Notes under the pieces: model-generated
What the model saw: only the letters and a program-made list of their open reading frames with translations
Database searches by the model: none
What the model was told of the DNA's origin: nothing
Shown: positions 1-64,000 of the stretch, piece after piece
Layout of the letters: each line of letters begins with the position of its first letter
Position numbering within the stretch: the stretch's first letter is position 1
Position numbers and translations under genes: made by a program
NCBI RefSeq assembly: GCF_900155595.1
Contig: NZ_FTPB01000004.1
Coordinates: 682,001 to 746,000 of the forward strand
From: Actinomyces mediterranea
GTDB taxonomy: Bacteria; Actinomycetota; Actinomycetes; Actinomycetales; Actinomycetaceae
Reading direction: 5' to 3'
DNA: 64,000 nucleotides

Positions 1-230
1 GTGTGGCGGCGCAGCGCACGTGGAGCGGACCATGTCTTCCCCGCGTCGTCGCTGCTCACGAGGGCGATGTCGAAGTCTGCGGGGAGGTCGCGCCAGTCGG
101 AGCGCACGTCGTAGGCGACGAGGATGCGCCCCGGGGCTGTCACGGTAAGTGCGGGGATCCGGTACAGGGGCGTCTCGAATGCGGATCCGGGGAAGGGATG
201 ACCGGCGCGGGCGATGGTGGTGATGTGCAT
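1..230 (-). CDS. Sialidase (exo-alpha-sialidase), N-terminal part only
   Basis: The minus strand from an ATG at 230 runs off the left edge and gives about 76 residues. Near residues 15-20 it reads LYRIPAL, the FRIP/YRIP motif whose Arg binds the sialic acid carboxylate. Near residues 60-67 it reads SSDDAGKTW, the Asp-box SxDxGxTW of bacterial sialidases. The spacing between them matches the first blade of the sialidase beta-propeller. No signal peptide or lectin domain precedes the catalytic fold, so in this reading the enzyme would be cytoplasmic or use another export route. The upstream frame closes with a stop near 300. No strong ribosome site precedes the ATG, so the exact start is uncertain. 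The role would be release of terminal sialic acid from host glycans, as expected for a mucosal actinobacterium. Confidence 0.8.
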   Translation of the reverse strand, partial: MHITTIARAGHPFPGSAFETPLYRIPALTVTAPGRILVAYDVRSDWRDLPADFDIALVSSDDAGKTWSAPRALRRH

Positions 231-484
231 GAGTCCGATTGTGGGCCCCAGGCGTGCGCCTGCACAATTCCGCCACCGGGAAAACTCCCATTGTCGACAT
301 CACTGGCAGCAACGGCTAATGAGGGAATCGGCAAGCCGAGGCCCTCAAATACAATTTCGCAGGCTATTGGTCCAGGCGGATCACCGACGAGCACCGACTC
401 GCCTATAGGGTGACAGATTCGGGAATCCTCATCGCCGCCTGCTGCTACCACCACGGAACGCAGTCGCTGCCGCGCCCCGGGCGT

Positions 485-1765
485 TCAACGGCCGGGCGGG
501 CACGTAACAACAGGGGCGGGCGGCGAATCGGCTGTGGGCGCCGTCGCGGATGAATCACCGTCTGCACCCTCATCGTTCGATGATTGCGCATCCGACGACT
601 GGGACAGAGCAGCCGGGTCGGGGACAATGCCCTCGACGCCATTTCCATCCTTGTAAGCGATGCCGATGGGAAGCGGTTGATCGGCCGCGAGCGCCGACCA
701 CAGGGCGTCGGCCTTGTCATCGAGAGCGACGACGCGAGCGGGTGCCCATTCCGGATACTCGAAGGGAAGAGTGACGAACTGAATGGACGCTCGGTCGATA
801 CCGGCTACCGATGCGAGCAGACCGACATCGGTATTGAGATCGGCGAGCCCCGGTGATGGATAGACGGACGCGAGCGTTGCTTTCATGAAGGAAACGACCG
901 ATGCAACGTCGGTAATCGGGTTCTTCGAGAGGATCTCTGCGAGCATCGCTCCGATGAGTTCCTGTTGGCGTCCGATTCTGGAGATGTCGGAACCGTCGCC
1001 GAGACTTTTGCGCGCGCGGGCGTAACCGAGAGCCTGGGTTCCATTGAGCTGTTGACATCCGGCCGACAGGCTGAGAGCGGCCTCTGGATCAGAGATATCC
1101 GAGGGAATGTCGAGCCAGACGCCGCCGAGGGCGTCAGTCATTGCGATGAAGCCCGTGAAGTCGACGACTGCGAATGCGTCGATAGTGAGACCGGACAGCT
1201 TCTCTACCGTCGACACAGTGCATGCTGCGCCCGAGGCGATGTCGTATCCCCAGTTCGCTCCGACCGTCATGGAGGAGTTGAACATTCCACTTTCTACCGG
1301 CTCCGACACCGAGCCGTCGGCTCGCGTACAGGCGGGGATGTCGACGAGGAGATCACGCGGAATGGAAATGATCTGGATGCGGTTCCTATCTGCGGATACG
1401 TGGATGAACATGGTGGAGTCCGCTCGGATGCCCTCCACCCCATCTTCAGTCCCATAAGCGGTGCCCTGCCCCTGTCTCGAGTCCGTTCCAATGACAAGAA
1501 TGTTGAGAGCCCGCCCCTCGAAGGAATCGACCGGCGCGCGCTGCTCGTTGTCGGCCCCTGTAGCTCCGAGTCCCGTCGTATCGATCGTATTCGACGCGAG
1601 TTGGGCGGAAAGATCGCGGTACACGTAGAGGGCAGTCGTGGACACGAAGACGGTCAGTGCAACTACAACGAGGACGAGGCCGCGAAGCAGGGTCACACGG
1701 TGGGGATCCGTCTGCGCATGGAGGATGGGCGCAGATGAGGGGTGTGATTCCTCTGCGTCGACCAT
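485..1765 (-). CDS. LytR-CpsA-Psr (LCP) family glycopolymer ligase
   Basis: The protein has 426 residues. It has a short cytoplasmic N terminus, one membrane helix at about residues 27-48, and an extracytoplasmic LCP domain. Family motifs are visible: LNILVIGTDSRQG, RADSTMFIHVS and ISIPRDLLVDIP, whose Arg/Asp residues hold the pyrophosphate lipid, then YARARKSLGDGSDISRIGRQQ near residue 250. LCP proteins attach teichoic acid-like or capsular polymers to peptidoglycan from undecaprenyl-pyrophosphate carriers. The C-terminal 40 residues are Ser/Asp/Ala-rich and probably disordered. GGAGGT sits six bases before the ATG, so the start is well supported. A perfect tandem 11-bp repeat lies just upstream. 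The gene stands alone, divergent from the aldo/keto reductase. Confidence 0.92.
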   Translation of the reverse strand: MVDAEESHPSSAPILHAQTDPHRVTLLRGLVLVVVALTVFVSTTALYVYRDLSAQLASNTIDTTGLGATGADNEQRAPVDSFEGRALNILVIGTDSRQGQGTAYGTEDGVEGIRADSTMFIHVSADRNRIQIISIPRDLLVDIPACTRADGSVSEPVESGMFNSSMTVGANWGYDIASGAACTVSTVEKLSGLTIDAFAVVDFTGFIAMTDALGGVWLDIPSDISDPEAALSLSAGCQQLNGTQALGYARARKSLGDGSDISRIGRQQELIGAMLAEILSKNPITDVASVVSFMKATLASVYPSPGLADLNTDVGLLASVAGIDRASIQFVTLPFEYPEWAPARVVALDDKADALWSALAADQPLPIGIAYKDGNGVEGIVPDPAALSQSSDAQSSNDEGADGDSSATAPTADSPPAPVVTCPPGR

Positions 1766-1777
1766 CGCACCTCCTCA

Positions 1778-1799
1778 ATTTGATAACGATTTGATAACG
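1778..1799 (-). promoter_or_regulatory. Perfect tandem 11-bp repeat before the LCP gene
   Basis: Two adjacent exact copies of CGTTATCAAAT (minus-strand sense) end just before the ribosome site of the LCP gene. Each holds a TATCAAAT segment that could act as a -10 element or a regulator half-site. A direct repeat with an 11-bp period puts both copies on the same helix face. Confidence 0.45.
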
Positions 1800-1968
1800 C
1801 CACTGTATCGACCTCTCATCACCGCCACAACCAGAGCCTCGTCACACGGACCCCGCCTACCGGTACCGCTATTGCGCCTGAGCCCAGCGTCCGGGCGCCG
1901 CACGTGAGAAAATGAGTGCGCATCGCCCTCGTCGATGTCTCAGCAGTACCCCCGAGGAGATGACGACC

Positions 1969-2820
1969 ATGCCAGCACCACTGCCGCCGATCCCGACCCT
2001 CGCCCTGTCGACAGGGGCGCCGATCCCTCGGCTCGGATTCGGGACCTTCAAAATCTCCCATGGCGCCTACGAGGCTGTAAGCAGCGCGCTCGCCCTCGGG
2101 TACCGCCATATCGACACTGCTCAGATGTACGGGAACGAGGCCGAGGTCGGACGTGCGATCGCCGACTCGGGCATCTCCCGCGAACAGATCTTCCTCACCT
2201 CGAAACTCAACAACAGCAATCACGAGCCACGCCCAGCCCGGACCTCCTTCGATCAGACGCTTGAGGACCTGCGCACCGATTACGTCGACCTCTTCCTCAT
2301 CCACTGGCCCCTGCCCACCCTCTACGGCGGGGATGTCGCCCTGCCATGGCCCGTCCTCGAAGAGTTCTTCAATCAGGGGCGTGCGCGGGCGATCGGCTTG
2401 TCGAATTATCAGATCCCGCACATCCAGGCGGTGCTGGACCGAGCACAGATCGCGCCTCACGTCCTTCAGACCGAGGCCCACCCCTACCTGCCGAATAATG
2501 AGATCCGCGAGTTCGCACGAGCACACTCCATGGTGGTCGAGGCTTGGTCGCCGCTGGCCCGCGGCCGCGCCACATCCGACCCGACTCTCGCCGCGATCGG
2601 CGATCCCATGGGGGTATCCGCTGCGCAGGTGGCGCTGCGGTGGGCGTTGCAGCGCGGGGATGTCATCTTCCCCAAGTCCGTCACACCGTCGCGCCAATCA
2701 GAGAATCTCGACATCTTCGGCTTTGCTCTGTCGCAGGCGGAAATGTCAAGGATCGATGCACTGAATGAGGGGGAAGCGGGGCGCACCGGCTCACACCCGG
2801 ACACCATGAGTCGAATCTGA
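1969..2820 (+). CDS. Aldo/keto reductase (2,5-diketo-D-gluconate reductase-like)
   Basis: A cytosolic NADPH-dependent carbonyl reductase of about 283 residues. The catalytic tetrad of the AKR superfamily is visible: Asp and Tyr in YRHIDTAQMYGNE, Lys in LTSKLNN and His in LFLIHWP. The C-terminal cofactor loop VIFPKSVTPSR follows. Length and motifs fit the AKR5 group. Two in-frame ATGs lie nine bases apart (1960 and 1969). GAGGAG abuts the first and is correctly spaced (9 bases) for the second, so 1969 was chosen. The natural substrate cannot be told from sequence. Confidence 0.9.
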   Translation: MPAPLPPIPTLALSTGAPIPRLGFGTFKISHGAYEAVSSALALGYRHIDTAQMYGNEAEVGRAIADSGISREQIFLTSKLNNSNHEPRPARTSFDQTLEDLRTDYVDLFLIHWPLPTLYGGDVALPWPVLEEFFNQGRARAIGLSNYQIPHIQAVLDRAQIAPHVLQTEAHPYLPNNEIREFARAHSMVVEAWSPLARGRATSDPTLAAIGDPMGVSAAQVALRWALQRGDVIFPKSVTPSRQSENLDIFGFALSQAEMSRIDALNEGEAGRTGSHPDTMSRI

Positions 2821-2984
2821 GCGATCGGGTAACCGAATCGCGGACACAATAATGTGACGCGCGCCTCACCTCGGAGCGCAAAGGCGCCGATGTCCTGCAT
2901 TTTGGGCCGCCTCCCCACCTCCGGGACCATCCATCAGGGGAAACACTGATACCGCAGCACATGCTTACGCGATAACCTCAGCGC

Positions 2985-3395
2985 ATGTCACAAGCAGAAA
3001 ACCTTGACCATGTGCTTGCCACTCTCGCCCCCAAACCCCAGGGCGAGTACGTGTTCGCCCTCGTTGACGAGGTCCCCGCAGGCATCCACCCCTTCGCCAT
3101 CATCCGTGACGAAGACAAGTACACAGTCGTCTTGGAGAAGACGGAGGCCGAAGCACTCGGGCTCCCCGTCGACAAGACCTACGCGCACCTCTTCCTCGGC
3201 CTCGATGCTGACCTCGACTCCATCGGTGTGACCGCGACGATCGCGCAGGTGCTGTCGGCGCGCTCCATCGTCGCCAATGCGATCGCCTGCGCCCGTCACG
3301 ATCACTTCTTCGTCCAGGCGGACCGCGCCGCTGAGGCCGCAGCGCTCCTCGCCGATCTTGGCAAACATGCTCGCGGATGGCTTCCTAAGAACTGA
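2985..3395 (+). CDS. ACT-domain protein (ACT_3/DUF2241 type)
   Basis: The protein has 136 residues and looks cytosolic. The first half, with GEYVFALVDEVPAG and PFAIIRDEDKYTVVLEK, matches the ACT_3 (former DUF2241) fold. The second half, ending in DHFFVQADRAAEAAALL, resembles the paired C-terminal ACT segment of this family. ACT domains bind small ligands such as amino acids. No enzyme domain is attached and no ligand is evident. There is no ribosome site, but TAACCT lies six bases before the ATG, suggesting a leaderless transcript. Confidence 0.8.
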   Translation: MSQAENLDHVLATLAPKPQGEYVFALVDEVPAGIHPFAIIRDEDKYTVVLEKTEAEALGLPVDKTYAHLFLGLDADLDSIGVTATIAQVLSARSIVANAIACARHDHFFVQADRAAEAAALLADLGKHARGWLPKN

Positions 3396-3446
3396 TTCGC
3401 CTCTCGCATACCCGCCGGGAGACCTCCCCCGAGGGGGCCCGGCGGG

Positions 3447-3452
3447 TACAGT
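3447..3452 (+). promoter_or_regulatory. -10 box of a leaderless promoter (DUF4921 gene)
   Basis: TACAGT ends seven bases before the ATG at 3460 and no Shine-Dalgarno motif is present. This spacing puts the transcription start at the A of the start codon. Confidence 0.5.
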
Positions 3453-3459
3453 GGTATGC

Positions 3460-4779
3460 ATGGCAAAGCAGCTCTCGCGGACTGACCGCGCCATTGTGCG
3501 CCTCGCGGATGGCACAGTGAAACAGCAGAATCTTTTGACCGGCACCGAGGTGTGGACGGTCCCCGGCAGGGGCAATCGCCCGCTCTCCGCCCCTCAGCTC
3601 AACCCCCGCCCGATCGACCACTCCCAAGACGGCTGCCACTGCGCATTCTGCGCGAAGCGCTACCTCGAGACTCCCCCGGAGAAGTCCCGCCTCATCATCG
3701 ACGAGGACGGTCAGTGGCAGGAGATGTCTGGCCTGCCCGCTGACAAGCTCAACGACACCACCGCCGAGTTCCGCCGCATCCCGAATCTCTTCGAGATCGT
3801 CTCCTACAACTACTGGCACCTCAATCACGGCCACATGCCCTCGGAGTCGGAGCACCGCCGTATGGCGGAGTACCTCGCCTCCTCGCAGGGCTACGACCAT
3901 GTGATGAGGGTGGTCCGCGCGCGCATGCTCGCCTCGGGCATTTCCGAGGGCGAATTCGAGGCGATGACGGATTCGGCGAAGCTCCAACAAGCGAATGGTT
4001 TCTTCTCCGGCGGACACGACCTCATCGTCGGGCGCAGGCATTACGTCGACGGGGCGAAGGATACGACGCAGCTCGCGGGGTCAGGCACCCTCACCCCCGA
4101 GGAACACTACCAGTACATGGCGTTCACTGCTCGGGCCATGCACGACCTTTATGACCTCGACCCGAACGTCCGCTATGTCGCCGCCTTCCAGAATTGGCTC
4201 AAACCTGCTGGCGCATCCTTCGACCATCTGCACAAGCAGCTCGTCGCCATTGACGACTATTCGGTCCAAACTGAGGCGGAACTCAACCGCCTGCGTTCCC
4301 AGCCCGACATTTACAACGAGATCCTCAAAGTCGGGGCGACCCGCAAGCTCCTCATTGCACAGAATGAGCACGCCGTCGCCATCGCCGGGTTCGGGCACCG
4401 CTTCCCGGGTGTTGCGATCTGGCCGCTCCGCGCTCCGCGCAACCCGTGGGAAGCGTCGGCCGAACAGATGCGCTCCGTGTCGGATCTGCTCCACGCGGTT
4501 CATGCGGCTACGGGAGTCGATGTGCCCTGCAATGAAGAGTGGTACCACCGTCCCCCGACGGTGAAGACGCCGATGAGGTGGAGGATCCTCCTCAAGTGGC
4601 GGATCTCCACCCTGGCGGGCTTCGAGGGCGGAACCCGCATCTACCTCAATACGATCGACCCGTGGCAGGTCGTTGATCGTATGTTGCCGCGCCTGCGCGA
4701 TATGCGCGAAGCGGGCACGATTTCACCGATGGACCTGGGCGGCGAATGCCGCGTCACCCCGGAGATGCTCGCGGATTGA
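3460..4779 (+). CDS. DUF4921 family protein (galactose-1-phosphate uridylyltransferase-like fold)
   Basis: The protein has 439 residues. The N terminus has a CxxC pair (HCAFCAKRY) like the zinc site of GalT/HIT-family nucleotidyl transferases. Around residues 250-260 it reads SFDHLHKQLVAID, close to the HxHxQ active-site motif of GalT. It belongs to the actinobacterial DUF4921 family, whose substrate is not established to my knowledge. A nucleotidyl transfer or hydrolysis role is inference. The open frame extends upstream to 3277, but that part overlaps the ACT gene in another frame and is not protein-like. The ATG at 3460 has a leaderless -10 box. A GC-rich inverted repeat (CCCGCCGG/CCGGCGGG) lies between the two genes. 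Confidence 0.8.
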   Translation: MAKQLSRTDRAIVRLADGTVKQQNLLTGTEVWTVPGRGNRPLSAPQLNPRPIDHSQDGCHCAFCAKRYLETPPEKSRLIIDEDGQWQEMSGLPADKLNDTTAEFRRIPNLFEIVSYNYWHLNHGHMPSESEHRRMAEYLASSQGYDHVMRVVRARMLASGISEGEFEAMTDSAKLQQANGFFSGGHDLIVGRRHYVDGAKDTTQLAGSGTLTPEEHYQYMAFTARAMHDLYDLDPNVRYVAAFQNWLKPAGASFDHLHKQLVAIDDYSVQTEAELNRLRSQPDIYNEILKVGATRKLLIAQNEHAVAIAGFGHRFPGVAIWPLRAPRNPWEASAEQMRSVSDLLHAVHAATGVDVPCNEEWYHRPPTVKTPMRWRILLKWRISTLAGFEGGTRIYLNTIDPWQVVDRMLPRLRDMREAGTISPMDLGGECRVTPEMLAD

Positions 4780-4831
4780 CGCGGGCCAGGTCGAGTCCTA
4801 TCGCGTCGTCATCGTCGACAAGGGAGCACCA

Positions 4832-5974
4832 TTAACCGTGGCCCCGGACGGCGGAACTCCACTGCGCGAGTAGATCTGCGGGAGACGATGAGAGCTCCTC
4901 GGCGACACTCACAGCATCCCCATGCGGAGTCATGAACCATCCAGCGGGGGTGCCATCAGCGGCTGAGCCATCGAGCGGATAGGCGGTGCCCTGTGAGGCG
5001 ATTGTTCGCTGGCCATGCCATGTGAGGAGCCAGGCGAGGAACGACTGCACGCCGTCCTCGCCATCGCCGCTCGACGCGGGTGCGGCGTACAGGTAGCGCA
5101 TCGTGCACGTCCCTCCTACGGCCTCCGCATAGGACTCAGCGCCCGGCGTCGTCGTCACCCGGGCGATCGTGCTCATGGGGGCGACGAGGAAGGGCATGTC
5201 CCCCGCCTGCGCGCCGGACTCGGCATCCCTTCCCACTGCTGAAAGGGTCCATGCGGAATCGGCTCCCTCCTCGGAGGATACGAGTGCGCCCCCTGATGCG
5301 AGCGACCGCGACCATTGCGAGATATCCGCACCGATTGCGGATGCAGCGCCGAGGAGGAGGGTGCGTCCGGTCATCGAAGACTCGGGGTCGGGCACTGCGA
5401 GGAGGCCCGCGATAGAGGGAATGGCCTGGAATCCAGTGCCCACGCTCGCGCGAGTAGCGCTCGCCCAACTCCGATCGACGAGGACGCACACGTCATCACG
5501 CCCATAGGCGACGGCCTGCGGAACGGAAGCGAGACCCGTCCCCTCCGCAGAGGCGATGCCCTCGACGGCGGCGCCGAGGGCGCCCTGCCCCGATGCCTCG
5601 ACGAGGCCGGAGGCGTCGAAACCGAAGAGGACATCCGCATGGATGCTGGCGAGCTCATCGGTTGATGACACCGTTTCAATAGCGAGGGTGAAGCCCGTGT
5701 CGGAATGGAAAGCATCGGCGAGCTCTGCGGGCACAGTCGTATCCGCAGGCGTGGCGACCGTGAGCGTTCCGGAGCCGGTGCGAGGCTCGGGACCACCGAG
5801 TGTGCCGGATTGGGGAATGTCTGCGGCGCTCGACGACGGGTGCTGGGGGACGATGGGCTCGGCGAAGGGATCGGAGCCGTCGTACTTGGGCGAGACGGAG
5901 GGGGAACAGGCGGCGAAGAGAGCCGATGCCGCAATGAGGGCGACACCTGCGGCGATTCGTCGAGACACGGGCAT
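4832..5974 (-). CDS. Extracellular solute-binding lipoprotein, thiamine/iron type
   Basis: The protein has 380 residues. It has a lipoprotein signal peptide with the lipobox FAAC at about residues 19-22, followed by an acidic/Ser/Pro linker. The mature part reads like periplasmic-binding protein type 2. SDTGFTLAIET and DVLFGFDASGL fit the N lobe. VAYGRDDVCVLVDRSW and LAVPDPESSMTGRTLLLG are typical of ThiB/AfuA-type binders. No permease or ATPase gene adjoins it, so ligand assignment to thiamine is tentative. AAGGAG is well placed before the ATG. No TPP riboswitch was seen upstream. Confidence 0.6.
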   Translation of the reverse strand: MPVSRRIAAGVALIAASALFAACSPSVSPKYDGSDPFAEPIVPQHPSSSAADIPQSGTLGGPEPRTGSGTLTVATPADTTVPAELADAFHSDTGFTLAIETVSSTDELASIHADVLFGFDASGLVEASGQGALGAAVEGIASAEGTGLASVPQAVAYGRDDVCVLVDRSWASATRASVGTGFQAIPSIAGLLAVPDPESSMTGRTLLLGAASAIGADISQWSRSLASGGALVSSEEGADSAWTLSAVGRDAESGAQAGDMPFLVAPMSTIARVTTTPGAESYAEAVGGTCTMRYLYAAPASSGDGEDGVQSFLAWLLTWHGQRTIASQGTAYPLDGSAADGTPAGWFMTPHGDAVSVAEELSSSPADLLAQWSSAVRGHG

Positions 5975-6166
5975 TCAGGCACTCCTTGTGACGGCTGGAC
6001 CCTCACAGTCTAAGCCGCAGGCGCGCCCATCCCCGTCGAGCGCGCAGCGCGCCACCGCCTTGGCCGCACGTATTCACTTCGAGTCAGCGTACACGACTGC
6101 GAAGGCGCTCACCGCGTCGTATGCTCCATGTGAAACGAAACGATTGCATCCCGAAGAGGAGACACA

Positions 6167-6427
6167 ATGGACGGCATCGGCTGGAAACTCGCCAGTGCAG
6201 GAGCAATGGCGGCAGCAGCATTCGGCGCGGGGAAGGTCGCCGAGGTCGGATGGAAGCTCGTCACCGGTCGCGATGTCCCCCATGAAGATGATGACGAGGT
6301 CGCCCTCGTGTCGCTCGTCATCTTCGCAGCAGCCTCCGCCGCGATCATCGCCGTGGCACAGCGCTACGCCGTTCAGAGCGCGAAGAAGGTCTATGCCACT
6401 CACGCGCTTCCCCAGATCAGCGCCTGA
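6167..6427 (+). CDS. DUF4235 small membrane protein
   Basis: The protein has 86 residues with two predicted membrane-associated segments, near residues 7-25 and 46-66. The pattern GWKLASAGAMAAAAFGAGKVAEVGWKLVTG followed by a short acidic loop (HEDDDE) and a second hydrophobic helix is the DUF4235 layout common in actinobacteria. Function is unknown. GAGGAG precedes the ATG. Confidence 0.82.
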   Translation: MDGIGWKLASAGAMAAAAFGAGKVAEVGWKLVTGRDVPHEDDDEVALVSLVIFAAASAAIIAVAQRYAVQSAKKVYATHALPQISA

Positions 6428-6457
6428 ATCGTGTCGGCCGCACCGGCCCGGCGGCGA

Positions 6458-6817
6458 CTAGATGATCGGGAAGTAACGACCGAGGTCGGCGCGCTCTCCC
6501 GATGCCTGGATCCTCCCATCGGCTACGGCCTCGTCCCACGACAGCCGCCCCGTTGCGAGGCTGAGCCACACCTGCATCGACATCTCGACCACCGCAGGAG
6601 GCGTTCCCCTACGATGGGTCGTCCCCTTCAATATTTGGATTGCACCCGCCGGAGGGACCCTCACCTCGACTGATCTGCCCGGGTGCAGCGCGCCGATCTC
6701 CTCCAGGGTGAAGCGAACCGCCGTCAGGACCGCTGGGCGCGGCGCCGACTCTGTCTCGCGCATCCATGTGGACAGTGCGCTCATCCCCTTATCAGAGGGG
6801 ATCCTCCTCGTCCCCAT
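6458..6817 (-). CDS. Sterol-carrier-like (SCP2-type) actinobacterial protein
   Basis: The protein has 119 residues and looks cytosolic. It matches the actinobacterial sterol carrier family: TAVRFTLEEIGALHPGRSVEVRVPPAGAIQ, then RGTPPAVVEMSMQVWLSLATGRLSWDEAVADGRI. The family fold binds a hydrophobic ligand, but no biological ligand is known here. TATACT lies six bases before the ATG, so the transcript is probably leaderless. It converges with the DUF4235 gene. Confidence 0.8.
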   Translation of the reverse strand: MGTRRIPSDKGMSALSTWMRETESAPRPAVLTAVRFTLEEIGALHPGRSVEVRVPPAGAIQILKGTTHRRGTPPAVVEMSMQVWLSLATGRLSWDEAVADGRIQASGERADLGRYFPII

Positions 6818-6823
6818 GACCTC

Positions 6824-6829
6824 AGTATA
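6824..6829 (-). promoter_or_regulatory. -10 box of a leaderless promoter (sterol-carrier gene)
   Basis: TATACT is a near-consensus -10 hexamer placed six bases before the ATG at 6817. The intervening GAGGTC is too close to serve as a ribosome site. Confidence 0.55.
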
Positions 6830-6950
6830 GCGACGAGGATCACGCAGATCAGAAGGAGAATCGGGGGACTCCCCCAGTGACAGACGGCCTCGGATCCGTC
6901 ACAGTTGTCTATGAACCGTGTCACCCACGAATCGATTGTGAGGAGGGCTA

Positions 6951-7949
6951 ATGGGTGCGAGCAGCGCGCGACGCGATAAGGCCGTCGAGTCCACTCGCAT
7001 CCACGCGACCCCTGCGCCGACGACCCCTCCGCCGCTTGCACGCCCCGGCAGGTGGCTGACCACCGCCTCTATCGTGGACCTCTCCGATATGGACGGCTAC
7101 GCGTGGGATGCACAGTTGCTGCTGCGCTTATCGGGGGCGGATCGCGTCGGGGAGATCTCCGCACGGCGGACCGTTTTCATCCCCGACCTCGACGACATGA
7201 TGCCCGCGGTGACCGACGACTTTTGGCTGCCCGACACATGGGGCCGCGCCCTCGGGCATCGTCTGCGCGAGGCGGTCAAACGACGCCACACCCTGTGGAT
7301 CGGACTCGTCAACGAGGAGAACTTCCATATTCTCTCGGGCTTCATCGGCCCCGGGATCCTCCATATCGCAGGAACTCAATCCGAGCAGACAGGGCTCCTG
7401 CCCGTCGCCCTCAATCCGATCGACCTCATCACCTTGTGGAGCTCCTCGCCGACCCGCGCCGCATATCTGCGCACCGTCCTGGACGGCGTCGACACCCTAC
7501 GGGCGACTCGAAGCGCCATCCGCGCCCTCGGAACCGCGCGTGTGGATACCCGAGTCCGCTCCCGTGCAGCGCGGCTGACCGTGAATCCCACCTTCATCGC
7601 CTACGCCGTCGTCTTCATCTACTCGTCTCTGCGGGCGCTTCCCGTTGTCTTCGTACCCGGTTTCAAAGGGAATGTCGCGGTGCTGTGGAGCATCGACATC
7701 ATCACCGCGATCCCGTACACGTGGGGGATCCTCGCAATGGTCGCTGGGCGCAATCGCTTTATCCGCTTCGCGGGCCTCACCGTCACAGTGGTGACCTTCA
7801 TAGCGCCCTATGTGTACTTCTGGGTTCACGGGCGCCACAGCCCACCCGCTGTGCTGGTGTTCGTGGCGGCGATGATCGTCGGCGCCATTGCTCTGGAACT
7901 CGGCCGCTGGTGGCGCGATCGCCTCGTAAACGACTGGCTCGTCCGCTAG
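6951..7949 (+). CDS. Membrane protein of unknown function
   Basis: The protein has 332 residues. The soluble N-terminal two thirds carries no motif I recognise. The C-terminal third, from about residue 207, has four hydrophobic helices: FIAYAVVFIYSSLRALPVVFV, IITAIPYTWGILAMVAG, LTVTVVTFIAPYVYFWV and VLVFVAAMIVGAIALEL. The protein ends in a short Arg/Trp-rich tail. GAGGAGG seven bases before the ATG supports the start. Nearby genes give no functional hint. Confidence 0.7.
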   Translation: MGASSARRDKAVESTRIHATPAPTTPPPLARPGRWLTTASIVDLSDMDGYAWDAQLLLRLSGADRVGEISARRTVFIPDLDDMMPAVTDDFWLPDTWGRALGHRLREAVKRRHTLWIGLVNEENFHILSGFIGPGILHIAGTQSEQTGLLPVALNPIDLITLWSSSPTRAAYLRTVLDGVDTLRATRSAIRALGTARVDTRVRSRAARLTVNPTFIAYAVVFIYSSLRALPVVFVPGFKGNVAVLWSIDIITAIPYTWGILAMVAGRNRFIRFAGLTVTVVTFIAPYVYFWVHGRHSPPAVLVFVAAMIVGAIALELGRWWRDRLVNDWLVR

Positions 7950-8105
7950 CTCCTCGCCCTCGTCGCGGCACCGTTGGCGCGGACGCGTCATTGCATCCGG
8001 GAGGCGCATCCCACCCGCAGGGCCCCCTCGCGCCTTACATCCGAACGACGACTCTCGAATACAGGGAGGCCCCGCACAATGAACGAGAGGAGCCTCATCT
8101 CCGCG

Positions 8106-8849
8106 TTACCTGCCCCGCACTGTCCGTAGGACACCCGCGAGCAGGAACCAGGCTCCGGAGACTGAGAATATGACGAGCGCCCACAGCGGCTTGGCCGGGT
8201 ACGTCGCAATGAGGACGCCAGTCGAGGCGATCCACACCACCGAGGACACTATATTGGCCGTTCGGTAACGCTTGACCCTCATCGGGTGCGTGAAGTGCAG
8301 GGGCGCGAGGGTGAGGACGGCGAGTGCGACAGTGACGATGATATTGACGGCTGCAGGCGTCTCGAGGACGTACATGATGACGGCGACAATATTCCACGCT
8401 GCGGGGAATCCCACGAAGTAGTTATCCGAGGACTTCTCACCCTCATTCGCATAGCAGAACACGGACGAGATGATGGCGGTGACCGCCATGACGAGGGCAA
8501 TGATCTTGGAGCCGAAGGGCAGATACATATACATGAACAGCGCAGGAAGGAACGTCCACGTGATGTAGTCGATGATATTGTCGAGGACCGCTCCATCGAA
8601 CCATGGGATCACCTGCTTGACGCAGGCCTTGCGGGCCATTGAACCGTCAACCCCGTCAACGACCAGGGCGACTCCCAGCCACAGCCACATCATCGAGATG
8701 TACCCCTCGATGAGACTGATCGTTGCAAGAGTCGCGAACAAGAGCCCCGACATGGTGAAGGCGTGAACTACCCACGCCGCGATGACCCTCTTCGTGCTCG
8801 CAGCACTGGGGGCATCCGGAGTCGGTGGGGTGGTGGGCAGGGCTGGCAC
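8106..8849 (-). CDS. pcs: Phosphatidylcholine synthase (CDP-alcohol phosphotransferase)
   Basis: The protein has about 247 residues and about eight membrane helices. The CDP-alcohol phosphotransferase signature is present in the spacing special to Pcs: DGSMAR, twelve residues, then GAVLDNIID (DGx2AR-x12-Gx3Dx3D). The surrounding VIPWFDGAVLDNIIDYITW also matches Pcs. Pcs condenses CDP-diacylglycerol with choline to give phosphatidylcholine and CMP. The start was set at the GTG at 8849 because CAGGAG lies just upstream. The frame stays open for another 60 codons, which look unrelated. Choline would have to be imported, and no choline gene is in this window. Confidence 0.82.
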   Translation of the reverse strand: MPALPTTPPTPDAPSAASTKRVIAAWVVHAFTMSGLLFATLATISLIEGYISMMWLWLGVALVVDGVDGSMARKACVKQVIPWFDGAVLDNIIDYITWTFLPALFMYMYLPFGSKIIALVMAVTAIISSVFCYANEGEKSSDNYFVGFPAAWNIVAVIMYVLETPAAVNIIVTVALAVLTLAPLHFTHPMRVKRYRTANIVSSVVWIASTGVLIATYPAKPLWALVIFSVSGAWFLLAGVLRTVRGR

Positions 8850-9094
8850 AGTAAACTCCTGTAGGGATGCGGATAGTGGGACACTCGTTCGTAACGGGTC
8901 CACCCGGTTCGGCTCATTCCAGTGTGCTCGACAAGTAGCCTTCCCGGGTAATCGCCGCACCGTATCCAGGGATGTTTCAGGGCTTCCCCCCATGCGGGTC
9001 CCATAGCCACAGTCCGCTTCGAGGGGCATGGGTCACATGCGCAGTCGGCAGACCTGTGGCCGCACGCCCCGCACCTCCTAGCGCGAACACCAAT

Positions 9095-9173
9095 CCGAAC
9101 GCTACGCACACCGTCGGAACCACCGCACAGAATCCGAACGTTGTACCGTTCGGATCGAGGCCGTAGCGTTCGG
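9095..9173. repeat. Nested inverted repeats in an intergenic region
   Basis: A perfect 12-bp inverted pair, CCGAACGCTACG at 9095-9106 and its complement at 9162-9173, encloses a second 9-bp pair, ATCCGAACG at 9132-9140 and CGTTCGGAT at 9147-9155. The inner loop is 6 bases. All four arms share CCGAACG. The stretch 8850-9628 holds no gene that I can support. Confidence 0.6.
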
Positions 9174-9628
9174 GCCATTGTGCGGCGTGTGGCATCGACA
9201 GAAGCGGTACGACCGGCCGATGTCGCTTTCGACGCGGTGTTCGAGAATCGCTGAGAAGCGTCCACGCTTACATGACTGATCCCGGTGGATCGGTTCGGTA
9301 GCCTCTTCCCGATCCGCCGATATCGATTCCACATGCTCGTTGCGACATATCCCCTCCTCGGGACGTTGATGCTCACCTCGGCAGTGAGGTTGTGCAGACA
9401 CGATCCGCCATCAGCGGCTCACCGTATCTCATCACCGATCGGGGTCCGATAACCAGGGAGTCAGGGCCGACTTCTGCACATCGACAGCACAAGTCATCTG
9501 TGGCACAACCTCCTCATAGAGCAAGCCCTCCTCCCCGCAGAAACTCGTTTGCTGGCACATAGTTTCCTGACGCTGTGTGCGTTTTGACGGGGTGACTGGT
9601 CCCTTCCACACGGTCCCGTCAACAACGG

Positions 9629-11998
9629 TCAGAACCTCGTTCGCAGGGCGTTCTCCGATAAGATCCGCAGATCGTCGAGGTCGGCGACCCAACCCGCACT
9701 CCCGATGTCGGCGAGAACATCGGTGCCGGTGACGACAAGCATATCGCCGCCCGTCGTACCGATCCTCGCAGCGGGCACGTCCTCCGCCTCGGCGGCCGCA
9801 TACACCGCATCCAGCGCAGCCTCCGGCACGGCGATGATCGCCCTGGCCTGTGACTCGGAGAACAGGGCCTCGAAGTCGGAGATGCCGTCGCGGCCGGTGA
9901 TCGGCGCCAGATCGAAGGATCCGCCAATGCCGAAGTGCAGGCACGAGTCGACGAGGGCCTGCACCAGGCCACCATTGGACAGGTCGTGAGCAGCACGGAC
10001 GAGCGGGCGCCCATCCGGATCGGAGGCATCCGTCAATGCCCGCACCACGGTGCCCAAGGCGACCTCCGCCGCCAGATCGACCATGGGCGGAAGCCCTCCG
10101 AGGTGGTTGTGACGGATCCTCGCCCACGCGGAGCCGTCGAGCTCTGCACGGGTCTCGCCGAGCATGACGACAGCCAGCCCCTCATCGGTGAAGCCCGACG
10201 GATTCGCCCGCGTCACATCCTTCATGATGCCGAGCATGCCGACCACGGGAGTCGGGTTGATCGACGAGGTCGGGGTGTTCTTCACTGTCCCGGAGGAGTT
10301 GTACAGGGAGACGTTCCCGCCCGTGACGGGGATCCCCAATTCGACGCAGCCGTCAGCCAGACCCGTCATCGCGGTGACGAGCTGCCACATGGCATCCGTA
10401 TCCTCCGGGTTGCCGAAGTTCAGGCAGTCGGTGATCGCGACGGGCTCTGCTCCGACGATCGCTACATTGCGGTAGGACTCAGCGAGCGCCTGGCGGGCAC
10501 CCTCACGCGGGTCGAGTTTCGTGTACCAGCCGTTCGCATCCGTCGACAGCGCCACTCCCAAGCCGGTCTCCTCATCCACTCGGATGACGCCCGCATCGTC
10601 GGGCTGCGCCAGCGACGTATTGCCCTGAACATAGCGGTCGTATTGGTCTGTCACCCAGGCTTTCGACGCCTGGTTGACATCGCCGAGCACTGCCCGGATA
10701 TCGGCGACGAGGTCGGCGCCCGTGGCGGGCCTGGGCAGTCGATCCGAGGAGTCCGCCTGCAACTCGTCCTGCCATGCGGGACGCGCATAGGGGCGATCGT
10801 AGACGGGACCCTCGTGGGCGACGGTCTTGGGATCGACCTCGACGATGCGGTGGCCGTAGTGGTCGATGGTGAGCACACCGTCGCCGGTGAGATGGCCGAT
10901 GACGGAGGCCTCGACATCCCACTTGTTGATGATCTCGAAGAACCTGTCGGCGTCCTCTGGGGTGACGATCGCCATCATGCGCTCTTGGGACTCGGACATG
11001 AGGATTTCACCGGCCGTGAGGGTCGGGTCGCGCAGGAGGACCTTCTCAAGGTCGACGTGCATGCCCGAGTCGCCGTTGGATGCCAGCTCCGAGGTCGCGC
11101 AGGAGATGCCCGCCGCGCCGAGGTCCTGAATGCCCTGGACGACTCCCGCATGGAACAGGTCGAGGCAGCATTCGATGAGGACCTTCTCCATGAAGGGGTC
11201 GCCGACCTGGACGGAGGGCCGCTTGGCGGGCATCCCGTCTTCGAAGGTCTCCGAGGCGAGGATGGAGGCTCCGCCGATGCCGTCGCCGCCGGTGCGCGCG
11301 CCGAAGAGCACGACGAGGTTGCCGACCCCTTCAGCGTTGGCGAGGTGGATGTCCTCGTGGCGCAGCGTCCCGATGCACAGGGCGTTGACGAGGGGATTTC
11401 CCTGGTAAGAGGGGTCGAACTCGGTTTCACCGCCGATATTGGGCAGGCCCAGGCAGTTTCCGTAGCCGCCGACGCCCGCGACGACGCCATGGACGACGCG
11501 CGCCGTATCCGGATGGTCGATGGCGCCGAAACGCAGCTGGTCCATGACGGCGACAGGGCGGGCGCCCATGGAGATGATGTCGCGGACGATGCCGCCGACG
11601 CCGGTCGCCGCCCCCTGGTAGGGTTCGACGAAACTCGGGTGGTTGTGGGATTCGACTTTGAAGGTGACGGCCCAGCCGTTGCCGATGTCGACGACACCTG
11701 CGTTCTGCCCCATGCCGACGAGGAGATGGCGTTTCATCTCCTCAGTGGTACGCGCGCCGAATTGCTCGGCCAGGTGCTTCTTGGAGGACTTGTAGCTGCA
11801 GTGCTCGGACCACATGACCGAGTACATGGCGAGTTCGGCGTTCGTGGGGCGCCGACCCAGGATGTCGCAGATGCGCTCGTATTCGTCGGCCTTGAGGCCG
11901 AGCTCCTTCCACGGCATCTCCTTGGTCGGGGTCGCGGCCGCGGCCTCGACGGTGTCGGGAAGCTCGCGGGGGCTGGTGGGGGTGACCTCGGCGGTCAT
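9629..11998 (-). CDS. purL: Phosphoribosylformylglycinamidine synthase subunit PurL
   Basis: The protein has about 789 residues, the small PurL type that works with PurQ and PurS. It converts FGAR, ATP and glutamine-derived ammonia to FGAM, step 4 of de novo purine synthesis. Characteristic stretches are [55 protein letters not shown] and [13 protein letters not shown]. The ATG at 11998 was chosen because GGAG lies six bases upstream. An ATG at 12013 is also possible. purL is the last gene of the purD-C-S-Q-L block. The large open frame on the opposite strand is a shadow of the codon bias. Confidence 0.96.
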
Positions 11999-12120
11999 GC
12001 GGTGCTCCATTCGTTTCCCCAGTGGCCTTGCGGCCCGGGCGTGACGTTCATCAGTTATCCGCAGGGTTCCTGCGCGTGTCGTCCCCATCGTGTATCCGAG
12101 AGGGACGAGGGCGGATCCGT

Positions 12121-12831
12121 TCAGCCGACGAGGCTGGTGAGCACGGATCGGAAGATTCCGAGGCCCTGTGTGCCCCCGTGCCCGGCGTATGAGCCGTCGC
12201 CATGGCGGTCGAGGGGTCCGAAGCCCGCTTCGACGGCGTGCTCGGGGTGGGGCATGAGGCCGACGACATTGCCAGCGTCATTGGCAACTCCGGCGATGTC
12301 GTTCGCCGAGCCGTTAGGGTTGAGCCCGACGTAGCGGAAGACGACGCGCCCCTCCCCTTCGAGGCGTTCCAACTCGGCGGGAGATGCCTGGAAGTTACCC
12401 TCACCATTCTTGAGAGGCACCGTAATGATGTCACCCTCGTTGAATGCGGCGGTCCACGCGGTGGAGGCGTTGTCGATGCGCAGATCCTGGTCGCGGCAGA
12501 AGAACTTCTGGTGATCGTTGCGGATGAGGGCGCCGGGCAGCAGGTGCGCTTCGGCGAGGATCTGGAATCCGTTGCAGATGCCGAGGACGGGCATTCCGCC
12601 GTTGGCGCGCCGGATAATCTCCGACATGACGGGGGCAGTGGCTGCGATGGCCCCGCAGCGCAGGTAGTCGCCGTAGGAGAAGCCTCCCGGGATGACGACG
12701 GCGTCGACCTCGTGAAGGTCGGCGTCCTTGTGCCACAGGGCGACGGGTTCGGCTCCGGCGAGGCGCACTGCGCGCGCGGCATCCCGATCGTCAAGGGTGC
12801 CGGGGAAGGTGACGACTCCGATCCGTGTCAC
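12121..12831 (-). CDS. purQ: Phosphoribosylformylglycinamidine synthase glutaminase PurQ
   Basis: The protein has 236 residues and is a class I glutamine amidotransferase. The N terminus [19 protein letters not shown] is typical. [14 protein letters not shown] and the nucleophile motif [11 protein letters not shown] supply the oxyanion strand and catalytic Cys. GLMPHPEHA gives the His/Glu of the triad. It feeds ammonia to PurL. The start is the GTG at 12831, which overlaps the purS stop codon (GTGA), implying translational coupling. Confidence 0.95.
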
Positions 12832-13094
12832 TGCGCACCCTCGCTGTCCTCGAGGGCCTCGACGCGGACGACGTCCTCGATGATCGGGTTGGACAGCACC
12901 TCGGTCGCCGCGCGGCGCGCATCGGCCAGGAGCTCGTCCGTCACCGGGCCGTCCGCCGCGAGGTGGAAGCATTTGCCCTGTCGGACGGACGCGAAACTGG
13001 TGATCCCGAGTCTGGGCAATGCCGATCCGACGGCCTTGCCCTGGGGGTCAAGGATCTCCGGCTTCGGCATCACTTCCACGATGATTCGCCCCAC
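12828..13094 (-). CDS. purS: Phosphoribosylformylglycinamidine synthase subunit PurS
   Basis: The protein has 88 residues and begins [22 protein letters not shown], the standard PurS N terminus, followed by [12 protein letters not shown]. PurS bridges PurL and PurQ and is needed for ammonia channelling. Its stop codon overlaps the purQ GTG by four bases. Length and position are as expected for actinobacteria. Confidence 0.95.
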
Positions 13095-13121
13095 GGCGCT
13101 CCTCCTTTGTCGAGTGCGGAT

Positions 13122-14060
13122 TCAACGTCCGCCGATAGTGGTGTGTGACAGTTGGGGTTCCGCGTCGGTGAGACGGCGGAAGGCTTCGATGTAGCGGTCC
13201 CGGGTCGCGGCGACGACCTCGTCGGGCAGGGCCGGGGGCTCGTCGCCCGAGGAGCGGTCCCAGCCCGATTCTGCGGAGGCGAGCCAGTCGCGCACGTACT
13301 GCTTGTCGAAGCTGGGGGTGACGGCGCCCGGGGTCCACTGGTCAGCGGGCCAGAAGCGCGACGAGTCGGGGGTGAGGATCTCATCTGCGAGGACGAGGGC
13401 GCCGCTCGTCGGGTCGATGCCGAACTCGAACTTCGTATCCGCGATGATGACGCCCTTGTCGAGGGCGATGTCGCGGGCGCGCTCGTACAGGGCGATGGAG
13501 GCGTCACGCAGGCGGGCCGCGAGGTCGGTGCCGACCATGTCGGCGGCACGCTCAAAGCTGATGTTCTCGTCATGGTCGCCGACTTCGGCTTTCGCGGCGG
13601 GGGTGAAGATCGGGGCGTCGAGCCTTGACGCCTCACTGAGGCCGTCGGGCAGTGCGATACCGCAGACCCGCCCGGCCCTGCGGTATTCGATGAGGCCGGA
13701 ACCGGTGAGGTATCCGCGCACGACGCATTCGATGGGGATCATGTGCAGAGCTTTCGCGACAACCGCCCGGCCCTCGACTGCGAGGGGCACCGACAGGGGG
13801 TCGGCCGGGTCATGGAATGTTGAGAGCAGATGGTTGTCGATGATGTCGCTCAGGCGCCCCATCCACCAGACGGCCATCTGATTGAGGACCTTGCCCTTGG
13901 AGGGGATCGGCGTGGGCAGGATGAAGTCGTAAGCGCTGATGCGATCGGATGTGACCAAGAGGAGCCTGTCCGGGGATTGCGTCCCCTCGGGCGCGTAGAT
14001 GTCGCGCACCTTCCCGGAAGACATGTGCACCCATCCGGGCAGTTCCATGTGATCGGTCAT
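13122..14060 (-). CDS. purC: SAICAR synthetase PurC
   Basis: The protein has 312 residues. It joins CAIR and aspartate using ATP to make SAICAR. Motifs include SGKVRDIYAPEG (ATP-binding loop), LLLVTSDRISAYDF, IECVVRGYLTGSGLIEY and IADTKFEFGID, all diagnostic of PurC. It sits 21 bases after purD and just before purS in the minus-strand purine operon. Confidence 0.96.
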   Translation of the reverse strand: MTDHMELPGWVHMSSGKVRDIYAPEGTQSPDRLLLVTSDRISAYDFILPTPIPSKGKVLNQMAVWWMGRLSDIIDNHLLSTFHDPADPLSVPLAVEGRAVVAKALHMIPIECVVRGYLTGSGLIEYRRAGRVCGIALPDGLSEASRLDAPIFTPAAKAEVGDHDENISFERAADMVGTDLAARLRDASIALYERARDIALDKGVIIADTKFEFGIDPTSGALVLADEILTPDSSRFWPADQWTPGAVTPSFDKQYVRDWLASAESGWDRSSGDEPPALPDEVVAATRDRYIEAFRRLTDAEPQLSHTTIGGR

Positions 14061-14081
14061 TGCAGTCCTCCGTGTGAGTAC

Positions 14082-15428
14082 TCAGTCCAGTGCGCCGGGC
14101 CGCTTGCGATCGAGTTCAGCGGGCCAGGTGGCGATGTCGCTGCGATGATGCTCGCCCTCGAAGTGGATGAGGGCGACGCCCTCGTAGGCGGCGGCGCGCG
14201 CGGCATTGATGTCGGAGCCCCTGCCCACGACGTTGAGGACTCGACCGCCGGAATTGACGATCGCCTCCTCGGGTTCGAATCCGCAGCACCCGGCCGCGAC
14301 ATCCTCCATCGGGGAGACGATCCGCGTGGAGGTGCCCGCGTGGATGACATGCACCCCGTCGAGGGATTCCGCATCGTCAATGCCGGTGATCTCATGACCC
14401 GTGTCAGTAGTCCCCGGGTATCCTCCGGACGCCATGACGACGGTGACCGCCGCGTCAGGCGACCACACGGGGGCGGGCGCCTTATCGAGGGTTCCGGTGG
14501 CGGCCGCATGCAGCAGCACCCCAAGGGGCGAGTCGAGTCGTTCGAGGACGACCTGCGTCTCCGGGTCGCCGAAGCGGACGTTGAATTCGACGACGCGAAT
14601 TCCCTTCGATGTCATCGCCAAACCGCAGTAGAGCAGGCCGACGAAGGGGGTCCCCCGATTCGCCATGGCGTCGACGGTTGGCTGGGCGACGGTGCGCACA
14701 ACTTCGCCGACGACGCCCTCGTCGAGCCACGGCAGCGGCGTATAGGCGCCCATGCCGCCCGTATTGGGACCGGAGTTCGCGTCGCCGACGCGTTTGAAGT
14801 CCTGCGCGGGGACGAGGGGGACGATGGTGGCGCCATCGGACAGGCAGAAGAGGGAAACTTCGGGGCCGTCGAGGTAATCCTCGATGACGACGGCGCCGCC
14901 TGTGCGGGACAGGCATGCTTCAGCGTGGGCGCGGGCCTCGTCGATATCGGAGGTGACGACGACGCCCTTACCCGCGGCGAGGGCGTCATCCTTGACGACG
15001 TGGGGAGCGCCGAGATCGGCGAGCGCCACCTCGACCTCGTCCATGGTGGTGCAGGTGAAGGAGCGAGCAGTGGCGACACCCGCTTCTGCCATGATCTCTT
15101 TCGCGAAGGACTTCGACGCCTCTAGGCGGGCGGCCTGTGCGGTCGGCCCGAAACAGGGGATCCCCTCCGCGGTGACGGCATCGGCGACTCCGGCAACGAG
15201 CGGCGCCTCAGGACCGACGACGACGAGGTCGACCCCGTACCCCTTCGCGCGGCGCAGCACGTCCTGCGGATCGAGGAGGTTCATGACGACAGACGTGCCC
15301 AGGGGTTCTAAACCCGGATTACCGGCCTGGACGACGAGGTCGATCGGATGATCGGCGGTGGATGTTCTAACGAGTGCACGGGCGATGGCGTGTTCACGCC
15401 CCCCGTTTCCCACGAGCAGGACCTTCAC
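14082..15428 (-). CDS. purD: Phosphoribosylamine-glycine ligase PurD
   Basis: The protein has 448 residues and is an ATP-grasp enzyme making GAR from phosphoribosylamine, glycine and ATP. The N terminus MKVLLVGNGGREHAIA is diagnostic. Later come VVVGPEAPLVAGVAD, KSFAKEIMAEAGVAT, DALAAGKGVVV and EFNVRFGDPETQ (metal site). The start is a GTG with TAGGCT six bases upstream and no ribosome site, so it is probably leaderless and first in the purD-C-S-Q-L unit. Confidence 0.96.
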   Translation of the reverse strand: MKVLLVGNGGREHAIARALVRTSTADHPIDLVVQAGNPGLEPLGTSVVMNLLDPQDVLRRAKGYGVDLVVVGPEAPLVAGVADAVTAEGIPCFGPTAQAARLEASKSFAKEIMAEAGVATARSFTCTTMDEVEVALADLGAPHVVKDDALAAGKGVVVTSDIDEARAHAEACLSRTGGAVVIEDYLDGPEVSLFCLSDGATIVPLVPAQDFKRVGDANSGPNTGGMGAYTPLPWLDEGVVGEVVRTVAQPTVDAMANRGTPFVGLLYCGLAMTSKGIRVVEFNVRFGDPETQVVLERLDSPLGVLLHAAATGTLDKAPAPVWSPDAAVTVVMASGGYPGTTDTGHEITGIDDAESLDGVHVIHAGTSTRIVSPMEDVAAGCCGFEPEEAIVNSGGRVLNVVGRGSDINAARAAAYEGVALIHFEGEHHRSDIATWPAELDRKRPGALD

Positions 15429-15434
15429 ATCATC

Positions 15435-15440
15435 AGCCTA
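15435..15440 (-). promoter_or_regulatory. -10 box of the leaderless purD promoter
   Basis: TAGGCT lies six bases before the purD GTG. The same hexamer with the same spacing precedes the NUDIX gene at 28366, and no Shine-Dalgarno sequence is present in purD. Confidence 0.5.
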
Positions 15441-15482
15441 ACGGGATTTCACCCGCCGATGTGACGACGTCCACCATGACGA

Positions 15483-16574
15483 TCACCACGCGCCATTGGG
15501 ATCGCCGAAACGGTTCTGATCGTAGGAGTCCTGCCGTCCGCCCGCGCCGGATCCCAGGCGCTTCTCGAGCTCCTCGCGGCGCTGGCGCTCCGAATCCGTC
15601 TCCCCCTCCCACGGGGAGGGGGTCTGGCTGGCGTCCTGGCCGTCACCGCCGGACGAGCCGCCCTGCGAGTTTGAACCTGAGCCACCCGAAGAGCCGGCGT
15701 CCCCAGTGGAATCGGGGTCCGACGCACCCGGGTCTGTCGAAGAGCCCCCACTGCCGCGACCCTGCTCCGATCCTCCGTTCGCATTGTTCTGCGCATCTTT
15801 GGACTTGTTCTCCAAGCGGTTCGACGACTGGTCGGCCTGCTCGCCCGGATCGGATGCCCCATCAGCGCCCTGGTCGTCGGAGCCCGAGCCGTCTTGTCCG
15901 CCATTCGAGTCCGAGCCGCCTCCGGACTGGCCTCCTCCGGACTGGCCTCCTCCTCCGGACTGGCCTCCACCACCGGCGCTACCGGTCGACTGGCAGGGGG
16001 TTACAAGGCCGAGGGCCTCGTCGTAGTGCTCGGCCGCCGCAGACCAGTCCTTTGCGGCTGCGGCCTCATCCCCCTGCGTCTCAATGCCGAGCGACAGGTT
16101 GATGCGAACCTGGCATTCATAGGAGTACGTTTCGATGCGACCCTCTTCGATTTCCTTCGCACGCGGCACACCGTCGTAGGCGACCCGCAGCGCATCCACT
16201 GCCTCGCCGATATTGCCCTGGCGCAACTGCGCAGTGCCGTGGTTGAAGTGAGCGACCCACGTCTCGGGGCCGTTTTGCGTCCACCACCGTTGATTAACAT
16301 ACCCCTCATCTGCGGCTGCGAATGCCCCGTCGTTCCACCTGCCCAGCGAGTGCGCCGACCACGCGGGCAACACGATGAGGAACAGGGCAATCATAAAAGC
16401 GAGGACGAGGATCGGCGAGGACCAGGCGAGCTGGCGCAGTGCGCCTCGGGACCTGCGGCGCGGTCGGCGCTGGTCGGCGTCGAGGGGGATCGCCTCACCG
16501 TCGGCGCCCACCTGTGGGACGCCGAAGGGCAGCATGATCTCCGATGGGTTCTTCCCGCGCTTGCTAGATCGCAT
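15483..16574 (-). CDS. TPR-like membrane protein with Gly/Ser-rich tail, last gene of the MoxR/vWA operon
   Basis: The protein has 363 residues. A basic cytoplasmic N terminus precedes one membrane helix (about residues 52-75). Residues ~95-190 look like tetratricopeptide helices: VAHFNHGTAQLRQGNIGEAVDALRVAYDG and WSAAAEHYDEALGL. The last 170 residues are low-complexity, with GGGGQSGGGGQ-type repeats passing into Asp/Ser/Gly-rich sequence and an Arg/Glu-rich end. The layout recalls the TPR partners (BatC/BatE) of Bat-type vWA operons. Its start overlaps the upstream vWA gene by 11 bases. The glycine tract is unusually long. Confidence 0.75.
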   Translation of the reverse strand: MRSSKRGKNPSEIMLPFGVPQVGADGEAIPLDADQRRPRRRSRGALRQLAWSSPILVLAFMIALFLIVLPAWSAHSLGRWNDGAFAAADEGYVNQRWWTQNGPETWVAHFNHGTAQLRQGNIGEAVDALRVAYDGVPRAKEIEEGRIETYSYECQVRINLSLGIETQGDEAAAAKDWSAAAEHYDEALGLVTPCQSTGSAGGGGQSGGGGQSGGGQSGGGSDSNGGQDGSGSDDQGADGASDPGEQADQSSNRLENKSKDAQNNANGGSEQGRGSGGSSTDPGASDPDSTGDAGSSGGSGSNSQGGSSGGDGQDASQTPSPWEGETDSERQRREELEKRLGSGAGGRQDSYDQNRFGDPNGAW

Positions 16575-17652
16575 GGGACCTCCTCATACGGCGGGATTTC
16601 GCTGCAAGAACCCAGCCCTCCCACGCGAGCAGGGCCGCCATGATGAGCGCGGAGGGCCACAGGATGTACCGGTACGTCGAGATCTGCTCGCGCGCCTCGG
16701 TCACGACCTGGGCGTTCCTGTCGAGATCCGCGGCCATTGACGCGATCGAGTGGGAATTAGGCGAGTGGATGTAGTCGACGCCCAGACGCTCGGCGATAGA
16801 GCGGAGCGTGGCCTCATCGATGTGCGAGATCGCGATCGGATTCCCCGGCTGCGACAGGTCGCGGATGTACTCGGGCTCCTTCTCAACCGGTGAGGCGCCC
16901 CCGGACTGGAAGTCGCCGCTCTGCGCGGTATCACTCGATGACGAAGACCCCGGGGTTCCGAGCCTGTGCACCTGCATGGGACCCCCCTCGTCGGTGCCGT
17001 ATCCGATGACGGCGCCCCCGTCGATGAGCGGAGCGACATCGTCCCAGTCGGACTCATTGGCCGTCGTGTACCCCCAGTAGTCCTCATTCGAGGTCTCGCC
17101 GTCGGTGAAGACGAAGAGGGTCCGCACATTCTGGGGGTTCTCCTTTTGCGCGCGCGCCAGCGCCACCGCGAGTTCGGCTGCGGGTCGATTCGGTGAGGAG
17201 CCCTGGGAGGATTCCGATAGCTCCTGGGTGAAGGTGTTGAGGAAGGAATTAACGGCATTACGGTCAGTCGTCAGCGGCAAGATCATCTGCAGAGACGAGT
17301 CCCAGGTGAGGACCGTGAGTCGGGATCCCGCCATCGCGTCGATGATGGTGCGGACGTCCTCCCTGACTCCGTCGATGCGCGCCGTGGAGCCGTCCCAGTC
17401 CTCTGCTGCCATGGATCCCGTGCGGTCGATGACGAGCCACACCTCGGTATTGGAGACGACCTCGACGGCCTCGCCCGGAAGGGACGGTCCCGCGCAGGTG
17501 ACAGCGAGGACTGCAACGATGAGCGCCCGACGGACAGCGTCGAGGTTGCGGGTGCGGGTCGTGCGGCGCATGCCCGCCCACACGAGACCGCCTCCGATAA
17601 TGACGATGAAGACGATGATGAATGCGACGGGAAAGATCGGGCGGAAGATCAT
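16564..17652 (-). CDS. von Willebrand factor A domain membrane protein (second in operon)
   Basis: The protein has about 362 residues. It has an N-terminal helix (FPVAFIIVFIVIIGGGLVW), a second short helix, an extracytoplasmic vWA domain and a C-terminal helix (ILWPSALIMAALLAWEGWVL). The metal site reads VIDRTGSMAAEDW, a DxTxS variant of the usual DxSxS MIDAS. LFVFTDGETSNED supplies the later MIDAS Asp. The start ATG at 17652 shares one base with the stop of the preceding gene, and the longer open frame upstream lies inside that gene. A role in metal-dependent protein binding within the MoxR complex is inferred. Confidence 0.85.
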   Translation of the reverse strand: MIFRPIFPVAFIIVFIVIIGGGLVWAGMRRTTRTRNLDAVRRALIVAVLAVTCAGPSLPGEAVEVVSNTEVWLVIDRTGSMAAEDWDGSTARIDGVREDVRTIIDAMAGSRLTVLTWDSSLQMILPLTTDRNAVNSFLNTFTQELSESSQGSSPNRPAAELAVALARAQKENPQNVRTLFVFTDGETSNEDYWGYTTANESDWDDVAPLIDGGAVIGYGTDEGGPMQVHRLGTPGSSSSSDTAQSGDFQSGGASPVEKEPEYIRDLSQPGNPIAISHIDEATLRSIAERLGVDYIHSPNSHSIASMAADLDRNAQVVTEAREQISTYRYILWPSALIMAALLAWEGWVLAAKSRRMRRSHAI

Positions 17653-18668
17653 CACAGCCTCCCCACCGCGAGGAAGGCGAGGAGCGAGAGGGTCCCCGCG
17701 ATCGCCCACGCCAGAGCAGCCGTCGGCTTATCCGTCTCGAGGACCTTCGAATCCGCTTCCAGGTCGACCCTTTGGAGGGACTCGATCTCTTCGATGATAT
17801 TGTCCACGGATGCTGGGTTTGACACGTCGTAGAAGTCGCCGCCAGTGGTGGCGACCAGGCTCTTGAGTTCCTCGCCCTCGGCGGTGAGCAGCCCCTTCAT
17901 CCCGGGGTAGACCGCGGTGACGACGACATCATGATCCGCTGCGAATTTCATCGCCTGGGGGAGGGTGTAAATCTGTGAGCCCATAACCTCGTTGTCGGTG
18001 GCGTACAGGATGAGACGCGATCGCTCGGAGTCCGTATGGTCGAAGCCGAGGACGCATGCCGCCAGCCCATCGCCCGCCAACGACGAAGCGTCGTCGTTGT
18101 CATCGGTGGTCCCGGATAAGTAGTCGATGAGTTCCTGCGTGACGAGGATCCCGTCGTCCTCCTGCCCCAGGAAACCCTTCTTCATGATGGAGGAGGTCTC
18201 TGCGAGCATCCGGTTCGCGAGCCGGTAGTCATCGGTGAGCGGGAACTTCGTGACGGAGCGGCTGTTCCACAGTTGCAGGCTGATGCGTTCGCCGGAGAAG
18301 TGGTCGACGATCTGCGTGAATGCATCGGCGATTTGGCCGTCGTAGGGGATCATCGAGCCGGATGCGTCTAGACAGATAATGATGTCCCTGCTTGCAAGCT
18401 TCTGGCTGTCGATGCGCCTGTCCACAGGGGTTCCCGCGGTGACTGCGGCAGCACCGACTGCGAGGCCGAAGCAGGCGCATACCGCGGCGATGATCCAGCG
18501 CGAGCGGCGCTGAAGCATCTTGAACTGGGGCAGATCAGACAGGTACCCGGTGTTGGCGACCCAGCCCAGGCGGCCCGAATGCTTCGAGGATCCGGCGAAG
18601 CGCCATCCCAGGTACGCGGCGACTGCCACGGCCACGATGGCGAGGACGATAAGGATCGGATACTTCAT
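17652..18668 (-). CDS. von Willebrand factor A domain membrane protein (BatA-like)
   Basis: The protein has 338 residues. There are two N-terminal helices (about residues 3-24 and 59-80), a vWA domain and a C-terminal helix. The MIDAS motif CLDASGSM is canonical (DxSxS), and LILYATDNE supplies the third metal ligand. The helix-vWA-helix layout is that of BatA/BatB-type proteins encoded with MoxR ATPases. It overlaps its upstream neighbour by four bases (ATGA). Confidence 0.87.
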   Translation of the reverse strand: MKYPILIVLAIVAVAVAAYLGWRFAGSSKHSGRLGWVANTGYLSDLPQFKMLQRRSRWIIAAVCACFGLAVGAAAVTAGTPVDRRIDSQKLASRDIIICLDASGSMIPYDGQIADAFTQIVDHFSGERISLQLWNSRSVTKFPLTDDYRLANRMLAETSSIMKKGFLGQEDDGILVTQELIDYLSGTTDDNDDASSLAGDGLAACVLGFDHTDSERSRLILYATDNEVMGSQIYTLPQAMKFAADHDVVVTAVYPGMKGLLTAEGEELKSLVATTGGDFYDVSNPASVDNIIEEIESLQRVDLEADSKVLETDKPTAALAWAIAGTLSLLAFLAVGRL

Positions 18669-19177
18669 GCGTCGATCGCCGCCGATGCTTGCTTCATGAG
18701 GACGCGCACTCGAATGGACGACGCTTCATTGGAGGCGTCGAGGTTTCCGGTGACATCCGATGCGTTCGCTCCGTCGAAACTAGGTGCCTCGCAGCGGGCG
18801 AGGAGATCCGCCAGTTGCGGCCACATGGGGACGAGGGCGCGCACTTCCTCTGCGGTGGCGACTTCGAGGTCCCTGCCACTGCGCTCGGTTCCCAGGGCGC
18901 GCATAAGCCCGGCGACTGCGAGGCTCGCTCCGGCCTCGTTCCATTCTCCCTGCTCGTAGCGCTCGTGGATCGAGGTGAGGAACTCGTGGTAGCGCTCTCT
19001 CTGAGCGGCGTCCAGCGACTGCAGTTCCGGCACCGATGAGATGTCGGAACTCCACCACCGCCAGATGTTGAACACGATCCACACGATAATGAACAGAAGG
19101 ATGAGAGAACCCACAACCCACATCCAGTTGGGGTAGATGATGGGGCTCCTCACCTGGTCGATGAGGTCATCGGACAC
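18665..19177 (-). CDS. Small membrane protein of the MoxR/vWA operon (DUF4381-like)
   Basis: The protein has about 170 residues. One strong helix, WMWVVGSLILLFIIVWIVFNIWRWW, lies near residues 15-40, followed by a helical cytoplasmic part. Position between the DUF58 and vWA genes, size and topology suit the DUF4381-type subunit of such operons, though sequence similarity is only suggestive. The GTG at 19177 was chosen because GGGGGAG precedes it. The gene starts 11 bases inside the DUF58 gene and ends overlapping the vWA start. Confidence 0.65.
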   Translation of the reverse strand: MSDDLIDQVRSPIIYPNWMWVVGSLILLFIIVWIVFNIWRWWSSDISSVPELQSLDAAQRERYHEFLTSIHERYEQGEWNEAGASLAVAGLMRALGTERSGRDLEVATAEEVRALVPMWPQLADLLARCEAPSFDGANASDVTGNLDASNEASSIRVRVLMKQASAAIDA

Positions 19178-20060
19178 GACTCCCCCTTCGCAGTGCTTCC
19201 ATAAGGGCGTGCGGCAGTGCCGCCGACGAGCCGACTCCGACTCGGATGACACCGCGCCGGTCGAGTATCTCCGCAACCGCCTGAGTGCGGCGGCGGACGG
19301 CCTCGTGGGCCTGGGACGCGAGCGTGCTGTCGCGCAACAGGAAGTCCGGCAGCGGCCCCTCGTCGACGTCGATGACGCGCGTGCCCACCGGCAGATCCGC
19401 CGGATTCATATCCTCCACGCTGATGGCGATAACCTCGTGGCGCGCTCGCAGCCGCTTGAGGAGAGAGTCGGTGGCGGGAGTCGGTTCGGGTTGCATCGCG
19501 TCAGTGATGAGGACGATGAGGGATCTCCTGCGGGTCATGACGAAAGCGCGGTCGAGTAGGCGCGCTACATCGGATCGCGGCGATTCGAGAGTGATGTCCT
19601 CTTCAATGCGCCGCATGATCGTCTCCGCGTGGGCGTTGCCGCTGCGGGCCGTCATATGGCGGACCCTGCTCGCATCACCGGAGACGAGGCCGATCTGGTC
19701 TCCGCGGGCGACGGAGAGCCAGGCGAGCGCCTCGCACGCGGCGAGGGACACTTCTTCTTTCGTCTCCCCCGATGGTGCGAGAGCGCCCATGGACCGGCCG
19801 GTGTCGACGACAAGGATCATCTGAAGATTCGCCGACGCCTCGTATCTTTTGACCACTGGCTTGTCAAAGCGCGCCGTCGTCGCCCAGTCGATGGCATGGA
19901 CATCGTCGCCGGCCTTGTACTCCGCAAGGTCGAGGAACTCCCAGCCCTTGCCCGCGCGTAGCCCCGCATGCTGCCCGTCCATGACGGACAGCAGCTTGCG
20001 CATCACCGGCAGGTGGATTCTGGATGAGAGCGCGTGGAGCTCTCTGGAACGGACGGGCAT
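19167..20060 (-). CDS. DUF58 protein (vWA-like partner of MoxR)
   Basis: The protein has 297 residues with no membrane helix. The DUF58 core motif GWEFLDLAEYKAGDDVHAIDWATTARFDKPVVKRYE is clear. It is followed by a vWA-like fold with ILVVDTGRSMGAL (DxGxS, a variant metal site) and LIVLITDAM. DUF58 proteins are near-constant neighbours of MoxR ATPases and are thought to be remodelling targets or adaptors. It begins six bases after moxR. Confidence 0.9.
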   Translation of the reverse strand: MPVRSRELHALSSRIHLPVMRKLLSVMDGQHAGLRAGKGWEFLDLAEYKAGDDVHAIDWATTARFDKPVVKRYEASANLQMILVVDTGRSMGALAPSGETKEEVSLAACEALAWLSVARGDQIGLVSGDASRVRHMTARSGNAHAETIMRRIEEDITLESPRSDVARLLDRAFVMTRRRSLIVLITDAMQPEPTPATDSLLKRLRARHEVIAISVEDMNPADLPVGTRVIDVDEGPLPDFLLRDSTLASQAHEAVRRRTQAVAEILDRRGVIRVGVGSSAALPHALMEALRRGSRVR

Positions 20061-20066
20061 GGCGGC

Positions 20067-21056
20067 TCAGGGGACGGGCACCGCTGAGAACACGGCGTCA
20101 ATGAGGCCTTCGACGAGCACGTCATCGGCGAGGGCGTCGAAGGTACGGATGATGCGATGGCGCAGGATCGAGTGGCGCAGCTTCTTGATATCTTCGGGGA
20201 TGACGTAGTGGCGCCCGTCCATGAGGGCGACCGCCTGTGAGATATGCATGAGGGCGATACCGCCTCGCGGGGATGCCCCGACCCTCACATGCTTATTCCA
20301 GTCGGGCAGGGGCTTGGGGCCGCCGCCTCGGGAGGTGTTGATGAGGTCGACGATGTACGCCTTGAGGGTCGAATGGACGAAGACCCTCTTCGTCAGCTGC
20401 TGCAGGTCGACGAGGTCATCAATGCTGATGGGTTTGGCGGCGATGGGCGACCGCATGACACCGGAGTCGATTCGTTCGAGGACCTCGAGTTCCTCGCGGG
20501 GCTGCGGGTAGGTGATCACCTGCTTCATGACGAAGCGGTCCATCTGCGCTTCGGGCAGGACGTAGGTGCCCTCTTCCTCGATGGGGTTCTGGGTCGCCAT
20601 CACCATGAATGGCGAGGGCAGGGGGTAGTTGACGCCGCCGATGGTGGTCTGGGCCTCCTGCATGGCTTCGAGCATCGCGGACTGGGTCTTCGCCGACGAG
20701 CGGTTGATCTCGTCGAGGAGGACGAAGTTGGCGTGGACCGGGCCGAGCTGGGTGGTCATCTCCCCCGCCGCCTGGTTCCAGATCTGCATGCCGACGATGT
20801 CATTCGGCATGAGGTCGGGAGTGCACTGGATGCGCCTGAATGAACCGGACACGGATGCTGCGAGTGTCTGTGCGGCGGTAGTCTTGGCCAGGCCGGGCAC
20901 AGATTCGATGAGGATGTGTCCACCGGAGAGGAGCCCCGCGACCAGGCATTCGCGCAGCCCTTCCTGCCCGACGATCTTCGATGAGAAGATCTCGTTGATC
21001 CGGTCGAGTTTGGTGCGCGCTCTGGCGAGCTCGTCCTCGTTGAGGTATTCGGCCAC
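20067..21056 (-). CDS. MoxR-family AAA+ ATPase
   Basis: The protein has 329 residues. Walker A reads ESVPGLAKTTAAQ (GLAKT type of MoxR), Walker B reads FVLLDEINRSSAKTQSAMLEAMQE, and sensor-1 is MVMATQNPIEEEGTYVLPEAQMDRF, all characteristic of the MoxR class. The AAA lid follows, with GASPRGGIALMHISQAVAL. MoxR proteins act as chaperone-like ATPases with vWA proteins, in keeping with the five genes downstream. The GTG at 21056 with GAGGGGAG upstream is preferred to an earlier in-frame start. Confidence 0.93.
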   Translation of the reverse strand: MAEYLNEDELARARTKLDRINEIFSSKIVGQEGLRECLVAGLLSGGHILIESVPGLAKTTAAQTLAASVSGSFRRIQCTPDLMPNDIVGMQIWNQAAGEMTTQLGPVHANFVLLDEINRSSAKTQSAMLEAMQEAQTTIGGVNYPLPSPFMVMATQNPIEEEGTYVLPEAQMDRFVMKQVITYPQPREELEVLERIDSGVMRSPIAAKPISIDDLVDLQQLTKRVFVHSTLKAYIVDLINTSRGGGPKPLPDWNKHVRVGASPRGGIALMHISQAVALMDGRHYVIPEDIKKLRHSILRHRIIRTFDALADDVLVEGLIDAVFSAVPVP

Positions 21057-21275
21057 GTGCCACTCCCCTCGGATGATGGTGGGTTCTCTTCGCCCTGTTG
21101 ACCCCAACAGTGTAACCGCCCGGCACCGACGCATCAGAGTCGGATGATGGACGGACGGGGACTGCTCCCCATGCTGACACCCGAATGAGGGCCATCTGGA
21201 CGACACGGGGATTCACACACCCGAGTGATGGTGATTCCCTATGGTCGACGAGCAGAGTTCGAGCAAGGAGGGACA

Positions 21276-22838
21276 ATGCTTCAACGAGGCCGACGAACGG
21301 ATGGATTGACCAAACGACCGGAGTTGAATGATCCGACGGTCAACGGTTTCAATCCTCTTGCTTCGATCACCACCAATCTTTTCGTCACTTGTATGACAGT
21401 GCTTGGCATTACGCATACAACGTCAATGATTCAAACATTTCCCAAACCGCCAACAGGCGTGACAATCGGATGGAATCTACTGACCGAGTACGCGATCAGT
21501 TCTGAACTCCCACCAGTACTCCTTGGAGCGGAGCGTGGCGTTGCCGCACTTGCAATGACAGTCGCAACCCTCAGTAGTCGCTCATGGCGCGAAGTTCGAG
21601 AATCCTCGGTCAGGGTTATCATCTGGGAGGCAGCATTAGAGACTCGTCTCACGACGATGCTGATATTCCTCGGCATAATATCGGGAATTAATACAACATT
21701 CCTTGCGTTGGCAACATGGCGCAGACAGGACTCTACTTATCTCTTATTCATCCCAATGCTTGCCCTTCATTTCATTATCGCTGCACTCCCCTCAGTGATG
21801 AGAACGAGCGGCGCTTCGCTCGTCCGCACCTACACGCTACAACTCACAGCCCTCGAGAGAAGTGCTGTCACAACTGGCGACCGCGAATTTACTCAGATCG
21901 TCCAGAGTGCAAAGGAGAGCGAAGGAGTCGGCTCCAATACCAGCAGATCGACAAGATTACGTCGACGATCTACCCGCGCGACAACCATGCACACTCGACA
22001 CCGACGCAATCGCAGCCTTCCATGGTTCGTCATTCCAACAACCAGCGGCATTCTGCTCTTATTGACCGGTGCCATATTGAGAAACGTATGGCTACCCTTC
22101 GGAAACTCACTCATCGGCATCAGTCTTAGCTGTTTTACATTACTATTTCTTCTACCAATAGCAAGTGGAATATTTACAACTGATCACCGCTTTCAAAGAG
22201 TTATTGGATCAAACATCTTAATATATATCGCCTTCATTGAGGCAACAATGGGATTCTATAGTTGCAGAACCACACAGTGGACTGTATTGACATGAATCTG
22301 CGCAATACTCGTCTTGATCATTCCGCCAATAATGGCTTTAAGTGGCAACCGGAAGTTCTGGTCGTCAAAGCCCTTCGTCGGCATTCGAAACAGCAAAGTA
22401 CAGCAAGTGTTTACGACCGCCACCGAATACCGCAGGAGAATCCTCGCATTCGACACCGACAGCGGAAACAACGGCGAAGCTCTTCTCAAGCGTCTGCATG
22501 CAGAACTCCTCGCAGGGCAAACCAAGGATTCTGCTATTGCGATGGTCATCGCCAGGATCGACCAATCCTCATCCGGAGTCGCAGCATACGACACCACCTC
22601 GTCGGGAATGCGCGAAAAAGCCCCTTTCCGCCCGCTATCTGAGCCGCACAATCGTCTCCCAGCGGACATCGCACATGTAGCGATACAGATGCCTGAAAGC
22701 CCCGAAGACAATGACGCTCATCGCCCGCCCGTCAGTACACGTCGAGCGGCATCACTGCTACTCGGATCAGCAGGGCTTGCCGCGACTCTGATCGGCGGAG
22801 TTATCGCAGTTCATCGACGCAATCGCCCTTCCACCTGA
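21276..22838 (+). pseudogene. Membrane protein gene interrupted by one in-frame TGA
   Basis: Codons 1-339 from the ATG at 21276 (ribosome site AAGGAGGG) end at a TGA at 22293-22295. The same frame then continues uninterrupted to 22838. The residues just after the stop, ICAILVLIIPPIMAL, form a membrane helix that fits the pattern of the preceding helices. A single TGG-to-TGA change would explain this, and the intact product would be about 520 residues. Six or seven hydrophobic helices, a basic cytoplasmic stretch near residues 220-250 and a C-terminal helix are visible. No family is recognised. Base composition is clearly AT-richer than the flanks, suggesting acquired DNA. Readthrough or a sequencing error are alternatives. 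Confidence 0.65.
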
Positions 22839-22933
22839 CCTGTTGCTCTCACCGGGGCAGTGCTCCTGCCCGCCCGACGGGCAGCGCACGGGAAAGGAAC
22901 AGAAGCCACGGCTCCGCCAGGGGCACCGACACG

Positions 22934-22974
22934 CAAAAAGGCCGCTGGCCGACCCCTCAGGGCCGACCAGCGGC
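22934..22974 (-). terminator. Rho-independent terminator of pckG
   Basis: On the minus strand, a 15-bp imperfect stem (GCCGCTGGTCGGCCC paired with its near-complement) is followed directly by TTTTT, 37 bases after the pckG stop codon. Confidence 0.8.
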
Positions 22975-23010
22975 ATGCCACTGCGAGCAGTGCACTAGGA
23001 ACGGGAATGC

Positions 23011-24846
23011 TCAGCCGCGGGCTGCTGCGATGCGCTCACGGAACTTCGCGAGCTGCTCAGTGATGGCCGCGGGGAGCTTGTCGCCGAACTGGGCGAAGTA
23101 CTCCTCGGTGCCATCCATTTCAGCGGTCCAGGCATCGAGATCGATCTCGAAGAGCTTGGCCCACACAGCCTCGTCAATGTCGAGACCATCGAGGTTGAAG
23201 TCCTCGAACTTCGGGTAGCGGCCGGTGACGCCGTCAATCGCCTCGACCTCGCCCGCCGCGCGGCGAACGATCCAGTCGAGGACGCGCGAGTTGTCGCCGT
23301 AGCCCGGCCACATGAACTTGCCGTTCTCATCCTTGCGGAACCAGTTCACCTGGTAGACCTTCGGGAACTTGTCGCCGAGCTCGGCTTGCATCTCGAGCCA
23401 GTGGCCCCAGTAGTCGGCCATGTGGTAGCCGCAGAAGGGGAGCATGGCGAAGGGATCGTGGCGCAGCGAACCGGCCTTGACGTCGGTCGCGGCGGCAGTG
23501 ACCTCAGAGGCGACCGAAGCGCCGATGAACACGCCGTGAGCGGCCTCGTACTGCTCGGCGACGAGCGGCACGTTCGTGGCGCGGCGTCCACCGAAGAGGA
23601 TCGCGTCGACCGCGACACCCTGGGGAGCCTCCCAGTCGGGGCAGATGATCGGGCACTGCGACGCCGGGACAGTGAAGCGGGAGTTCGGGTGAGCCGCCTT
23701 CTCGCCGGACTCGGGGGTCCAGTCCTTGCCGAGCCAGTCGATAAGGTGAGCCGGAACCTCCCCGTCGATGCCTTCCCACCACACGTCACCATCGTCGGTC
23801 AGGGCGACGTTGGTGAAGATGGAGTTGGCGCGCATGGTGTCCATGGCCATCGGGTTGGTGTCGTAGGAGGTGCCGGGGGCGACGCCGAAGAAGCCGGCCT
23901 CGGGGTTGATCGCGTAGAGGCGACCATCGGGGCCCGGGCGCATCCAGGCGATATCGTCGCCAACGGTCTCGACGTTGTAGCCGGGGATCGTCGGCTGGAG
24001 CATCGCGAGGTTCGTCTTGCCACAGGCCGAGGGGAAGGCAGCGGTCACGTGGAACTGCTGGCCGGTCTCCTCGCGGGTCAGGCGCAGGATGAGCATGTGC
24101 TCAGCCATCCAGCCGTCACGACGAGCCATGGTCGAGGCGATGCGCAGCGCGAAGCACTTCTTACCCAGGAGGGCGTTGCCGCCGTAACCGGAGCCGAAGG
24201 ACCAGATCTCATTGGTCTCGGGGAAGTGGGTGATGTACTTCTCGTCGTTGCAGGGCCAGTTGTCGTCGACGGCGCCCTCAGCGAGCGGAACGCCGACGGA
24301 GTGGACGGCGGGAACCCACGGCTTGCCCTCGGCAATGAGGTCCATGGCAGCAGTACCCATGCGGGTCATGATGCGCATGTTGCACACGACGTAGGGGGAG
24401 TCGGTGATCTCAACGCCGAGCTGGGAGATCGGGCCGCCCAGCGGGCCCATGGAGAAGGGGATCACGTAGAGGGTGCGACCAACCATGGAGCCGGCGAACT
24501 TCTCCTTGAGGATCGCCTTCATCTCCTTCGGATCGGCCCAGTGGTTCGTCGGACCGGCATCTTCTTCCTTCTCGGAGCAGATGAAGGTGCGGGACTCAAC
24601 GCGCGCGACATCGGACGGCTTGGAGCGGGCGAGGAAGGAGTTCGGGCGCTTCTCCTCGTTGAGCTTGGTAAACATGCCGGTCTCAACCATGAGAGCGGTG
24701 AGACGATCCCACTCTTCCTGCGAGCCATCGCAGAACTCAATGGCATCAGGCGTCGTCAGCGCTGCGATCTCAGCCACCCATGCGAGGACGTCTTCGGGAG
24801 CGTTGGCGGGCGCAGCTGCGCGCACATCCTGTTCAGTCACGGACAT
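23011..24846 (-). CDS. pckG: Phosphoenolpyruvate carboxykinase (GTP)
   Basis: The protein has 611 residues, the usual length of the GTP-dependent enzyme. It interconverts oxaloacetate and PEP with GTP/GDP at the entry to gluconeogenesis. The P-loop [14 protein letters not shown] carries the reactive Cys of this class. [32 protein letters not shown] and the C-terminal [26 protein letters not shown] are diagnostic. AGGAGG precedes the ATG. A CRP-like palindrome lies in the divergent promoter region shared with the phosphate uptake genes. Confidence 0.97.
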
Positions 24847-24958
24847 TTTGCCTCCTGAGGCACTCGGTATTTCGGGGCGCGGTCACGCCCTTGATCTACG
24901 CGATCAATCATCGCTGATAACCGTGGATTGCGCGCGGGCGATTAGTCCCGTGGACACG

Positions 24959-24974
24959 TGTGCAACAGTTCACA
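24959..24974. promoter_or_regulatory. CRP/GlxR-like binding site
   Basis: The sequence TGTGC-AACAGT-TCACA matches the CRP-family consensus TGTGA-N6-TCACA at nine of ten half-site bases. It lies between the divergent pckG and DUF47-pit transcription units. Catabolite-type control of pckG would be sensible but is inferred. Confidence 0.4.
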
Positions 24975-25054
24975 TGTCGTGTGGGTATACACACGCGTCA
25001 TTCCCCCCGAGTCTTATCGCGATGCGGAAGTGGACGCGGCGCCGGTTTTATGCC

Positions 25055-25075
25055 CTAGTCTGTAAGCGCGACTAG
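25055..25075. promoter_or_regulatory. Inverted repeat before the DUF47-pit operon
   Basis: CTAGTC and GACTAG form a perfect 6-bp inverted repeat with a 9-base spacer, ending 30 bases before the DUF47 start. It could be an operator, but no regulator is identified. Confidence 0.3.
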
Positions 25076-25105
25076 TCCGCACCTCATCATCTCAGGAGGA
25101 AAATC

Positions 25106-25738
25106 GTGGGACTCCGCAAGGCCTCGTCTGGCCCGTCCTTCTTCGACCTGTTCACCGATCAGGCCACCAACCTGGTCACCGGGGCTCAGCTTCTCGCCTC
25201 GATCCTCACCGCATCTCCTCAGGAGTGCGTCGCGCTGCGCGATCAACTCCACGAGGTTGAGCACTCGGCCGATGAGATCAACCATCACATCGCCCGGCTC
25301 GTCAATCAGACCTTCGTCACGCCCTTCGATCGTGAAGATCTCGGCCGCCTGTCCTCGTGCCTCGACGACTGCATGGACCTCATCGACGAGGCCGGCGACC
25401 TCTACGTCATGTACGGGCTCGAAAACATCCCAGGCCCGACCGCATCCCTCATCGCCGAGCAGGCGGACATCCTCACGCGCTGCGCCGTTCAGACGGCGAC
25501 GAATATGCCGTCGTTGAAGTCTCCTCTCGACATGCGCGAATACTGGGTGGAGATCAACAGCCTCGAGAACGAGGGCGACCTCACCTACCGCCGCGCGCTG
25601 ACCGCGCTTTTCGATTCCGGGCTCGATCCGATCACGATCATCAAGCTCAAGGATCTCGTCGAGGTTCTGGAGAAAGCATCGGACGCCTTCGAAGATCTTG
25701 CGAATACGATCGAAATGATCGCGGTGAAGGAGTCTTGA
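25106..25738 (+). CDS. DUF47 (PhoU-like) regulator of the Pit phosphate transporter
   Basis: The protein has 210 residues and is all-helical and cytosolic. DUF47 motifs include FFDLFTDQATNLVTGAQLL, VEHSADEINHHIARLVNQTFVTPFDREDL and LKDLVEVLEKASDAFEDLANTIE. The acidic clusters resemble the metal-binding E/DxxxD sites of PhoU. Such proteins are encoded directly upstream of Pit transporters and are thought to tune their activity. The GTG start has AGGAGG upstream. The stop is four bases before pit. Confidence 0.92.
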   Translation: MGLRKASSGPSFFDLFTDQATNLVTGAQLLASILTASPQECVALRDQLHEVEHSADEINHHIARLVNQTFVTPFDREDLGRLSSCLDDCMDLIDEAGDLYVMYGLENIPGPTASLIAEQADILTRCAVQTATNMPSLKSPLDMREYWVEINSLENEGDLTYRRALTALFDSGLDPITIIKLKDLVEVLEKASDAFEDLANTIEMIAVKES

Positions 25739-25742
25739 GGCC

Positions 25743-26804
25743 GTGGATCTCAATCTGATCCTCGTCGTCCTGGTCATCGTCATCGCACTGGGATTCGACT
25801 ACACGAACGGCTTCCACGACGCAGCGAATGCGATCGCCACGTCCGTATCCACGAGGGCGTTGACGCCGAGAGCCGCACTGTTCATGGCGGCCGTCATGAA
25901 CATCGTGGGCGCGCTGTTGGGCACCGAGGTCGCCAAAACGATCGGTGAGGGGATCATCGACATCTCCCACTATTCACTGTCGACCGATGTCTCCATGCAG
26001 CGCGAGGGCCTCGTCATCGTTCTCGCCGCGCTCATCGGCGCCGTCGTCTGGAACCTCATCACATGGTGGTTCGGACTCCCCTCGTCGTCATCGCACGCTC
26101 TGATCGGCGGCCTCGTAGGCGCGGGCCTGGCCTCTGCGACTGCGGTGAAGTGGGGCGGGATCCTGTCTCACGTCATCATCCCGATGTTCGCCTCACCCTT
26201 TGTGGGCTTCTTCCTCGGCTACCTGCTGATGAAGGTGCTGCTCAAACTCGTCCAAAACCTCCCTTACCATCCGACGATGCGCCGCTTCCGCATCCTCCAG
26301 ACCCTCTCCGCTGGTGCAATGGCACTCGGACATGGATTGCAGGACGCGCAGAAGACAATGGGCGTCATCGTCATGGCACTGGTCGCGGGCGGCTACGGCG
26401 AGCACCATGCCATCTTCGATCCGGTGACGGGCGACATGCAGATCCCCCTGTGGGTCAAGATCGCCGCCGCCGCCGCGATTTCACTCGGTACGTATTCGGG
26501 CGGCTGGCGCATCATGCGCACCCTCGGCCGCAAGATCATCGACCTGGATCCCGCACGCGGCTTCATGGCCGAGAGCGTGTCCGCGATCGTGCTGTATCTG
26601 TCGGCGTATGTCCTCCATGCACCGATTTCAACGACTCACACCATCACCTCCGCGATTCTCGGGGTCGGCGCGACCAAGCGCTTCTCAGCGGTGCGCTGGG
26701 GAGTCGCCGGCAATATCGTCGGCGGTTGGTTCCTGACCATCCCCGCAGCTGCGGCGGTCGCGGCGGTGGTCTTCTGGATCACCGGCTTCATCGTGGGAGT
26801 CTGA
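25743..26804 (+). CDS. pit: Low-affinity inorganic phosphate transporter (Pit family)
   Basis: The protein has 353 residues with about ten membrane helices. The PiT signature appears twice, as expected for the duplicated fold: GFDYTNGFHDAANAIATSVSTRAL at the N terminus and APISTTHTITSAILGVGATKRFSAVRW near the C terminus. LPSSSSHALIGGLVGAG is also typical. It imports metal-phosphate with protons. GTG start, four bases after the DUF47 gene, so almost certainly co-transcribed. Confidence 0.93.
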   Translation: MDLNLILVVLVIVIALGFDYTNGFHDAANAIATSVSTRALTPRAALFMAAVMNIVGALLGTEVAKTIGEGIIDISHYSLSTDVSMQREGLVIVLAALIGAVVWNLITWWFGLPSSSSHALIGGLVGAGLASATAVKWGGILSHVIIPMFASPFVGFFLGYLLMKVLLKLVQNLPYHPTMRRFRILQTLSAGAMALGHGLQDAQKTMGVIVMALVAGGYGEHHAIFDPVTGDMQIPLWVKIAAAAAISLGTYSGGWRIMRTLGRKIIDLDPARGFMAESVSAIVLYLSAYVLHAPISTTHTITSAILGVGATKRFSAVRWGVAGNIVGGWFLTIPAAAAVAAVVFWITGFIVGV

Positions 26805-26806
26805 TC

Positions 26807-27277
26807 GTGGGCTCGTCTCACGCCGATCAACGGGGTCTGTCCGCCCGCGCCATGAGCGCGAGCGGCGTCCTCGTCGGAGCGTGCGCCCTGGCGTTGTCGG
26901 GATGCACCCCGTCATCCGTCATGAATCTCTCCGTCGGCGATTGCATGCAGCTGCCAACGGATTCGACTGCGGTCACCATCGACCGCTCATCGTGCACCTC
27001 CCCCCACCAGGCGGAGGTCGCGGCCGTCATCAATGTTCAATCGGATGCGGACGCCGCTTTCCCCGGGAATGCGGCGCTCAATTCGCAGGCGGAGACAGCT
27101 TGCGTCGAGTCTTTCGAGGATTACGTGGGCGCAGCCTACGTGTCCTCCTCGTTGGATGTCACGTGGCTGACTCCAACAGCGGAATCGTGGCAGCGGGGCG
27201 ACCGTTCGATCGTGTGCCTCGTTCACGCGATGGGATCGGCTGAGCTGACCGCCTCGGTCAAGGGCTCCGGGCTCTGA
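26807..27277 (+). CDS. Lipoprotein with septum-formation-type domain
   Basis: The protein has about 156 residues. A signal peptide ends in the lipobox ALSGC (about residue 27). The mature part starts NLSVGDCMQL and contains SSCTSPHQAEVAAVI, the paired-Cys and PHxxEV pattern of the actinobacterial septum-formation (PF13845-like) domain. The GTG start lies two bases after the pit stop codon. A connection with phosphate uptake is not obvious. Confidence 0.7.
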   Translation: MGSSHADQRGLSARAMSASGVLVGACALALSGCTPSSVMNLSVGDCMQLPTDSTAVTIDRSSCTSPHQAEVAAVINVQSDADAAFPGNAALNSQAETACVESFEDYVGAAYVSSSLDVTWLTPTAESWQRGDRSIVCLVHAMGSAELTASVKGSGL

Positions 27278-27298
27278 TCTCCTGTGTACGGCCCACGT

Positions 27299-28366
27299 TC
27301 AGGAGGGGACGCCGAAGACTTCCTTCGTCCTTGTCCCATGGCGTTCGATCCCGATGACTGAGGGCGAGGCCGATGTGTGGACGACGTGCGCGATCAGCAG
27401 GTCCGTGGTGCCCAGCCAGGGGCTCGACGAGGGGAAGAGCCTGGTGAGAGTCGACGGCGCCGCATCGCGCAGTGGCTGCAGGAGGAGCGGGATCGTGGGG
27501 CGGTGGACGCAGATCGCCGTCGGCCCGGAGGCTTGGGCGACCAGGCCGCTCATGACTCGGGAGGCCGCTTCCGGATTCGCCTTCGTGGCATCCTCGGTGA
27601 GGTCGTCCTCGTAGAGGATCGGTGCGTCGGAGAGACCCGCCCATGGTGCGAGAGTCTGGCGGCACCTCGTCCACGGCGAGGAGACCGCCGATTCGATGCC
27701 GAATGCGGAAAGGATGTCGATGAGGTCGAGGCTCTGGCGCGCTCCGAGGCGCGTGAGGGGGCGCCTCGCCTCCCCGCCGAACCAGGAGGATCGGGACATC
27801 GCCTTCGCATGGCGGACGACGGCGAGCGTGGTCGTCACGAGGAGCCCATCGCGGGCTCGGGTCACCACTTCGGACAGCAGACGACGATCGCCTCTGCGCG
27901 TCAGCATCTGTTCGGCCCGGGAGGGCTTGGCCCACCTGGTGAGGTCGATTTCAGCGGTGGGCGCGGTGTGGACGGGAAGCCTGGTTCGCTCGACGGCGCC
28001 CCCCGATGAACGAGGATCGGATGAGACGAGGGTGCCGATCCAGTAGTAGACCTCTTTCGTCTGCCCGGATCCGAGACGATAGCGCTGCGTCGTCAGCGGC
28101 GCCCCGAGGACGACGACCAGCCCCGTCTCCTCCTCCACTTCACGGACTGCTGCGTTGACGATCGACTCACTGCGCTCGGCCTTGCCCTTGGGCCATGACC
28201 AGTCCCTGTATCGGGGCCGGTGCACCATGAGGACTTCAATGTCATGGGGGTCGATGGATTCGCCCGGGATGGGGGTGCGCTCGGGATCCGTGAATCGCCA
28301 CACCACCGCGCCCGCTGCGCGCACGAGGCGCGAAGGAATCGGAGCTGGACGGATGAGACGCGGCAC
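27299..28366 (-). CDS. NUDIX hydrolase fused to histidine phosphatase (MutT1-like)
   Basis: The protein has 355 residues. The N-terminal domain has a full Nudix box, from GKAERSESIV to REVEEETGL (GX5EX7REUXEEXGU). The C-terminal half is a phosphoglycerate-mutase-type phosphatase, starting with LAVVRHAKAM (RHG-like catalytic His) and with a second His in TAICVHRP. This two-domain layout matches mycobacterial MutT1, which hydrolyses 8-oxo-dGTP and diadenosine polyphosphates. The start is a GTG with TAGGCT six bases upstream, probably leaderless. Confidence 0.88.
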   Translation of the reverse strand: MPRLIRPAPIPSRLVRAAGAVVWRFTDPERTPIPGESIDPHDIEVLMVHRPRYRDWSWPKGKAERSESIVNAAVREVEEETGLVVVLGAPLTTQRYRLGSGQTKEVYYWIGTLVSSDPRSSGGAVERTRLPVHTAPTAEIDLTRWAKPSRAEQMLTRRGDRRLLSEVVTRARDGLLVTTTLAVVRHAKAMSRSSWFGGEARRPLTRLGARQSLDLIDILSAFGIESAVSSPWTRCRQTLAPWAGLSDAPILYEDDLTEDATKANPEAASRVMSGLVAQASGPTAICVHRPTIPLLLQPLRDAAPSTLTRLFPSSSPWLGTTDLLIAHVVHTSASPSVIGIERHGTRTKEVFGVPS

Positions 28367-28495
28367 CCTCCAAGCCTACCGGCACCGACGCCCCCGCGCG
28401 TGTCGGCGGACCAGGGATGGCGTTTGACCGCATTCAATCCGATGATTCGCCGTTGTTCATGCCCGCGGACGACGCTGGCGCGTTATCATTGATTC

Positions 28496-28575
28496 TGACT
28501 GATTCTCAGTAAGTTCCGACTCGTTAGCGGAACTGAATGCTCCACCGGGCCACTCGATTGAGTGGCCCGGTTTTC
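28496..28575 (+). ncRNA. tracrRNA of the type II-C CRISPR system
   Basis: The first 15 bases (TGACTGATTCTCAGT) match the end of the CRISPR repeat at 13 of 15 positions. The two differences are C-to-T and keep G-U pairs with crRNA. Next come AAGTTCC...GGAAC (stem), GAATGCTCC, and a perfect 12-bp stem ACCGGGCCACTC/GAGTGGCCCGGT with a GATT loop and TTTT, a Rho-independent terminator. The order and several words (CAGTAAG, CTCGTT, TGCTCC) match the published Corynebacterium diphtheriae Cas9 tracrRNA as I remember it. TATCAT at 28484-28489 fits as -10 box, placing the start at the anti-repeat. The gene lies 24 bases before cas9 on the same strand. Confidence 0.88.
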
Positions 28576-28599
28576 GCCCAAATGTCCGAGTAATGCGCC

Positions 28600-31500
28600 A
28601 TGATTGGAAACATGACCATCAACGACGACAACAATCCTCATCCCATCTATCGAATCGGCATTGATGTCGGAACACACTCAACAGGCTTCTGCGCGGTAGA
28701 AGTGGATGACTCGGGCTCTCCCCTCCGCCTCCTCAACTCGGTGGTGTTCATGCACGATTCTGGAATTGATCCAGCCGGAGCGAAAAAGGCCGAGACCCGG
28801 AAGGCTGTGTCTGGTGTTGCTCGGCGAACACGACGCCTCTACAGGAGTCGGCGTACTCGTCTTTTCGAACTCGATAAGACGCTGAGACGGCTCGAGTACC
28901 CGTTGATCGATCTTGAGTCCATTGAGGATCCCCGTGCGCCGTGGCATGTGCGATCCCGACTCACCCACGAGTTCATCTCCGACGAGGTCGAACGCCGTGA
29001 AGCGATCTCGATCGCTCTGCGTCACATTGCCCGCCACCGCGGATGGCGCAACCCTTATTCGAAGGTCGAATCCCTCCTCATCCCAACAGAGCCGTCCGAA
29101 TTCCTTACTGGGTTGAATCAACGCATCGGCGAGAAGCTCGGTGAGAATCTCGACCCCGACCTCACACCGGGAGAGCTCATGTCGCGGCTCTTCGTCGCCT
29201 TCCCGACTGCTCGTATCCGCGGCCCTAAAGGCATCTTGAACGGGAAACTTCACCAGTCCGACAATGCACAGGAAATTCGTCTCATCGCCGAGATGCAGGA
29301 CATCGATGATGAGGAACGGGATCTGCTCATTCGAACAGTCTTCGATGCGAAGTCTCCTCGAGGCAGTGCACAAGGCCTTCGAGGAAAAGATGCTCTGCCC
29401 GGCCAGCACCACCACGTTCGCGCAGAGAAAGCGCATCCTGTCTTCCAACTCTTCCGAATCGTCGGTGTCTTGACGAATCTTCGAATCAGAGAAGGCAGAG
29501 AAGAGCGAAGACTGACGCCTGATGAGCTCCGAGGTCTCGTCGACTATTTAGAGGTGACGGGCGCTGGTGACACTCCCACGTGGGGCGATATTGCTGACAA
29601 TCTCGGTGTTGAGCGTTCAGCACTGCGGGGCACGGCTTCACCCGGTCCTGATGGTTCTCCTGCGCTGTCGTCTCCCCCGATTAACGTCACTGATAGAGCC
29701 ATCGCGGCATCGAAGATTCCGTGGCTCGTCGACTGGTGGACGAGTGCATCTTCCGACGAGCGGGGTCGCATGGTTGACGCATTGTCGAATAGCGGCGGTT
29801 CAGAGGATACCCCCGATGCTGATGACGAGATCGCTGAGATCCTCGAACAGGCGTCTGAGCAGGATCAGGAGAAGCTCGATGCAATCTCCCTGCCGGCGGG
29901 TCGAGCCGCCTATTCGCTCGACTCCATGAGGCGTCTGAGTGAATACATGTTGGCGAATGGTGCTGACCTTCATGAGGCCCGCAAAGCCGTGTTCAACGTT
30001 GACGACTCATGGAGACCGCCAGCCGATCCAATCGGAGCCCCCGTTGGCAATCCTGCGGTTGACCGTGTGACGAAACAGGTCGCTCGATGGCTGTCCGGCG
30101 TCGAACGCCAGTGGGGACCTCCTCAGGCGATCAACATCGAGCACGTGCGGCATGCGTTGGGAAGCGAACGCGCTGTTCGAGAAGCAATGCGTGACAACGA
30201 AACACGTTTCAAGCGCAACCAGCGCATGTTCACGAAGATGCATGAGCAGCTCGGCCTGTCGGGTCGGCCCAGGCGCAGCGACCTCATCCGCTATCAGGCT
30301 CTGCAGCGTCAGAACGGCCAATGCCTGTACTGCGGCTGCATGATCACATTCGATACTGCGGAGATGGATCATATCGTTCCCCGCGCCGGATCGGGTTCGA
30401 CGAACACGCGGATGAACCTCGCTGCAGTGTGCCGCACATGCAACCACACGAAGAGCAAAATGCCCTTCGCCGTGTGGGCGGCGACTGATTCCCGTCCTGA
30501 GGTTTCCCTGAAGGAGGCTGAGCAGCGCGTGCGTCACTGGCTCCGCGACGAGGGAGTATCAGCTCGGGATCACAAGAGATTCCAGAATGAGGTCATTCGT
30601 CGTTTAAGGACGACGACACAGGATGAGGAGTTCGACGGCAGGTCACTCGAGTCGGTCGCATGGATGGCCAATGAACTGCGCAATCGTATCGACCAGCACT
30701 TCAACGCACATGATCGGCTCGTCGATGTTGCTGTTTACCGGGGTTCTCTCACTGCCGAGGCCCGTAAGGCAAGCGGTTTAGAGCGGAGGGTCAACCTCAT
30801 TGGTACAGGAGGCAAGACGCGATTCGATCGGCGACATCATGCGATGGATGCTTTGACCATCGCTCTCATGAACCGTTCTGTTGCTGCGTCCCTCGCATTG
30901 CGAACGAACCTCCGCGATTCTCAGCGGATCACGCGCGAGCCTGAGACGTGGAAGTCCTTCACGGGCACCACTGAGGAGGCTCGCCGACAGTGGTCACTAT
31001 GGGATGACGCAATGCGACGCGCATCTGACCTGTTCAACATCGCATTGACTGAAGATGCGATCCCCATTGTGGAGAACATTCGTCTTCGTCAGGGCAGTGG
31101 GGCAATGCACGAAGCGACGATCTCTCCGTTAACCCGCGTCGCACTCAGCTCTGCTATGCCCGTTGATCTCGTCGACAGAGCATCGACACCCGCTTTGTGG
31201 ACAGCCCTCACTCGTCTGCCCGACTTCGATGATCAGCAGGGACTACCCGCTGACGAGAACCGGGAAATCGTCGTTAATGGGCGCCACATTCGTGCGAGCG
31301 AGGACGTCTCATTCTTCGACACGGATGCCGCATGCATTGCTGTGCGGGGTGGGTATGCGCAGTTGGGAGCCTCTATCCATCATGCGCGTATCTTCCGGAT
31401 CGAGGGGAAGAAGACGACATATGCGATGGTCCGCGTTTACCAAGTCGATTTGGTGAAGCATCGCAATGAGGATCTTTTCACCGTCGAGCTTTCGCCTTCC

Positions 31501-31911
31501 ACGATCTCGATTCGCACGGCCGAACAGAAGATTCGGAGGGCGCTTGAAGATGGAACAGCCACCCAAATCGGTTGGCTCGTCGAAGGCGATGAACTCAGGA
31601 TTGATTCGTCGGCGTTCACCTCTGCGGCAATCGGCGAGTTCTTCTCCGCATACCCGATGTGCCAGAGTTGGCGAGTGGCGGGTTTTCCAGGTCTGGCGAG
31701 GCTTCGACTGCGTCCACTCGCCCTCGCCTCAGAGGGGATGCCGGACGACGCGAGCGCGGGGATCAAAGAGATCATCGCAGGCCAGGGGTGGCGCCCAGCC
31801 GTCAATGCTGTCCTCAAGTCAGGGAGCGTTCATGTTGTTCGCAGAGATGCTCTGGGACGCCCCCGCTATCGGCGCACGTCGACTCTTCCGTTGTCACAAC
31901 CATTGATTTGA
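28600..31911 (+). CDS. cas9: CRISPR-associated endonuclease Cas9, type II-C
   Basis: The protein has 1103 residues, about the size of Actinomyces naeslundii Cas9, which it resembles throughout. RuvC residues: D22 (IGIDVGTHS), E514 (NIEHVRH), H747 and D750 (DRRHHAMDA). HNH residues: H591 in MDHIVPRAG and N606. Four cysteines (C575, C578, C611, C614) around the HNH form a zinc site. The Arg-rich bridge helix is VARRTRRLYRSRRTRLFEL near residues 70-90. The REC region reads IARHRGWRNPYSKVESLL. All catalytic residues are present, so it should be an active RNA-guided double-strand nuclease. An in-frame ATG at 28612 is an alternative start, and no clear ribosome site decides. It is followed directly by cas1. 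Confidence 0.97.
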   Translation: MIGNMTINDDNNPHPIYRIGIDVGTHSTGFCAVEVDDSGSPLRLLNSVVFMHDSGIDPAGAKKAETRKAVSGVARRTRRLYRSRRTRLFELDKTLRRLEYPLIDLESIEDPRAPWHVRSRLTHEFISDEVERREAISIALRHIARHRGWRNPYSKVESLLIPTEPSEFLTGLNQRIGEKLGENLDPDLTPGELMSRLFVAFPTARIRGPKGILNGKLHQSDNAQEIRLIAEMQDIDDEERDLLIRTVFDAKSPRGSAQGLRGKDALPGQHHHVRAEKAHPVFQLFRIVGVLTNLRIREGREERRLTPDELRGLVDYLEVTGAGDTPTWGDIADNLGVERSALRGTASPGPDGSPALSSPPINVTDRAIAASKIPWLVDWWTSASSDERGRMVDALSNSGGSEDTPDADDEIAEILEQASEQDQEKLDAISLPAGRAAYSLDSMRRLSEYMLANGADLHEARKAVFNVDDSWRPPADPIGAPVGNPAVDRVTKQVARWLSGVERQWGPPQAINIEHVRHALGSERAVREAMRDNETRFKRNQRMFTKMHEQLGLSGRPRRSDLIRYQALQRQNGQCLYCGCMITFDTAEMDHIVPRAGSGSTNTRMNLAAVCRTCNHTKSKMPFAVWAATDSRPEVSLKEAEQRVRHWLRDEGVSARDHKRFQNEVIRRLRTTTQDEEFDGRSLESVAWMANELRNRIDQHFNAHDRLVDVAVYRGSLTAEARKASGLERRVNLIGTGGKTRFDRRHHAMDALTIALMNRSVAASLALRTNLRDSQRITREPETWKSFTGTTEEARRQWSLWDDAMRRASDLFNIALTEDAIPIVENIRLRQGSGAMHEATISPLTRVALSSAMPVDLVDRASTPALWTALTRLPDFDDQQGLPADENREIVVNGRHIRASEDVSFFDTDAACIAVRGGYAQLGASIHHARIFRIEGKKTTYAMVRVYQVDLVKHRNEDLFTVELSPSTISIRTAEQKIRRALEDGTATQIGWLVEGDELRIDSSAFTSAAIGEFFSAYPMCQSWRVAGFPGLARLRLRPLALASEGMPDDASAGIKEIIAGQGWRPAVNAVLKSGSVHVVRRDALGRPRYRRTSTLPLSQPLI

Positions 31912-31922
31912 GGCGATTGGCG

Positions 31923-32834
31923 TTGGCTTCTCAGTGGCGCATCGTAGACTTCTCGAACTTTGAGGGCGGCCTTAAGTCTGTTCGCGGAGGCATCGAGATC
32001 ATTCCTGACTCCGGCGATCCAATGGTGGTACCCGTGGCCGATCTCGCGGTTGTACTCATCGGGATGCACGTGTCATTGAGTGCGGCCGTTCTACATCGGC
32101 TGTGCGAAGCGGATGTCGCCGTCTTGTTTTGCGACTGGCGCGGCATTCCTGAGGGCGGTGCGTATTCGTGGTCAGATCATGGACGTGTAGGGGCGCGGCA
32201 TCGGGCACAAGCCGAGCTCACACTTCCCCGGAAGAAGAATGCTTGGGGGCGTATCGTTCGTGCGAAAGTCCTTGGACAGGCTGAGGTGCTCAAGCGCGCT
32301 GAGATTCCCGGCGGTGGAGAGCTACTCGCCCTCGCTGATGAAGTGCGCTCGGGGGATCCGATGAACATTGAGGCTCAGGCTGCTCGCCTGTACTGGCAGC
32401 GCTTCTTCGGGCGGAAAGACAAGCGTCTTCCCGGATCGGGCGAGTTGCTCGGGCACAATCCGTGTCTGGACTATGGATACACCGTTCTTCGCGGACTGGT
32501 CATGCGCTCGGTGATTGCAACGGGGCTCAATGGTTCGCTCGGCATCTTCCACCGTGGACGCAGCAACGTCTTCGCACTTGCAGACGATCTGATCGAGCCA
32601 TTCCGCCCGTGCATCGACGATGCGGTGTTGGGACTCCCATCGGATGCCTCGCCGTCAGATCCCGACGTCAAACGTGCACTTGTCGCTGCAGCAACCCAGC
32701 GTTTCAACGAAGACGGGCTGCATGTCCCCGCTGTGGTCGAGTCGTTCGCCCAACAATTCGGGCGCTACGTCGAGGGTGACATTCAACGCCTCGACCCGCC
32801 TGTGTGGCGCGGCCCCTTCATCATGGAGTCGTAA
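31923..32834 (+). CDS. cas1: CRISPR-associated integrase Cas1
   Basis: The protein has about 303 residues and begins LASQWRIVDFSNFEGGLKSVRGGI. Conserved metal-binding residues are visible: Glu in NIEAQAARLYWQRFFG, His in SLGIFHRGRSNVFALADD, and Asp/Glu in that segment and LIEPFRP. With Cas2 it integrates new spacers. No ATG is available. TTG at 31923 was chosen because GAGG lies nine bases upstream. TTG at 31908 (overlapping the cas9 stop) and at 31917 are alternatives. Confidence 0.93.
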   Translation: MASQWRIVDFSNFEGGLKSVRGGIEIIPDSGDPMVVPVADLAVVLIGMHVSLSAAVLHRLCEADVAVLFCDWRGIPEGGAYSWSDHGRVGARHRAQAELTLPRKKNAWGRIVRAKVLGQAEVLKRAEIPGGGELLALADEVRSGDPMNIEAQAARLYWQRFFGRKDKRLPGSGELLGHNPCLDYGYTVLRGLVMRSVIATGLNGSLGIFHRGRSNVFALADDLIEPFRPCIDDAVLGLPSDASPSDPDVKRALVAAATQRFNEDGLHVPAVVESFAQQFGRYVEGDIQRLDPPVWRGPFIMES

Positions 32835-32838
32835 GACG

Positions 32839-33159
32839 ATGGCGGACGACGCGATGTGGTGCTTGGTGATGTTCGACTTACCGGTTGAAACGAAGACTCA
32901 ACGTCGCGAAGCGACCAGGTTTCGCCAGTCACTATTGGACTGGGGCTTCTCCATGGTTCAGTTCTCCGTATACGTCAAGTATTGGCCGACGGGCGGTCAA
33001 GACGCCGCGACCATCTCCGCCATCAAGCGATGGCTTCCGCCTGGAGGACAGGTACGGGTCCTCGCCCTGACAGACCGACAGTGGGCGACGGGGCTTCGTT
33101 TTGACAACGCGAAGCCCCAATCAACGGAGCCGAAGCCCGAACAGTTGATGATTTTCTAA
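32839..33159 (+). CDS. cas2: CRISPR-associated protein Cas2
   Basis: The protein has 106 residues. The ferredoxin-like N terminus AMWCLVMFDLPVETKTQRREATRFRQSLLDWGFSMVQFSVYVKY is typical of type II Cas2. It starts four bases after the cas1 stop. It is the last cas gene: there is no csn2 and no cas4, which together with the Cas9 type defines subtype II-C. Confidence 0.93.
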   Translation: MADDAMWCLVMFDLPVETKTQRREATRFRQSLLDWGFSMVQFSVYVKYWPTGGQDAATISAIKRWLPPGGQVRVLALTDRQWATGLRFDNAKPQSTEPKPEQLMIF

Positions 33160-33209
33160 CCCCGGACCGCTCAAAACCGTTGAAATCCTGCGGAAAACCC
33201 TTCCCTCGC

Positions 33210-33885
33210 CAAGTTTATCAGAGGGAAGGGTGACTGATTCCCAGCATTCGCCGAAGACTTTGACCTGGAAGCACAAGTTTATCAGAGGGAAGGGTGACTG
33301 ATTCCCAGCTATCCAAGGTGAGGTGTACGTCCTCACCCAAGTTTATCAGAGGGAAGGGTGACTGATTCCCAGCCATCGAATTGTGCGCCTACACGCACTG
33401 CCAAGTTTATCAGAGGGAAGGGTGACTGATTCCCAGCCAGCCTGAGCCTCATGGTTGTCGCTGTTCAAGTTTATCAGAGGGAAGGGTGACTGATTCCCAG
33501 CGACTGGTCAATTTCCAGACCGAGGAAATCAAGTTTATCAGAGGGAAGGGTGACTGATTCCCAGCGTTCGATTGACGTCCACGATTGTAGTCCCAAGTTT
33601 ATCAGAGGGAAGGGTGACTGATTCCCAGCTATGTCAGTGGCGCTGGGCGCGGCTTCGCAAGTTTATCAGAGGGAAGGGTGACTGATTCCCAGCCCGCCTG
33701 GCGTGGGGGGCCGATTCCGATCAAGTTTATCAGAGGGAAGGGTGACTGATTCCCAGCTCATCCCGAATGTCGGTGCCTCGACCATCAAGTTTATCAGAGG
33801 GAAGGGTGACTGATTCCCAGCGCGTTACACAACCCCCACATTTGTGCGCCAAGTTTATCAGAGGGAATTAGCAACAAATCCAAAC
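33210..33885 (-). CRISPR. CRISPR array: ten exact 36-bp repeats plus one degenerate repeat, ten 28-bp spacers
   Basis: On the plus strand each repeat begins CAAGTTTATCAGAGGG and ends GACTGATTCCCAGC. Repeats start at 33210, 33274, 33338 and so on every 64 bases to 33786, all identical. An eleventh copy at 33850 keeps only its first 18 bases. All ten spacers are 28 bases. Pairing with the tracrRNA shows that mature crRNA derives from the minus strand, where the repeat begins GCTGGGAATCAGTC. In that sense each repeat ends with TGATAAACT, an extended -10 element, so each spacer may have its own promoter. The degenerate end is distal to cas2, so new spacers are probably added at the cas2 side. Confidence 0.97.
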
Positions 33886-33960
33886 AGCATATTCAACACT
33901 TCCAATATCGTGGTCACGACTACCAGAATAAATGACGATCAATCTTAATCCCCGTTCTTG

Positions 33961-34377
33961 ACCTTCACTCTGATAATGGGGTTGTGCTCACGACGCGCAT
34001 CGACCCCTTATCACCATTGGCCTGCAGGAAGCGGTGCTGAAACAACGGAAGTTATTCGAGAGGGGAACACCAGATCGCAGTTCGTGTTCTTCTCTCAGTT
34101 TGCCGCGCAGGCAGGATGAAGATTGGACTCTGGTTACTTCTTTCCTAGCGCACTGGGACGCGATGAATTCGTCACCGCCCGTTTCTACAGCCAGGCAACC
34201 GGCAGTAATCAGCGCTTGGTCGAAGTGTTGCGGCATGTCATCACTCCATCGTCAGCGATTATGCGACTCCCCTCTTCGTCGCGAGAATTCAGCGACATAA
34301 TCGCCGGAGTCCAACGAGTCGTTGAAACCCAGTTAGCTGTCAGCGCGCCCGGAGTTGCGAGGCCGATCGGCGCGTGA
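33961..34377 (+). pseudogene. Decayed coding sequence after the CRISPR array, unidentified
   Basis: One frame reads like protein from about 33961 to 34377 but has an in-frame TGA at 34117-34119. Before it comes TTEVIREGNTRSQFVFFSQF, after it SGYFFPSALGRDEFVTARFY and REFSDIIAGVQRVVETQL. No start with a ribosome site is visible and no family is recognised. The rest of 33886-34630 holds nothing I can support. A reading as fortuitous open frame cannot be excluded. Confidence 0.3.
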
Positions 34378-34630
34378 GGACTCGAGCATCAATTGCTGTA
34401 GCCTTGTTCGAATGAACGCACCTGATGGCACAGGACGGCAACCCGCAGGTATTCAGGGCGAACCGACGATTTTCCACCGGTGCCCCAGCATCATGACTAC
34501 CGCATTGCGGAATCGGAAGGGATTGAGATCCGGGAACAATCAGGGGGAATCCTCACTGCGCCGGGCACGCGTTGATGCTTGAATCAAAGACGGCGCTGAA
34601 CCTGCGCCACACCACCCCCAAGGAGCAGCC

Positions 34631-34957
34631 ATGACCACCGAGAACCCGAACCCCTCCTTCTCCGAACGTATCGACGTTGCCGGCGACCAAGTCGTTGCAG
34701 CAGTCAAGCAGCTCCTCAAGGACGGCTCCGTACGCCGGATCATCCTGCGCGACGACAATGGGCGCGAATTGTTCTCCGTCCCCATGAATGTCGGTGCGGC
34801 GGTCGGCGGCCTCGCCGTCCTCGCGGCGCCCACACTCGCAGCGGTCGGAGCGATCACCGCCCTCGTCACGAAAGTCACCATCGACATCGAGCGCACGGAC
34901 ATCACCCCTGAGGCCCCGGAGGTCGTCGATATAGAGCCCGACTCCCCCGCCGAGTGA
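34631..34957 (+). CDS. DUF4342 family protein
   Basis: The protein has 108 residues. The core VVAAVKQLLKDGSVRRIILRDDNGRELFSVPMNVGAAVG followed by a hydrophobic Ala/Leu/Val segment and TKVTIDIER is the DUF4342 pattern. The hydrophobic part (about residues 55-80) may associate with the membrane. The acidic C terminus is Pro/Glu-rich. AAGGAG precedes the ATG. Function unknown. Confidence 0.85.
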   Translation: MTTENPNPSFSERIDVAGDQVVAAVKQLLKDGSVRRIILRDDNGRELFSVPMNVGAAVGGLAVLAAPTLAAVGAITALVTKVTIDIERTDITPEAPEVVDIEPDSPAE

Positions 34958-35007
34958 CGCCCCTGCCGGGGGAAACTCGCACACCCACGCGATCCCACTC
35001 CCACCAG

Positions 35008-35037
35008 TTGCATACCCCCAGGGGTATCCTCTAGCCT
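35008..35037 (+). promoter_or_regulatory. Promoter with CsoR/CstR-family operator
   Basis: TTGCAT (-35) and TAGCCT (-10) are 18 bases apart. Between them, 35012-35027 is a perfect palindrome, ATACCCC-CA-GGGGTAT. This is the form of operators bound by CsoR/RcnR-family repressors, including the persulfide sensor CstR and the copper sensor CsoR. Binding there would block RNA polymerase. A short palindrome GTGAA-CA-TTCAC follows at 35041-35052. Confidence 0.6.
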
Positions 35038-35073
35038 TTCGTGAACATTCACTTACGAGAGGTTGGACCACGC

Positions 35074-36309
35074 ATGATCACCCACTTCAGTGAGAATTAC
35101 CGCCCGCTGTACTTCCTATCCGCACTGGGCATGGGCGGCCTCAGCATCTCGTTCTTCATGTACTTGATGTTCCTCGTCCCCCACCCCAACACTCCCATCC
35201 CCACCTTCGACTCGCTCACTGCACAATTCGCCAAAGGCAATGTGACGGCGAACGTCCTCATGGTGGTGACGCTGCTGGCCATCGCCTACTTCGCCGTCCG
35301 CCACGTGCAGCTGCTGATCGCGAATATCGCCGCCTACCGGCGCTTCACCCGCACGCCCGACTACACGGCACTGATCTCCTCCAATGCGGAGGTCCAACTC
35401 ATGGCAGTGCCGCTGACCCTGTCGATGACCGTCAGTGTGCTCTTCGTCCTCGGAGCACTCACCGTCCCCGGCCTGTGGGATGTCAAGGAATGGCTGTTCC
35501 CTTTCGCGCTCGCCGTGAATAGCGCCATCGGGGCGTACGCCTTCATGCTCTTCGGCCGATACATCAATCGGATCCTGTCCGACGGATCCTTCAACGTCGA
35601 CGACACCAACCACTTCAGCCAGGTTCTGCCCTCATTCGCCTTCGCAATGATCGGCGTCGGCTTCTCCTCATCGGCGGCCATGAGCCAGACCCTGGTCACA
35701 TCCCTCATCGGCGCCGCCGGGACCGCCCTCTTCCTCGCTGCAGCCGCGCTGTGGGGATTCGTGAAGATGCCCGTCAGTTTCGGCGCGATGCTTCGTCATG
35801 GAATGGCCCGCGAAGCCGGCCCAACCCTGTGGCTCGCGATCCCGATTCTCACCCTCTTCGGCATCGCCGGAATCCGCGTGAGCAGCGGACTCGCCCACAA
35901 TGTGTTGCACTCCGATATCCCGGGCATCGTATGGCTCGTCTTCTTCGGCGCCATCGTCGCCCTGCAGCTCATCGTCGGCCTCTTCGGCTGGGCGGTCATG
36001 CGCCGCCAGGGCTACTTCTCCCAGTTCGTGAGCGGCCCGGGTCGGTCCATCCCCGCGTACGGCCTCATATGCCCCGGGGTCGCCCTCATCGTCCTCTCTC
36101 AGTTCTTCATCGGCCGCGGCCTGGTGGGCTCGGGAGTCCTTGAGAAGTTCTCCGTCACGCACATGGTGCTGCTCGCCCTCGTCTTCTTCCTGCAGCTGCT
36201 GACGATCCGCACCGTGGCGCGCCTAAACGCCAAACTCTTGGGAGTGCCGAAGCCGAGCGCCGAAGCGTCGGCGGACGAAGAGAACACGGAAGCGGTCTCT
36301 CTGCGTTGA
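35074..36309 (+). CDS. Ten-helix membrane protein of unknown function under a CsoR/CstR-type operator
   Basis: The protein has about 411 residues with roughly ten membrane helices. Examples are LYFLSALGMGGLSISFFMYLMFLV, VLMVVTLLAIAYFAV, LIVGLFGWAVM and MVLLALVFFLQLLTI. The arrangement resembles TehA/TDT-type transporters, but I cannot name the family with confidence. The ATG at 35074 was chosen over the GTG at 35041 because the mapped promoter would start transcription near the GTG and GAGAGG precedes the ATG. A CsoR/CstR-type operator suggests induction by copper or by sulfane sulfur and a part in their handling, which is inference. Confidence 0.65.
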   Translation: MITHFSENYRPLYFLSALGMGGLSISFFMYLMFLVPHPNTPIPTFDSLTAQFAKGNVTANVLMVVTLLAIAYFAVRHVQLLIANIAAYRRFTRTPDYTALISSNAEVQLMAVPLTLSMTVSVLFVLGALTVPGLWDVKEWLFPFALAVNSAIGAYAFMLFGRYINRILSDGSFNVDDTNHFSQVLPSFAFAMIGVGFSSSAAMSQTLVTSLIGAAGTALFLAAAALWGFVKMPVSFGAMLRHGMAREAGPTLWLAIPILTLFGIAGIRVSSGLAHNVLHSDIPGIVWLVFFGAIVALQLIVGLFGWAVMRRQGYFSQFVSGPGRSIPAYGLICPGVALIVLSQFFIGRGLVGSGVLEKFSVTHMVLLALVFFLQLLTIRTVARLNAKLLGVPKPSAEASADEENTEAVSLR

Positions 36310-36337
36310 CCCCGCGCTGCGCTGATCTGGGCGGGGC

Positions 36338-38722
36338 CTACCTTCCGACAACCCGGGAGGAGGCCTCGTCCATCAATTCGGATTGCACATCCACCAAGGG
36401 GGAGCCGTCCTTCGCGAACTGGTTGCGCTTCCACTTGCCGTTCTTCTTCAATGCCCACGAGGACGTCCCCTCGGACACTCCGCGGCGCACGAGTCCCGCC
36501 AGATACGCGATCTGCGTCTCGTCTTTGATCCTCACCAGGGCCTCAACCCTTCGATCGAGATTGCGGTGCATGAGGTCGGCCGAGCCGATCCACACCTCCT
36601 CTGCTCCCTCGGGCCCGAAAGCGTAGATCCGGGAGTGCTCCAAGAAGCGACCGAGGATCGAACGGACCCGGATATTCTCCGATAGGCCCGGCACCCCCGC
36701 CCGAATCGCACAAATGCCGCGCACCAGAGCATCGACGCGAACGCCCGCCTGGGACGCCCGATAGAGGGCGTCAATGACAGCCTCGTCAACGGCGGAATTG
36801 ACCTTAATGCCAATCCATGCATCCTCACCCGCCTTCTTCCGGGCGATCTGGCCGTTGATCCTCTGAATGAGGCCGTCCCGGATCGACAGAGGCGCCACGA
36901 GCAGGCGGTGGAATGTCGAGCGCGGCGCGTAACCGGAGAGCTGATTGAATAGGCGCGTCATATCCTGCGCCACCTCAGGATCACAGGTGAGCAGACCCAA
37001 GTCCTCATATCCGCGCGCCGTCTTCGGATGGTAGTTGCCGGTGCCGACGTGACAGTAGCGGCGCAGGCCATCGGTCTCTTGGCGCACGACGAGGGCGAGC
37101 TTGCAGTGCGTCTTCAAACCGACCATGCCGTAGACGACGTGGACGCCCGCCCTCTCCAGTTTGCGGGCCCAGCCGATATTCGCCTCCTCATCGAAGCGCG
37201 CCTTGATCTCCACGATCGCGACGACCTGTTTGCCCGATTGCGCTGCCTCGATGAGGGCCGACACGATCGGCGAATCCCCGGAGGTGCGGTACAGGGTCTG
37301 CTTCATCGCCAAGACATTCGGATCGCGCGCCGCCTGCGTGATGAACGCCTGAACCGAAGTCGCAAAAGAATCGTAGGGGTGGTGGAGAAGAACGTCGTGG
37401 CTGCGGATCTTGGCGAAGATATCGCCCGCGCGCGCCGACTCGAACTCTGCCAGTCCCGCTGCGGTGACCGGGACGTACTTCGGGTACTTGAGGTCGGCGA
37501 GGTCGAGATCGTGCAGTTCATTGCACAGCGTGAGATCGAGCGGCGCGGGCAGTGCGATGACATCCGCCGGAGCGATCTCCAGCTTCTCCACGAGGAATTC
37601 ACGGACGAAGGGCGTAATCGTCTCTTCCACTTCAAGGCGGACGACGGGACCGAAGCGGCGCCTGAGGAGCTCCTCCTCCATGGCGGTCAGCAAGTTCTCC
37701 GCATCGTCCTCTTCCACTTCGAGGTCCTCATTGCGGGTGACGCGGAAGCCGTGGGCCTCGACGATCTCCACCCCCGGGAACAGGTGGTCGAGGTGTGCGC
37801 GCACCACGTCTTCCAGGGTCACGAAGGTGGCACCCTTTTCAGTGCCGACAATGTCTTCCACTGACCCGATGCCCGTCTTGCCCGCCGTCTCCACATTGAT
37901 GAGGCGCGGCAGCGACTGGGGGACCTTGACGCGCGCGAAGTGCAGCTTGTCGGTCAGTGGGTTGCGCACGACGACGGCGAGGTTCAGCGACAGGCCGGAG
38001 ATATAGGGGAAAGGGTGGGAGGGGTCGACGGCGAGAGGCGTGAGGACGGGGAAGATCTGGCGCCTGAAGTAGCGGGTGAGCTCCATCTGCTGTTCCTCGC
38101 CGAGGTCGTCCCAGCGGCGCAGGCGTATCCCCGAAGCATTCAGCGACGGCAGGATCTCCGACTGGAATGCGGCGGCTTGGCGCTCGAGGAGTTCACGGGC
38201 GCGCGCCTGGATCCCCTCGAGGACTTGGCGGGGCTCCAGCCCGGATGCGGATGCCTTCGCGATGCCCGCGGCGATCCGACGCTTGAGGCCGGCGACTCGG
38301 ACCATGTAGAACTCATCGAGGTTGGAGGAGAAAATCGCGGAGAACCACGCGCGCTCCAGCAGTGGCAGGTTCACGTCCTCGGATTGTTCGAGGACGCGCT
38401 GATTGAACGCCATCCATGAGATCTCCCTGTCGGCGAAGCGCCCCCTGGGCAGGGGCTCGTCCTCGCCGAGCGGGGCTGAGGCGTCGATGTGGGTAGCAAG
38501 GGCAGGCAGTACCATCTGCGCCGGTATCGGGTCGTCGTCGTATTCGGAGTCCTCATGCTCGACGCCGACCAGTCCCGCCCGGTCCGCAGGGACAAGCATC
38601 TCATCGGCTCGCGCCACCTCCACTGCGGTTGCCTCGCCCACCTCCGGGGCGACTGCATCCTCGGGGATGGCCGGTCCCGGCCAAGAGCCATCGGGGGAGG
38701 AGAAGGTCGGGGAGTCGGACAT
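36338..38722 (-). CDS. ppk: Polyphosphate kinase (PPK1)
   Basis: The protein has 794 residues. An acidic N-terminal extension of about 90 residues precedes the PPK1 domains. N domain: [19 protein letters not shown]. Head domain: [19 protein letters not shown]. Catalytic domains contain [20 protein letters not shown] and [27 protein letters not shown], where the phospho-accepting His lies. [19 protein letters not shown] near the end is typical. It reversibly transfers ATP gamma-phosphate to polyphosphate, complementing the Pit uptake system encoded earlier. GAGGAAG precedes the ATG. The 423 bases upstream (38723-39145) hold no gene I can support. Confidence 0.95.
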
Positions 38723-39145
38723 TCGGGGTCACTTCCTCAATGTCGGGTCGCTTGGCGCGGTCCTGGGCGACGAGGGCGCTCCGCCCCATCCATGGGGTTA
38801 AACCCTCAGCGCGATTGCAGCCGCTTCCACCGCCGCTGCGGGCGCGTCTACTGTCGATCTTAGGCTGCCGGGTCGCTCCCCGCCGCTCGACGGCTCCCCG
38901 ATAGCTGGGACTCAGACGGGTTCACCTTCGATGTCTTGGACGTGTCCTTTCTCATTCAAGGCACCCGGGGGTCGACATCGTTCCTCCGGAGCACCCGGAT
39001 CTCGGGGGCTTCGCGCCCACCCTCGGGACCTATTCCAATGGCGTCATCGCGCCTGCGACTCCGCCCCTCCCCGACATCAGCACCTCGCGACCTCGCCCCA
39101 CACACCAACACTCCCCAATCCTGAAGTGAGAGCCCTCTGCGGCAC

Positions 39146-39778
39146 TCAATCCAGGTTCCCTACCGCTGCCTCCCGCGCGGCGAGGTCCAAGTCCTCAGCG
39201 GTCCTCAGCAGCGCATGGGCGCGCATCGTCACCGCGTGCGCGAGAGGATCGTTCGGGTCGGTGATCCACGATGCCCCACCGCCCTCCCCCGCTGCGAGGA
39301 TCCTCATGGCGCGCGACGCATCTGCGAGGACACTCTGGAGGTCGTCATCGGTGAGGGTCCCGCGCAAGAGTGCGGCCACCTCGTCCATGACGGAATCGAG
39401 GGGGCGCACGTCGACGGGGTGCTCCAGTCCGGGGATGATCGCAGCGCGCTCACCGTCCTCGTAGCGGCTGTGGACGAGGGCGGGGTCGCGGTCGAACCAC
39501 TGGAGGAGCAGGTAGAGTCGCCAGAAGGCTCCGGGGAGTGTGAAGTCGGGGCTGGAAGACCATAGGTGGGCGACCGCGTCGACGCCCTCCCGCTCAACGA
39601 GGGCGCGGAGGCGCTCGACCATCTCGGGCCCGAATTCATCATCGGGGACGCCCATGAGCGCCCACGCGCTGGTGTGGGCGACAGCGGAGGCCGCTGCGGG
39701 GTCCTCGTCGCCGACGAGGGCCTCGGCTCGCATCGGCGACAGCATTGCTGGCCGACGGGGGACACGGGATTGGGCCAT
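39146..39778 (-). CDS. Conserved actinobacterial hypothetical protein
   Basis: The protein has 210 residues, is acidic and probably soluble. It contains SPDFTLPGAFWRLYLLLQWFDRDPALVHSRYEDG and a helical C terminus. It resembles uncharacterised actinobacterial proteins by general look, but I recognise no domain or catalytic motif. It is transcribed toward ppk and divergently from the tRNA-Lys gene. A ribosome-site-like GAGGA lies rather far (11 bases) from the ATG. Confidence 0.7.
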   Translation of the reverse strand: MAQSRVPRRPAMLSPMRAEALVGDEDPAAASAVAHTSAWALMGVPDDEFGPEMVERLRALVEREGVDAVAHLWSSSPDFTLPGAFWRLYLLLQWFDRDPALVHSRYEDGERAAIIPGLEHPVDVRPLDSVMDEVAALLRGTLTDDDLQSVLADASRAMRILAAGEGGGASWITDPNDPLAHAVTMRAHALLRTAEDLDLAAREAAVGNLD

Positions 39779-39856
39779 TGAAGCGCCGTCCTCTTACACT
39801 AGGGATGCGGCGTGTCGCATGCTGGTGGTATTGTCCAGCGGTGGCGCAAACGCCGC

Positions 39857-39931
39857 GGGCCTATAGCTCAATGGTAGAGCAGCGGACTTTTAATCCGTGG
39901 GTTGGGGGTTCGAGTCCCCCTGGGCCTACCA
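39857..39931 (+). tRNA. tRNA-Lys (anticodon TTT)
   Basis: Cloverleaf: acceptor GGGCCTA paired with TGGGCCT (with G-U pairs), D arm AGCTC...GAGC, anticodon loop ACTTTTAAT with TTT, T arm GGGGG-TTCGAGT-CCCCC, discriminator A and encoded CCA. Confidence 0.95.
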
Positions 39932-39988
39932 GCACCGTCAACCATCATCACTCCCCGCGTCGGCGAACTCATAATCATAATAGAGCCT

Positions 39989-42085
39989 ATGAGCGATGAT
40001 GCACCCTCCACCGAGACCGCGCTGACGAGCACCGAGCGGGCTGTGGGCGCCCTCGTCGGGCTCGCCGCCGGGGACGCCCTCGGCATGCCGACCCAGTCCA
40101 TGTCGCCCGAGCAGATCCGCTCCGAATACGGCTCCATCACCGGTTTTCGCGATGCATCCGCATCCCAGCCTTACGCGCCGAACCTGCCCGCCGGGCACAT
40201 CACTGACGACACGGAGCAGGCACTCCTCGTCGCAGACCTGCTGATCTGCGGCGACGGGACGATTGACCCCGCAGCATTGGCGCACGCCCTCCTTGAGTGG
40301 GAGGCGGCAATGATCGCGCGCGGCTCCCTCGACCTGCTCGGCCCGTCAACGAAACTCGCCCTCGAACAGGTCCGCTCGGGGGCGGACCCCGCAACGACTG
40401 GGCGCACGGGTACGACCAATGGCGCCGCAATGAGGGTCGCCCCCGTCGGAATCGCGACCTCCACAGCGGATCGTGAGTCCTTCACGATGCGCGTCCTCGA
40501 TTCGTGCCGCGTCACCCACTCGACGCATCAGGGCTTCGAGTCGGCGGCGCTCGTCGCAGCGACGGTGTCCCTCGGCATCGACGGGGCGGGGGTGCGCGAC
40601 GCCCTGCGCGGGGCGCTGGAACTCGTGGCGTCACTGGAACCCCAGGGGACGTGGACCGGCAGGGCCAGTGTTGTCGCCACGACGAGGGCGGCCCTCGCCC
40701 ACTCGTCCACGGCCCGCGCCGACGACATGAGCGACGATGACTTCCTCGACCTGCTGCGCGCAGAAATCGGGACAAGTGTCGAATCCTCAGAGTCGATCCC
40801 CGCAGCATTCGCCCTCGCCGACCGCTACTGTGACAGACCCTTCGACGCTCTGCTCGGTGCGGCGAATCTCGGAGGGGACACGGACACGATCGGAGCGATC
40901 GCGGGAGCCATCCTCGGCGCCTGCATCGGCCCCGGCATCGCGGGCCCCGACGCGAGGACGCTCATCGAGGGCGTCAACGGGATCGACCTATCGGCGCCCG
41001 TCGATGCTCTGCTCGCCCTGCGCCGGACTGCGCCCGAGGCGAAGAAAGGCGCAGCCGTGAGCCGATCCGGCCGTCCAGTGAGCGAAGGGGATCGTCTGGG
41101 CCGCGTCATCCTGCTCGGGCAGGTCATCGTCGATCTCGCGCTGCGCCTCGACGCGATTCCCTCCCCCGGCTCCGATGTCTTCGCCGAGGATGCGGGGATG
41201 CACACGGGCGGCGGTTTCAACGCTTTGTATGCGGCGACGCGGATGGGCGCCAAAACGGTGAGCCTCTCCGGTGTCGGAGACAGCGGTTTCGCCCGGATCA
41301 TCACCGCCGACCTGGAAAGTATCGGGGTCGACGACGCGGGGCCGCACCTCACCGGCATTGACTCAGGCTATTGCGTGGCGCTCACCGACGCATCGGGTGA
41401 GCGGACTTTCGTGTCGACCCGCGGTGCGGAGACCCTTGTCCCCGCCGACGCGTGGGCCGCCTTCGCCCGCACCCGCATGCGCCCTTCGGATGTCGTCTAT
41501 ATCGACGGCTATGCACTCGCTCATCCTGCGAATGTTGGGGCGCTGAGAGCTGTCGCCGCACAGGACCTTCTCGCCGGTGCGCGCGTCATTGTGGACGTGT
41601 CGCCAATGGTGGAGTCCGTCGATCTCGCTGACCTGCTCATGCTCACCCCCTTGCGCCCCCTGTGGTCAATGAATGAGCGCGAAGCGCTAATCCTCTTGAG
41701 CCGCCTCGGCCTCGACGCAGCGGCCCGCACTGAGTCGACCGCTCACGGGGAGCCGCGCCCGGCGCTGTCCGCGAGTGCACTCGGCGAGTGCTTCGCCTCC
41801 GCGGTGCTGGTGCGGGCGGGGGCGGCGGGCGCGTGGCTGTGGACCCCTGGGGAGTCGTGCCCGCTGTACATCCCGACTCCGACGGTGAGCGTCGTGGATA
41901 CGAATGGCGCCGGTGACGCTCATTCCGGGGTGCTGGCGGCCGCCCTCGTCGAGGGGGTTCCCCTTGAACGGGCGCTCGTCCTCGCCAATTGTGCGGGCGC
42001 TCTCGCGTCGACCAGGGTCGGCCCCGCCACCTGTCCGAGTCGCGACGAAATCGAAGCCGCAGCGGATGCGCTCCTCGCCGGTTAG
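39989..42085 (+). CDS. ADP-ribosylglycohydrolase / PfkB-family kinase fusion
   Basis: The protein has 698 residues in two domains. Residues ~15-330 form an ADP-ribosylglycohydrolase (ARH) fold: GLAAGDALGMPTQSM, HITDDTEQALL (metal-binding TDDT near 71-75) and NLGGDTDTIGAIAGAILGA (second metal motif near 294). Residues ~370-695 form a ribokinase/PfkB kinase: MHTGGGFNALYAATRMGAKT (sugar-binding Gly-Gly) and DTNGAGDAHSGVLAAAL (catalytic Asp and anion hole near 640). Both active sites look intact. The two functions are encoded by adjacent genes yegU and yegV in E. coli, so this fusion supports a shared pathway, perhaps freeing then phosphorylating a pentose or nucleoside. CATAAT lies seven bases before the ATG, suggesting a leaderless start. 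Confidence 0.92.
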   Translation: MSDDAPSTETALTSTERAVGALVGLAAGDALGMPTQSMSPEQIRSEYGSITGFRDASASQPYAPNLPAGHITDDTEQALLVADLLICGDGTIDPAALAHALLEWEAAMIARGSLDLLGPSTKLALEQVRSGADPATTGRTGTTNGAAMRVAPVGIATSTADRESFTMRVLDSCRVTHSTHQGFESAALVAATVSLGIDGAGVRDALRGALELVASLEPQGTWTGRASVVATTRAALAHSSTARADDMSDDDFLDLLRAEIGTSVESSESIPAAFALADRYCDRPFDALLGAANLGGDTDTIGAIAGAILGACIGPGIAGPDARTLIEGVNGIDLSAPVDALLALRRTAPEAKKGAAVSRSGRPVSEGDRLGRVILLGQVIVDLALRLDAIPSPGSDVFAEDAGMHTGGGFNALYAATRMGAKTVSLSGVGDSGFARIITADLESIGVDDAGPHLTGIDSGYCVALTDASGERTFVSTRGAETLVPADAWAAFARTRMRPSDVVYIDGYALAHPANVGALRAVAAQDLLAGARVIVDVSPMVESVDLADLLMLTPLRPLWSMNEREALILLSRLGLDAAARTESTAHGEPRPALSASALGECFASAVLVRAGAAGAWLWTPGESCPLYIPTPTVSVVDTNGAGDAHSGVLAAALVEGVPLERALVLANCAGALASTRVGPATCPSRDEIEAAADALLAG

Positions 42086-42256
42086 CCCCACGCCCAGCGC
42101 AAAGAATCTCACATTTTGCGGCTTACGAGGCACCGCAGCGAATGCGTACCCTGAAACCATTCCTCCATCGCGGACTCCCACACTGTCGTCGGCATGCCCT
42201 TCAACATGCCCCGGCTGCGGGCACGCGCCACCTCACACATCACCGACAGAGAGCAC

Positions 42257-43560
42257 ATGAGCACCAGCACCGAACCATCCCCGGGTGCCACCGCTGCATT
42301 CGACTCCGCTGAGGCACCCGACGAGCGCTCGTCCTCGAGTATCGTCGGCGGAGCACTCACCACGATGCTCCTTGCAACGCTCGCCCTGCAGAACGCCGTG
42401 CCCCCGTTGGCGACGGACATGTACTCGCCGTCCTTCCCGAATATCACCGCCGATCTGGCGACCACGGCTACTCTCGTCGGGTTCACGCTCACCACCTTCT
42501 TCATCGGTTTCGGTGCCGGTCAGATCGCAGGCGGAGCCCTATCGGATCAGATCGGACGCCGCCGCCCGATGATCGCCGGAGGCCTCATCGCGGTGATCGG
42601 TTCGATCATCTGCGCGTCCTCCCCGAGCAGCGCCGTCCTCCTCATCGGCCGTTTCTTCCAGGGCTTCGGCGGCGGTGTCGCCTCCGCCGTCGGACGCGCC
42701 ATCCTCGTTGACGTTGCACACGGCCACCTGCTGGCCCGCGCCATGTCGCTGCTTCAGGCGATCGGCGGGCTCGCCCCCATGATCGCCCCCGTCATCGGCG
42801 GCCTCGTCGTCACCTACGCGTCGTGGCGCATGATCTTCTGGTTCCTCACGGGTTCACCGTCATCATGGTTCTCGCCGCGTGGCGTTATGCCCCCGAATCC
42901 CTTCCCGCTGAGCGGCGCCGTGGCGGCGGCCTGTCTCGCTTCGTGTCCGGCATCGGTCACGTCATGCGGATCCGGCTCTTCGTCGGCTTCATGCTGACGA
43001 GCTCCTTCACGAGTTTTTGCATGTTCGGCTACGTGTCGAACTCGTCCTATGTCCTCCAAGAGCAGCTCGGCCTGTCCGCCATCACATTCTCGTGGATCTT
43101 CGGGGGCAATGCCCTCCTGTCGACGCTACTGGCCCTGGTAAATGTGCGGCTCATCGGGCGCTACGAGCCCCGTAGGCTCATCCTCTTGGGCATGAGCCTC
43201 GCTGCGGTGGGCGTCATCATCCTTGCCCTGTCGACCTTCGCGTGGACTCTGCCCCTCATTCCCACCTGTGTCGGCTTCTCCTTCATCATGGCGGCGAACG
43301 CCTTCATCTTCGGCAACGCCTCCGCTCTCGCCCTGGGCGAGGCCCGCGAACACGCCGGGACCGCGTCTGCGGTGCAGGGGCTCACGCAGGCGCTCGCGAA
43401 TTCCATCGCCTCTCCACTCGCGACCTCTGGCGACGGACAGACCGCCGTCCCCATGGTGCTCGTCATGATCGTCGGCTCGCTCGGCGCGTGGGCGGCGTTC
43501 TGGCTGATCGCCCGCGGCGGCCAGAGCACTCATAGGTCGCGCCTGCCCATCGAGGAGTGA
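42257..43560 (+). pseudogene. Bcr/CflA-type MFS drug efflux transporter, frameshifted
   Basis: Two overlapping frames encode one 12-helix DHA1 transporter of about 435 residues. The first frame gives the N-terminal half: LQNAVPPLATDMYSPSFPNI, GRRRPMIAGGLIAVIGS and MIAPVIGGLVVTYASWRMIFWFLTG. The second resumes exactly there with FTVIMVLAAWRYAPESLP and runs to 43560. The switch is at the GGG at about 42850-42852, and one missing base explains it. The start ATG at 42257 follows GAGAG. The gene is inactive unless the base is a sequencing error. Confidence 0.88.
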
Positions 43561-43573
43561 CGCGCACGCACTG

Positions 43574-44452
43574 TTATGAGACGAGGTCGGCGGGCCGATG
43601 CCGCGGTTTCGGTGGCGCCGACGCGATCCATACCGCGATCGAGATGAGGACGAGGCCGACGAGTTCGCCAGGGGTGGGGACCTGCGCGAGCATCACCGCT
43701 CCGACGAGGGCGGAGGTGGCGGGCAGCAGTGCTGTGAAGAGCGCGAAAGTCGCTGCACTGAGGCGAGCCATCGCCATGGCCTCAAGGGTGAAAGGGATGA
43801 CGGTCGACACAATGCCGATAATGATGAGCGTTCCCAGCACATTCCACGAGCCCACTGCGGCGATCCCCGCGGGGGCGAGCAACGGCGCGGATAGGAGCGA
43901 GGCGAAACCGAGGGATGCGGACAAGTTGGTGACCGCTGAGCGTTTCGACGCGATCGCCTGCCCGATGAGAATATAGCCCGCCCATGCGGCGGCCGCGGCG
44001 AGGATCCAGGCGATTCCCGTGATCGTGCCGGGCTCGTGGATGTCGAGGCCGAGTCCGCCGATGGAGGCGACGCCTGCGAAGGCGAGGAGCGCCGCGATGC
44101 GCGGCTCCCAGCCCCGCCCTCGTATGACTGCAACCGATACGGGTCCGAGGAATTCGAGGGAGACTGCGACGCCGAGGGGCAGACGCATGATCGCCTCGTA
44201 GAAACAGGCGTTGAGGGTGATGATGAACGCGCCGAAGATCATGGACCCGACACAGTCGCGCCTGCCCCACGCCTCGCGCCATGGTCGGCGCCAGGCGAGC
44301 AAGATGAGGGCAGCGGTCAGGACCCTCCACCAGGCGACCGATGCCGGTTCGATGCGGGAGAACAGGCCGACAGCCAGGCCCGCACCCACGTATTGGATGA
44401 GCGCGGATCCGACGATGAAGAGCTGCGCGGGGACACGGTCCGCGAGCCGCAT
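43574..44452 (-). CDS. EamA/RhaT-family (DMT) exporter
   Basis: The protein has 292 residues with ten helices in two EamA repeats. The first contains VAWWRVLTAALILLAWRRPW and MRLPLGVAVSLEFLGPVSVAV. The second contains AWILAAAAAWAGYILIGQAIA and LSAATFALFTALLPATSALVGAVML. The pattern is that of RhtA/threonine-homoserine exporter relatives, but the substrate is unknown. It starts three bases after msrB, so the two form an operon. Confidence 0.87.
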   Translation of the reverse strand: MRLADRVPAQLFIVGSALIQYVGAGLAVGLFSRIEPASVAWWRVLTAALILLAWRRPWREAWGRRDCVGSMIFGAFIITLNACFYEAIMRLPLGVAVSLEFLGPVSVAVIRGRGWEPRIAALLAFAGVASIGGLGLDIHEPGTITGIAWILAAAAAWAGYILIGQAIASKRSAVTNLSASLGFASLLSAPLLAPAGIAAVGSWNVLGTLIIIGIVSTVIPFTLEAMAMARLSAATFALFTALLPATSALVGAVMLAQVPTPGELVGLVLISIAVWIASAPPKPRHRPADLVS

Positions 44453-44455
44453 GGA

Positions 44456-44875
44456 CTACTCCTGGGTGGGGATGAAGGTGAGCGCCGCAGAATTCATGCA
44501 GTAGCGGCGACCGGTCGGCTGGTCGGGGGCATCGGGGAAGACGTGGCCGAGGTGGGAGCCGCAATTCGCGCAACGCACCTCGGTGCGGATCATGCCGTGC
44601 GACGTGTCCTCCGACTCGGTGGTGGAGGCGTCCTTGGACTGGTAGAAGCTCGGCCACCCGCAGTGGGACTCGAACTTCGCGGTCGCGTCGAAGAGCTCGG
44701 CGCCGCAGGCCGCACAATGGTAGGCGCCGGGACGGTCCTCGTTGAGGAGTTCGCCTGTGAAGGGGCGTTCGGTGCCCGCTTCTCGTAGCACGTGGTACTG
44801 CATAGGGGTGAGGATACGGCGCCACTGGGCGTCCGTGAGGGAGGCGGCGTCGTTGAGAGCCTGGAATTCAGTCAT
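44456..44875 (-). CDS. msrB: Peptide-methionine (R)-S-oxide reductase MsrB
   Basis: The protein has 139 residues. Two zinc CxxC motifs (HCAACGAELFD and RCANCGSHLGHVF) and the catalytic Cys in RRYCMNSAALTF are present, with CGWPSFYQ between them. It repairs methionine-R-sulfoxide in oxidised proteins using thioredoxin. The ATG at 44875 was chosen: upstream codons are basic and not MsrB-like, and GAGAAT six bases before fits a leaderless promoter. Confidence 0.95.
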   Translation of the reverse strand: MTEFQALNDAASLTDAQWRRILTPMQYHVLREAGTERPFTGELLNEDRPGAYHCAACGAELFDATAKFESHCGWPSFYQSKDASTTESEDTSHGMIRTEVRCANCGSHLGHVFPDAPDQPTGRRYCMNSAALTFIPTQE

Positions 44876-44950
44876 ACGTCGATTCTCACCCCATCCCATC
44901 CTGTGCCGCCACCGGGACCCCATGGTGGACTCCGGCGATACGCGGCCCGG

Positions 44951-46681
44951 CTATTCCTTGTCCGTGTCCTCCTCGCGCCGTCCGCGTGCGTCTTCTTCTC
45001 GTTTCTTCGCCAACGCCTCACGCTCGGCGAGAGCCTCCTCGCCGGGGCCGGCGAAGATCTCGGAGCGCTCCTCCGCGTCGGGCGAGCCGGAGTAGAGGCG
45101 CTCTCCCCTGCCGCCGCTGGTCACTGTCGGCAGCGTCATGGTCCGCGTCTCCTGCAGGGGGGCGCCGACTCGCTGGGCGATCCGGGTTTCGGAGTCTGTT
45201 CCACAGGCGGGCGAGGAGGCGGAGACGACCCTGTCGAGGGTGCTCCTGGTCATCACTTGGGTCCGTGCCCCGTGCTCTTCAGTGGGCTTGCCCTCTGCGA
45301 GGTCGCGCATCCTCTCGGCCAGTGCACGCCTGCGGGCGCGCTTGGCCTTGCGCCTGGCTGCGACCATGCGTGCAGCGTGTGCGGCAGCATCATCGTCCGC
45401 CCCGGCGGACAGCGCGTTTTGGGCGGCCTCCATGACAGTGATACCGTCCTCGTCAATGGAGGTTTCGGAGGCGTCGTCGGCGATCTGGGACAGTTCCGAG
45501 GCGAAGGCGGCGACCCGTTCCCGCGAGCGGTCCTCAGGGACGGAGAGAGCTTCGAGCGGCTGTGTGCGATTCGCCGGCCTCGCCCACGGTTCCTCGTCAA
45601 CGACCCAGGCAATGAGGTTCTCGCGCAGGTAGCACCGCAGATCCCACAGGTTGCCCGAGTTGGTCGCCGATACGAGGATGCGCACAGTGACGGTCGACGT
45701 GTCCGAAGCCGTCATCTGCACGTTCCAGGTCCGCCCGTCCCACAGGTCCGTCGCAGACAGGAGCTGTTCGACTTTTTGCCGGATGAGCGCCATGGGTGCC
45801 GCCCAGTCGAAGTGCAGTTCGACCGTTCCGAGTTGCGCTGCGGCACGACGGGTCCAGTTCTCGAAGGCGGTCGACGTGAAGTACGTGGAGGGGATGATGA
45901 GTCGGCGCTCGTCCCACAGCCTCACAACGACGTAGCTGAGCGTGATCTCCTCGATTGCGCCGGACTCGCCCTTGTCGTTGGCGACGACAACATCGCCGAC
46001 CCGGATCGCGTCCGTGAAGGCGAGTTGGATTCCCGCGAAGACGTTCCCGAGGGTCTGCTGGGCGGCGAGGCCCGCGATGACGGAGATGAGGCCAGCTGAG
46101 GCGAGAAGGGTTCCCATCGCCTGGCGGGCGGCGTCGAAGGTCGCAAGGATCGCGCAGATGCCGATAATGGCGACGATCACTTGGATGAGCCTGCGGATAA
46201 CCTGTGCCTGCGTCTCAAAGCGCCGCGCCCGGCCATAGTCGGCGCTCAAGCGCATCTTCGCAGCATCTTCGAATACCCACGCCGCCGCATAAGCGATCCA
46301 CGTCATTGCGGCGATCGCGATGATGAGGAGCACGTGGAGGGAGGACTGCACGAGGGTCGCGTTCCCCCATCCGGTGAGTTCTGCGCCCTGGAGCATCCAG
46401 CCGAGGCCGAGCCACGCCCCCCACGTCATGAAGGTGACGTACAGGGGTGTGCGGACGCGTTTGACGAGGGCGGCCCCGGGCGCCCACCTGCGTAACATGC
46501 GCCTGAGTGCCGCGGAGACGAGGGCGGCTCCGATGAAGGCGATGAGGGCGCCGACGACTCCCCCGCCGAGGAGCGAGGCGATGTCGAGGGCGTTGCCGAC
46601 GGCATCGTCTCCGGCGCCCGACTGGGCGTCTTCCATGGGCAGGAGCAGTGCGGCGATGAGCGTCTGAGGGAGCGTGGTCAT
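44951..46681 (-). CDS. MscS-family mechanosensitive ion channel with long C-terminal tail
   Basis: The protein has 576 residues. Four to five N-terminal helices (including VVGALIAFIGAALVSAALRR and VLLIIAIAAMTWIAYAAAWVF) precede the MscS pore helix region LLASAGLISVIAGLAAQQTLGNVFAGIQLAFTDAIRVGD. A beta domain follows (IEEITLSYVVVRLWDERRLIIPSTYF). The last 170 residues are charged and rich in Ala/Arg/Glu, unlike short MscS, and may be a coiled or disordered regulatory tail. The channel releases solutes on osmotic downshock. TACGCT is six bases before the ATG with no ribosome site, so it is probably leaderless. Confidence 0.92.
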   Translation of the reverse strand: MTTLPQTLIAALLLPMEDAQSGAGDDAVGNALDIASLLGGGVVGALIAFIGAALVSAALRRMLRRWAPGAALVKRVRTPLYVTFMTWGAWLGLGWMLQGAELTGWGNATLVQSSLHVLLIIAIAAMTWIAYAAAWVFEDAAKMRLSADYGRARRFETQAQVIRRLIQVIVAIIGICAILATFDAARQAMGTLLASAGLISVIAGLAAQQTLGNVFAGIQLAFTDAIRVGDVVVANDKGESGAIEEITLSYVVVRLWDERRLIIPSTYFTSTAFENWTRRAAAQLGTVELHFDWAAPMALIRQKVEQLLSATDLWDGRTWNVQMTASDTSTVTVRILVSATNSGNLWDLRCYLRENLIAWVVDEEPWARPANRTQPLEALSVPEDRSRERVAAFASELSQIADDASETSIDEDGITVMEAAQNALSAGADDDAAAHAARMVAARRKAKRARRRALAERMRDLAEGKPTEEHGARTQVMTRSTLDRVVSASSPACGTDSETRIAQRVGAPLQETRTMTLPTVTSGGRGERLYSGSPDAEERSEIFAGPGEEALAEREALAKKREEDARGRREEDTDKE

Positions 46682-46888
46682 GCGTCAAGCGTAGAGGCCC
46701 GGCGCTGCGTCGCCCGGGGAGGCCCCGTGCGTTTCCCATGAGTCGCCGATCGGTCTGGGACGGCAAGGGTCACGTCGGCGGTGAATGATACCCCTTGTGA
46801 GGGGGTTCACCGAGGAGCATTTTGCATACTAGTGGGTTATCTGCCTATTATTTTCCGCGTCACGGACGCCAGTCCGGTGGCCACTCAG

Positions 46889-46961
<73 letters not shown>

Positions 46962-47021
46962 CTCTTCCCCCGGCATCGTGTCGATCGTGGAGAATAATTC
47001 AATAGGTCTTACCTGTTGTAA

Positions 47022-47095
47022 GGCCCCGTAGCGCAGTTGGTTAGCGCGCCGCCCTGTCACGGCGGAGGTCGCGGGTTCAAGTCCCGTCGGGGTCG
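47022..47095 (+). tRNA. tRNA-Asp (anticodon GTC)
   Basis: Acceptor GGCCCCG/CGGGGTC with discriminator G, anticodon stem GCCGC...GCGG around CCTGTCA, and T arm GCGGG-TTCAAGT-CCCGT. No CCA is encoded. Confidence 0.95.
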
Positions 47096-47122
47096 CCGAC
47101 CAGACCGGAAGGTCACGGTCCT

Positions 47123-47198
47123 GGCTCTGTAGCTCAGTTGGTAGAGCGTTCGACTGAAAATCGAAAGGTCACCGGATCGACGCCGGTCGGAGCCACCA
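47123..47198 (+). tRNA. tRNA-Phe (anticodon GAA)
   Basis: Acceptor GGCTCTG/CGGAGCC, D arm GCTC...GAGC, anticodon loop ACTGAAAAT with GAA, a GATCGAC T loop flanked by CCG/CGG pairs, and encoded ACCA end. Confidence 0.95.
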
Positions 47199-47200
47199 GC

Positions 47201-47230
47201 AAACCCCGAAGCATTGCTTCGGGGTTTTTG
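47201..47230 (+). terminator. Rho-independent terminator after the tRNA cluster
   Basis: AACCCCGAAGC-ATT-GCTTCGGGGTT is a perfect 11-bp stem with a 3-base loop, followed by a T-run, directly after tRNA-Phe. Confidence 0.9.
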
Positions 47231-47295
47231 GTTTTCCGGGAGCCCCATCGGTACACTCCGCTTAAAGGACAAAATGTGTTGGTGAAACGCTGAGT

Positions 47296-47658
47296 TTTGG
47301 ACTTGTTGGAACCACGGGGACGATCGGCCGCGAAGTCTCCTCTCAACTCGTCGCCTCCAAACGCTCCATTCGCGCACTCACGCGCAACGACTCACGCGCA
47401 CGCCGTCTCCTCGGACCCGACGAGGACGTCGTCGTCGAGGACATCGCGAATCCGAACGATGTCGCCGCAGCGCTTCACGGAGTCGACTCCGTCATCCTCA
47501 CCCATGGCGGCGACTCCGACCCGCAGCGCATCAACTGCGGTGCTGTGAAAGCTCTCGTCACCGCGTTGAGCGGCGAGTCCGGCCAGGCTGGTTCGTCGAG
47601 ACCAACCCCGGTCAGATGCGCTACCATCATTACCAGCAAGAATGGAAACAACGGGTGA
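47296..47658 (+). pseudogene. Remnant of an NmrA-like NAD(P)-binding protein
   Basis: The frame reads FGLVGTTGTIGREVSSQL at its start, the GxxGxxG dinucleotide-binding motif of SDR/NmrA proteins. It continues with SIRALTRNDSRARRLLGP, VVVEDIANPNDVAAALHG and VDSVILTHGGD, an NmrA-type first half. No in-frame start codon is available and the frame ends after about 120 codons, where related proteins have 250-290. Another frame takes over near the end (GWFVETNPGQMRYHHYQQEW) and stops at TAG 47676, suggesting a deletion that joined two gene ends. Confidence 0.6.
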
Positions 47659-47674
47659 CAGATCTGCTGTTCGA

Positions 47675-47763
47675 CTAGCATCCGTGCTAGCCTGTGAATC
47701 CACAGGTCCCTTGCCGTTGACCCTCCGCCAATATGGAGAGTTGCCGATGACAGGGACCGATTG
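47675..47763 (+). other. Structured element: two tandem hairpins and a longer stem before the NYN gene
   Basis: CTAGCA-TCCG-TGCTAG (47675-47690) is followed without a gap by CCTGTG-AATC-CACAGG (47691-47706), both perfect 6-bp stems with 4-base loops. GGTCCCT then pairs with AGGGACC about 40 bases later and encloses a small CTCC/GGAG stem and a repeated TTGCCG. A GATTGTTTT run follows, so it may also terminate transcription. No known RNA class is recognised. Confidence 0.45.
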
Positions 47764-47816
47764 TTTTGGAGCATGATGACAGGTAAGACCCCTACCGGTA
47801 CCCGCGTCAGGAACCT

Positions 47817-48566
47817 ATGTCCATGGACAGGCGCCGTGTCATCGTTACTGCGATTATGGTCGACGGAGGCTTCTACAGGAAGCGAGCACGGGCGTTGTTC
47901 GGGGACAAAAGAGCCGATCAGCGTGCGGATGAGCTGCTCGAGTACTGCCGACGTCACATTCGTAAGTCACACGCATCGCTCTACCGCATCTACTACTACG
48001 ACTGTCCACCATCGGAACGAGTCATATTCCATCCCTTGACGCGCGCACAGATCAACTTGCGCAAGAGCGCCGAGTTCGAATGGATGACGCAGTTCATGCG
48101 GGCGCTGACCACGAAACGCAAAGTTGCGCTCCGTCGCGGGGAAGAACTTGAGACGCAACAGGGCTACATGCTGAAGTCAGAACCATTGAAGAAGCTTCTC
48201 GCGGGCACGAAGCAGATCTCCGATCTGACCGAAGAGGACTTTCTGCTCGACATCACCCAAAAGGGTGTCGACATGAGGATCGGCTTAGATATCGCTTCTC
48301 TTGCCGAACGGGGAGCTGTCAATCAGATCATCATGATCTCAGGAGACAACGACTTCGTCCCAGCAGCGAAGCACGCCCGCCGCTCCGGCATTGACTTCAT
48401 CCTCGATCCGATGTGGGCCAACGTTACCGATAGCCTCAGCGAACACGTTGACGGCGTCCGTAAGTGCGTTCTTCGACCTCCTCAGAATCTACAAGATCCT
48501 CTGCACATCTCGAACATGGGGAATACCGAATCCCTCGTTGATGATGATGACCCGCATGAACTCTGA
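47817..48566 (+). CDS. NYN-domain (PIN-like) ribonuclease
   Basis: The protein has 249 residues and looks cytosolic. NYN/LabA-type acidic motifs are present: TAIMVDGGFYRKRA near residue 15, KGVDMRIGLDIASLAERG near 155 and IIMISGDNDFVPAAKHARR near 180. Together they form the metal-dependent nuclease site of the NYN family. Tyr/Arg-rich segments between them may bind RNA. The C terminus is acidic and probably flexible. The ATG at 47817 follows CAGGAA, with a second ATG two codons later. It follows a tRNA cluster, a broken gene and a structured element, which suggests an acquired segment. Its RNA target is unknown. Confidence 0.82.
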   Translation: MSMDRRRVIVTAIMVDGGFYRKRARALFGDKRADQRADELLEYCRRHIRKSHASLYRIYYYDCPPSERVIFHPLTRAQINLRKSAEFEWMTQFMRALTTKRKVALRRGEELETQQGYMLKSEPLKKLLAGTKQISDLTEEDFLLDITQKGVDMRIGLDIASLAERGAVNQIIMISGDNDFVPAAKHARRSGIDFILDPMWANVTDSLSEHVDGVRKCVLRPPQNLQDPLHISNMGNTESLVDDDDPHEL

Positions 48567-48807
48567 GTCACTAGTTAGTCGCCAGCACTCGAGTTCGTCA
48601 TTTCTGCGGCCAGACACAGTTGAGCACGAGAACACCCTCCTGCCCCTTGCCAGCGTTCACATCGCGCCGAACCTGCTCCCCGTTGAGGTGAAAGGAGACG
48701 AGAGCCCCTCGTAGTCAGCAGACACGCCAGCGCCGAAGATCCCGCCGTTTTCCGCTCCCCGCCGCGTCACGAGTGAGAGACGGAGAAGAACCTGGGACAA
48801 TGATCGC

Positions 48808-50154
48808 ATGCCCAATGCGAATGGAAGCCTCAGTCCGAAGCCCTGGTGGCGCACTCGTAAGAACCACAGTGCACCCGGCCCGGGTTCGTCGGTGAACGTC
48901 TTCCTGCGCAACATCACCTTCAATGCGACCGATCGCGAGGCATGCATCCTCGACTCGATCACCCTCGGCTTCCGTTCCGGCTCCTTTACCGCGATCGTCG
49001 ACCCGACGCTCGCGCACTCCCGCGTGCTCCTCCTCATCATCGCGGGCCTCCTTGAGCCGACCTTAGGCAGCATTGATGTCCGCTCACAGCGCTCAGGACG
49101 CATGGCGGCGGTCGCCCTCGTCCACCGCCACTCCACCATCGACGCTTCTCTCACCGTCCGCCAGAACCTCTTCCTGCCTCTCGCGGCGACCGGCACCGTG
49201 TCCGACTGGGGCCGTCTCAACTCCGCAGTGTCCCTCGCCTCCCTCGCCGAACGATTGTCGGATCGGGCGGACTCACTCCCCCCGATCGACCGCTTCCGCC
49301 TCGAAGTCGCGCGCGCCATCGTCTCCGGCGGGGATGTCATCCTCGTTGAAGACCCGACGCACCTGCCGTCCCGCGCGGACCATGCGAGCGCCATCTCCCT
49401 GCTGAAGAGTGTCGCCACCCATGGCTCGACAGTGATCCTGTCAACTGCATCGCCCGCGACCGCCGCCGCTGCCGACCGCGCCGTCGTCCTCACCTCCGGC
49501 ATGGTCGTTGACGACCTCGTCCCCGCTGACGAGGCCGCAATCGGGGCTGCGCTGCAGGAGCACGTGCAGAACCCGGCAACCCTGCTTGGCCCGATCCCCT
49601 CCGCGCAACCACCCGTTGACGATGCCGTCCCGGTTGAGGCCGAGGCGGATGATGATCCGATGGTGCCGCCGTTCCACCCGCTCGACGGCGACTACGACAA
49701 TATCGGGCGAGTCGGCGCACAGCCCGACGACCAGGACGAATCCTCCCCCGCGTTCACCGCGTGGCTCACGCGCATGTCCGCCCGCATGGGCGAAGGAGCG
49801 GACGACGACGCGGAGTCGGGCAACGGGACAGCCTCGGCGATCGACATGGCCGCCGAGGAGCGTTACCCCACTGCGCCGACGCCCGCGCAGCAGCTGCCCC
49901 CAGTCGCCCAGGGCTTCCCCCGGCAGCGCGCAACCCGTCACCGCGAGCCCGATCCGATCACGCAGGCGATCCGTATCCACGCGCAAGCAGCGCAGGAAAA
50001 TGCGCCGGAGCGCCCGAGCGCCGATGAGGTGAGCGCGCTGCTGGCCGCACAGCGACCAGCGTCAACGACCCCCACCCCCGAACAGGCTCAGATCATCGAC
50101 AAGGCGCGCCAGATCCTCAACGACCTGCCCGGGCCCGTTGTCCCCGAAGACTGA
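48808..50154 (+). CDS. Degenerate ABC-ATPase-like protein, probable pseudoenzyme
   Basis: The protein has 448 residues. Residues ~30-235 follow the ABC ATPase outline: VFLRNITFNATDREACILDSITLGFRSGSFTAIV, IIAGLLEPTLGSIDV, TVRQNLFLPL, RFRLEVARAIVSGGDVILVEDPT and a final VVLTSGMVVDD. The Walker A Gly-Lys-Ser/Thr is replaced by DPTLAHSRVL, the LSGGQ signature by LPPIDRFR, and the H-loop His is absent (ILSTASPA). ATP hydrolysis is therefore unlikely. The C-terminal 200 residues are acidic, Pro/Ala-rich and disordered. GACAAT six bases before the ATG fits a leaderless start. It precedes the holin-like and DUF3618 genes, so an envelope role is possible. Confidence 0.75.
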   Translation: MPNANGSLSPKPWWRTRKNHSAPGPGSSVNVFLRNITFNATDREACILDSITLGFRSGSFTAIVDPTLAHSRVLLLIIAGLLEPTLGSIDVRSQRSGRMAAVALVHRHSTIDASLTVRQNLFLPLAATGTVSDWGRLNSAVSLASLAERLSDRADSLPPIDRFRLEVARAIVSGGDVILVEDPTHLPSRADHASAISLLKSVATHGSTVILSTASPATAAAADRAVVLTSGMVVDDLVPADEAAIGAALQEHVQNPATLLGPIPSAQPPVDDAVPVEAEADDDPMVPPFHPLDGDYDNIGRVGAQPDDQDESSPAFTAWLTRMSARMGEGADDDAESGNGTASAIDMAAEERYPTAPTPAQQLPPVAQGFPRQRATRHREPDPITQAIRIHAQAAQENAPERPSADEVSALLAAQRPASTTPTPEQAQIIDKARQILNDLPGPVVPED

Positions 50155-50275
50155 GTCCGCACCCCGTGCGCGTCGAAAATCCCTCAAGGGATCACCCGCG
50201 GGCGCAGATCGTGAGAAACTGAGAGGTACCAGCATAACGACCCGCGCACGTCTTTCAAGGAAGCGAGTGCCTTCG

Positions 50276-50737
50276 ATGACGACACCATTCGAGTCGCTCG
50301 GCGACGCCGGGGCCGCGAGCCCGCGCCCGGCTGCCTCTTCGACAACGGATCCGAAACGACCGGCAACGATGGGTGAACTATTCGCCGCCCTCTCCACCCA
50401 GGTCACTGCCCTCGTCAACGGCGAGATCGAACTCACCAAGCTCAAGGCGAAGAACTTCGCGAAGAAAGCGGGCATGGGAGGGGCGCTCCTCTCAGTGGCG
50501 GGAGTCCTCGCCCTGTACATGCTCGGCTGGGCGTTGCACACCATTGAGCTCGCGATCGCCCTCACCCTGCCCGCATGGGCGGCCTCCCTCATCGTCGCAG
50601 GCGTCCTCCTCATCATCGTCGCAATCCTCGCTGCGGTCGGAACGAATGAGTTGAAGAAGAGCCAGGAGCATACGCCCGACTTCACCAGCGGGTTCAGCCA
50701 AGACATCGACGCCGTGAAGAAAGGTCTGGGGAAGTGA
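50276..50737 (+). CDS. Phage-holin-superfamily (Phage_holin_3_6-like) membrane protein
   Basis: The protein has 153 residues. A charged amphipathic helix (ELFAALSTQVTALVNGEIELTKLKAKNFAKKAG) precedes two membrane helices (LLSVAGVLALYMLGWALH and LPAWAASLIVAGVLLIIVAILAAV). This layout is the actinobacterial holin-like family PF07332, found in chromosomes without phage and not implying lysis. The ATG at 50276 follows AAGGAAG. Its stop overlaps the next start by four bases. Confidence 0.82.
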   Translation: MTTPFESLGDAGAASPRPAASSTTDPKRPATMGELFAALSTQVTALVNGEIELTKLKAKNFAKKAGMGGALLSVAGVLALYMLGWALHTIELAIALTLPAWAASLIVAGVLLIIVAILAAVGTNELKKSQEHTPDFTSGFSQDIDAVKKGLGK

Positions 50738-51075
50738 GCAGCACGGATAATCCGGTCGAGCGCACCGAAGCCGACATCCAGGCGGAACTAGAGTCCCTGC
50801 GCCTGCAGATGACGCAAACCGTTGATGAGCTTTTCGGCAGGGTCCAGCCCGCCTACATCGTGTCGCAGGCGAAGCAGAATGCGCAGGACACGATCGCAGA
50901 GTTGTTGGAAAAGACCCGCGAGAAGGCCCAGGAGTTCAAGACCCTGGCCGCACAGACTGCGCAGGATGCCCGCGAGGGCGACGTGGAAGCGTTGAAGAAG
51001 GTCGGTTATACCGCTGTTGGTGCAGTCGCCGTGACCGTCCTCGTCATGTGGCGGATCGCACGCAGAAAGCGCTGA
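50734..51075 (+). CDS. DUF3618 protein
   Basis: The protein has 113 residues. ADIQAELESLRLQMTQTVDELFGRV is the DUF3618 N-terminal helix. A long coiled helical part and one C-terminal membrane helix (VGAVAVTVLVMWRI) ending in RRKR follow. DUF3618 genes are usual partners of the holin-like family. The GTG start overlaps the previous stop (GTGA), so the two are translationally coupled. Confidence 0.88.
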   Translation: MSSTDNPVERTEADIQAELESLRLQMTQTVDELFGRVQPAYIVSQAKQNAQDTIAELLEKTREKAQEFKTLAAQTAQDAREGDVEALKKVGYTAVGAVAVTVLVMWRIARRKR

Positions 51076-51248
51076 ATACTGCCCGAACTGCACCCGCTAC
51101 TCCGTGGGAAACCATGATGCCGAGCACACGGGACGCATCCTGTGTGGGGACTTGCCGCCGGTTGAGGCTATGATATTCCCACGACACATTCTGATCATCC
51201 AGGGAACCGCCTAGCGCGGACCCGAACTACGCGGAGGGGGTCGACGCC

Positions 51249-51494
51249 ATGGGGCGCGGCCGTCAAAAGGCTAAGCAGACGAAAGTCGCTCGTAAGCTGA
51301 AGTATTTCAGCCCGGACACGGATCTGGAAGCTTTACAGCGGGAGTTGGCATCAGCGGATCACGATTCCGACCATTCGGATGACGATGCTGACGAGGACGA
51401 CCTCTACTCCAAGTACGCGGACTTCGCCGACGAGGACGACGAGGACGATCCTCGCGAACTCGACGAGGACTTCTGGGTCAACCCGTCGAAGTAG
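51249..51494 (+). CDS. DUF3073 protein
   Basis: The protein has 81 residues. The invariant start MGRGRQKAKQTKVARKLKY, then LEALQRELA, and a strongly acidic tail (clusters of Asp/Glu with YADFADEDDEDD) are those of actinobacterial DUF3073. A basic head and acidic tail suggest nucleic acid or ribosome contact, but function is unknown. A GGAGGGGG sequence precedes the ATG. Confidence 0.92.
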   Translation: MGRGRQKAKQTKVARKLKYFSPDTDLEALQRELASADHDSDHSDDDADEDDLYSKYADFADEDDEDDPRELDEDFWVNPSK

Positions 51495-51656
51495 CCTCTG
51501 GGCGCGGCGGCGCCGCGCGGACGCAGTTCAACACGCGAAGTCGCGAATAACCGGAAGCGCACGATTCCCCCGGACTGGTCCGGAGGAAGTCTTCCGGGTT
51601 CTCACAGGGCATCCCCTCATAGTGGGCCGTGCGGAGGCGACCATACGATCAATGAC

Positions 51657-52652
51657 ATGTTGAAGAAAGTCCTCATCGCACTCGTTGCCGTCGTCATCGC
51701 ACTCGCGGGGGGCGCCCTCGCCCTCGTCCACGTCTATGGGCCCAGCTACGGCATCATGCTCACCGGCACGCCCATCTTCCTAGTGGCGCCATCACCGCAG
51801 AAGTACGCGACGACCGTCCTCGAGGCGACCGATCTATTCGCGCTCGATGCGGATTCGCCCGAATATGCGGACGCCCGCGCCCGCGCCGTCGAGGCGTCGA
51901 AGAGCGCGACGGACTACTCCGACCTCCACGAGCCCTTGAAAGAAGCCCTGAAAACGGCGGGCGGCAAACACTCGAATTTCGTGAGCCCCCAGACACGCAC
52001 CGACGTCGCCGAGAAATCGCCGCTCGTCGACCCAACGGTGACGGTCGACGGCAGAGTCGCCATCGCGACCGTCCCCGAATTCGACTCCTACGAGGGCGAC
52101 CCCGAAAAGTATGCGAATATCCTCGCCAAGGGCCTTGATGGGGCCGTGTCGGGAGGCGCCTGCGGCGCAGTCATCGATCTGCGCGGCAACGGAGGGGGCG
52201 ACATGGGACCCATGCTCGCGGGCCTCTCGCCCCTTCTGCCCGACGGGATGGCGCTGGAATTCGTCGGAAAGCACTCGGTGACACCGGTCATCATCTCCGG
52301 CGCCTCGGTCACCGGCGGGGGAACACCGACCGGTGTCGAGGGAGTCGGCAAGTACACGGTTCCCGTCGCAGTCCTCACCGATGGTGACACCGCCTCCTCC
52401 GGGGAGGCGACCGCCCTCGCATTCAAGGGTCTTGCCGACGCGCGCAGCTTCGGCGCACCGACTGCGGGTTATGCGTCGGCGAATATGTCATTCCTGATGC
52501 CCGATGGGGCGCTCGTCATGATCACCAGTGCCTACGACCGTGATCGGGAGGGGACCACCTACGGCGACGATCCGATCGCTCCGGATGAGCAGGCCGATGA
52601 CGCTCTCTCCGCAGCGAGGGCATGGCTCTCCGCCGAATACGGGTGCCGGTGA
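51657..52652 (+). CDS. S41-family (C-terminal processing/tricorn-like) serine peptidase, membrane-anchored
   Basis: The protein has 331 residues with one N-terminal helix (LIALVAVVIALAGGALALVHV), then an extracytoplasmic peptidase domain. ACGAVIDLRGNGGGDMGPM and VLTDGDTASSGEATALAF (catalytic Ser near residue 247) are the S41 core, and FGAPTAGYASANMSFLMPDGA completes it. No PDZ domain is seen, so it is like nisin-resistance-type S41 proteins rather than CtpA. TACGAT seven bases before the ATG suggests a leaderless transcript. Confidence 0.88.
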   Translation: MLKKVLIALVAVVIALAGGALALVHVYGPSYGIMLTGTPIFLVAPSPQKYATTVLEATDLFALDADSPEYADARARAVEASKSATDYSDLHEPLKEALKTAGGKHSNFVSPQTRTDVAEKSPLVDPTVTVDGRVAIATVPEFDSYEGDPEKYANILAKGLDGAVSGGACGAVIDLRGNGGGDMGPMLAGLSPLLPDGMALEFVGKHSVTPVIISGASVTGGGTPTGVEGVGKYTVPVAVLTDGDTASSGEATALAFKGLADARSFGAPTAGYASANMSFLMPDGALVMITSAYDRDREGTTYGDDPIAPDEQADDALSAARAWLSAEYGCR

Positions 52653-52752
52653 CAGCATCTCGAAAGCAGTACAGCTGCGGCACACGATCCCCGAAGTGAG
52701 TCGGGTCGGGCATTTCAGAATCACCGAGGGCGACCTCAGCTCATTCGGGTGA
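52651..52752 (+). pseudogene. Possible C-terminal relic of an excisionase-type (HTH_17) DNA-binding domain
   Basis: In the frame ending at the TGA before 52752 the last residues read HTIPEVSRVGHFRITEGDLSSFG. This fits the IPxVRxGRxxRIxxxDLxxF pattern that ends HTH_17/excisionase domains. The N-terminal half of the domain is not recognisable. The fragment is short, so the match may be chance. Confidence 0.28.
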
Positions 52753-52832
52753 CACCTCACGGCCTCTCCAGGATCAGGCTTAACCGTGGTCGTCCCGCGA
52801 GTTTCATCAAGGATAAGGATTAAACTTGAGAA
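52751..52832. repeat. Left copy of an 82-bp direct repeat around fic
   Basis: The block begins GACACCTCACGGCC and ends TTAAACTTGAGAA, and agrees with 54128-54209 except for one T/C difference. It ends 14 bases before the fic start and so contains the fic promoter region. Confidence 0.95.
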
Positions 52833-52846
52833 GGAAAGGGGGCGCT

Positions 52847-54160
52847 ATGGCCGGCTGGGATGAGCAATTCTGGGAATCCACGATCGAATCAGGGCTCCCG
52901 AGGCGTGCGCGTCGTTCAGGTACATATCGTTCCTACATCCCCGATCCGCTCGTCGGTTCCCCCCTCATTCTCACTCCCGAACTCGACGCCCTCGTCGCCG
53001 AGGCCGAGCGCGCAGTCCGTTCAGTCGCATCAAGCGACGACCTCGCAGGAATCTCCCGATTCCTTCTTCGATCCGAGGCGATCGCCTCATCCCAGATCGA
53101 GGGATATGCGCCCTCATCCAGGCAGGTGGCATTCGCAGAGCTCGAGGAGTCCGAAGGCAAGCTCAATGCTTCGGAGCAGGCGCGCCTAGTCGTTCACAAC
53201 ATGACGATCGTCGAAGAGGCGCGAAAGACTCTCGTCCACAAGCCTCGAATCGAGGCCGAGGACCTCGTGCGCCTTCAAGGAGCACTTCTCGCCGACTCAC
53301 CCGATCTTGCAGGACTTCGGCAGGTTCAGAATTGGATCGGCGGAGACTCACACACTCCACTCGAAGCCGAGTTCGTCCCACCGGCCCCCGAGCGTGTGCG
53401 CACCCTCCTGTCAGACATCATCGACTATGCAAACGGGGCAGCGCACTCTCCCATCGTGCAAGCCGCCCTCGTCCATGCTCAACTCGAGACGATCCATCCT
53501 TTCGCTGACGGAAACGGCAGAGTCGGGCGCGCACTCATCCACACGATCCTCATGAGAAGAGGTCTTACCGAGAAAGCCGTACTGCCGATCAGTCAGGTTC
53601 TCTCGACATTTACGGATGATTACGTGTCCGCCCTCGACGCGTACCGGTACACCGGCCCGATCGGAAGCTCCGAATTCCACGCAGGACGCGCCCACTGGAT
53701 CTCCTTCTTCACACGTTCGCTCGTCGCCGCGACCGAACAAGCGCGTTCGATCGAGAACGAGCTCAAGAGCATTCGAGAGGAATGGAACGAGGAGCTCGCC
53801 CGCTATGTGAATGCGAGCGGCCGATCCCGGGCGATGCGCGCGGATTCAGCATCGTCACGAATCCTTAACGACCTGCCGTCCACTCCCGTTCTGACCGCCA
53901 CTTCAGCCAGTCGCATCCATTCAATTTCGACGCAAGCCGCGCGCCAGGGTCTCATTCAACTCGACGAAGCAGGAATCCTCGAGCGTCGAGACATTCGCGG
54001 AAAGACCTTCTTCTCGGCGCCTCGCGTGCTTGAGTTAGTCGATCTTGCTGCGAGACGACTCGCAAGCACGGCTTTCGATACGCGGATCAGCTCGCCGGTT
54101 TCAGCGGTTCCCATCATTCCTACCTCGGACACCTCACGGCCTCTCCAGGATCAGGCTTAA
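52847..54160 (+). CDS. Fic-family AMP-transferase
   Basis: The protein has 437 residues. A Fic N-terminal domain contains LLRSEAIASSQIEGYAPS, where the SxxxEG motif (near residues 82-88) is the inhibitory-helix type. The catalytic loop HPFADGNGRVGRALIH (near 217-228) has the intact His and all nucleotide-binding residues. The C terminus has a winged-helix-like part (ISTQAARQGLIQLDEAGILERRD). Such proteins AMPylate targets such as gyrase or act as toxins held off by the internal helix. The ATG at 52847 follows AAGGAAAGGGGG. The last ten codons and stop lie inside the right copy of an 82-bp direct repeat. Confidence 0.92.
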   Translation: MAGWDEQFWESTIESGLPRRARRSGTYRSYIPDPLVGSPLILTPELDALVAEAERAVRSVASSDDLAGISRFLLRSEAIASSQIEGYAPSSRQVAFAELEESEGKLNASEQARLVVHNMTIVEEARKTLVHKPRIEAEDLVRLQGALLADSPDLAGLRQVQNWIGGDSHTPLEAEFVPPAPERVRTLLSDIIDYANGAAHSPIVQAALVHAQLETIHPFADGNGRVGRALIHTILMRRGLTEKAVLPISQVLSTFTDDYVSALDAYRYTGPIGSSEFHAGRAHWISFFTRSLVAATEQARSIENELKSIREEWNEELARYVNASGRSRAMRADSASSRILNDLPSTPVLTATSASRIHSISTQAARQGLIQLDEAGILERRDIRGKTFFSAPRVLELVDLAARRLASTAFDTRISSPVSAVPIIPTSDTSRPLQDQA

Positions 54161-54209
54161 CCGTGGTCGCCCCGCGAGTTTCATCAAGGATAAGGATTAA
54201 ACTTGAGAA
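54128..54209. repeat. Right copy of the 82-bp direct repeat around fic
   Basis: This copy matches 52751-52832 with one base change. It starts inside the 3' end of fic, supplies its stop codon (TAA at 54158-54160), and ends 30 bases before the purM stop. The two copies are 1377 bases apart. Confidence 0.95.
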
Positions 54210-54239
54210 AAGTCCCGCTGCTTCCTCCGACCGACGCAT

Positions 54240-55376
54240 TCAAGCCGTGCGATAGCTGCCGTGCAGTCGGACCGCGCCGGCCGTGACGCCCTTCGTCCCG
54301 GAGATGACGCGGCCACCGGCAGCGCCCTCGCCGACACCGCCCATGGACACGGTGCCGAGCACCCACGCACCCACTCCCGCGGCTCGCACTAGGCGCAGCA
54401 CCTCATCAGCGGACTCGGAGCCGACGACTCCGACCATGCCGACGCCGAGATTGAGGGAATCCTCCATTCCCTCCCAGGTGACCGCCCCGCCGCGGCGCAC
54501 CCAGTCGAACACCGGGGGCACGACCCACGAGCCCCGATCCACGGTGCCGACCGCGCCCGCGGGCAAAACCCGCGACAGATTCGCACCCAGGCCGCCGCCG
54601 GTTACATGGGACAGGGCATGCATGCCGCGTGCGCCCTCCCCCGCTCCGACGGCGTCGATGAGGTCGAGGCACAGCGTCGTATACAGGCGAGTCGGCTCTA
54701 ACAGCTCCTCGCCGAGGGTGCGTCCGAACTCGTCAACCTGCGCATCGAGGCCGAGGCCGGTGCGCGCCACGACGGAACGCACCAGCGAATACCCATTCGA
54801 GTGCAGACCCGAGGACGCCATTGCGATGAGCACATCCCCATCCGAGACCCTCTCGGGACCCAGGACCATCGAAGCGTCGACGACTCCGGTCGCAGCCCCC
54901 GCGATGTCGTAGTCGTCGGGCGCCATGACTCCCGGGTGCTCAGCGGTTTCACCGCCGATCAGCGGCGTCCCCGTCGCCTCACAGGCCCGGGCGATGCCAG
55001 TGACGATCTGGGCGATCCGCTCGGGGACGACGCGGCCGCAGGCGATGTAATCCGTCATGAGGACAGGGCGCGCCCCGATGACGACGATGTCGTCGACGAC
55101 CATTCCGACGAGGTCCTGACCGATCGTGTCGTGGACATCCATCGCCTGGGCGATGGCGATCTTCGTGCCGACCCCGTCCGTCGACGTGGCGAGGAGGGGA
55201 CGCTCCATGTTGAGAAGCACCGAGGCGTCGACCATGCCCGCGAATCCGCCGGTCGCCCCAAGGACCGTCGCATCATGGGTCCGTGACACCGCCTCCTTCA
55301 TGAGTTCGACGGCGCGGTCTCCCGCAGCGGTATCGACTCCGGCAGAGGCGTAATCGAGGGGGGCAGTATCACTCAT
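54240..55376 (-). CDS. purM: Phosphoribosylformylglycinamidine cyclo-ligase PurM
   Basis: The protein has 378 residues. It cyclises FGAM to AIR using ATP, step 5 of purine synthesis. Motifs are LDYASAGVDTAAGDRAVELMK, LLATSTDGVGTKIAIAQAM, DDIVVIGARPVLMTDYIACG, PLIGGETAEHPGV and IAMASSGLHSNGYSLVR. The ATG at 55376 follows AGGAGC. The longer open frame upstream lies mostly inside other sequence and is rejected. It follows purF and is separate from the purD-C-S-Q-L block. Confidence 0.95.
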   Translation of the reverse strand: MSDTAPLDYASAGVDTAAGDRAVELMKEAVSRTHDATVLGATGGFAGMVDASVLLNMERPLLATSTDGVGTKIAIAQAMDVHDTIGQDLVGMVVDDIVVIGARPVLMTDYIACGRVVPERIAQIVTGIARACEATGTPLIGGETAEHPGVMAPDDYDIAGAATGVVDASMVLGPERVSDGDVLIAMASSGLHSNGYSLVRSVVARTGLGLDAQVDEFGRTLGEELLEPTRLYTTLCLDLIDAVGAGEGARGMHALSHVTGGGLGANLSRVLPAGAVGTVDRGSWVVPPVFDWVRRGGAVTWEGMEDSLNLGVGMVGVVGSESADEVLRLVRAAGVGAWVLGTVSMGGVGEGAAGGRVISGTKGVTAGAVRLHGSYRTA

Positions 55377-55462
55377 CGAGGCTCCTAGTGTCGGCGGCGG
55401 CGGTGGATTCGATTCGCGGCGCTGAGCGCTCAGCGAGTACTCGCGGCGCGCATGGTCCGGGG

Positions 55463-57037
55463 TCAGCCGCTGATGGCCCCCGGCGTGCCGGGAATGGGCG
55501 TCCCCTTCGGGATCGCCTCGGGATAGTCGCCGGTGAAGCAGCCCAGGCACAGGCTGGTCCCCTGCTGGGTCGCACGGACCATTCCCTCCATCGACAGATA
55601 GGCGAGGGAGTCCGCGCCGATCGACTGGCACACCTCATCGACGCTCATTGACGAGGCGATGAGTTCCGCGCGCGTCGGGAAGTCAATGCCGAAGAAGCAC
55701 GGCCAAGTGACCGGCGGCGATGAGATGCGCACATGCACCTCTGTCGCGCCCGCCTCCCTCAACATCTTGACGAGGGCGCGCTGCGTGTTACCACGCACGA
55801 TCGAATCGTCGATGACGATGAGGCGCTTGCCCTCGATGACCGCGCGCAGTGGGTTGAGCTTGAGGCGGATGCCGAGCTGACGCAACGACTGGGTCGGCTG
55901 GATGAAGGTCCTGCCGACATACGCATTCTTCACGAGGCCGTGGGCGAAGGGGATCCCCGACTCTTCGGCGTAGCCGATCGCCGCAGGAGTGCCCGACTCG
56001 GGGGTCGGGATGACGAGATCGGCCTCGATCGGCGCCTCCGTAGCGAGGAGCGCGCCCATGTCGCGCCTGGCGGCGACGATCTGCCGATCGCCGATGACCG
56101 TGTCGGGGCGGGCGAGGTAGACGTACTCGAAGACGCAGGTATTGGAATGGCGCACGGCGAAGCGGCGCGAGTGGACGCCGTTGGAGTCGATGGCGACGAG
56201 TTCGCCGGGTTCGATCTCACGGACGAAGGTGGCGCCGCACAGGTCGAGGGCCGCAGTCTCGGAGGCGAGCACCCACCCCGAATAGAGGCGCCCGAGGACG
56301 AGGGGCCGGTAGCCGTGGGGGTCCCTGGCACCGTAGAGCGTGTTCTCATCCATGAAGACGAGGGAGAAGGCCCCCTTGAGTTTCGGCAGCACTTTGAGGG
56401 CGGGGCCGACCAGCGGCGCGGGCTCCCGGTGTGCGGCGCGCTCCCCGCCCTCTGCGGCATCGGCGCCGTCAATGGGTTCGTCGAGGGCGATCGCGGGAGG
56501 GATGAACGGGGAGGGGCCGGGGATGCGATCGGCCAGTCCGAGCAGTGCAGTAACGATCGAGGTATCCGTGTTGGCGCCGCGCTCCACGTCCTCGCCCTCA
56601 TCCGCAATGGAGTTCGCGAGAGCGCGCACTTCGTCGGTGTTCGTGAGGTTCCCATTGTGGCACAGTGCGACGGTGCCGGTCGGGGTGGGGCCCAGGGTCG
56701 GCTGGGCATTGCGCCAACTGTCCTCCCCCGTCGTCGCATAGCGCACGTGGCCGAGGGCGAGGTGACCCGTCAGCCCGCGCAGCACCTGCTCGGAGAAGAC
56801 CTGGTTGACGAGGCCCTGATCCTTGTAAACGAGGATCTGTTCGCCATTGGAGGCGGCAATTCCCGCGGACTGCTGTCCGCGGTGCTGCAGGGCGTAGAGC
56901 GAAAAGTAGGTGAGGCGCGAAACGTCCTCTCCCGGGGCCCATACGCCGAAGACGCCGCAGTGGTCGTGGGGGTGGTCGTCCTCGTAGGGGCCGAGGTTGA
57001 TCGGTGTCTGGTCACTCTGAACGGAGATCGGGAGCAC
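55463..57037 (-). CDS. purF: Amidophosphoribosyltransferase PurF
   Basis: The protein has 524 residues and performs the first step of purine synthesis (PRPP + Gln to phosphoribosylamine). A propeptide of about 26 residues precedes the N-terminal nucleophile Cys in HDHCGVFGVWAPG. LYALQHRGQQSAGIA, RYATTGEDSWRNAQP and CHNGNLTN form the glutaminase domain. IVIDDSIVRGNTQRALVKMLREAGA-type sequence (RLIVIDDSIVRGNT) is the PRPP site. The GTG at 57037 lies 26 bases inside the 3' end of mnhG. CACAGT six bases upstream suggests an internal leaderless promoter. Confidence 0.96.
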   Translation of the reverse strand: MLPISVQSDQTPINLGPYEDDHPHDHCGVFGVWAPGEDVSRLTYFSLYALQHRGQQSAGIAASNGEQILVYKDQGLVNQVFSEQVLRGLTGHLALGHVRYATTGEDSWRNAQPTLGPTPTGTVALCHNGNLTNTDEVRALANSIADEGEDVERGANTDTSIVTALLGLADRIPGPSPFIPPAIALDEPIDGADAAEGGERAAHREPAPLVGPALKVLPKLKGAFSLVFMDENTLYGARDPHGYRPLVLGRLYSGWVLASETAALDLCGATFVREIEPGELVAIDSNGVHSRRFAVRHSNTCVFEYVYLARPDTVIGDRQIVAARRDMGALLATEAPIEADLVIPTPESGTPAAIGYAEESGIPFAHGLVKNAYVGRTFIQPTQSLRQLGIRLKLNPLRAVIEGKRLIVIDDSIVRGNTQRALVKMLREAGATEVHVRISSPPVTWPCFFGIDFPTRAELIASSMSVDEVCQSIGADSLAYLSMEGMVRATQQGTSLCLGCFTGDYPEAIPKGTPIPGTPGAISG

Positions 57038-57425
57038 GCGTCAACTGTGCCACATTCGAGCCGTCTCGCGCTGGGGTATCCACGGGAGCATCCGCGAGGT
57101 CATCAACGGCGAGCCCCCCGATGGGGATCCCGGCTGCGGGCCGCTCGGTCCGGTCAATGCTGCGGGCGACGAGGTGGGAGCCGACGGGGGCGGTGATCAC
57201 CTGCATGACGACGACGAGAATCGAGAGCACCAGCCATGCGGGACTCCACATCGTCACCGTAATGCCTGCGCATACGAGGAGCAGCCCGAGCAGCTGCGGC
57301 TTGGAGGCTGCGTGCATCCGGCTCCACGTGTCCTTCATCGTGACCATGCCGATGGCGGCGACGAGGGTGAAGAACACTCCTGCGAGCATGAGCAGCGCGC
57401 CGACCCAGTCGGTGATGTCACTCAT
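57012..57425 (-). CDS. mnhG: Na+/H+ antiporter subunit G (MnhG/MrpG)
   Basis: The protein has 137 residues with three helices. WVGALLMLAGVFFTLVAAIGMVTMKDTWSRMHAASKPQLLGLLLV and MQVITAPVGSHLVARS are standard MrpG. A 45-residue hydrophilic tail is added. It overlaps mnhF by eight bases and its 3' end overlaps purF. Confidence 0.93.
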   Translation of the reverse strand: MSDITDWVGALLMLAGVFFTLVAAIGMVTMKDTWSRMHAASKPQLLGLLLVCAGITVTMWSPAWLVLSILVVVMQVITAPVGSHLVARSIDRTERPAAGIPIGGLAVDDLADAPVDTPARDGSNVAQLTRAPDLRSE

Positions 57426-57807
57426 GAGCGTCTCCCTGTTCGGCTTCGTCGAGTTCGGCGAGTTCGGCCTGTCGGGCCTCTTCCTCACGGCGCCGCAGCT
57501 GATCCGCGGCCTCTTGGGCAGTCAGGATGCGCCGCTCTTCAGCCCTTTCGCGGCCGGCGAAGCGGGCGATCACGACAGGCGAGAGGAATCCCACGACCGC
57601 CAGCAGCAGAATCACCGCGGCGAGGTCGTCGCGCGACCACCACACGACCATGACGGCAACGAGGCCGATCCCGCAGGCGGTGATGACGTCGGAGGCGATC
57701 GCACGATCGAGGAGGGTCGGGCCTAGTCCAACCCGCACGAGGGCGAGGACCGCGGCGAGTCCCGCCAGGATCGCGGTGGTGAGATAGACGAGGCTGAGTG
57801 CGCTCAT
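57418..57807 (-). CDS. mnhF: Na+/H+ antiporter subunit F (MnhF/MrpF)
   Basis: The protein has 129 residues with three helices. LVRVGLGPTLLDRAIASDVITACGIGLVAVMV is the MrpF core. A charged C-terminal tail of about 45 residues (RRREEEARQAELAEL) is longer than usual and probably helical. The ATG overlaps the mnhE stop by four bases. Confidence 0.93.
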   Translation of the reverse strand: MSALSLVYLTTAILAGLAAVLALVRVGLGPTLLDRAIASDVITACGIGLVAVMVVWWSRDDLAAVILLLAVVGFLSPVVIARFAGRERAEERRILTAQEAADQLRRREEEARQAELAELDEAEQGDAHE

Positions 57808-58382
57808 TCCTCCCCCTGTCCGGTCGTCTCGCAGTCCTCGAGGCGGGAGACGACATCCGAGGGTGCAATGGCGCGGAGGATCCTCGCCTCCTGTTCGCGG
57901 ATGGCTCGACGCACTCCCTCGGGACCGCCCTGGGCATCGAGGTCGAGGATGTGCAGGTAGATGCGCGCGCACGCCTGATCGACACGGACGACGATGGAAC
58001 CGGGGATGAGGGAGGTCATCGCGGACAGGATCGTCAGGTGAACCGGGTCATCGGAGCGCAGGTCGACGCGGACGATACCGCGTGCGACGCAGGCGCCCGA
58101 CAGCACGATCCACGACACCTGCAGGCCCGACTTCACCAAGTCGACGAGGAATCGGCTGAGGAGTCGGAGCAGGGCGATCGGACGGGCCCTCCACCTCGTG
58201 CCGACGCGCTCCATGGGGAGCAGGAGTTGGATTCCCACGGCTGTGAGGATCCCCGACACGACGGTCAGGGGTGTCAACTCGTGGAAGAGCATCAGCCATA
58301 CGACGACGAGCCATAGCGTCAGTGACGCAGAGATGCGACCCTGGCGCCGGGTCTTCATCACCCGCGGAGGAGTACCCATCAT
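57804..58382 (-). CDS. mnhE: Na+/H+ antiporter subunit E (MnhE/MrpE)
   Basis: The protein has 192 residues. Two N-terminal helices, then FLVDLVKSGLQVSWIVLS, LTILSAMTSLIPGSIVVRVD and YLHILDLD are MrpE signatures. The ATG overlaps the mnhD stop by four bases. Confidence 0.93.
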   Translation of the reverse strand: MMGTPPRVMKTRRQGRISASLTLWLVVVWLMLFHELTPLTVVSGILTAVGIQLLLPMERVGTRWRARPIALLRLLSRFLVDLVKSGLQVSWIVLSGACVARGIVRVDLRSDDPVHLTILSAMTSLIPGSIVVRVDQACARIYLHILDLDAQGGPEGVRRAIREQEARILRAIAPSDVVSRLEDCETTGQGEE

Positions 58383-60148
58383 CGGCCGCCCTTCCCGGTA
58401 CCCGACTGTTCATCGAGGGGCGTCGCCCTCGGATCGGGGGCGATGTCGACGGACTGCGTCCCCCCGGACTCATCGACGGAGACGCCCAATCCGCGCCCAT
58501 TGGAACTGAGGACGGCGCTGACATAGGAGGTGCGGGCCACCTGATCCCTCGCGGATGCCTCGACGTAGTCCCAGATGGAACCGGAGAAGAGTGCCATCGC
58601 TGCTTGCACCGCGAGCAGCCCCGCGACAACCGCGTACATAGGGCGCGAATTACGGACGGACGACGATTCGGTCTCGGTGCGCGAAGCACTCGCCGCCCGC
58701 GCCGACTTGACGGCGACTTGACTCTGAGCGGCTCTGGCCCGGGCGAATCGGCGCTCCGCGCGGGCTCTCAAGCGCTGCGGCGCGTCAGCGCGAACGGCGG
58801 GCGCCGACAGGAAGGCCGTCGAGTCGTCGGCGGACTGCCAAAACGCCAGGTTCCACCACTTGATAACCGCGAAGAGAGTGAGGAAGGAGGTGACCATCCC
58901 GCCACCGAGGAGCAGCCACCCCTGCGGGCTCGCCGCTTCCACGGATGCGCGGGCGAGGCCGAGTTTGCCGATGAAGCCGGTCAGCGGGGGAATGCCGATG
59001 AGGTTGAGTCCCGCCGTGAGGAACATGACGGCCAGTTTTGGCGCCGCGCGATACAGGCCCGACAATCTCGTCAATGAGGTCGTCCCCCTGCGCCGCTCAA
59101 TGAGTCCCGCAATGAGGAACAGGGTCGTCTGGACGAGGATGTGGTGCGCCGCATAGTAGACGGCGGAGGCCAGCCCGATCCGGGAGGTCAACGACACGCC
59201 CCAGACCATGAAGCCGATATGGCTGACCAGGGTGAAGGACAAGAGCCTCTTGATGTCGTCCTGGGCGACGGCACCGAGGATCCCGACGAGCATGGTCGCC
59301 AGCGCGATGACGCTGAGCAGGGTCGTCAACCGTCCACCCGGGAAGAGGAGCACCTAGAGGCGGATGAGCGCATAGACGCCGACCTTCGTCATGAGGCCGG
59401 CGAAGACCGCGGTCACAGGGGCGGGCGCCGTCGGATAGGAGTCGGGCAGCCACGCGTGCAGGGGGAAGACAGCGGCTTTGATACCGAAGGCGACGAGGAG
59501 GACGACCTGGATGGCGAGCGAGGCTCCGGGATCGATCTGGGGCAGTCGTTGGGCGAGCTGAGCCATGTTGACGGTGCCGGTCGCCGCATAGACGAAAGCG
59601 ATCCCGGCGAGGAAGATCGCCGAGGAGATGAGGGAGACGACGACGTAGACGGTGCCCGAGCGCACCCTCCCGCGGGTCGCCCCCAGGGTGATGAGCACGA
59701 ATGAGGCGGCGAGGAGGATCTCGAAGCCGACGTAGAGGTTGAACAGATCACCGGTCAAGAAGGCGTTCGACACGCCCGCGGAGAGGACGAGGAAGGTCGG
59801 GAAGTACACGGAGACCGGTGCGCGCGGATCGTCGTCAATGGCTGATTGGGACAGCGAGTAGATGAGGACGGCGAGGGTCACGATCTGACTGACGAGCAGC
59901 ATCACTGCGGCGAGTCGATCGGCGACGAGGGTGATGCCGATCGGGGCGGCCCAGCTTCCGACATCGAGTACGACGGGACTCGAGTCTGCAGCAATGGCGA
60001 GGATGGCCGCCACCAGAGTCGTTATGGTCATGACGACGAGGGCGATCGCCCGCTGGATGCGGGGCCTGCCCGCCAGGACGAGGGCGAACCCGGCTGCGCC
60101 GAGCGGCAAGAGGACGGGGATCGTGAGGAGCCATGCGGGCACTGTCAT
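58379..60148 (-). pseudogene. mnhD: Na+/H+ antiporter subunit D (MnhD/MrpD) interrupted by in-frame TAG
   Basis: Codons 1-264 from the ATG at 60148 encode the first half: FNLYVGFEILLAASFVLITLG, KAAVFPLHAWLPDSYPTAPAPVTAVFAGLMTKVGVYALIRL. A TAG follows at 59356-59354. The same frame resumes at once with VLLFPGGRLTTLLSVIALATMLVGILGAVAQDDIKRLLSFTLVSHIGFM and runs to 58379. Homologues have Gln/Thr-type residues at this point, so one CAG-to-TAG change is the simplest explanation. The whole would be about 589 residues. MrpD is an essential proton-translocating subunit, so the complex would fail unless the codon is suppressed or a sequencing error. Confidence 0.9.
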
Positions 60149-60654
60149 CGTGCATCCTCCCCTCGCGCGGGACCGTCGCCACCGGAGAGCGGCGCGGTGC
60201 CGCCAAAGGCGTCGGGGGCGTCCTCCGCATCGCGGTCGTAGTTGATACCCGCGTCTTCATCGCCGGTTGCCGCCCCTTCGACGTGCGTCTCCTCGTGGGC
60301 GCGTTCGCGCAGCAGCCGATCCTCGATGTCGTCAACGACCTCGTCGTGCCCGGTAAGGCGCCACTGGCGGTAGGCGAGCGCCAGACCGAAGGCGGTGGTG
60401 CCCAGCGAGAGGACGATGGAGGTGAGCATCATCGCCTGCGGCAACGGGTCCGTCATTGAATTGGGGTCCTCCTGGCCGAGGAGGGCGGGCCTGCCCGCTG
60501 CGCCGCCCGCAGCCAGGAGCAACACATTGATCCCGTGGGTGAGCAGTCCGAGTCCGATGAAGATCCTCGTCAGGGTCCGTTCGAGGATGAGGTAAACGCC
60601 GGAGCCGACGAGAACGCCGGCGACGATGAGCAGCATGAGCGGGGGAGTGTTCAT
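60145..60654 (-). CDS. mnhC: Na+/H+ antiporter subunit C (MnhC/MrpC)
   Basis: The protein has 169 residues with three helices. LLIVAGVLVGSGVYLILERTLTRIFIGLGLLTHGINVLLL and DPLPQAMMLTSIVLSLGTTAFGLALAYR are MrpC/NuoK-like signatures. A 60-residue acidic tail follows. It overlaps mnhD and mnhA by four bases each. Confidence 0.93.
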   Translation of the reverse strand: MNTPPLMLLIVAGVLVGSGVYLILERTLTRIFIGLGLLTHGINVLLLAAGGAAGRPALLGQEDPNSMTDPLPQAMMLTSIVLSLGTTAFGLALAYRQWRLTGHDEVVDDIEDRLLRERAHEETHVEGAATGDEDAGINYDRDAEDAPDAFGGTAPLSGGDGPARGEDAR

Positions 60655-63539
60655 CGACTCGCCCTCCTCACCGCTGAATCATCATGATCGGGTGTCGGCG
60701 ATTGGCGGTCGATCTGCGCACCGGTCGCGGAGACCAGGTCGAGGACGAGACCGACAACGAGGATGTACACGCCGATGTCGAGGATCGTCGCCGTCGTGAA
60801 GTGCAGTGATCCGAGGGGTCCGGCGTCGAGGTCCACCGGCGTTGATTGGAGGACCGCGTTGCCGAAGGCGACGGGCGCCATGGCGGCGGCGCCCGCGACG
60901 AAGAGGCCGAGTCCAAGGATGCGCCCCGGCGCGATCGGCATCGCCTCGCCGAGTTCGTGGCGGCCTCCCGCCAGGTAGCGCAGGACGAAGGCGAGTCCGG
61001 CGACGACGCCCCCGACGAAACCGCCGCCGGGGTTGTTGTGCCCTATGAGCAGCAGCCAGATGGACACGAGGATCATGGTGGGGAACATGAGGCGAGCGAC
61101 CACTTCGAGGACGGTGGAGCGCTCCTCGTGGGGCAGGGCGAGGGCGCCGCGCAGGAAGGGGTTGCGCTTCTTGCGCCGGATGAGCGCAGGGGCCCTGTCG
61201 ATGCGACCCGACCGCGAGCGCACGTACAGCAGCGACGCGACGCCGGTGGCGATGACGAGGAGGACCGACAGTTCGCCGACGGTGTCCCAGGCGCGGATGT
61301 CGACGAGGATCACGTTGACGATGTTCTCCCCGCCGCCGAACTCGTAGGCCTCATTCGCCATGATCGTCGACACCGGGTCGTGGATGCGCGCCGATGAGGC
61401 GACGAGGCCGGTGATGACGACTCCCGCGCCCACGACGATGGCGACGGCGAGTTTCGCCCAGCGGCTCGACGCGAGGGGGCGGTCGGAGAAGAATCGGGGT
61501 AGGCGGCGCAGGACGAGGACGAAGACGACGATCGATACTGTTTCGACGACGATCTGCGTCAGGGCGAGGTCTGGGGCGCCCTGGGAGGCGTAGAGGACGG
61601 CGACGGCGAGGCCGACTGCGGACAGGGCGACGACCGCGCGCATCCGTCTGCGCGAGCGAACAGTCTCGACTGCGGCGATCAGCGCGACGATGCCGACGAT
61701 CACATGGATTGGCGAATCCGTCCAACGGATGACCGCCGGATTGATCGAAGTGGCCGTCAATGCGCCGCCGACCAGCAGGATCAGCGTAATGAACAGGATC
61801 GACAGGTCCCACGGAAGGGATCCTCGACCGAAGGTGCGGGTGACTCTGGTCGCAAGGATCTCAACCTCGCGCAGGCTCCATGCGTACAGGTCGACGACGA
61901 CGAGGGGGAAGCGCCATATCCTCTGGATCCTCCCGAATGCCTCGTGCCAACGGGAGATCAGCGCGGCGATGGCGAAGATGCCGACGGTGATGAGTGCGGG
62001 GACGGGGCCCGACCACCAGGCGAGGTGTGCGTGTCCGGGAAGGCCCACGCTCGCCTCGCCGAGAAGGCCCTCCACTGCTGCGGGGGCGAGCCCGATGAGG
62101 GCGCCCGCTCCGAGGAGGAGGATCGGGGCCTGCATGAGCGCGGGGGTGGGCAGGCAGTGCTTCGTATCCCGGCGCATCAGCCCCTCATCGCCCTCGGCGG
62201 GAAGGTCGCGTTCACCGAAGGCACCCCACCAGGCGCGCCACGAGTATGCGGCGGTGAGGATCGAGCCGACGACGACGATGACGAGGAGGAGGCGATCGAC
62301 CGCGGGCGAAGCCCAAGCCGCCCCCGTTCCGTCAATGAGGCCGGTGATGAGTGCTTCTTTGCCGACGTATCCGACGGTGATCGGCACCCCTGCCATGGAG
62401 GCCGCGGCGAATGCCGCGCCCGCGGCGAGCACAGGTTTGTGCCTGCCCAGCCCGGACAGGTTGCGCCAGTCCCGCGTGCCCGTCGCGGACTCGATCGCAC
62501 CGACTGTGAGGAAGAGTGCGGATTTGAAGAGCGAGTGGGAGATGAGCATGGTGAGTCCGGCGGTCATCACGGGGGCGCTTCCATGACCGACGGCAGCGGT
62601 GATGAGGCCCAATTGTGAGACCGTGCCGTAGGCGAGGACGAGTTTGAGGTCGTATTGCTTGAGGGCGCGCCATCCGCCAACGAGCATGGTCGCCGCTCCG
62701 AAGGAGACGATGACTGCAGACCACGGGCCGATGTGCGTGAAGCCGGGGGTGAGCCGGGCAACGAGGTAGACGCCCGCTTTCACCATGGCGGCGGCATGCA
62801 GGTAGGCGGATACGGGGGTCGGCGCGGCCATTGCGCCGGGCAGCCAGAAATGCGTGGGGATAAGAGCTGATTTGGAGAACGCGCCGGAGAGGATGAGCAG
62901 GGCGCCTGTGACGACCTGCCCGGAGGAGACGGCCAATGATCCGGATGCTGCGGACGATACGAGTTCACTGAGCCGGTAGGAGCCGCCGGGCGCTGCGGCG
63001 ATCATGATGAAACCGGCGAACATGGCGAGAGAGCCGGAGGTCGTCACCAGTAACGCCTGCCGTGCTGCGATCCGCGCGGGCCGACGATCGTAGTGGTGTC
63101 CGATGAGCAGGAAGGACAGCACGGACGTCGCCTCCCAGAACACGTAGAGGCCCATAGAATGGTCGGTCTGGACGAGTCCAAGCATCGCTGCGGCGAAGGC
63201 GGTGAAGACCATCGCGAATCGGCGCAGGCCGTGCGATTGGTCGGAGAAGTACCGCGAGGCGTAGACGAGGACGAGGCCGCCGATTCCCCCAACGATGAGC
63301 GTCATCAGCCAGGACAGCGTATCCATGCGCATCCACACTATGAGGTCGAGCCCGCGGATCCACACGAGAGATTCTTCGACGGGAGTGCCCGACAGGACGC
63401 GGGGCGAATACGCCAGGGCGAGGGCGAAGGCGGAGAAGGGGGCGAAGGCGAGGAGGGCGAGCGCGCGCCGTCCGAAACGGGTCACGAGCAGAGGCGCCAC
63501 GAGCACCGCACACACGTGCGCTGCGATGACGGCGAGCAT
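60651..63539 (-). CDS. mnhA: Na+/H+ antiporter subunit A fused to subunit B domain (MnhA/MrpA-B)
   Basis: The protein has about 962 residues and over twenty helices. The NuoL-like part contains DHSMGLYVFWEATSVLSFLLIGHHYDRRPARIAARQALL and SGAFSKSALIPTHFWLPGAMAAPTPVSAYLHAAAMVKAGVYLV. A DUF4040-type region (VLYASQGAPDLALTQIVVETVSIVVFVLVLRRLPRFF) and the MnhB domain (MILVSIWLLLIGHNNPGGGFVGGVVAGLAFVLRYLAGG) follow, so A and B are one protein, as often in actinobacteria. The ATG at 63539 follows AAGGAG. It is the first gene of mnhA-C-D-E-F-G and is divergent from the Fe-S protein gene. Confidence 0.94.
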   Translation of the reverse strand: MLAVIAAHVCAVLVAPLLVTRFGRRALALLAFAPFSAFALALAYSPRVLSGTPVEESLVWIRGLDLIVWMRMDTLSWLMTLIVGGIGGLVLVYASRYFSDQSHGLRRFAMVFTAFAAAMLGLVQTDHSMGLYVFWEATSVLSFLLIGHHYDRRPARIAARQALLVTTSGSLAMFAGFIMIAAAPGGSYRLSELVSSAASGSLAVSSGQVVTGALLILSGAFSKSALIPTHFWLPGAMAAPTPVSAYLHAAAMVKAGVYLVARLTPGFTHIGPWSAVIVSFGAATMLVGGWRALKQYDLKLVLAYGTVSQLGLITAAVGHGSAPVMTAGLTMLISHSLFKSALFLTVGAIESATGTRDWRNLSGLGRHKPVLAAGAAFAAASMAGVPITVGYVGKEALITGLIDGTGAAWASPAVDRLLLVIVVVGSILTAAYSWRAWWGAFGERDLPAEGDEGLMRRDTKHCLPTPALMQAPILLLGAGALIGLAPAAVEGLLGEASVGLPGHAHLAWWSGPVPALITVGIFAIAALISRWHEAFGRIQRIWRFPLVVVDLYAWSLREVEILATRVTRTFGRGSLPWDLSILFITLILLVGGALTATSINPAVIRWTDSPIHVIVGIVALIAAVETVRSRRRMRAVVALSAVGLAVAVLYASQGAPDLALTQIVVETVSIVVFVLVLRRLPRFFSDRPLASSRWAKLAVAIVVGAGVVITGLVASSARIHDPVSTIMANEAYEFGGGENIVNVILVDIRAWDTVGELSVLLVIATGVASLLYVRSRSGRIDRAPALIRRKKRNPFLRGALALPHEERSTVLEVVARLMFPTMILVSIWLLLIGHNNPGGGFVGGVVAGLAFVLRYLAGGRHELGEAMPIAPGRILGLGLFVAGAAAMAPVAFGNAVLQSTPVDLDAGPLGSLHFTTATILDIGVYILVVGLVLDLVSATGAQIDRQSPTPDHDDSAVRRASR

Positions 63540-63679
63540 GTCGGACTCCTTGATGGGGCTGTGGATGAATTCTACGGGAATGGCTGCCCGCCTGCGTGGT
63601 CGGCTCAGCGTCACGGGGGCGCCCGGTGTCACAATGGGGGCAGTACTGTGGTTCCCGATCTGCACTCCGGAGGTGCCCG

Positions 63680-64000
63680 TTGTCGGCCTCGCCCGCACTC
63701 AGCGTCGTCAGCTGGGTCTTCGTGCTCTTCGCAACCCTGTTCGCGCTTCTGTCATTCGGGAGGGGACTGGCGCACATGTGGCGCCAGGTGTCGCAAGGGT
63801 CTGCGGATCCGGGCAGGCTCCGACCCGTGCCCGCTCGGGTGTGGATGATGCTGACGACTATCCTCACCCACCGCGAATTCAGACACCGTCCGTGGGTGAA
63901 GGCCGCCCACTGGCTCGTCATGCTCTCCTTCCCCCTCTTGTTCCTCACGCTCGTCACGGCGTATGCGCAATTGCGCGATCAGATGTGGGCGCTGCCCCTC
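63680..64000 (+). CDS. (Fe-S)-binding heterodisulfide-reductase-like protein, N-terminal part
   Basis: About 107 codons run off the right edge. The start is a TTG at 63680 with GGAGGT five bases upstream. SVVSWVFVLFATLFALLSFGRGLAHMW is a first membrane helix, and WVKAAHWLVMLSFPLLFLTLVTAYAQLRD a second. This matches the N terminus of actinobacterial membrane-bound Fe-S oxidoreductases (mycobacterial iron-sulfur-binding reductase type). The cysteine-rich domains would lie beyond the window. Confidence 0.72.
   Translation, partial: MSASPALSVVSWVFVLFATLFALLSFGRGLAHMWRQVSQGSADPGRLRPVPARVWMMLTTILTHREFRHRPWVKAAHWLVMLSFPLLFLTLVTAYAQLRDQMWALPL

Follow-up and report, generated by a model that had tools for sequence, protein, structure and literature searches.

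The CRISPR array of the window (the whole 64,000-nt stretch of DNA analysed here) carries an extended -10 element, TGATAAACT, in every repeat, and it is highly probable that each of these elements starts transcription within the spacer that follows. Actual initiation is what we infer from the sequence pattern, its conservation by position, its spacing, and the spacing of -10 elements elsewhere in the genome. Transcription would start 6 to 7 nt downstream of the box, at about spacer nt 5 to 6. Each RNA would then begin with a guide of 24 to 23 nt and continue into the next repeat, whose first 14 nt would pair with the tracrRNA. In addition, the newest repeat and the adjoining leader together could form a hairpin, and this possible hybrid stop at the growing end of the array is a new lead.

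The locus is a type II-C CRISPR-Cas9 system of an actinobacterium, in the family of Actinomyces. The genes cas9, cas1, and cas2 lie on the plus strand, with the tracrRNA just upstream of cas9 and the array past cas2, after a gap of 50 nt (Table 1). The three cas assignments were made with NCBIfam profiles, all over their cut-offs. Type II-C is indicated by a cas9-cas1-cas2 locus without csn2 or cas4, by an anti-repeat upstream of cas9 with 14 pairs to the array, and by an array convergent with the cas genes. A genome search for cas4 gave matches only below cut-off, all outside the window; the search for csn2 gave zero matches in the genome, but its control was also unmatched anywhere, so this result holds for the locus alone. 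RNase III is encoded in the genome. The best structural relative of the window's Cas9 is PDB 4ogc, aligned over residues 17-1099 of 1103, which we take to be the Cas9 of Actinomyces naeslundii; that structure is uninformative on the crRNA start. An Rfam scan of 28000-34600 returned a single match, under its family's threshold, and a protospacer search (for strand and PAM) left the array unmatched in 50,697 phage and 72,556 plasmid records.

Table 1. Features of the CRISPR-Cas9 locus in window coordinates; promoter elements, hairpin arms, and the tracrRNA start are predictions.
Feature	Position	Strand	Basis or remark
tracrRNA -10 hexamer TATCAT, 7 nt before anti-repeat	28484..28489	+	
tracrRNA: anti-repeat 28497-28510, nexus, terminator hairpin; predicted start at anti-repeat	28497..28577	+	
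cas9, 1103 aa	28600..31911	+	TIGR01865 182 bits, cut-off 100; best PDB match 4ogc, 1048 bits
cas1	31908..32834	+	TIGR03639 212 bits, cut-off 120
cas2	32839..33159	+	TIGR01573 57.9 bits, cut-off 24.5
T-run after hybrid hairpin	33194..33196	-	Sequence; T-run tracks stem end across loci
Leader arm GAGGGAAGGGT of hybrid hairpin, 11 Watson-Crick pairs with repeat nt 15-25	33197..33207	-	
CRISPR array: ten intact repeats, ten 28-nt spacers, degenerate 5' repeat	33210..33885	-	
Extended -10 TGATAAACT of newest repeat, pointing into leader	33212..33220	-	
Repeat arm ACCCTTCCCTC of hybrid hairpin (newest repeat nt 15-25)	33221..33231	-	
Extended -10 for spacer 33246-33273	33276..33284	-	
Extended -10 for spacer 33310-33337	33340..33348	-	
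Extended -10 for spacer 33374-33401	33404..33412	-	
Extended -10 for spacer 33438-33465	33468..33476	-	
Extended -10 for spacer 33502-33529	33532..33540	-	
Extended -10 for spacer 33566-33593	33596..33604	-	
Extended -10 for spacer 33630-33657	33660..33668	-	
Extended -10 for spacer 33694-33721	33724..33732	-	
Extended -10 for spacer 33758-33785	33788..33796	-	
Extended -10 for oldest spacer 33822-33849, retained in degenerate repeat	33852..33860	-	
Eroded tracrRNA-pairing half of 5'-terminal repeat	33868..33885	-	11 mismatches, all within first 18 nt

The array is the sole one of its kind in the genome. Its ten identical 36-nt repeats begin at 33210+64i (i = 0-9) and are separated by 28-nt spacers. 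On the minus strand the repeat reads GCTGGGAATCAGTC...TGATAAACTTG and is composed of GCTGGGAATCAGTC-ACCCTTCCCTC-TGATAAACT-TG, and the extended -10 stops 2 nt short of the spacer in every copy, just where a first-pass annotation of this DNA had placed it. The same annotation held that only minus-strand repeats pair with the tracrRNA, and this is borne out by an unbroken run of 14 nt, against a longest run of 7 for the plus-strand repeat. It also counted ten boxes and ten starts. Ten boxes do face spacers, but the total is eleven, and the box of the newest repeat, nearest cas2, faces the flank. The eleventh unit, at 33850-33885 (the 5' end in the minus sense), is degenerate, with its 3' half, including TGATAAACT, intact.

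We compared the window with actinobacterial relatives. A Cas9 search found the gene in 39 of 213 family genomes, of which 38 were used, window included; one genome with Cas9 in pieces (G558) was left out. The named loci are the best 80 of 107 relatives by Cas9 search and span Actinomyces, Arcanobacterium, Corynebacterium, Bifidobacterium, Gardnerella, Propionibacteriaceae, and others. We kept 81 non-redundant II-C arrays at 80 loci, with 70 distinct repeats; repeat edges were placed by hand at three loci (L092, L108, L109). One genome (L046) bears, besides the usual system, a distant second Cas9 (33% identity) with another repeat type, and this second system was excluded from the array counts. 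As outgroups we used type II arrays on plasmid records, found via Cas1, for which nine of 14 matches were examined and the array sense was chosen from the look of the repeat, without a tracrRNA. Across the comparative set, 78 of the 81 arrays run opposite to cas9; only three (L050, L051, L118) share its strand.

All 70 distinct repeats have TANNNT 1 to 2 nt from the repeat end, and 66 have TG ahead of the box, as TGNTANNNT. Letter-shuffled repeats have TANNNT at this place in 4.6% of cases and TGNTANNNT in 0.28%. Since the relatives share descent, a count of changes on a tree is the fairer comparison. On a Cas9 tree (FastTree, 80 loci; motif-anchored alignment), the fewest changes needed are zero at T-12, A-11, and T-7, one at G-14, and four at T-15. 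The free positions -13, -10, -9, and -8 require nine, nineteen, six, and three, the tail columns nine and fifteen, and the columns of the repeat middle 5 to 26. Choices of columns with as few changes amount to 1 in 165 for three columns and 2 in 462 for five. Dropping the anchor displaces four repeats by 1 nt, which brings T-12, A-11, and T-7 to two changes apiece, still the lowest of the last 13 columns. Gardnerella repeats have the box as TGATATAAT. A scan of 1,587 internal repeats found mutations without pattern and was uninformative.

What could conserve the 3' end of the repeat other than a promoter? Pairing does not explain it, since the tracrRNA pairs with repeat nt 1-14 only. A different account, which we hold to be improbable, is that one long precursor begins before the oldest repeat and is processed by RNase III together with the tracrRNA, and that the repeat 3' end is conserved as the part read by the integrase Cas1-Cas2 at the acquisition end. 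The conserved repeat end does face the acquisition side, and position -8 is C in 75 of 80 loci, more than a -10 box calls for; a further constraint, for which integration is one candidate, is therefore likely. Against this account, the invariant columns are exactly T-12, A-11, and T-7, with free positions between them. Nor was a two-box promoter found in 33000-34650, a point that weighs little, as 0.8 would be expected by chance and other promoter types exist.

Outside the actinobacteria, the outgroup repeats carry TACAAT in Pasteurella (only two copies), Azospirillum, and Ilyobacter, TAGACT in Limnohabitans, TATGCT in Pigmentibacter, TAGGTT in Tistrella, and TATAAT in Subdoligranulum. Two Bacteroidota type II loci (L178, L180) have no TANNNT at the repeat end. 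Promoters of Bacteroidota differ from those of other phyla, and the missing box is in line with this. II-C repeats of Flavobacterium columnare, in the available text of the source, likewise have no box (PMC8092290), which agrees with our two Bacteroidota loci.

The spacing of the box can be compared with that of promoters elsewhere in the window's genome. In 864 kb of this genome, with 3,141 candidate start codons, TANNNT lies 6 and 7 nt before the codon in 51 and 36 cases, against 3 to 21 at each other distance from 0 to 44 nt. We read this peak as the mark of leaderless genes. The genome's own distance from box to first base is thus 6 to 7 nt, which predicts starts at spacer nt 5 to 6 and guides of 24 to 23 nt. 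Across the comparative set, the end of the box lies 30 nt from the next repeat in 1,338 of 1,666 units and 29 nt in another 276; with 6 to 7 nt to the start, this spacing fits guides of about 24 nt. The outgroups, with 36-nt repeats and a period of 65 to 67, arrive at about 30 nt from box to repeat by a different split. Both comparison and the genome's own -10 spacing therefore support the earlier proposal of starts 6 to 7 bases past the box and guides of 23 to 24 nt. The guide length to expect in this array would be 24 to 23 nt of the 28-nt spacer.

Other details of the box and the start fit less closely. The hexamer TAAACT occurs in 0 of the 87 genomic hexamers at the diagnostic distance, so it is not favoured there, and TG precedes only 2 of the 87; by this genome's standard, the window's box is passable, not strong. 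A purine is the usual first base of transcripts. The proposed start 4 to 6 bases into the spacer coincides with a purine at nt 5 or 6 in seven of the ten spacers, but not in the other three, and across 1,600 spacers of the comparative set purines are not enriched at nt 5-8. For comparison, sigma-A promoters of Corynebacterium diphtheriae have TAgaaT, a spacing of 6 to 9 nt, and 91% purine starts (PMC5784534); the main text of that transcription start study, as available, makes no mention of CRISPR.

The anti-repeat at 28497-28510 pairs unbroken with nt 1-14 of the minus-strand repeat, and the predicted tracrRNA folds at -39.5 kcal/mol (z -6.0). Among 63 candidates at most 700 nt upstream of cas9 (a stray one at L022 was excluded), 52 have TANNNT 5 to 9 nt before the anti-repeat; six other windows of 5 nt each give 1 to 7. 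The eleven loci without it include six of Corynebacterium and one of Mycobacteriaceae, and in these seven the anti-repeat looks longer. The tracrRNA very probably starts at its anti-repeat, as judged from this pattern. In the window its duplex with the repeat would then be only about 14 bp, with the -10 box outside it.

This short duplex bears on how the RNAs are matured. RNase III cleavage of a long precursor would find the enzyme encoded in the genome, and preliminary small-RNA data from B. bombi had crRNA boundaries that were read as RNase III sites (Briner et al., PMC4521832); the predicted substrate, however, is a duplex of only 14 bp. A related possibility adds to internal initiation rather than replacing it, and we entertain it tentatively, somewhat short of an even chance: starts within spacers, 3' ends cut by RNase III, and read-through from upstream. 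This is how Campylobacter jejuni works, where RNase III still makes the crRNA 3' end (PMC3656092), and the enzyme is again at hand. The tracrRNA complementarity in C. jejuni is 24 nt (PMC4607530), though, and the 14 bp predicted in the window would probably make a poorer substrate. The first-pass suggestion of guides made without any processing is well supported, by comparison, for the 5' end, but it overreaches for the RNA as a whole, given the RNase III-made 3' end in C. jejuni.

Initiation in each repeat is also consistent with the two ends of the array. The last repeat departs from the consensus in only three of 81 arrays, by one mismatch each, and is identical to it in the other 78. The first repeat is identical in only 27 of the 70 readable 5' ends (arrays with cut or N-bearing ends were excluded from the end counts, leaving 70 usable of 81), and in 24 of the 70 it has four or more mismatches. 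In these 24 degenerate repeats the mismatches fall mostly in the tracrRNA-pairing part (143/336) and the middle (46/266). The TG (4/48), T-12, A-11, and T-7 (5/72), the free hexamer positions (9/72), and the tail (5/47) are much less affected. TANNNT is retained in 21 of the 24, as in the window, and lost in three. Such retention speaks against a single long precursor, as old-end repeats are unneeded for integration at the other end. The asymmetry fits with the array growing on the side of cas2, which has been described for II-C (PMC12638026), and with a kept promoter, so that the degenerate repeat would hold just the half needed for starting the oldest guide. Wear from the outer side would fit as well, giving a similar pattern in the 5' repeat, and key and free positions differ little.

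A few old ends stand apart. The outermost repeats without a box are those at the sense 5' ends of L081, L022, and L062. In L081 the second repeat has a damaged handle and a kept box; with the outermost box lost and the next handle damaged, the intervening spacer looks non-functional for both reasons. In L050 and L051 the array is flipped relative to the cas genes (about 14534-17514 in L050), yet there too the degeneration is at the sense 5' end.

Much of this scheme has precedents in other bacteria. To our knowledge, the starts of such a per-repeat scheme have been mapped only in Campylobacter and Neisseria. Work by Zhang et al. in 2013 is said to have described processing-independent crRNAs in Neisseria meningitidis, with a promoter per repeat and guides of about 24 nt; its spacers are reportedly 30 nt and its box TACAAT, versus 28 nt and TAAACT in the window. 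In C. jejuni, crRNA starts were mapped at spacer nt 5 (Dugar et al. 2013, PMC3656092), so that starts are measured there and inferred in the window, and the box ends at the repeat end instead of 2 nt before it. Pearson et al. (2015, PMC4607530) predicted -10 boxes in 58 II-C systems across phyla, with Acidothermus among the Actinobacteria, and in the available text report them absent in II-A. Their systems share with the window the predicted box, the degenerate proximal repeat, and the convergent array. The Acidothermus box was called displaced by a few nucleotides in the same work; in our actinobacterial set, a 2-nt shift of the box is offset by spacers 2 nt shorter, which keeps the distance of 30 nt. 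A survey of over 650 II-C systems found that mutations of the old-end repeat lie mostly within the first 15 nt and suggested promoter retention (Feussner et al. 2025, PMC12080349). Among the literature matches listed, there were no mapped starts for an actinobacterial II-C array. The suggestion that actinobacterial II-C arrays share the scheme thus gains comparative support for the 5' ends, but it is not new, having been predicted by Pearson et al. (2015). In all, the original observation is confirmed, and its reading of the 5' end is probably right, though already predicted. What our analysis adds is a comparative test of each repeat position within a phylum from which II-C Cas9 structures have been solved.

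An array with these promoters fires toward its own cas operon. A simple terminator scan of the plus strand called no terminator in the gap between cas2 and the array (33160-33209), so read-through from the cas genes would yield transcripts complementary to the crRNAs, among them near-copies of the tracrRNA anti-repeat. In the other direction, the sense strand at the newest end reads ACCCTTCCCTC-TGATAAACTTGGC-GAGGGAAGGGT-TTT, a hairpin of 11 bp (-20.3 kcal/mol, z -3.0) with TTT directly after it. A standard terminator scan with a loop limit of 8 leaves it uncalled; its 13-nt loop is long. Taking the evidence below together, we lean slightly toward this hybrid of newest repeat and leader being a transcription terminator. 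Each insertion would set a fresh repeat beside the leader and so rebuild the stop at the end of the array, while older repeats, away from the leader, would be read through. Array transcripts would stop ahead of cas2, with lengths that begin at about 76 nt and rise in steps of 64 nt; only the newest guide would have a short transcript, of about 76 nt. If true, a self-renewing stop would explain how the array avoids antisense transcription of the cas operon, and it would make leader function in II-C testable.

The hairpin recurs across the set. The leader copy inverts the fast-evolving middle of the repeat, starting about where the tracrRNA-pairing handle stops, often with a T-run next to it. 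The longest Watson-Crick stem has a mean length of 9.12 bp over the 69 distinct repeats whose leader was usable, versus 5.34 with leaders permuted (maximum 6.09; 0/10,000), and in the 5' flank it is about 4.8 (59 loci). Local alignment scores of at least 7 are found for 51 of 69 native pairs versus 17-28 in each of 20 swaps. In 18 Bifidobacteriaceae (excluding L121, a near-duplicate of L103, and L113, with a 37-nt repeat), a 14-pair dyad in one ungapped leader frame has double changes in 8 of 14 pairs. Its covariation score is 0.337, against 0.166 shuffled (0/500) and 0.07-0.16 for slid versions, over which it is favoured by having been picked after viewing the alignment. The count of further pair types in this covariation is not above that of shuffles, 71 of 500 of which reach it.

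Does the inverted copy act in RNA or in DNA? The main rival to a terminator, which we find a good deal less likely, is that Cas1-Cas2 uses the copy beside the newest repeat as a DNA half-site during integration. The axis of the Bifidobacteriaceae dyad is the repeat-leader junction itself, as a half-site would have it. The stems also lack RNA-like tolerance of wobble: G-U and A-C mismatches both number 14, so selection at the RNA level is not supported. Against a half-site, loop length differs between clades, from 4 to more than 40 nt, and Ts gather where the stem ends: in 39 loci with stems of at least 8, the T fraction of nt 1-6 past the stem is 0.457, versus 0.314 with stem ends shuffled (0/5,000). 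A result against a terminator is that within 8 nt of the stem TTTT occurs in only 11 of the 39 and TTT in 21. A quite unlikely third origin is neutral: the copy would be a snap-back product left by integration or repair and renewed now and then. The stems are near-perfect as such a product would be, with 658 of 697 aligned columns Watson-Crick (3 gap columns not counted); the pair-by-pair double changes and covariation in Bifidobacteriaceae argue against it.

In scores for termination itself, hybrid hairpins with a T-run reach -9 kcal/mol or better in 35 of 69 native pairs and in 23-30 per leader swap, a weak contrast that tells against a terminator. An energy-based terminator score picks 39 of 69 loci on the sense strand versus 14 on the other, but the stretches searched on the two strands differed. 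The box-bearing arrays of other phyla speak for a terminator over a half-site, as four or five of the seven have a hairpin and T-run of the leader's own. By eye, these are clear in Pasteurella, Limnohabitans, Pigmentibacter, and Subdoligranulum, weaker in Ilyobacter, and not visible in the leaders of Azospirillum and Tistrella.

Among the matches listed, the literature does not report a hairpin at the newest repeat. The terminator hairpins of Feussner et al. (2025) lie upstream of the oldest repeat, unlike the hybrid hairpin, which lies downstream of the newest. II-A and Cas13 arrays likewise have a hairpin between leader and adjoining repeat (PMC13187072). There it blocks an extra crRNA from the first repeat, whereas that of the window comes after the last repeat, with a T-run behind it. 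The leaders of L081, L022, L012, L016, and L126 hold long self-contained palindromes without an evident T-run, and such leaders count against the terminator reading. In the two flipped arrays, L050 and L051, the hairpin stays with the array.
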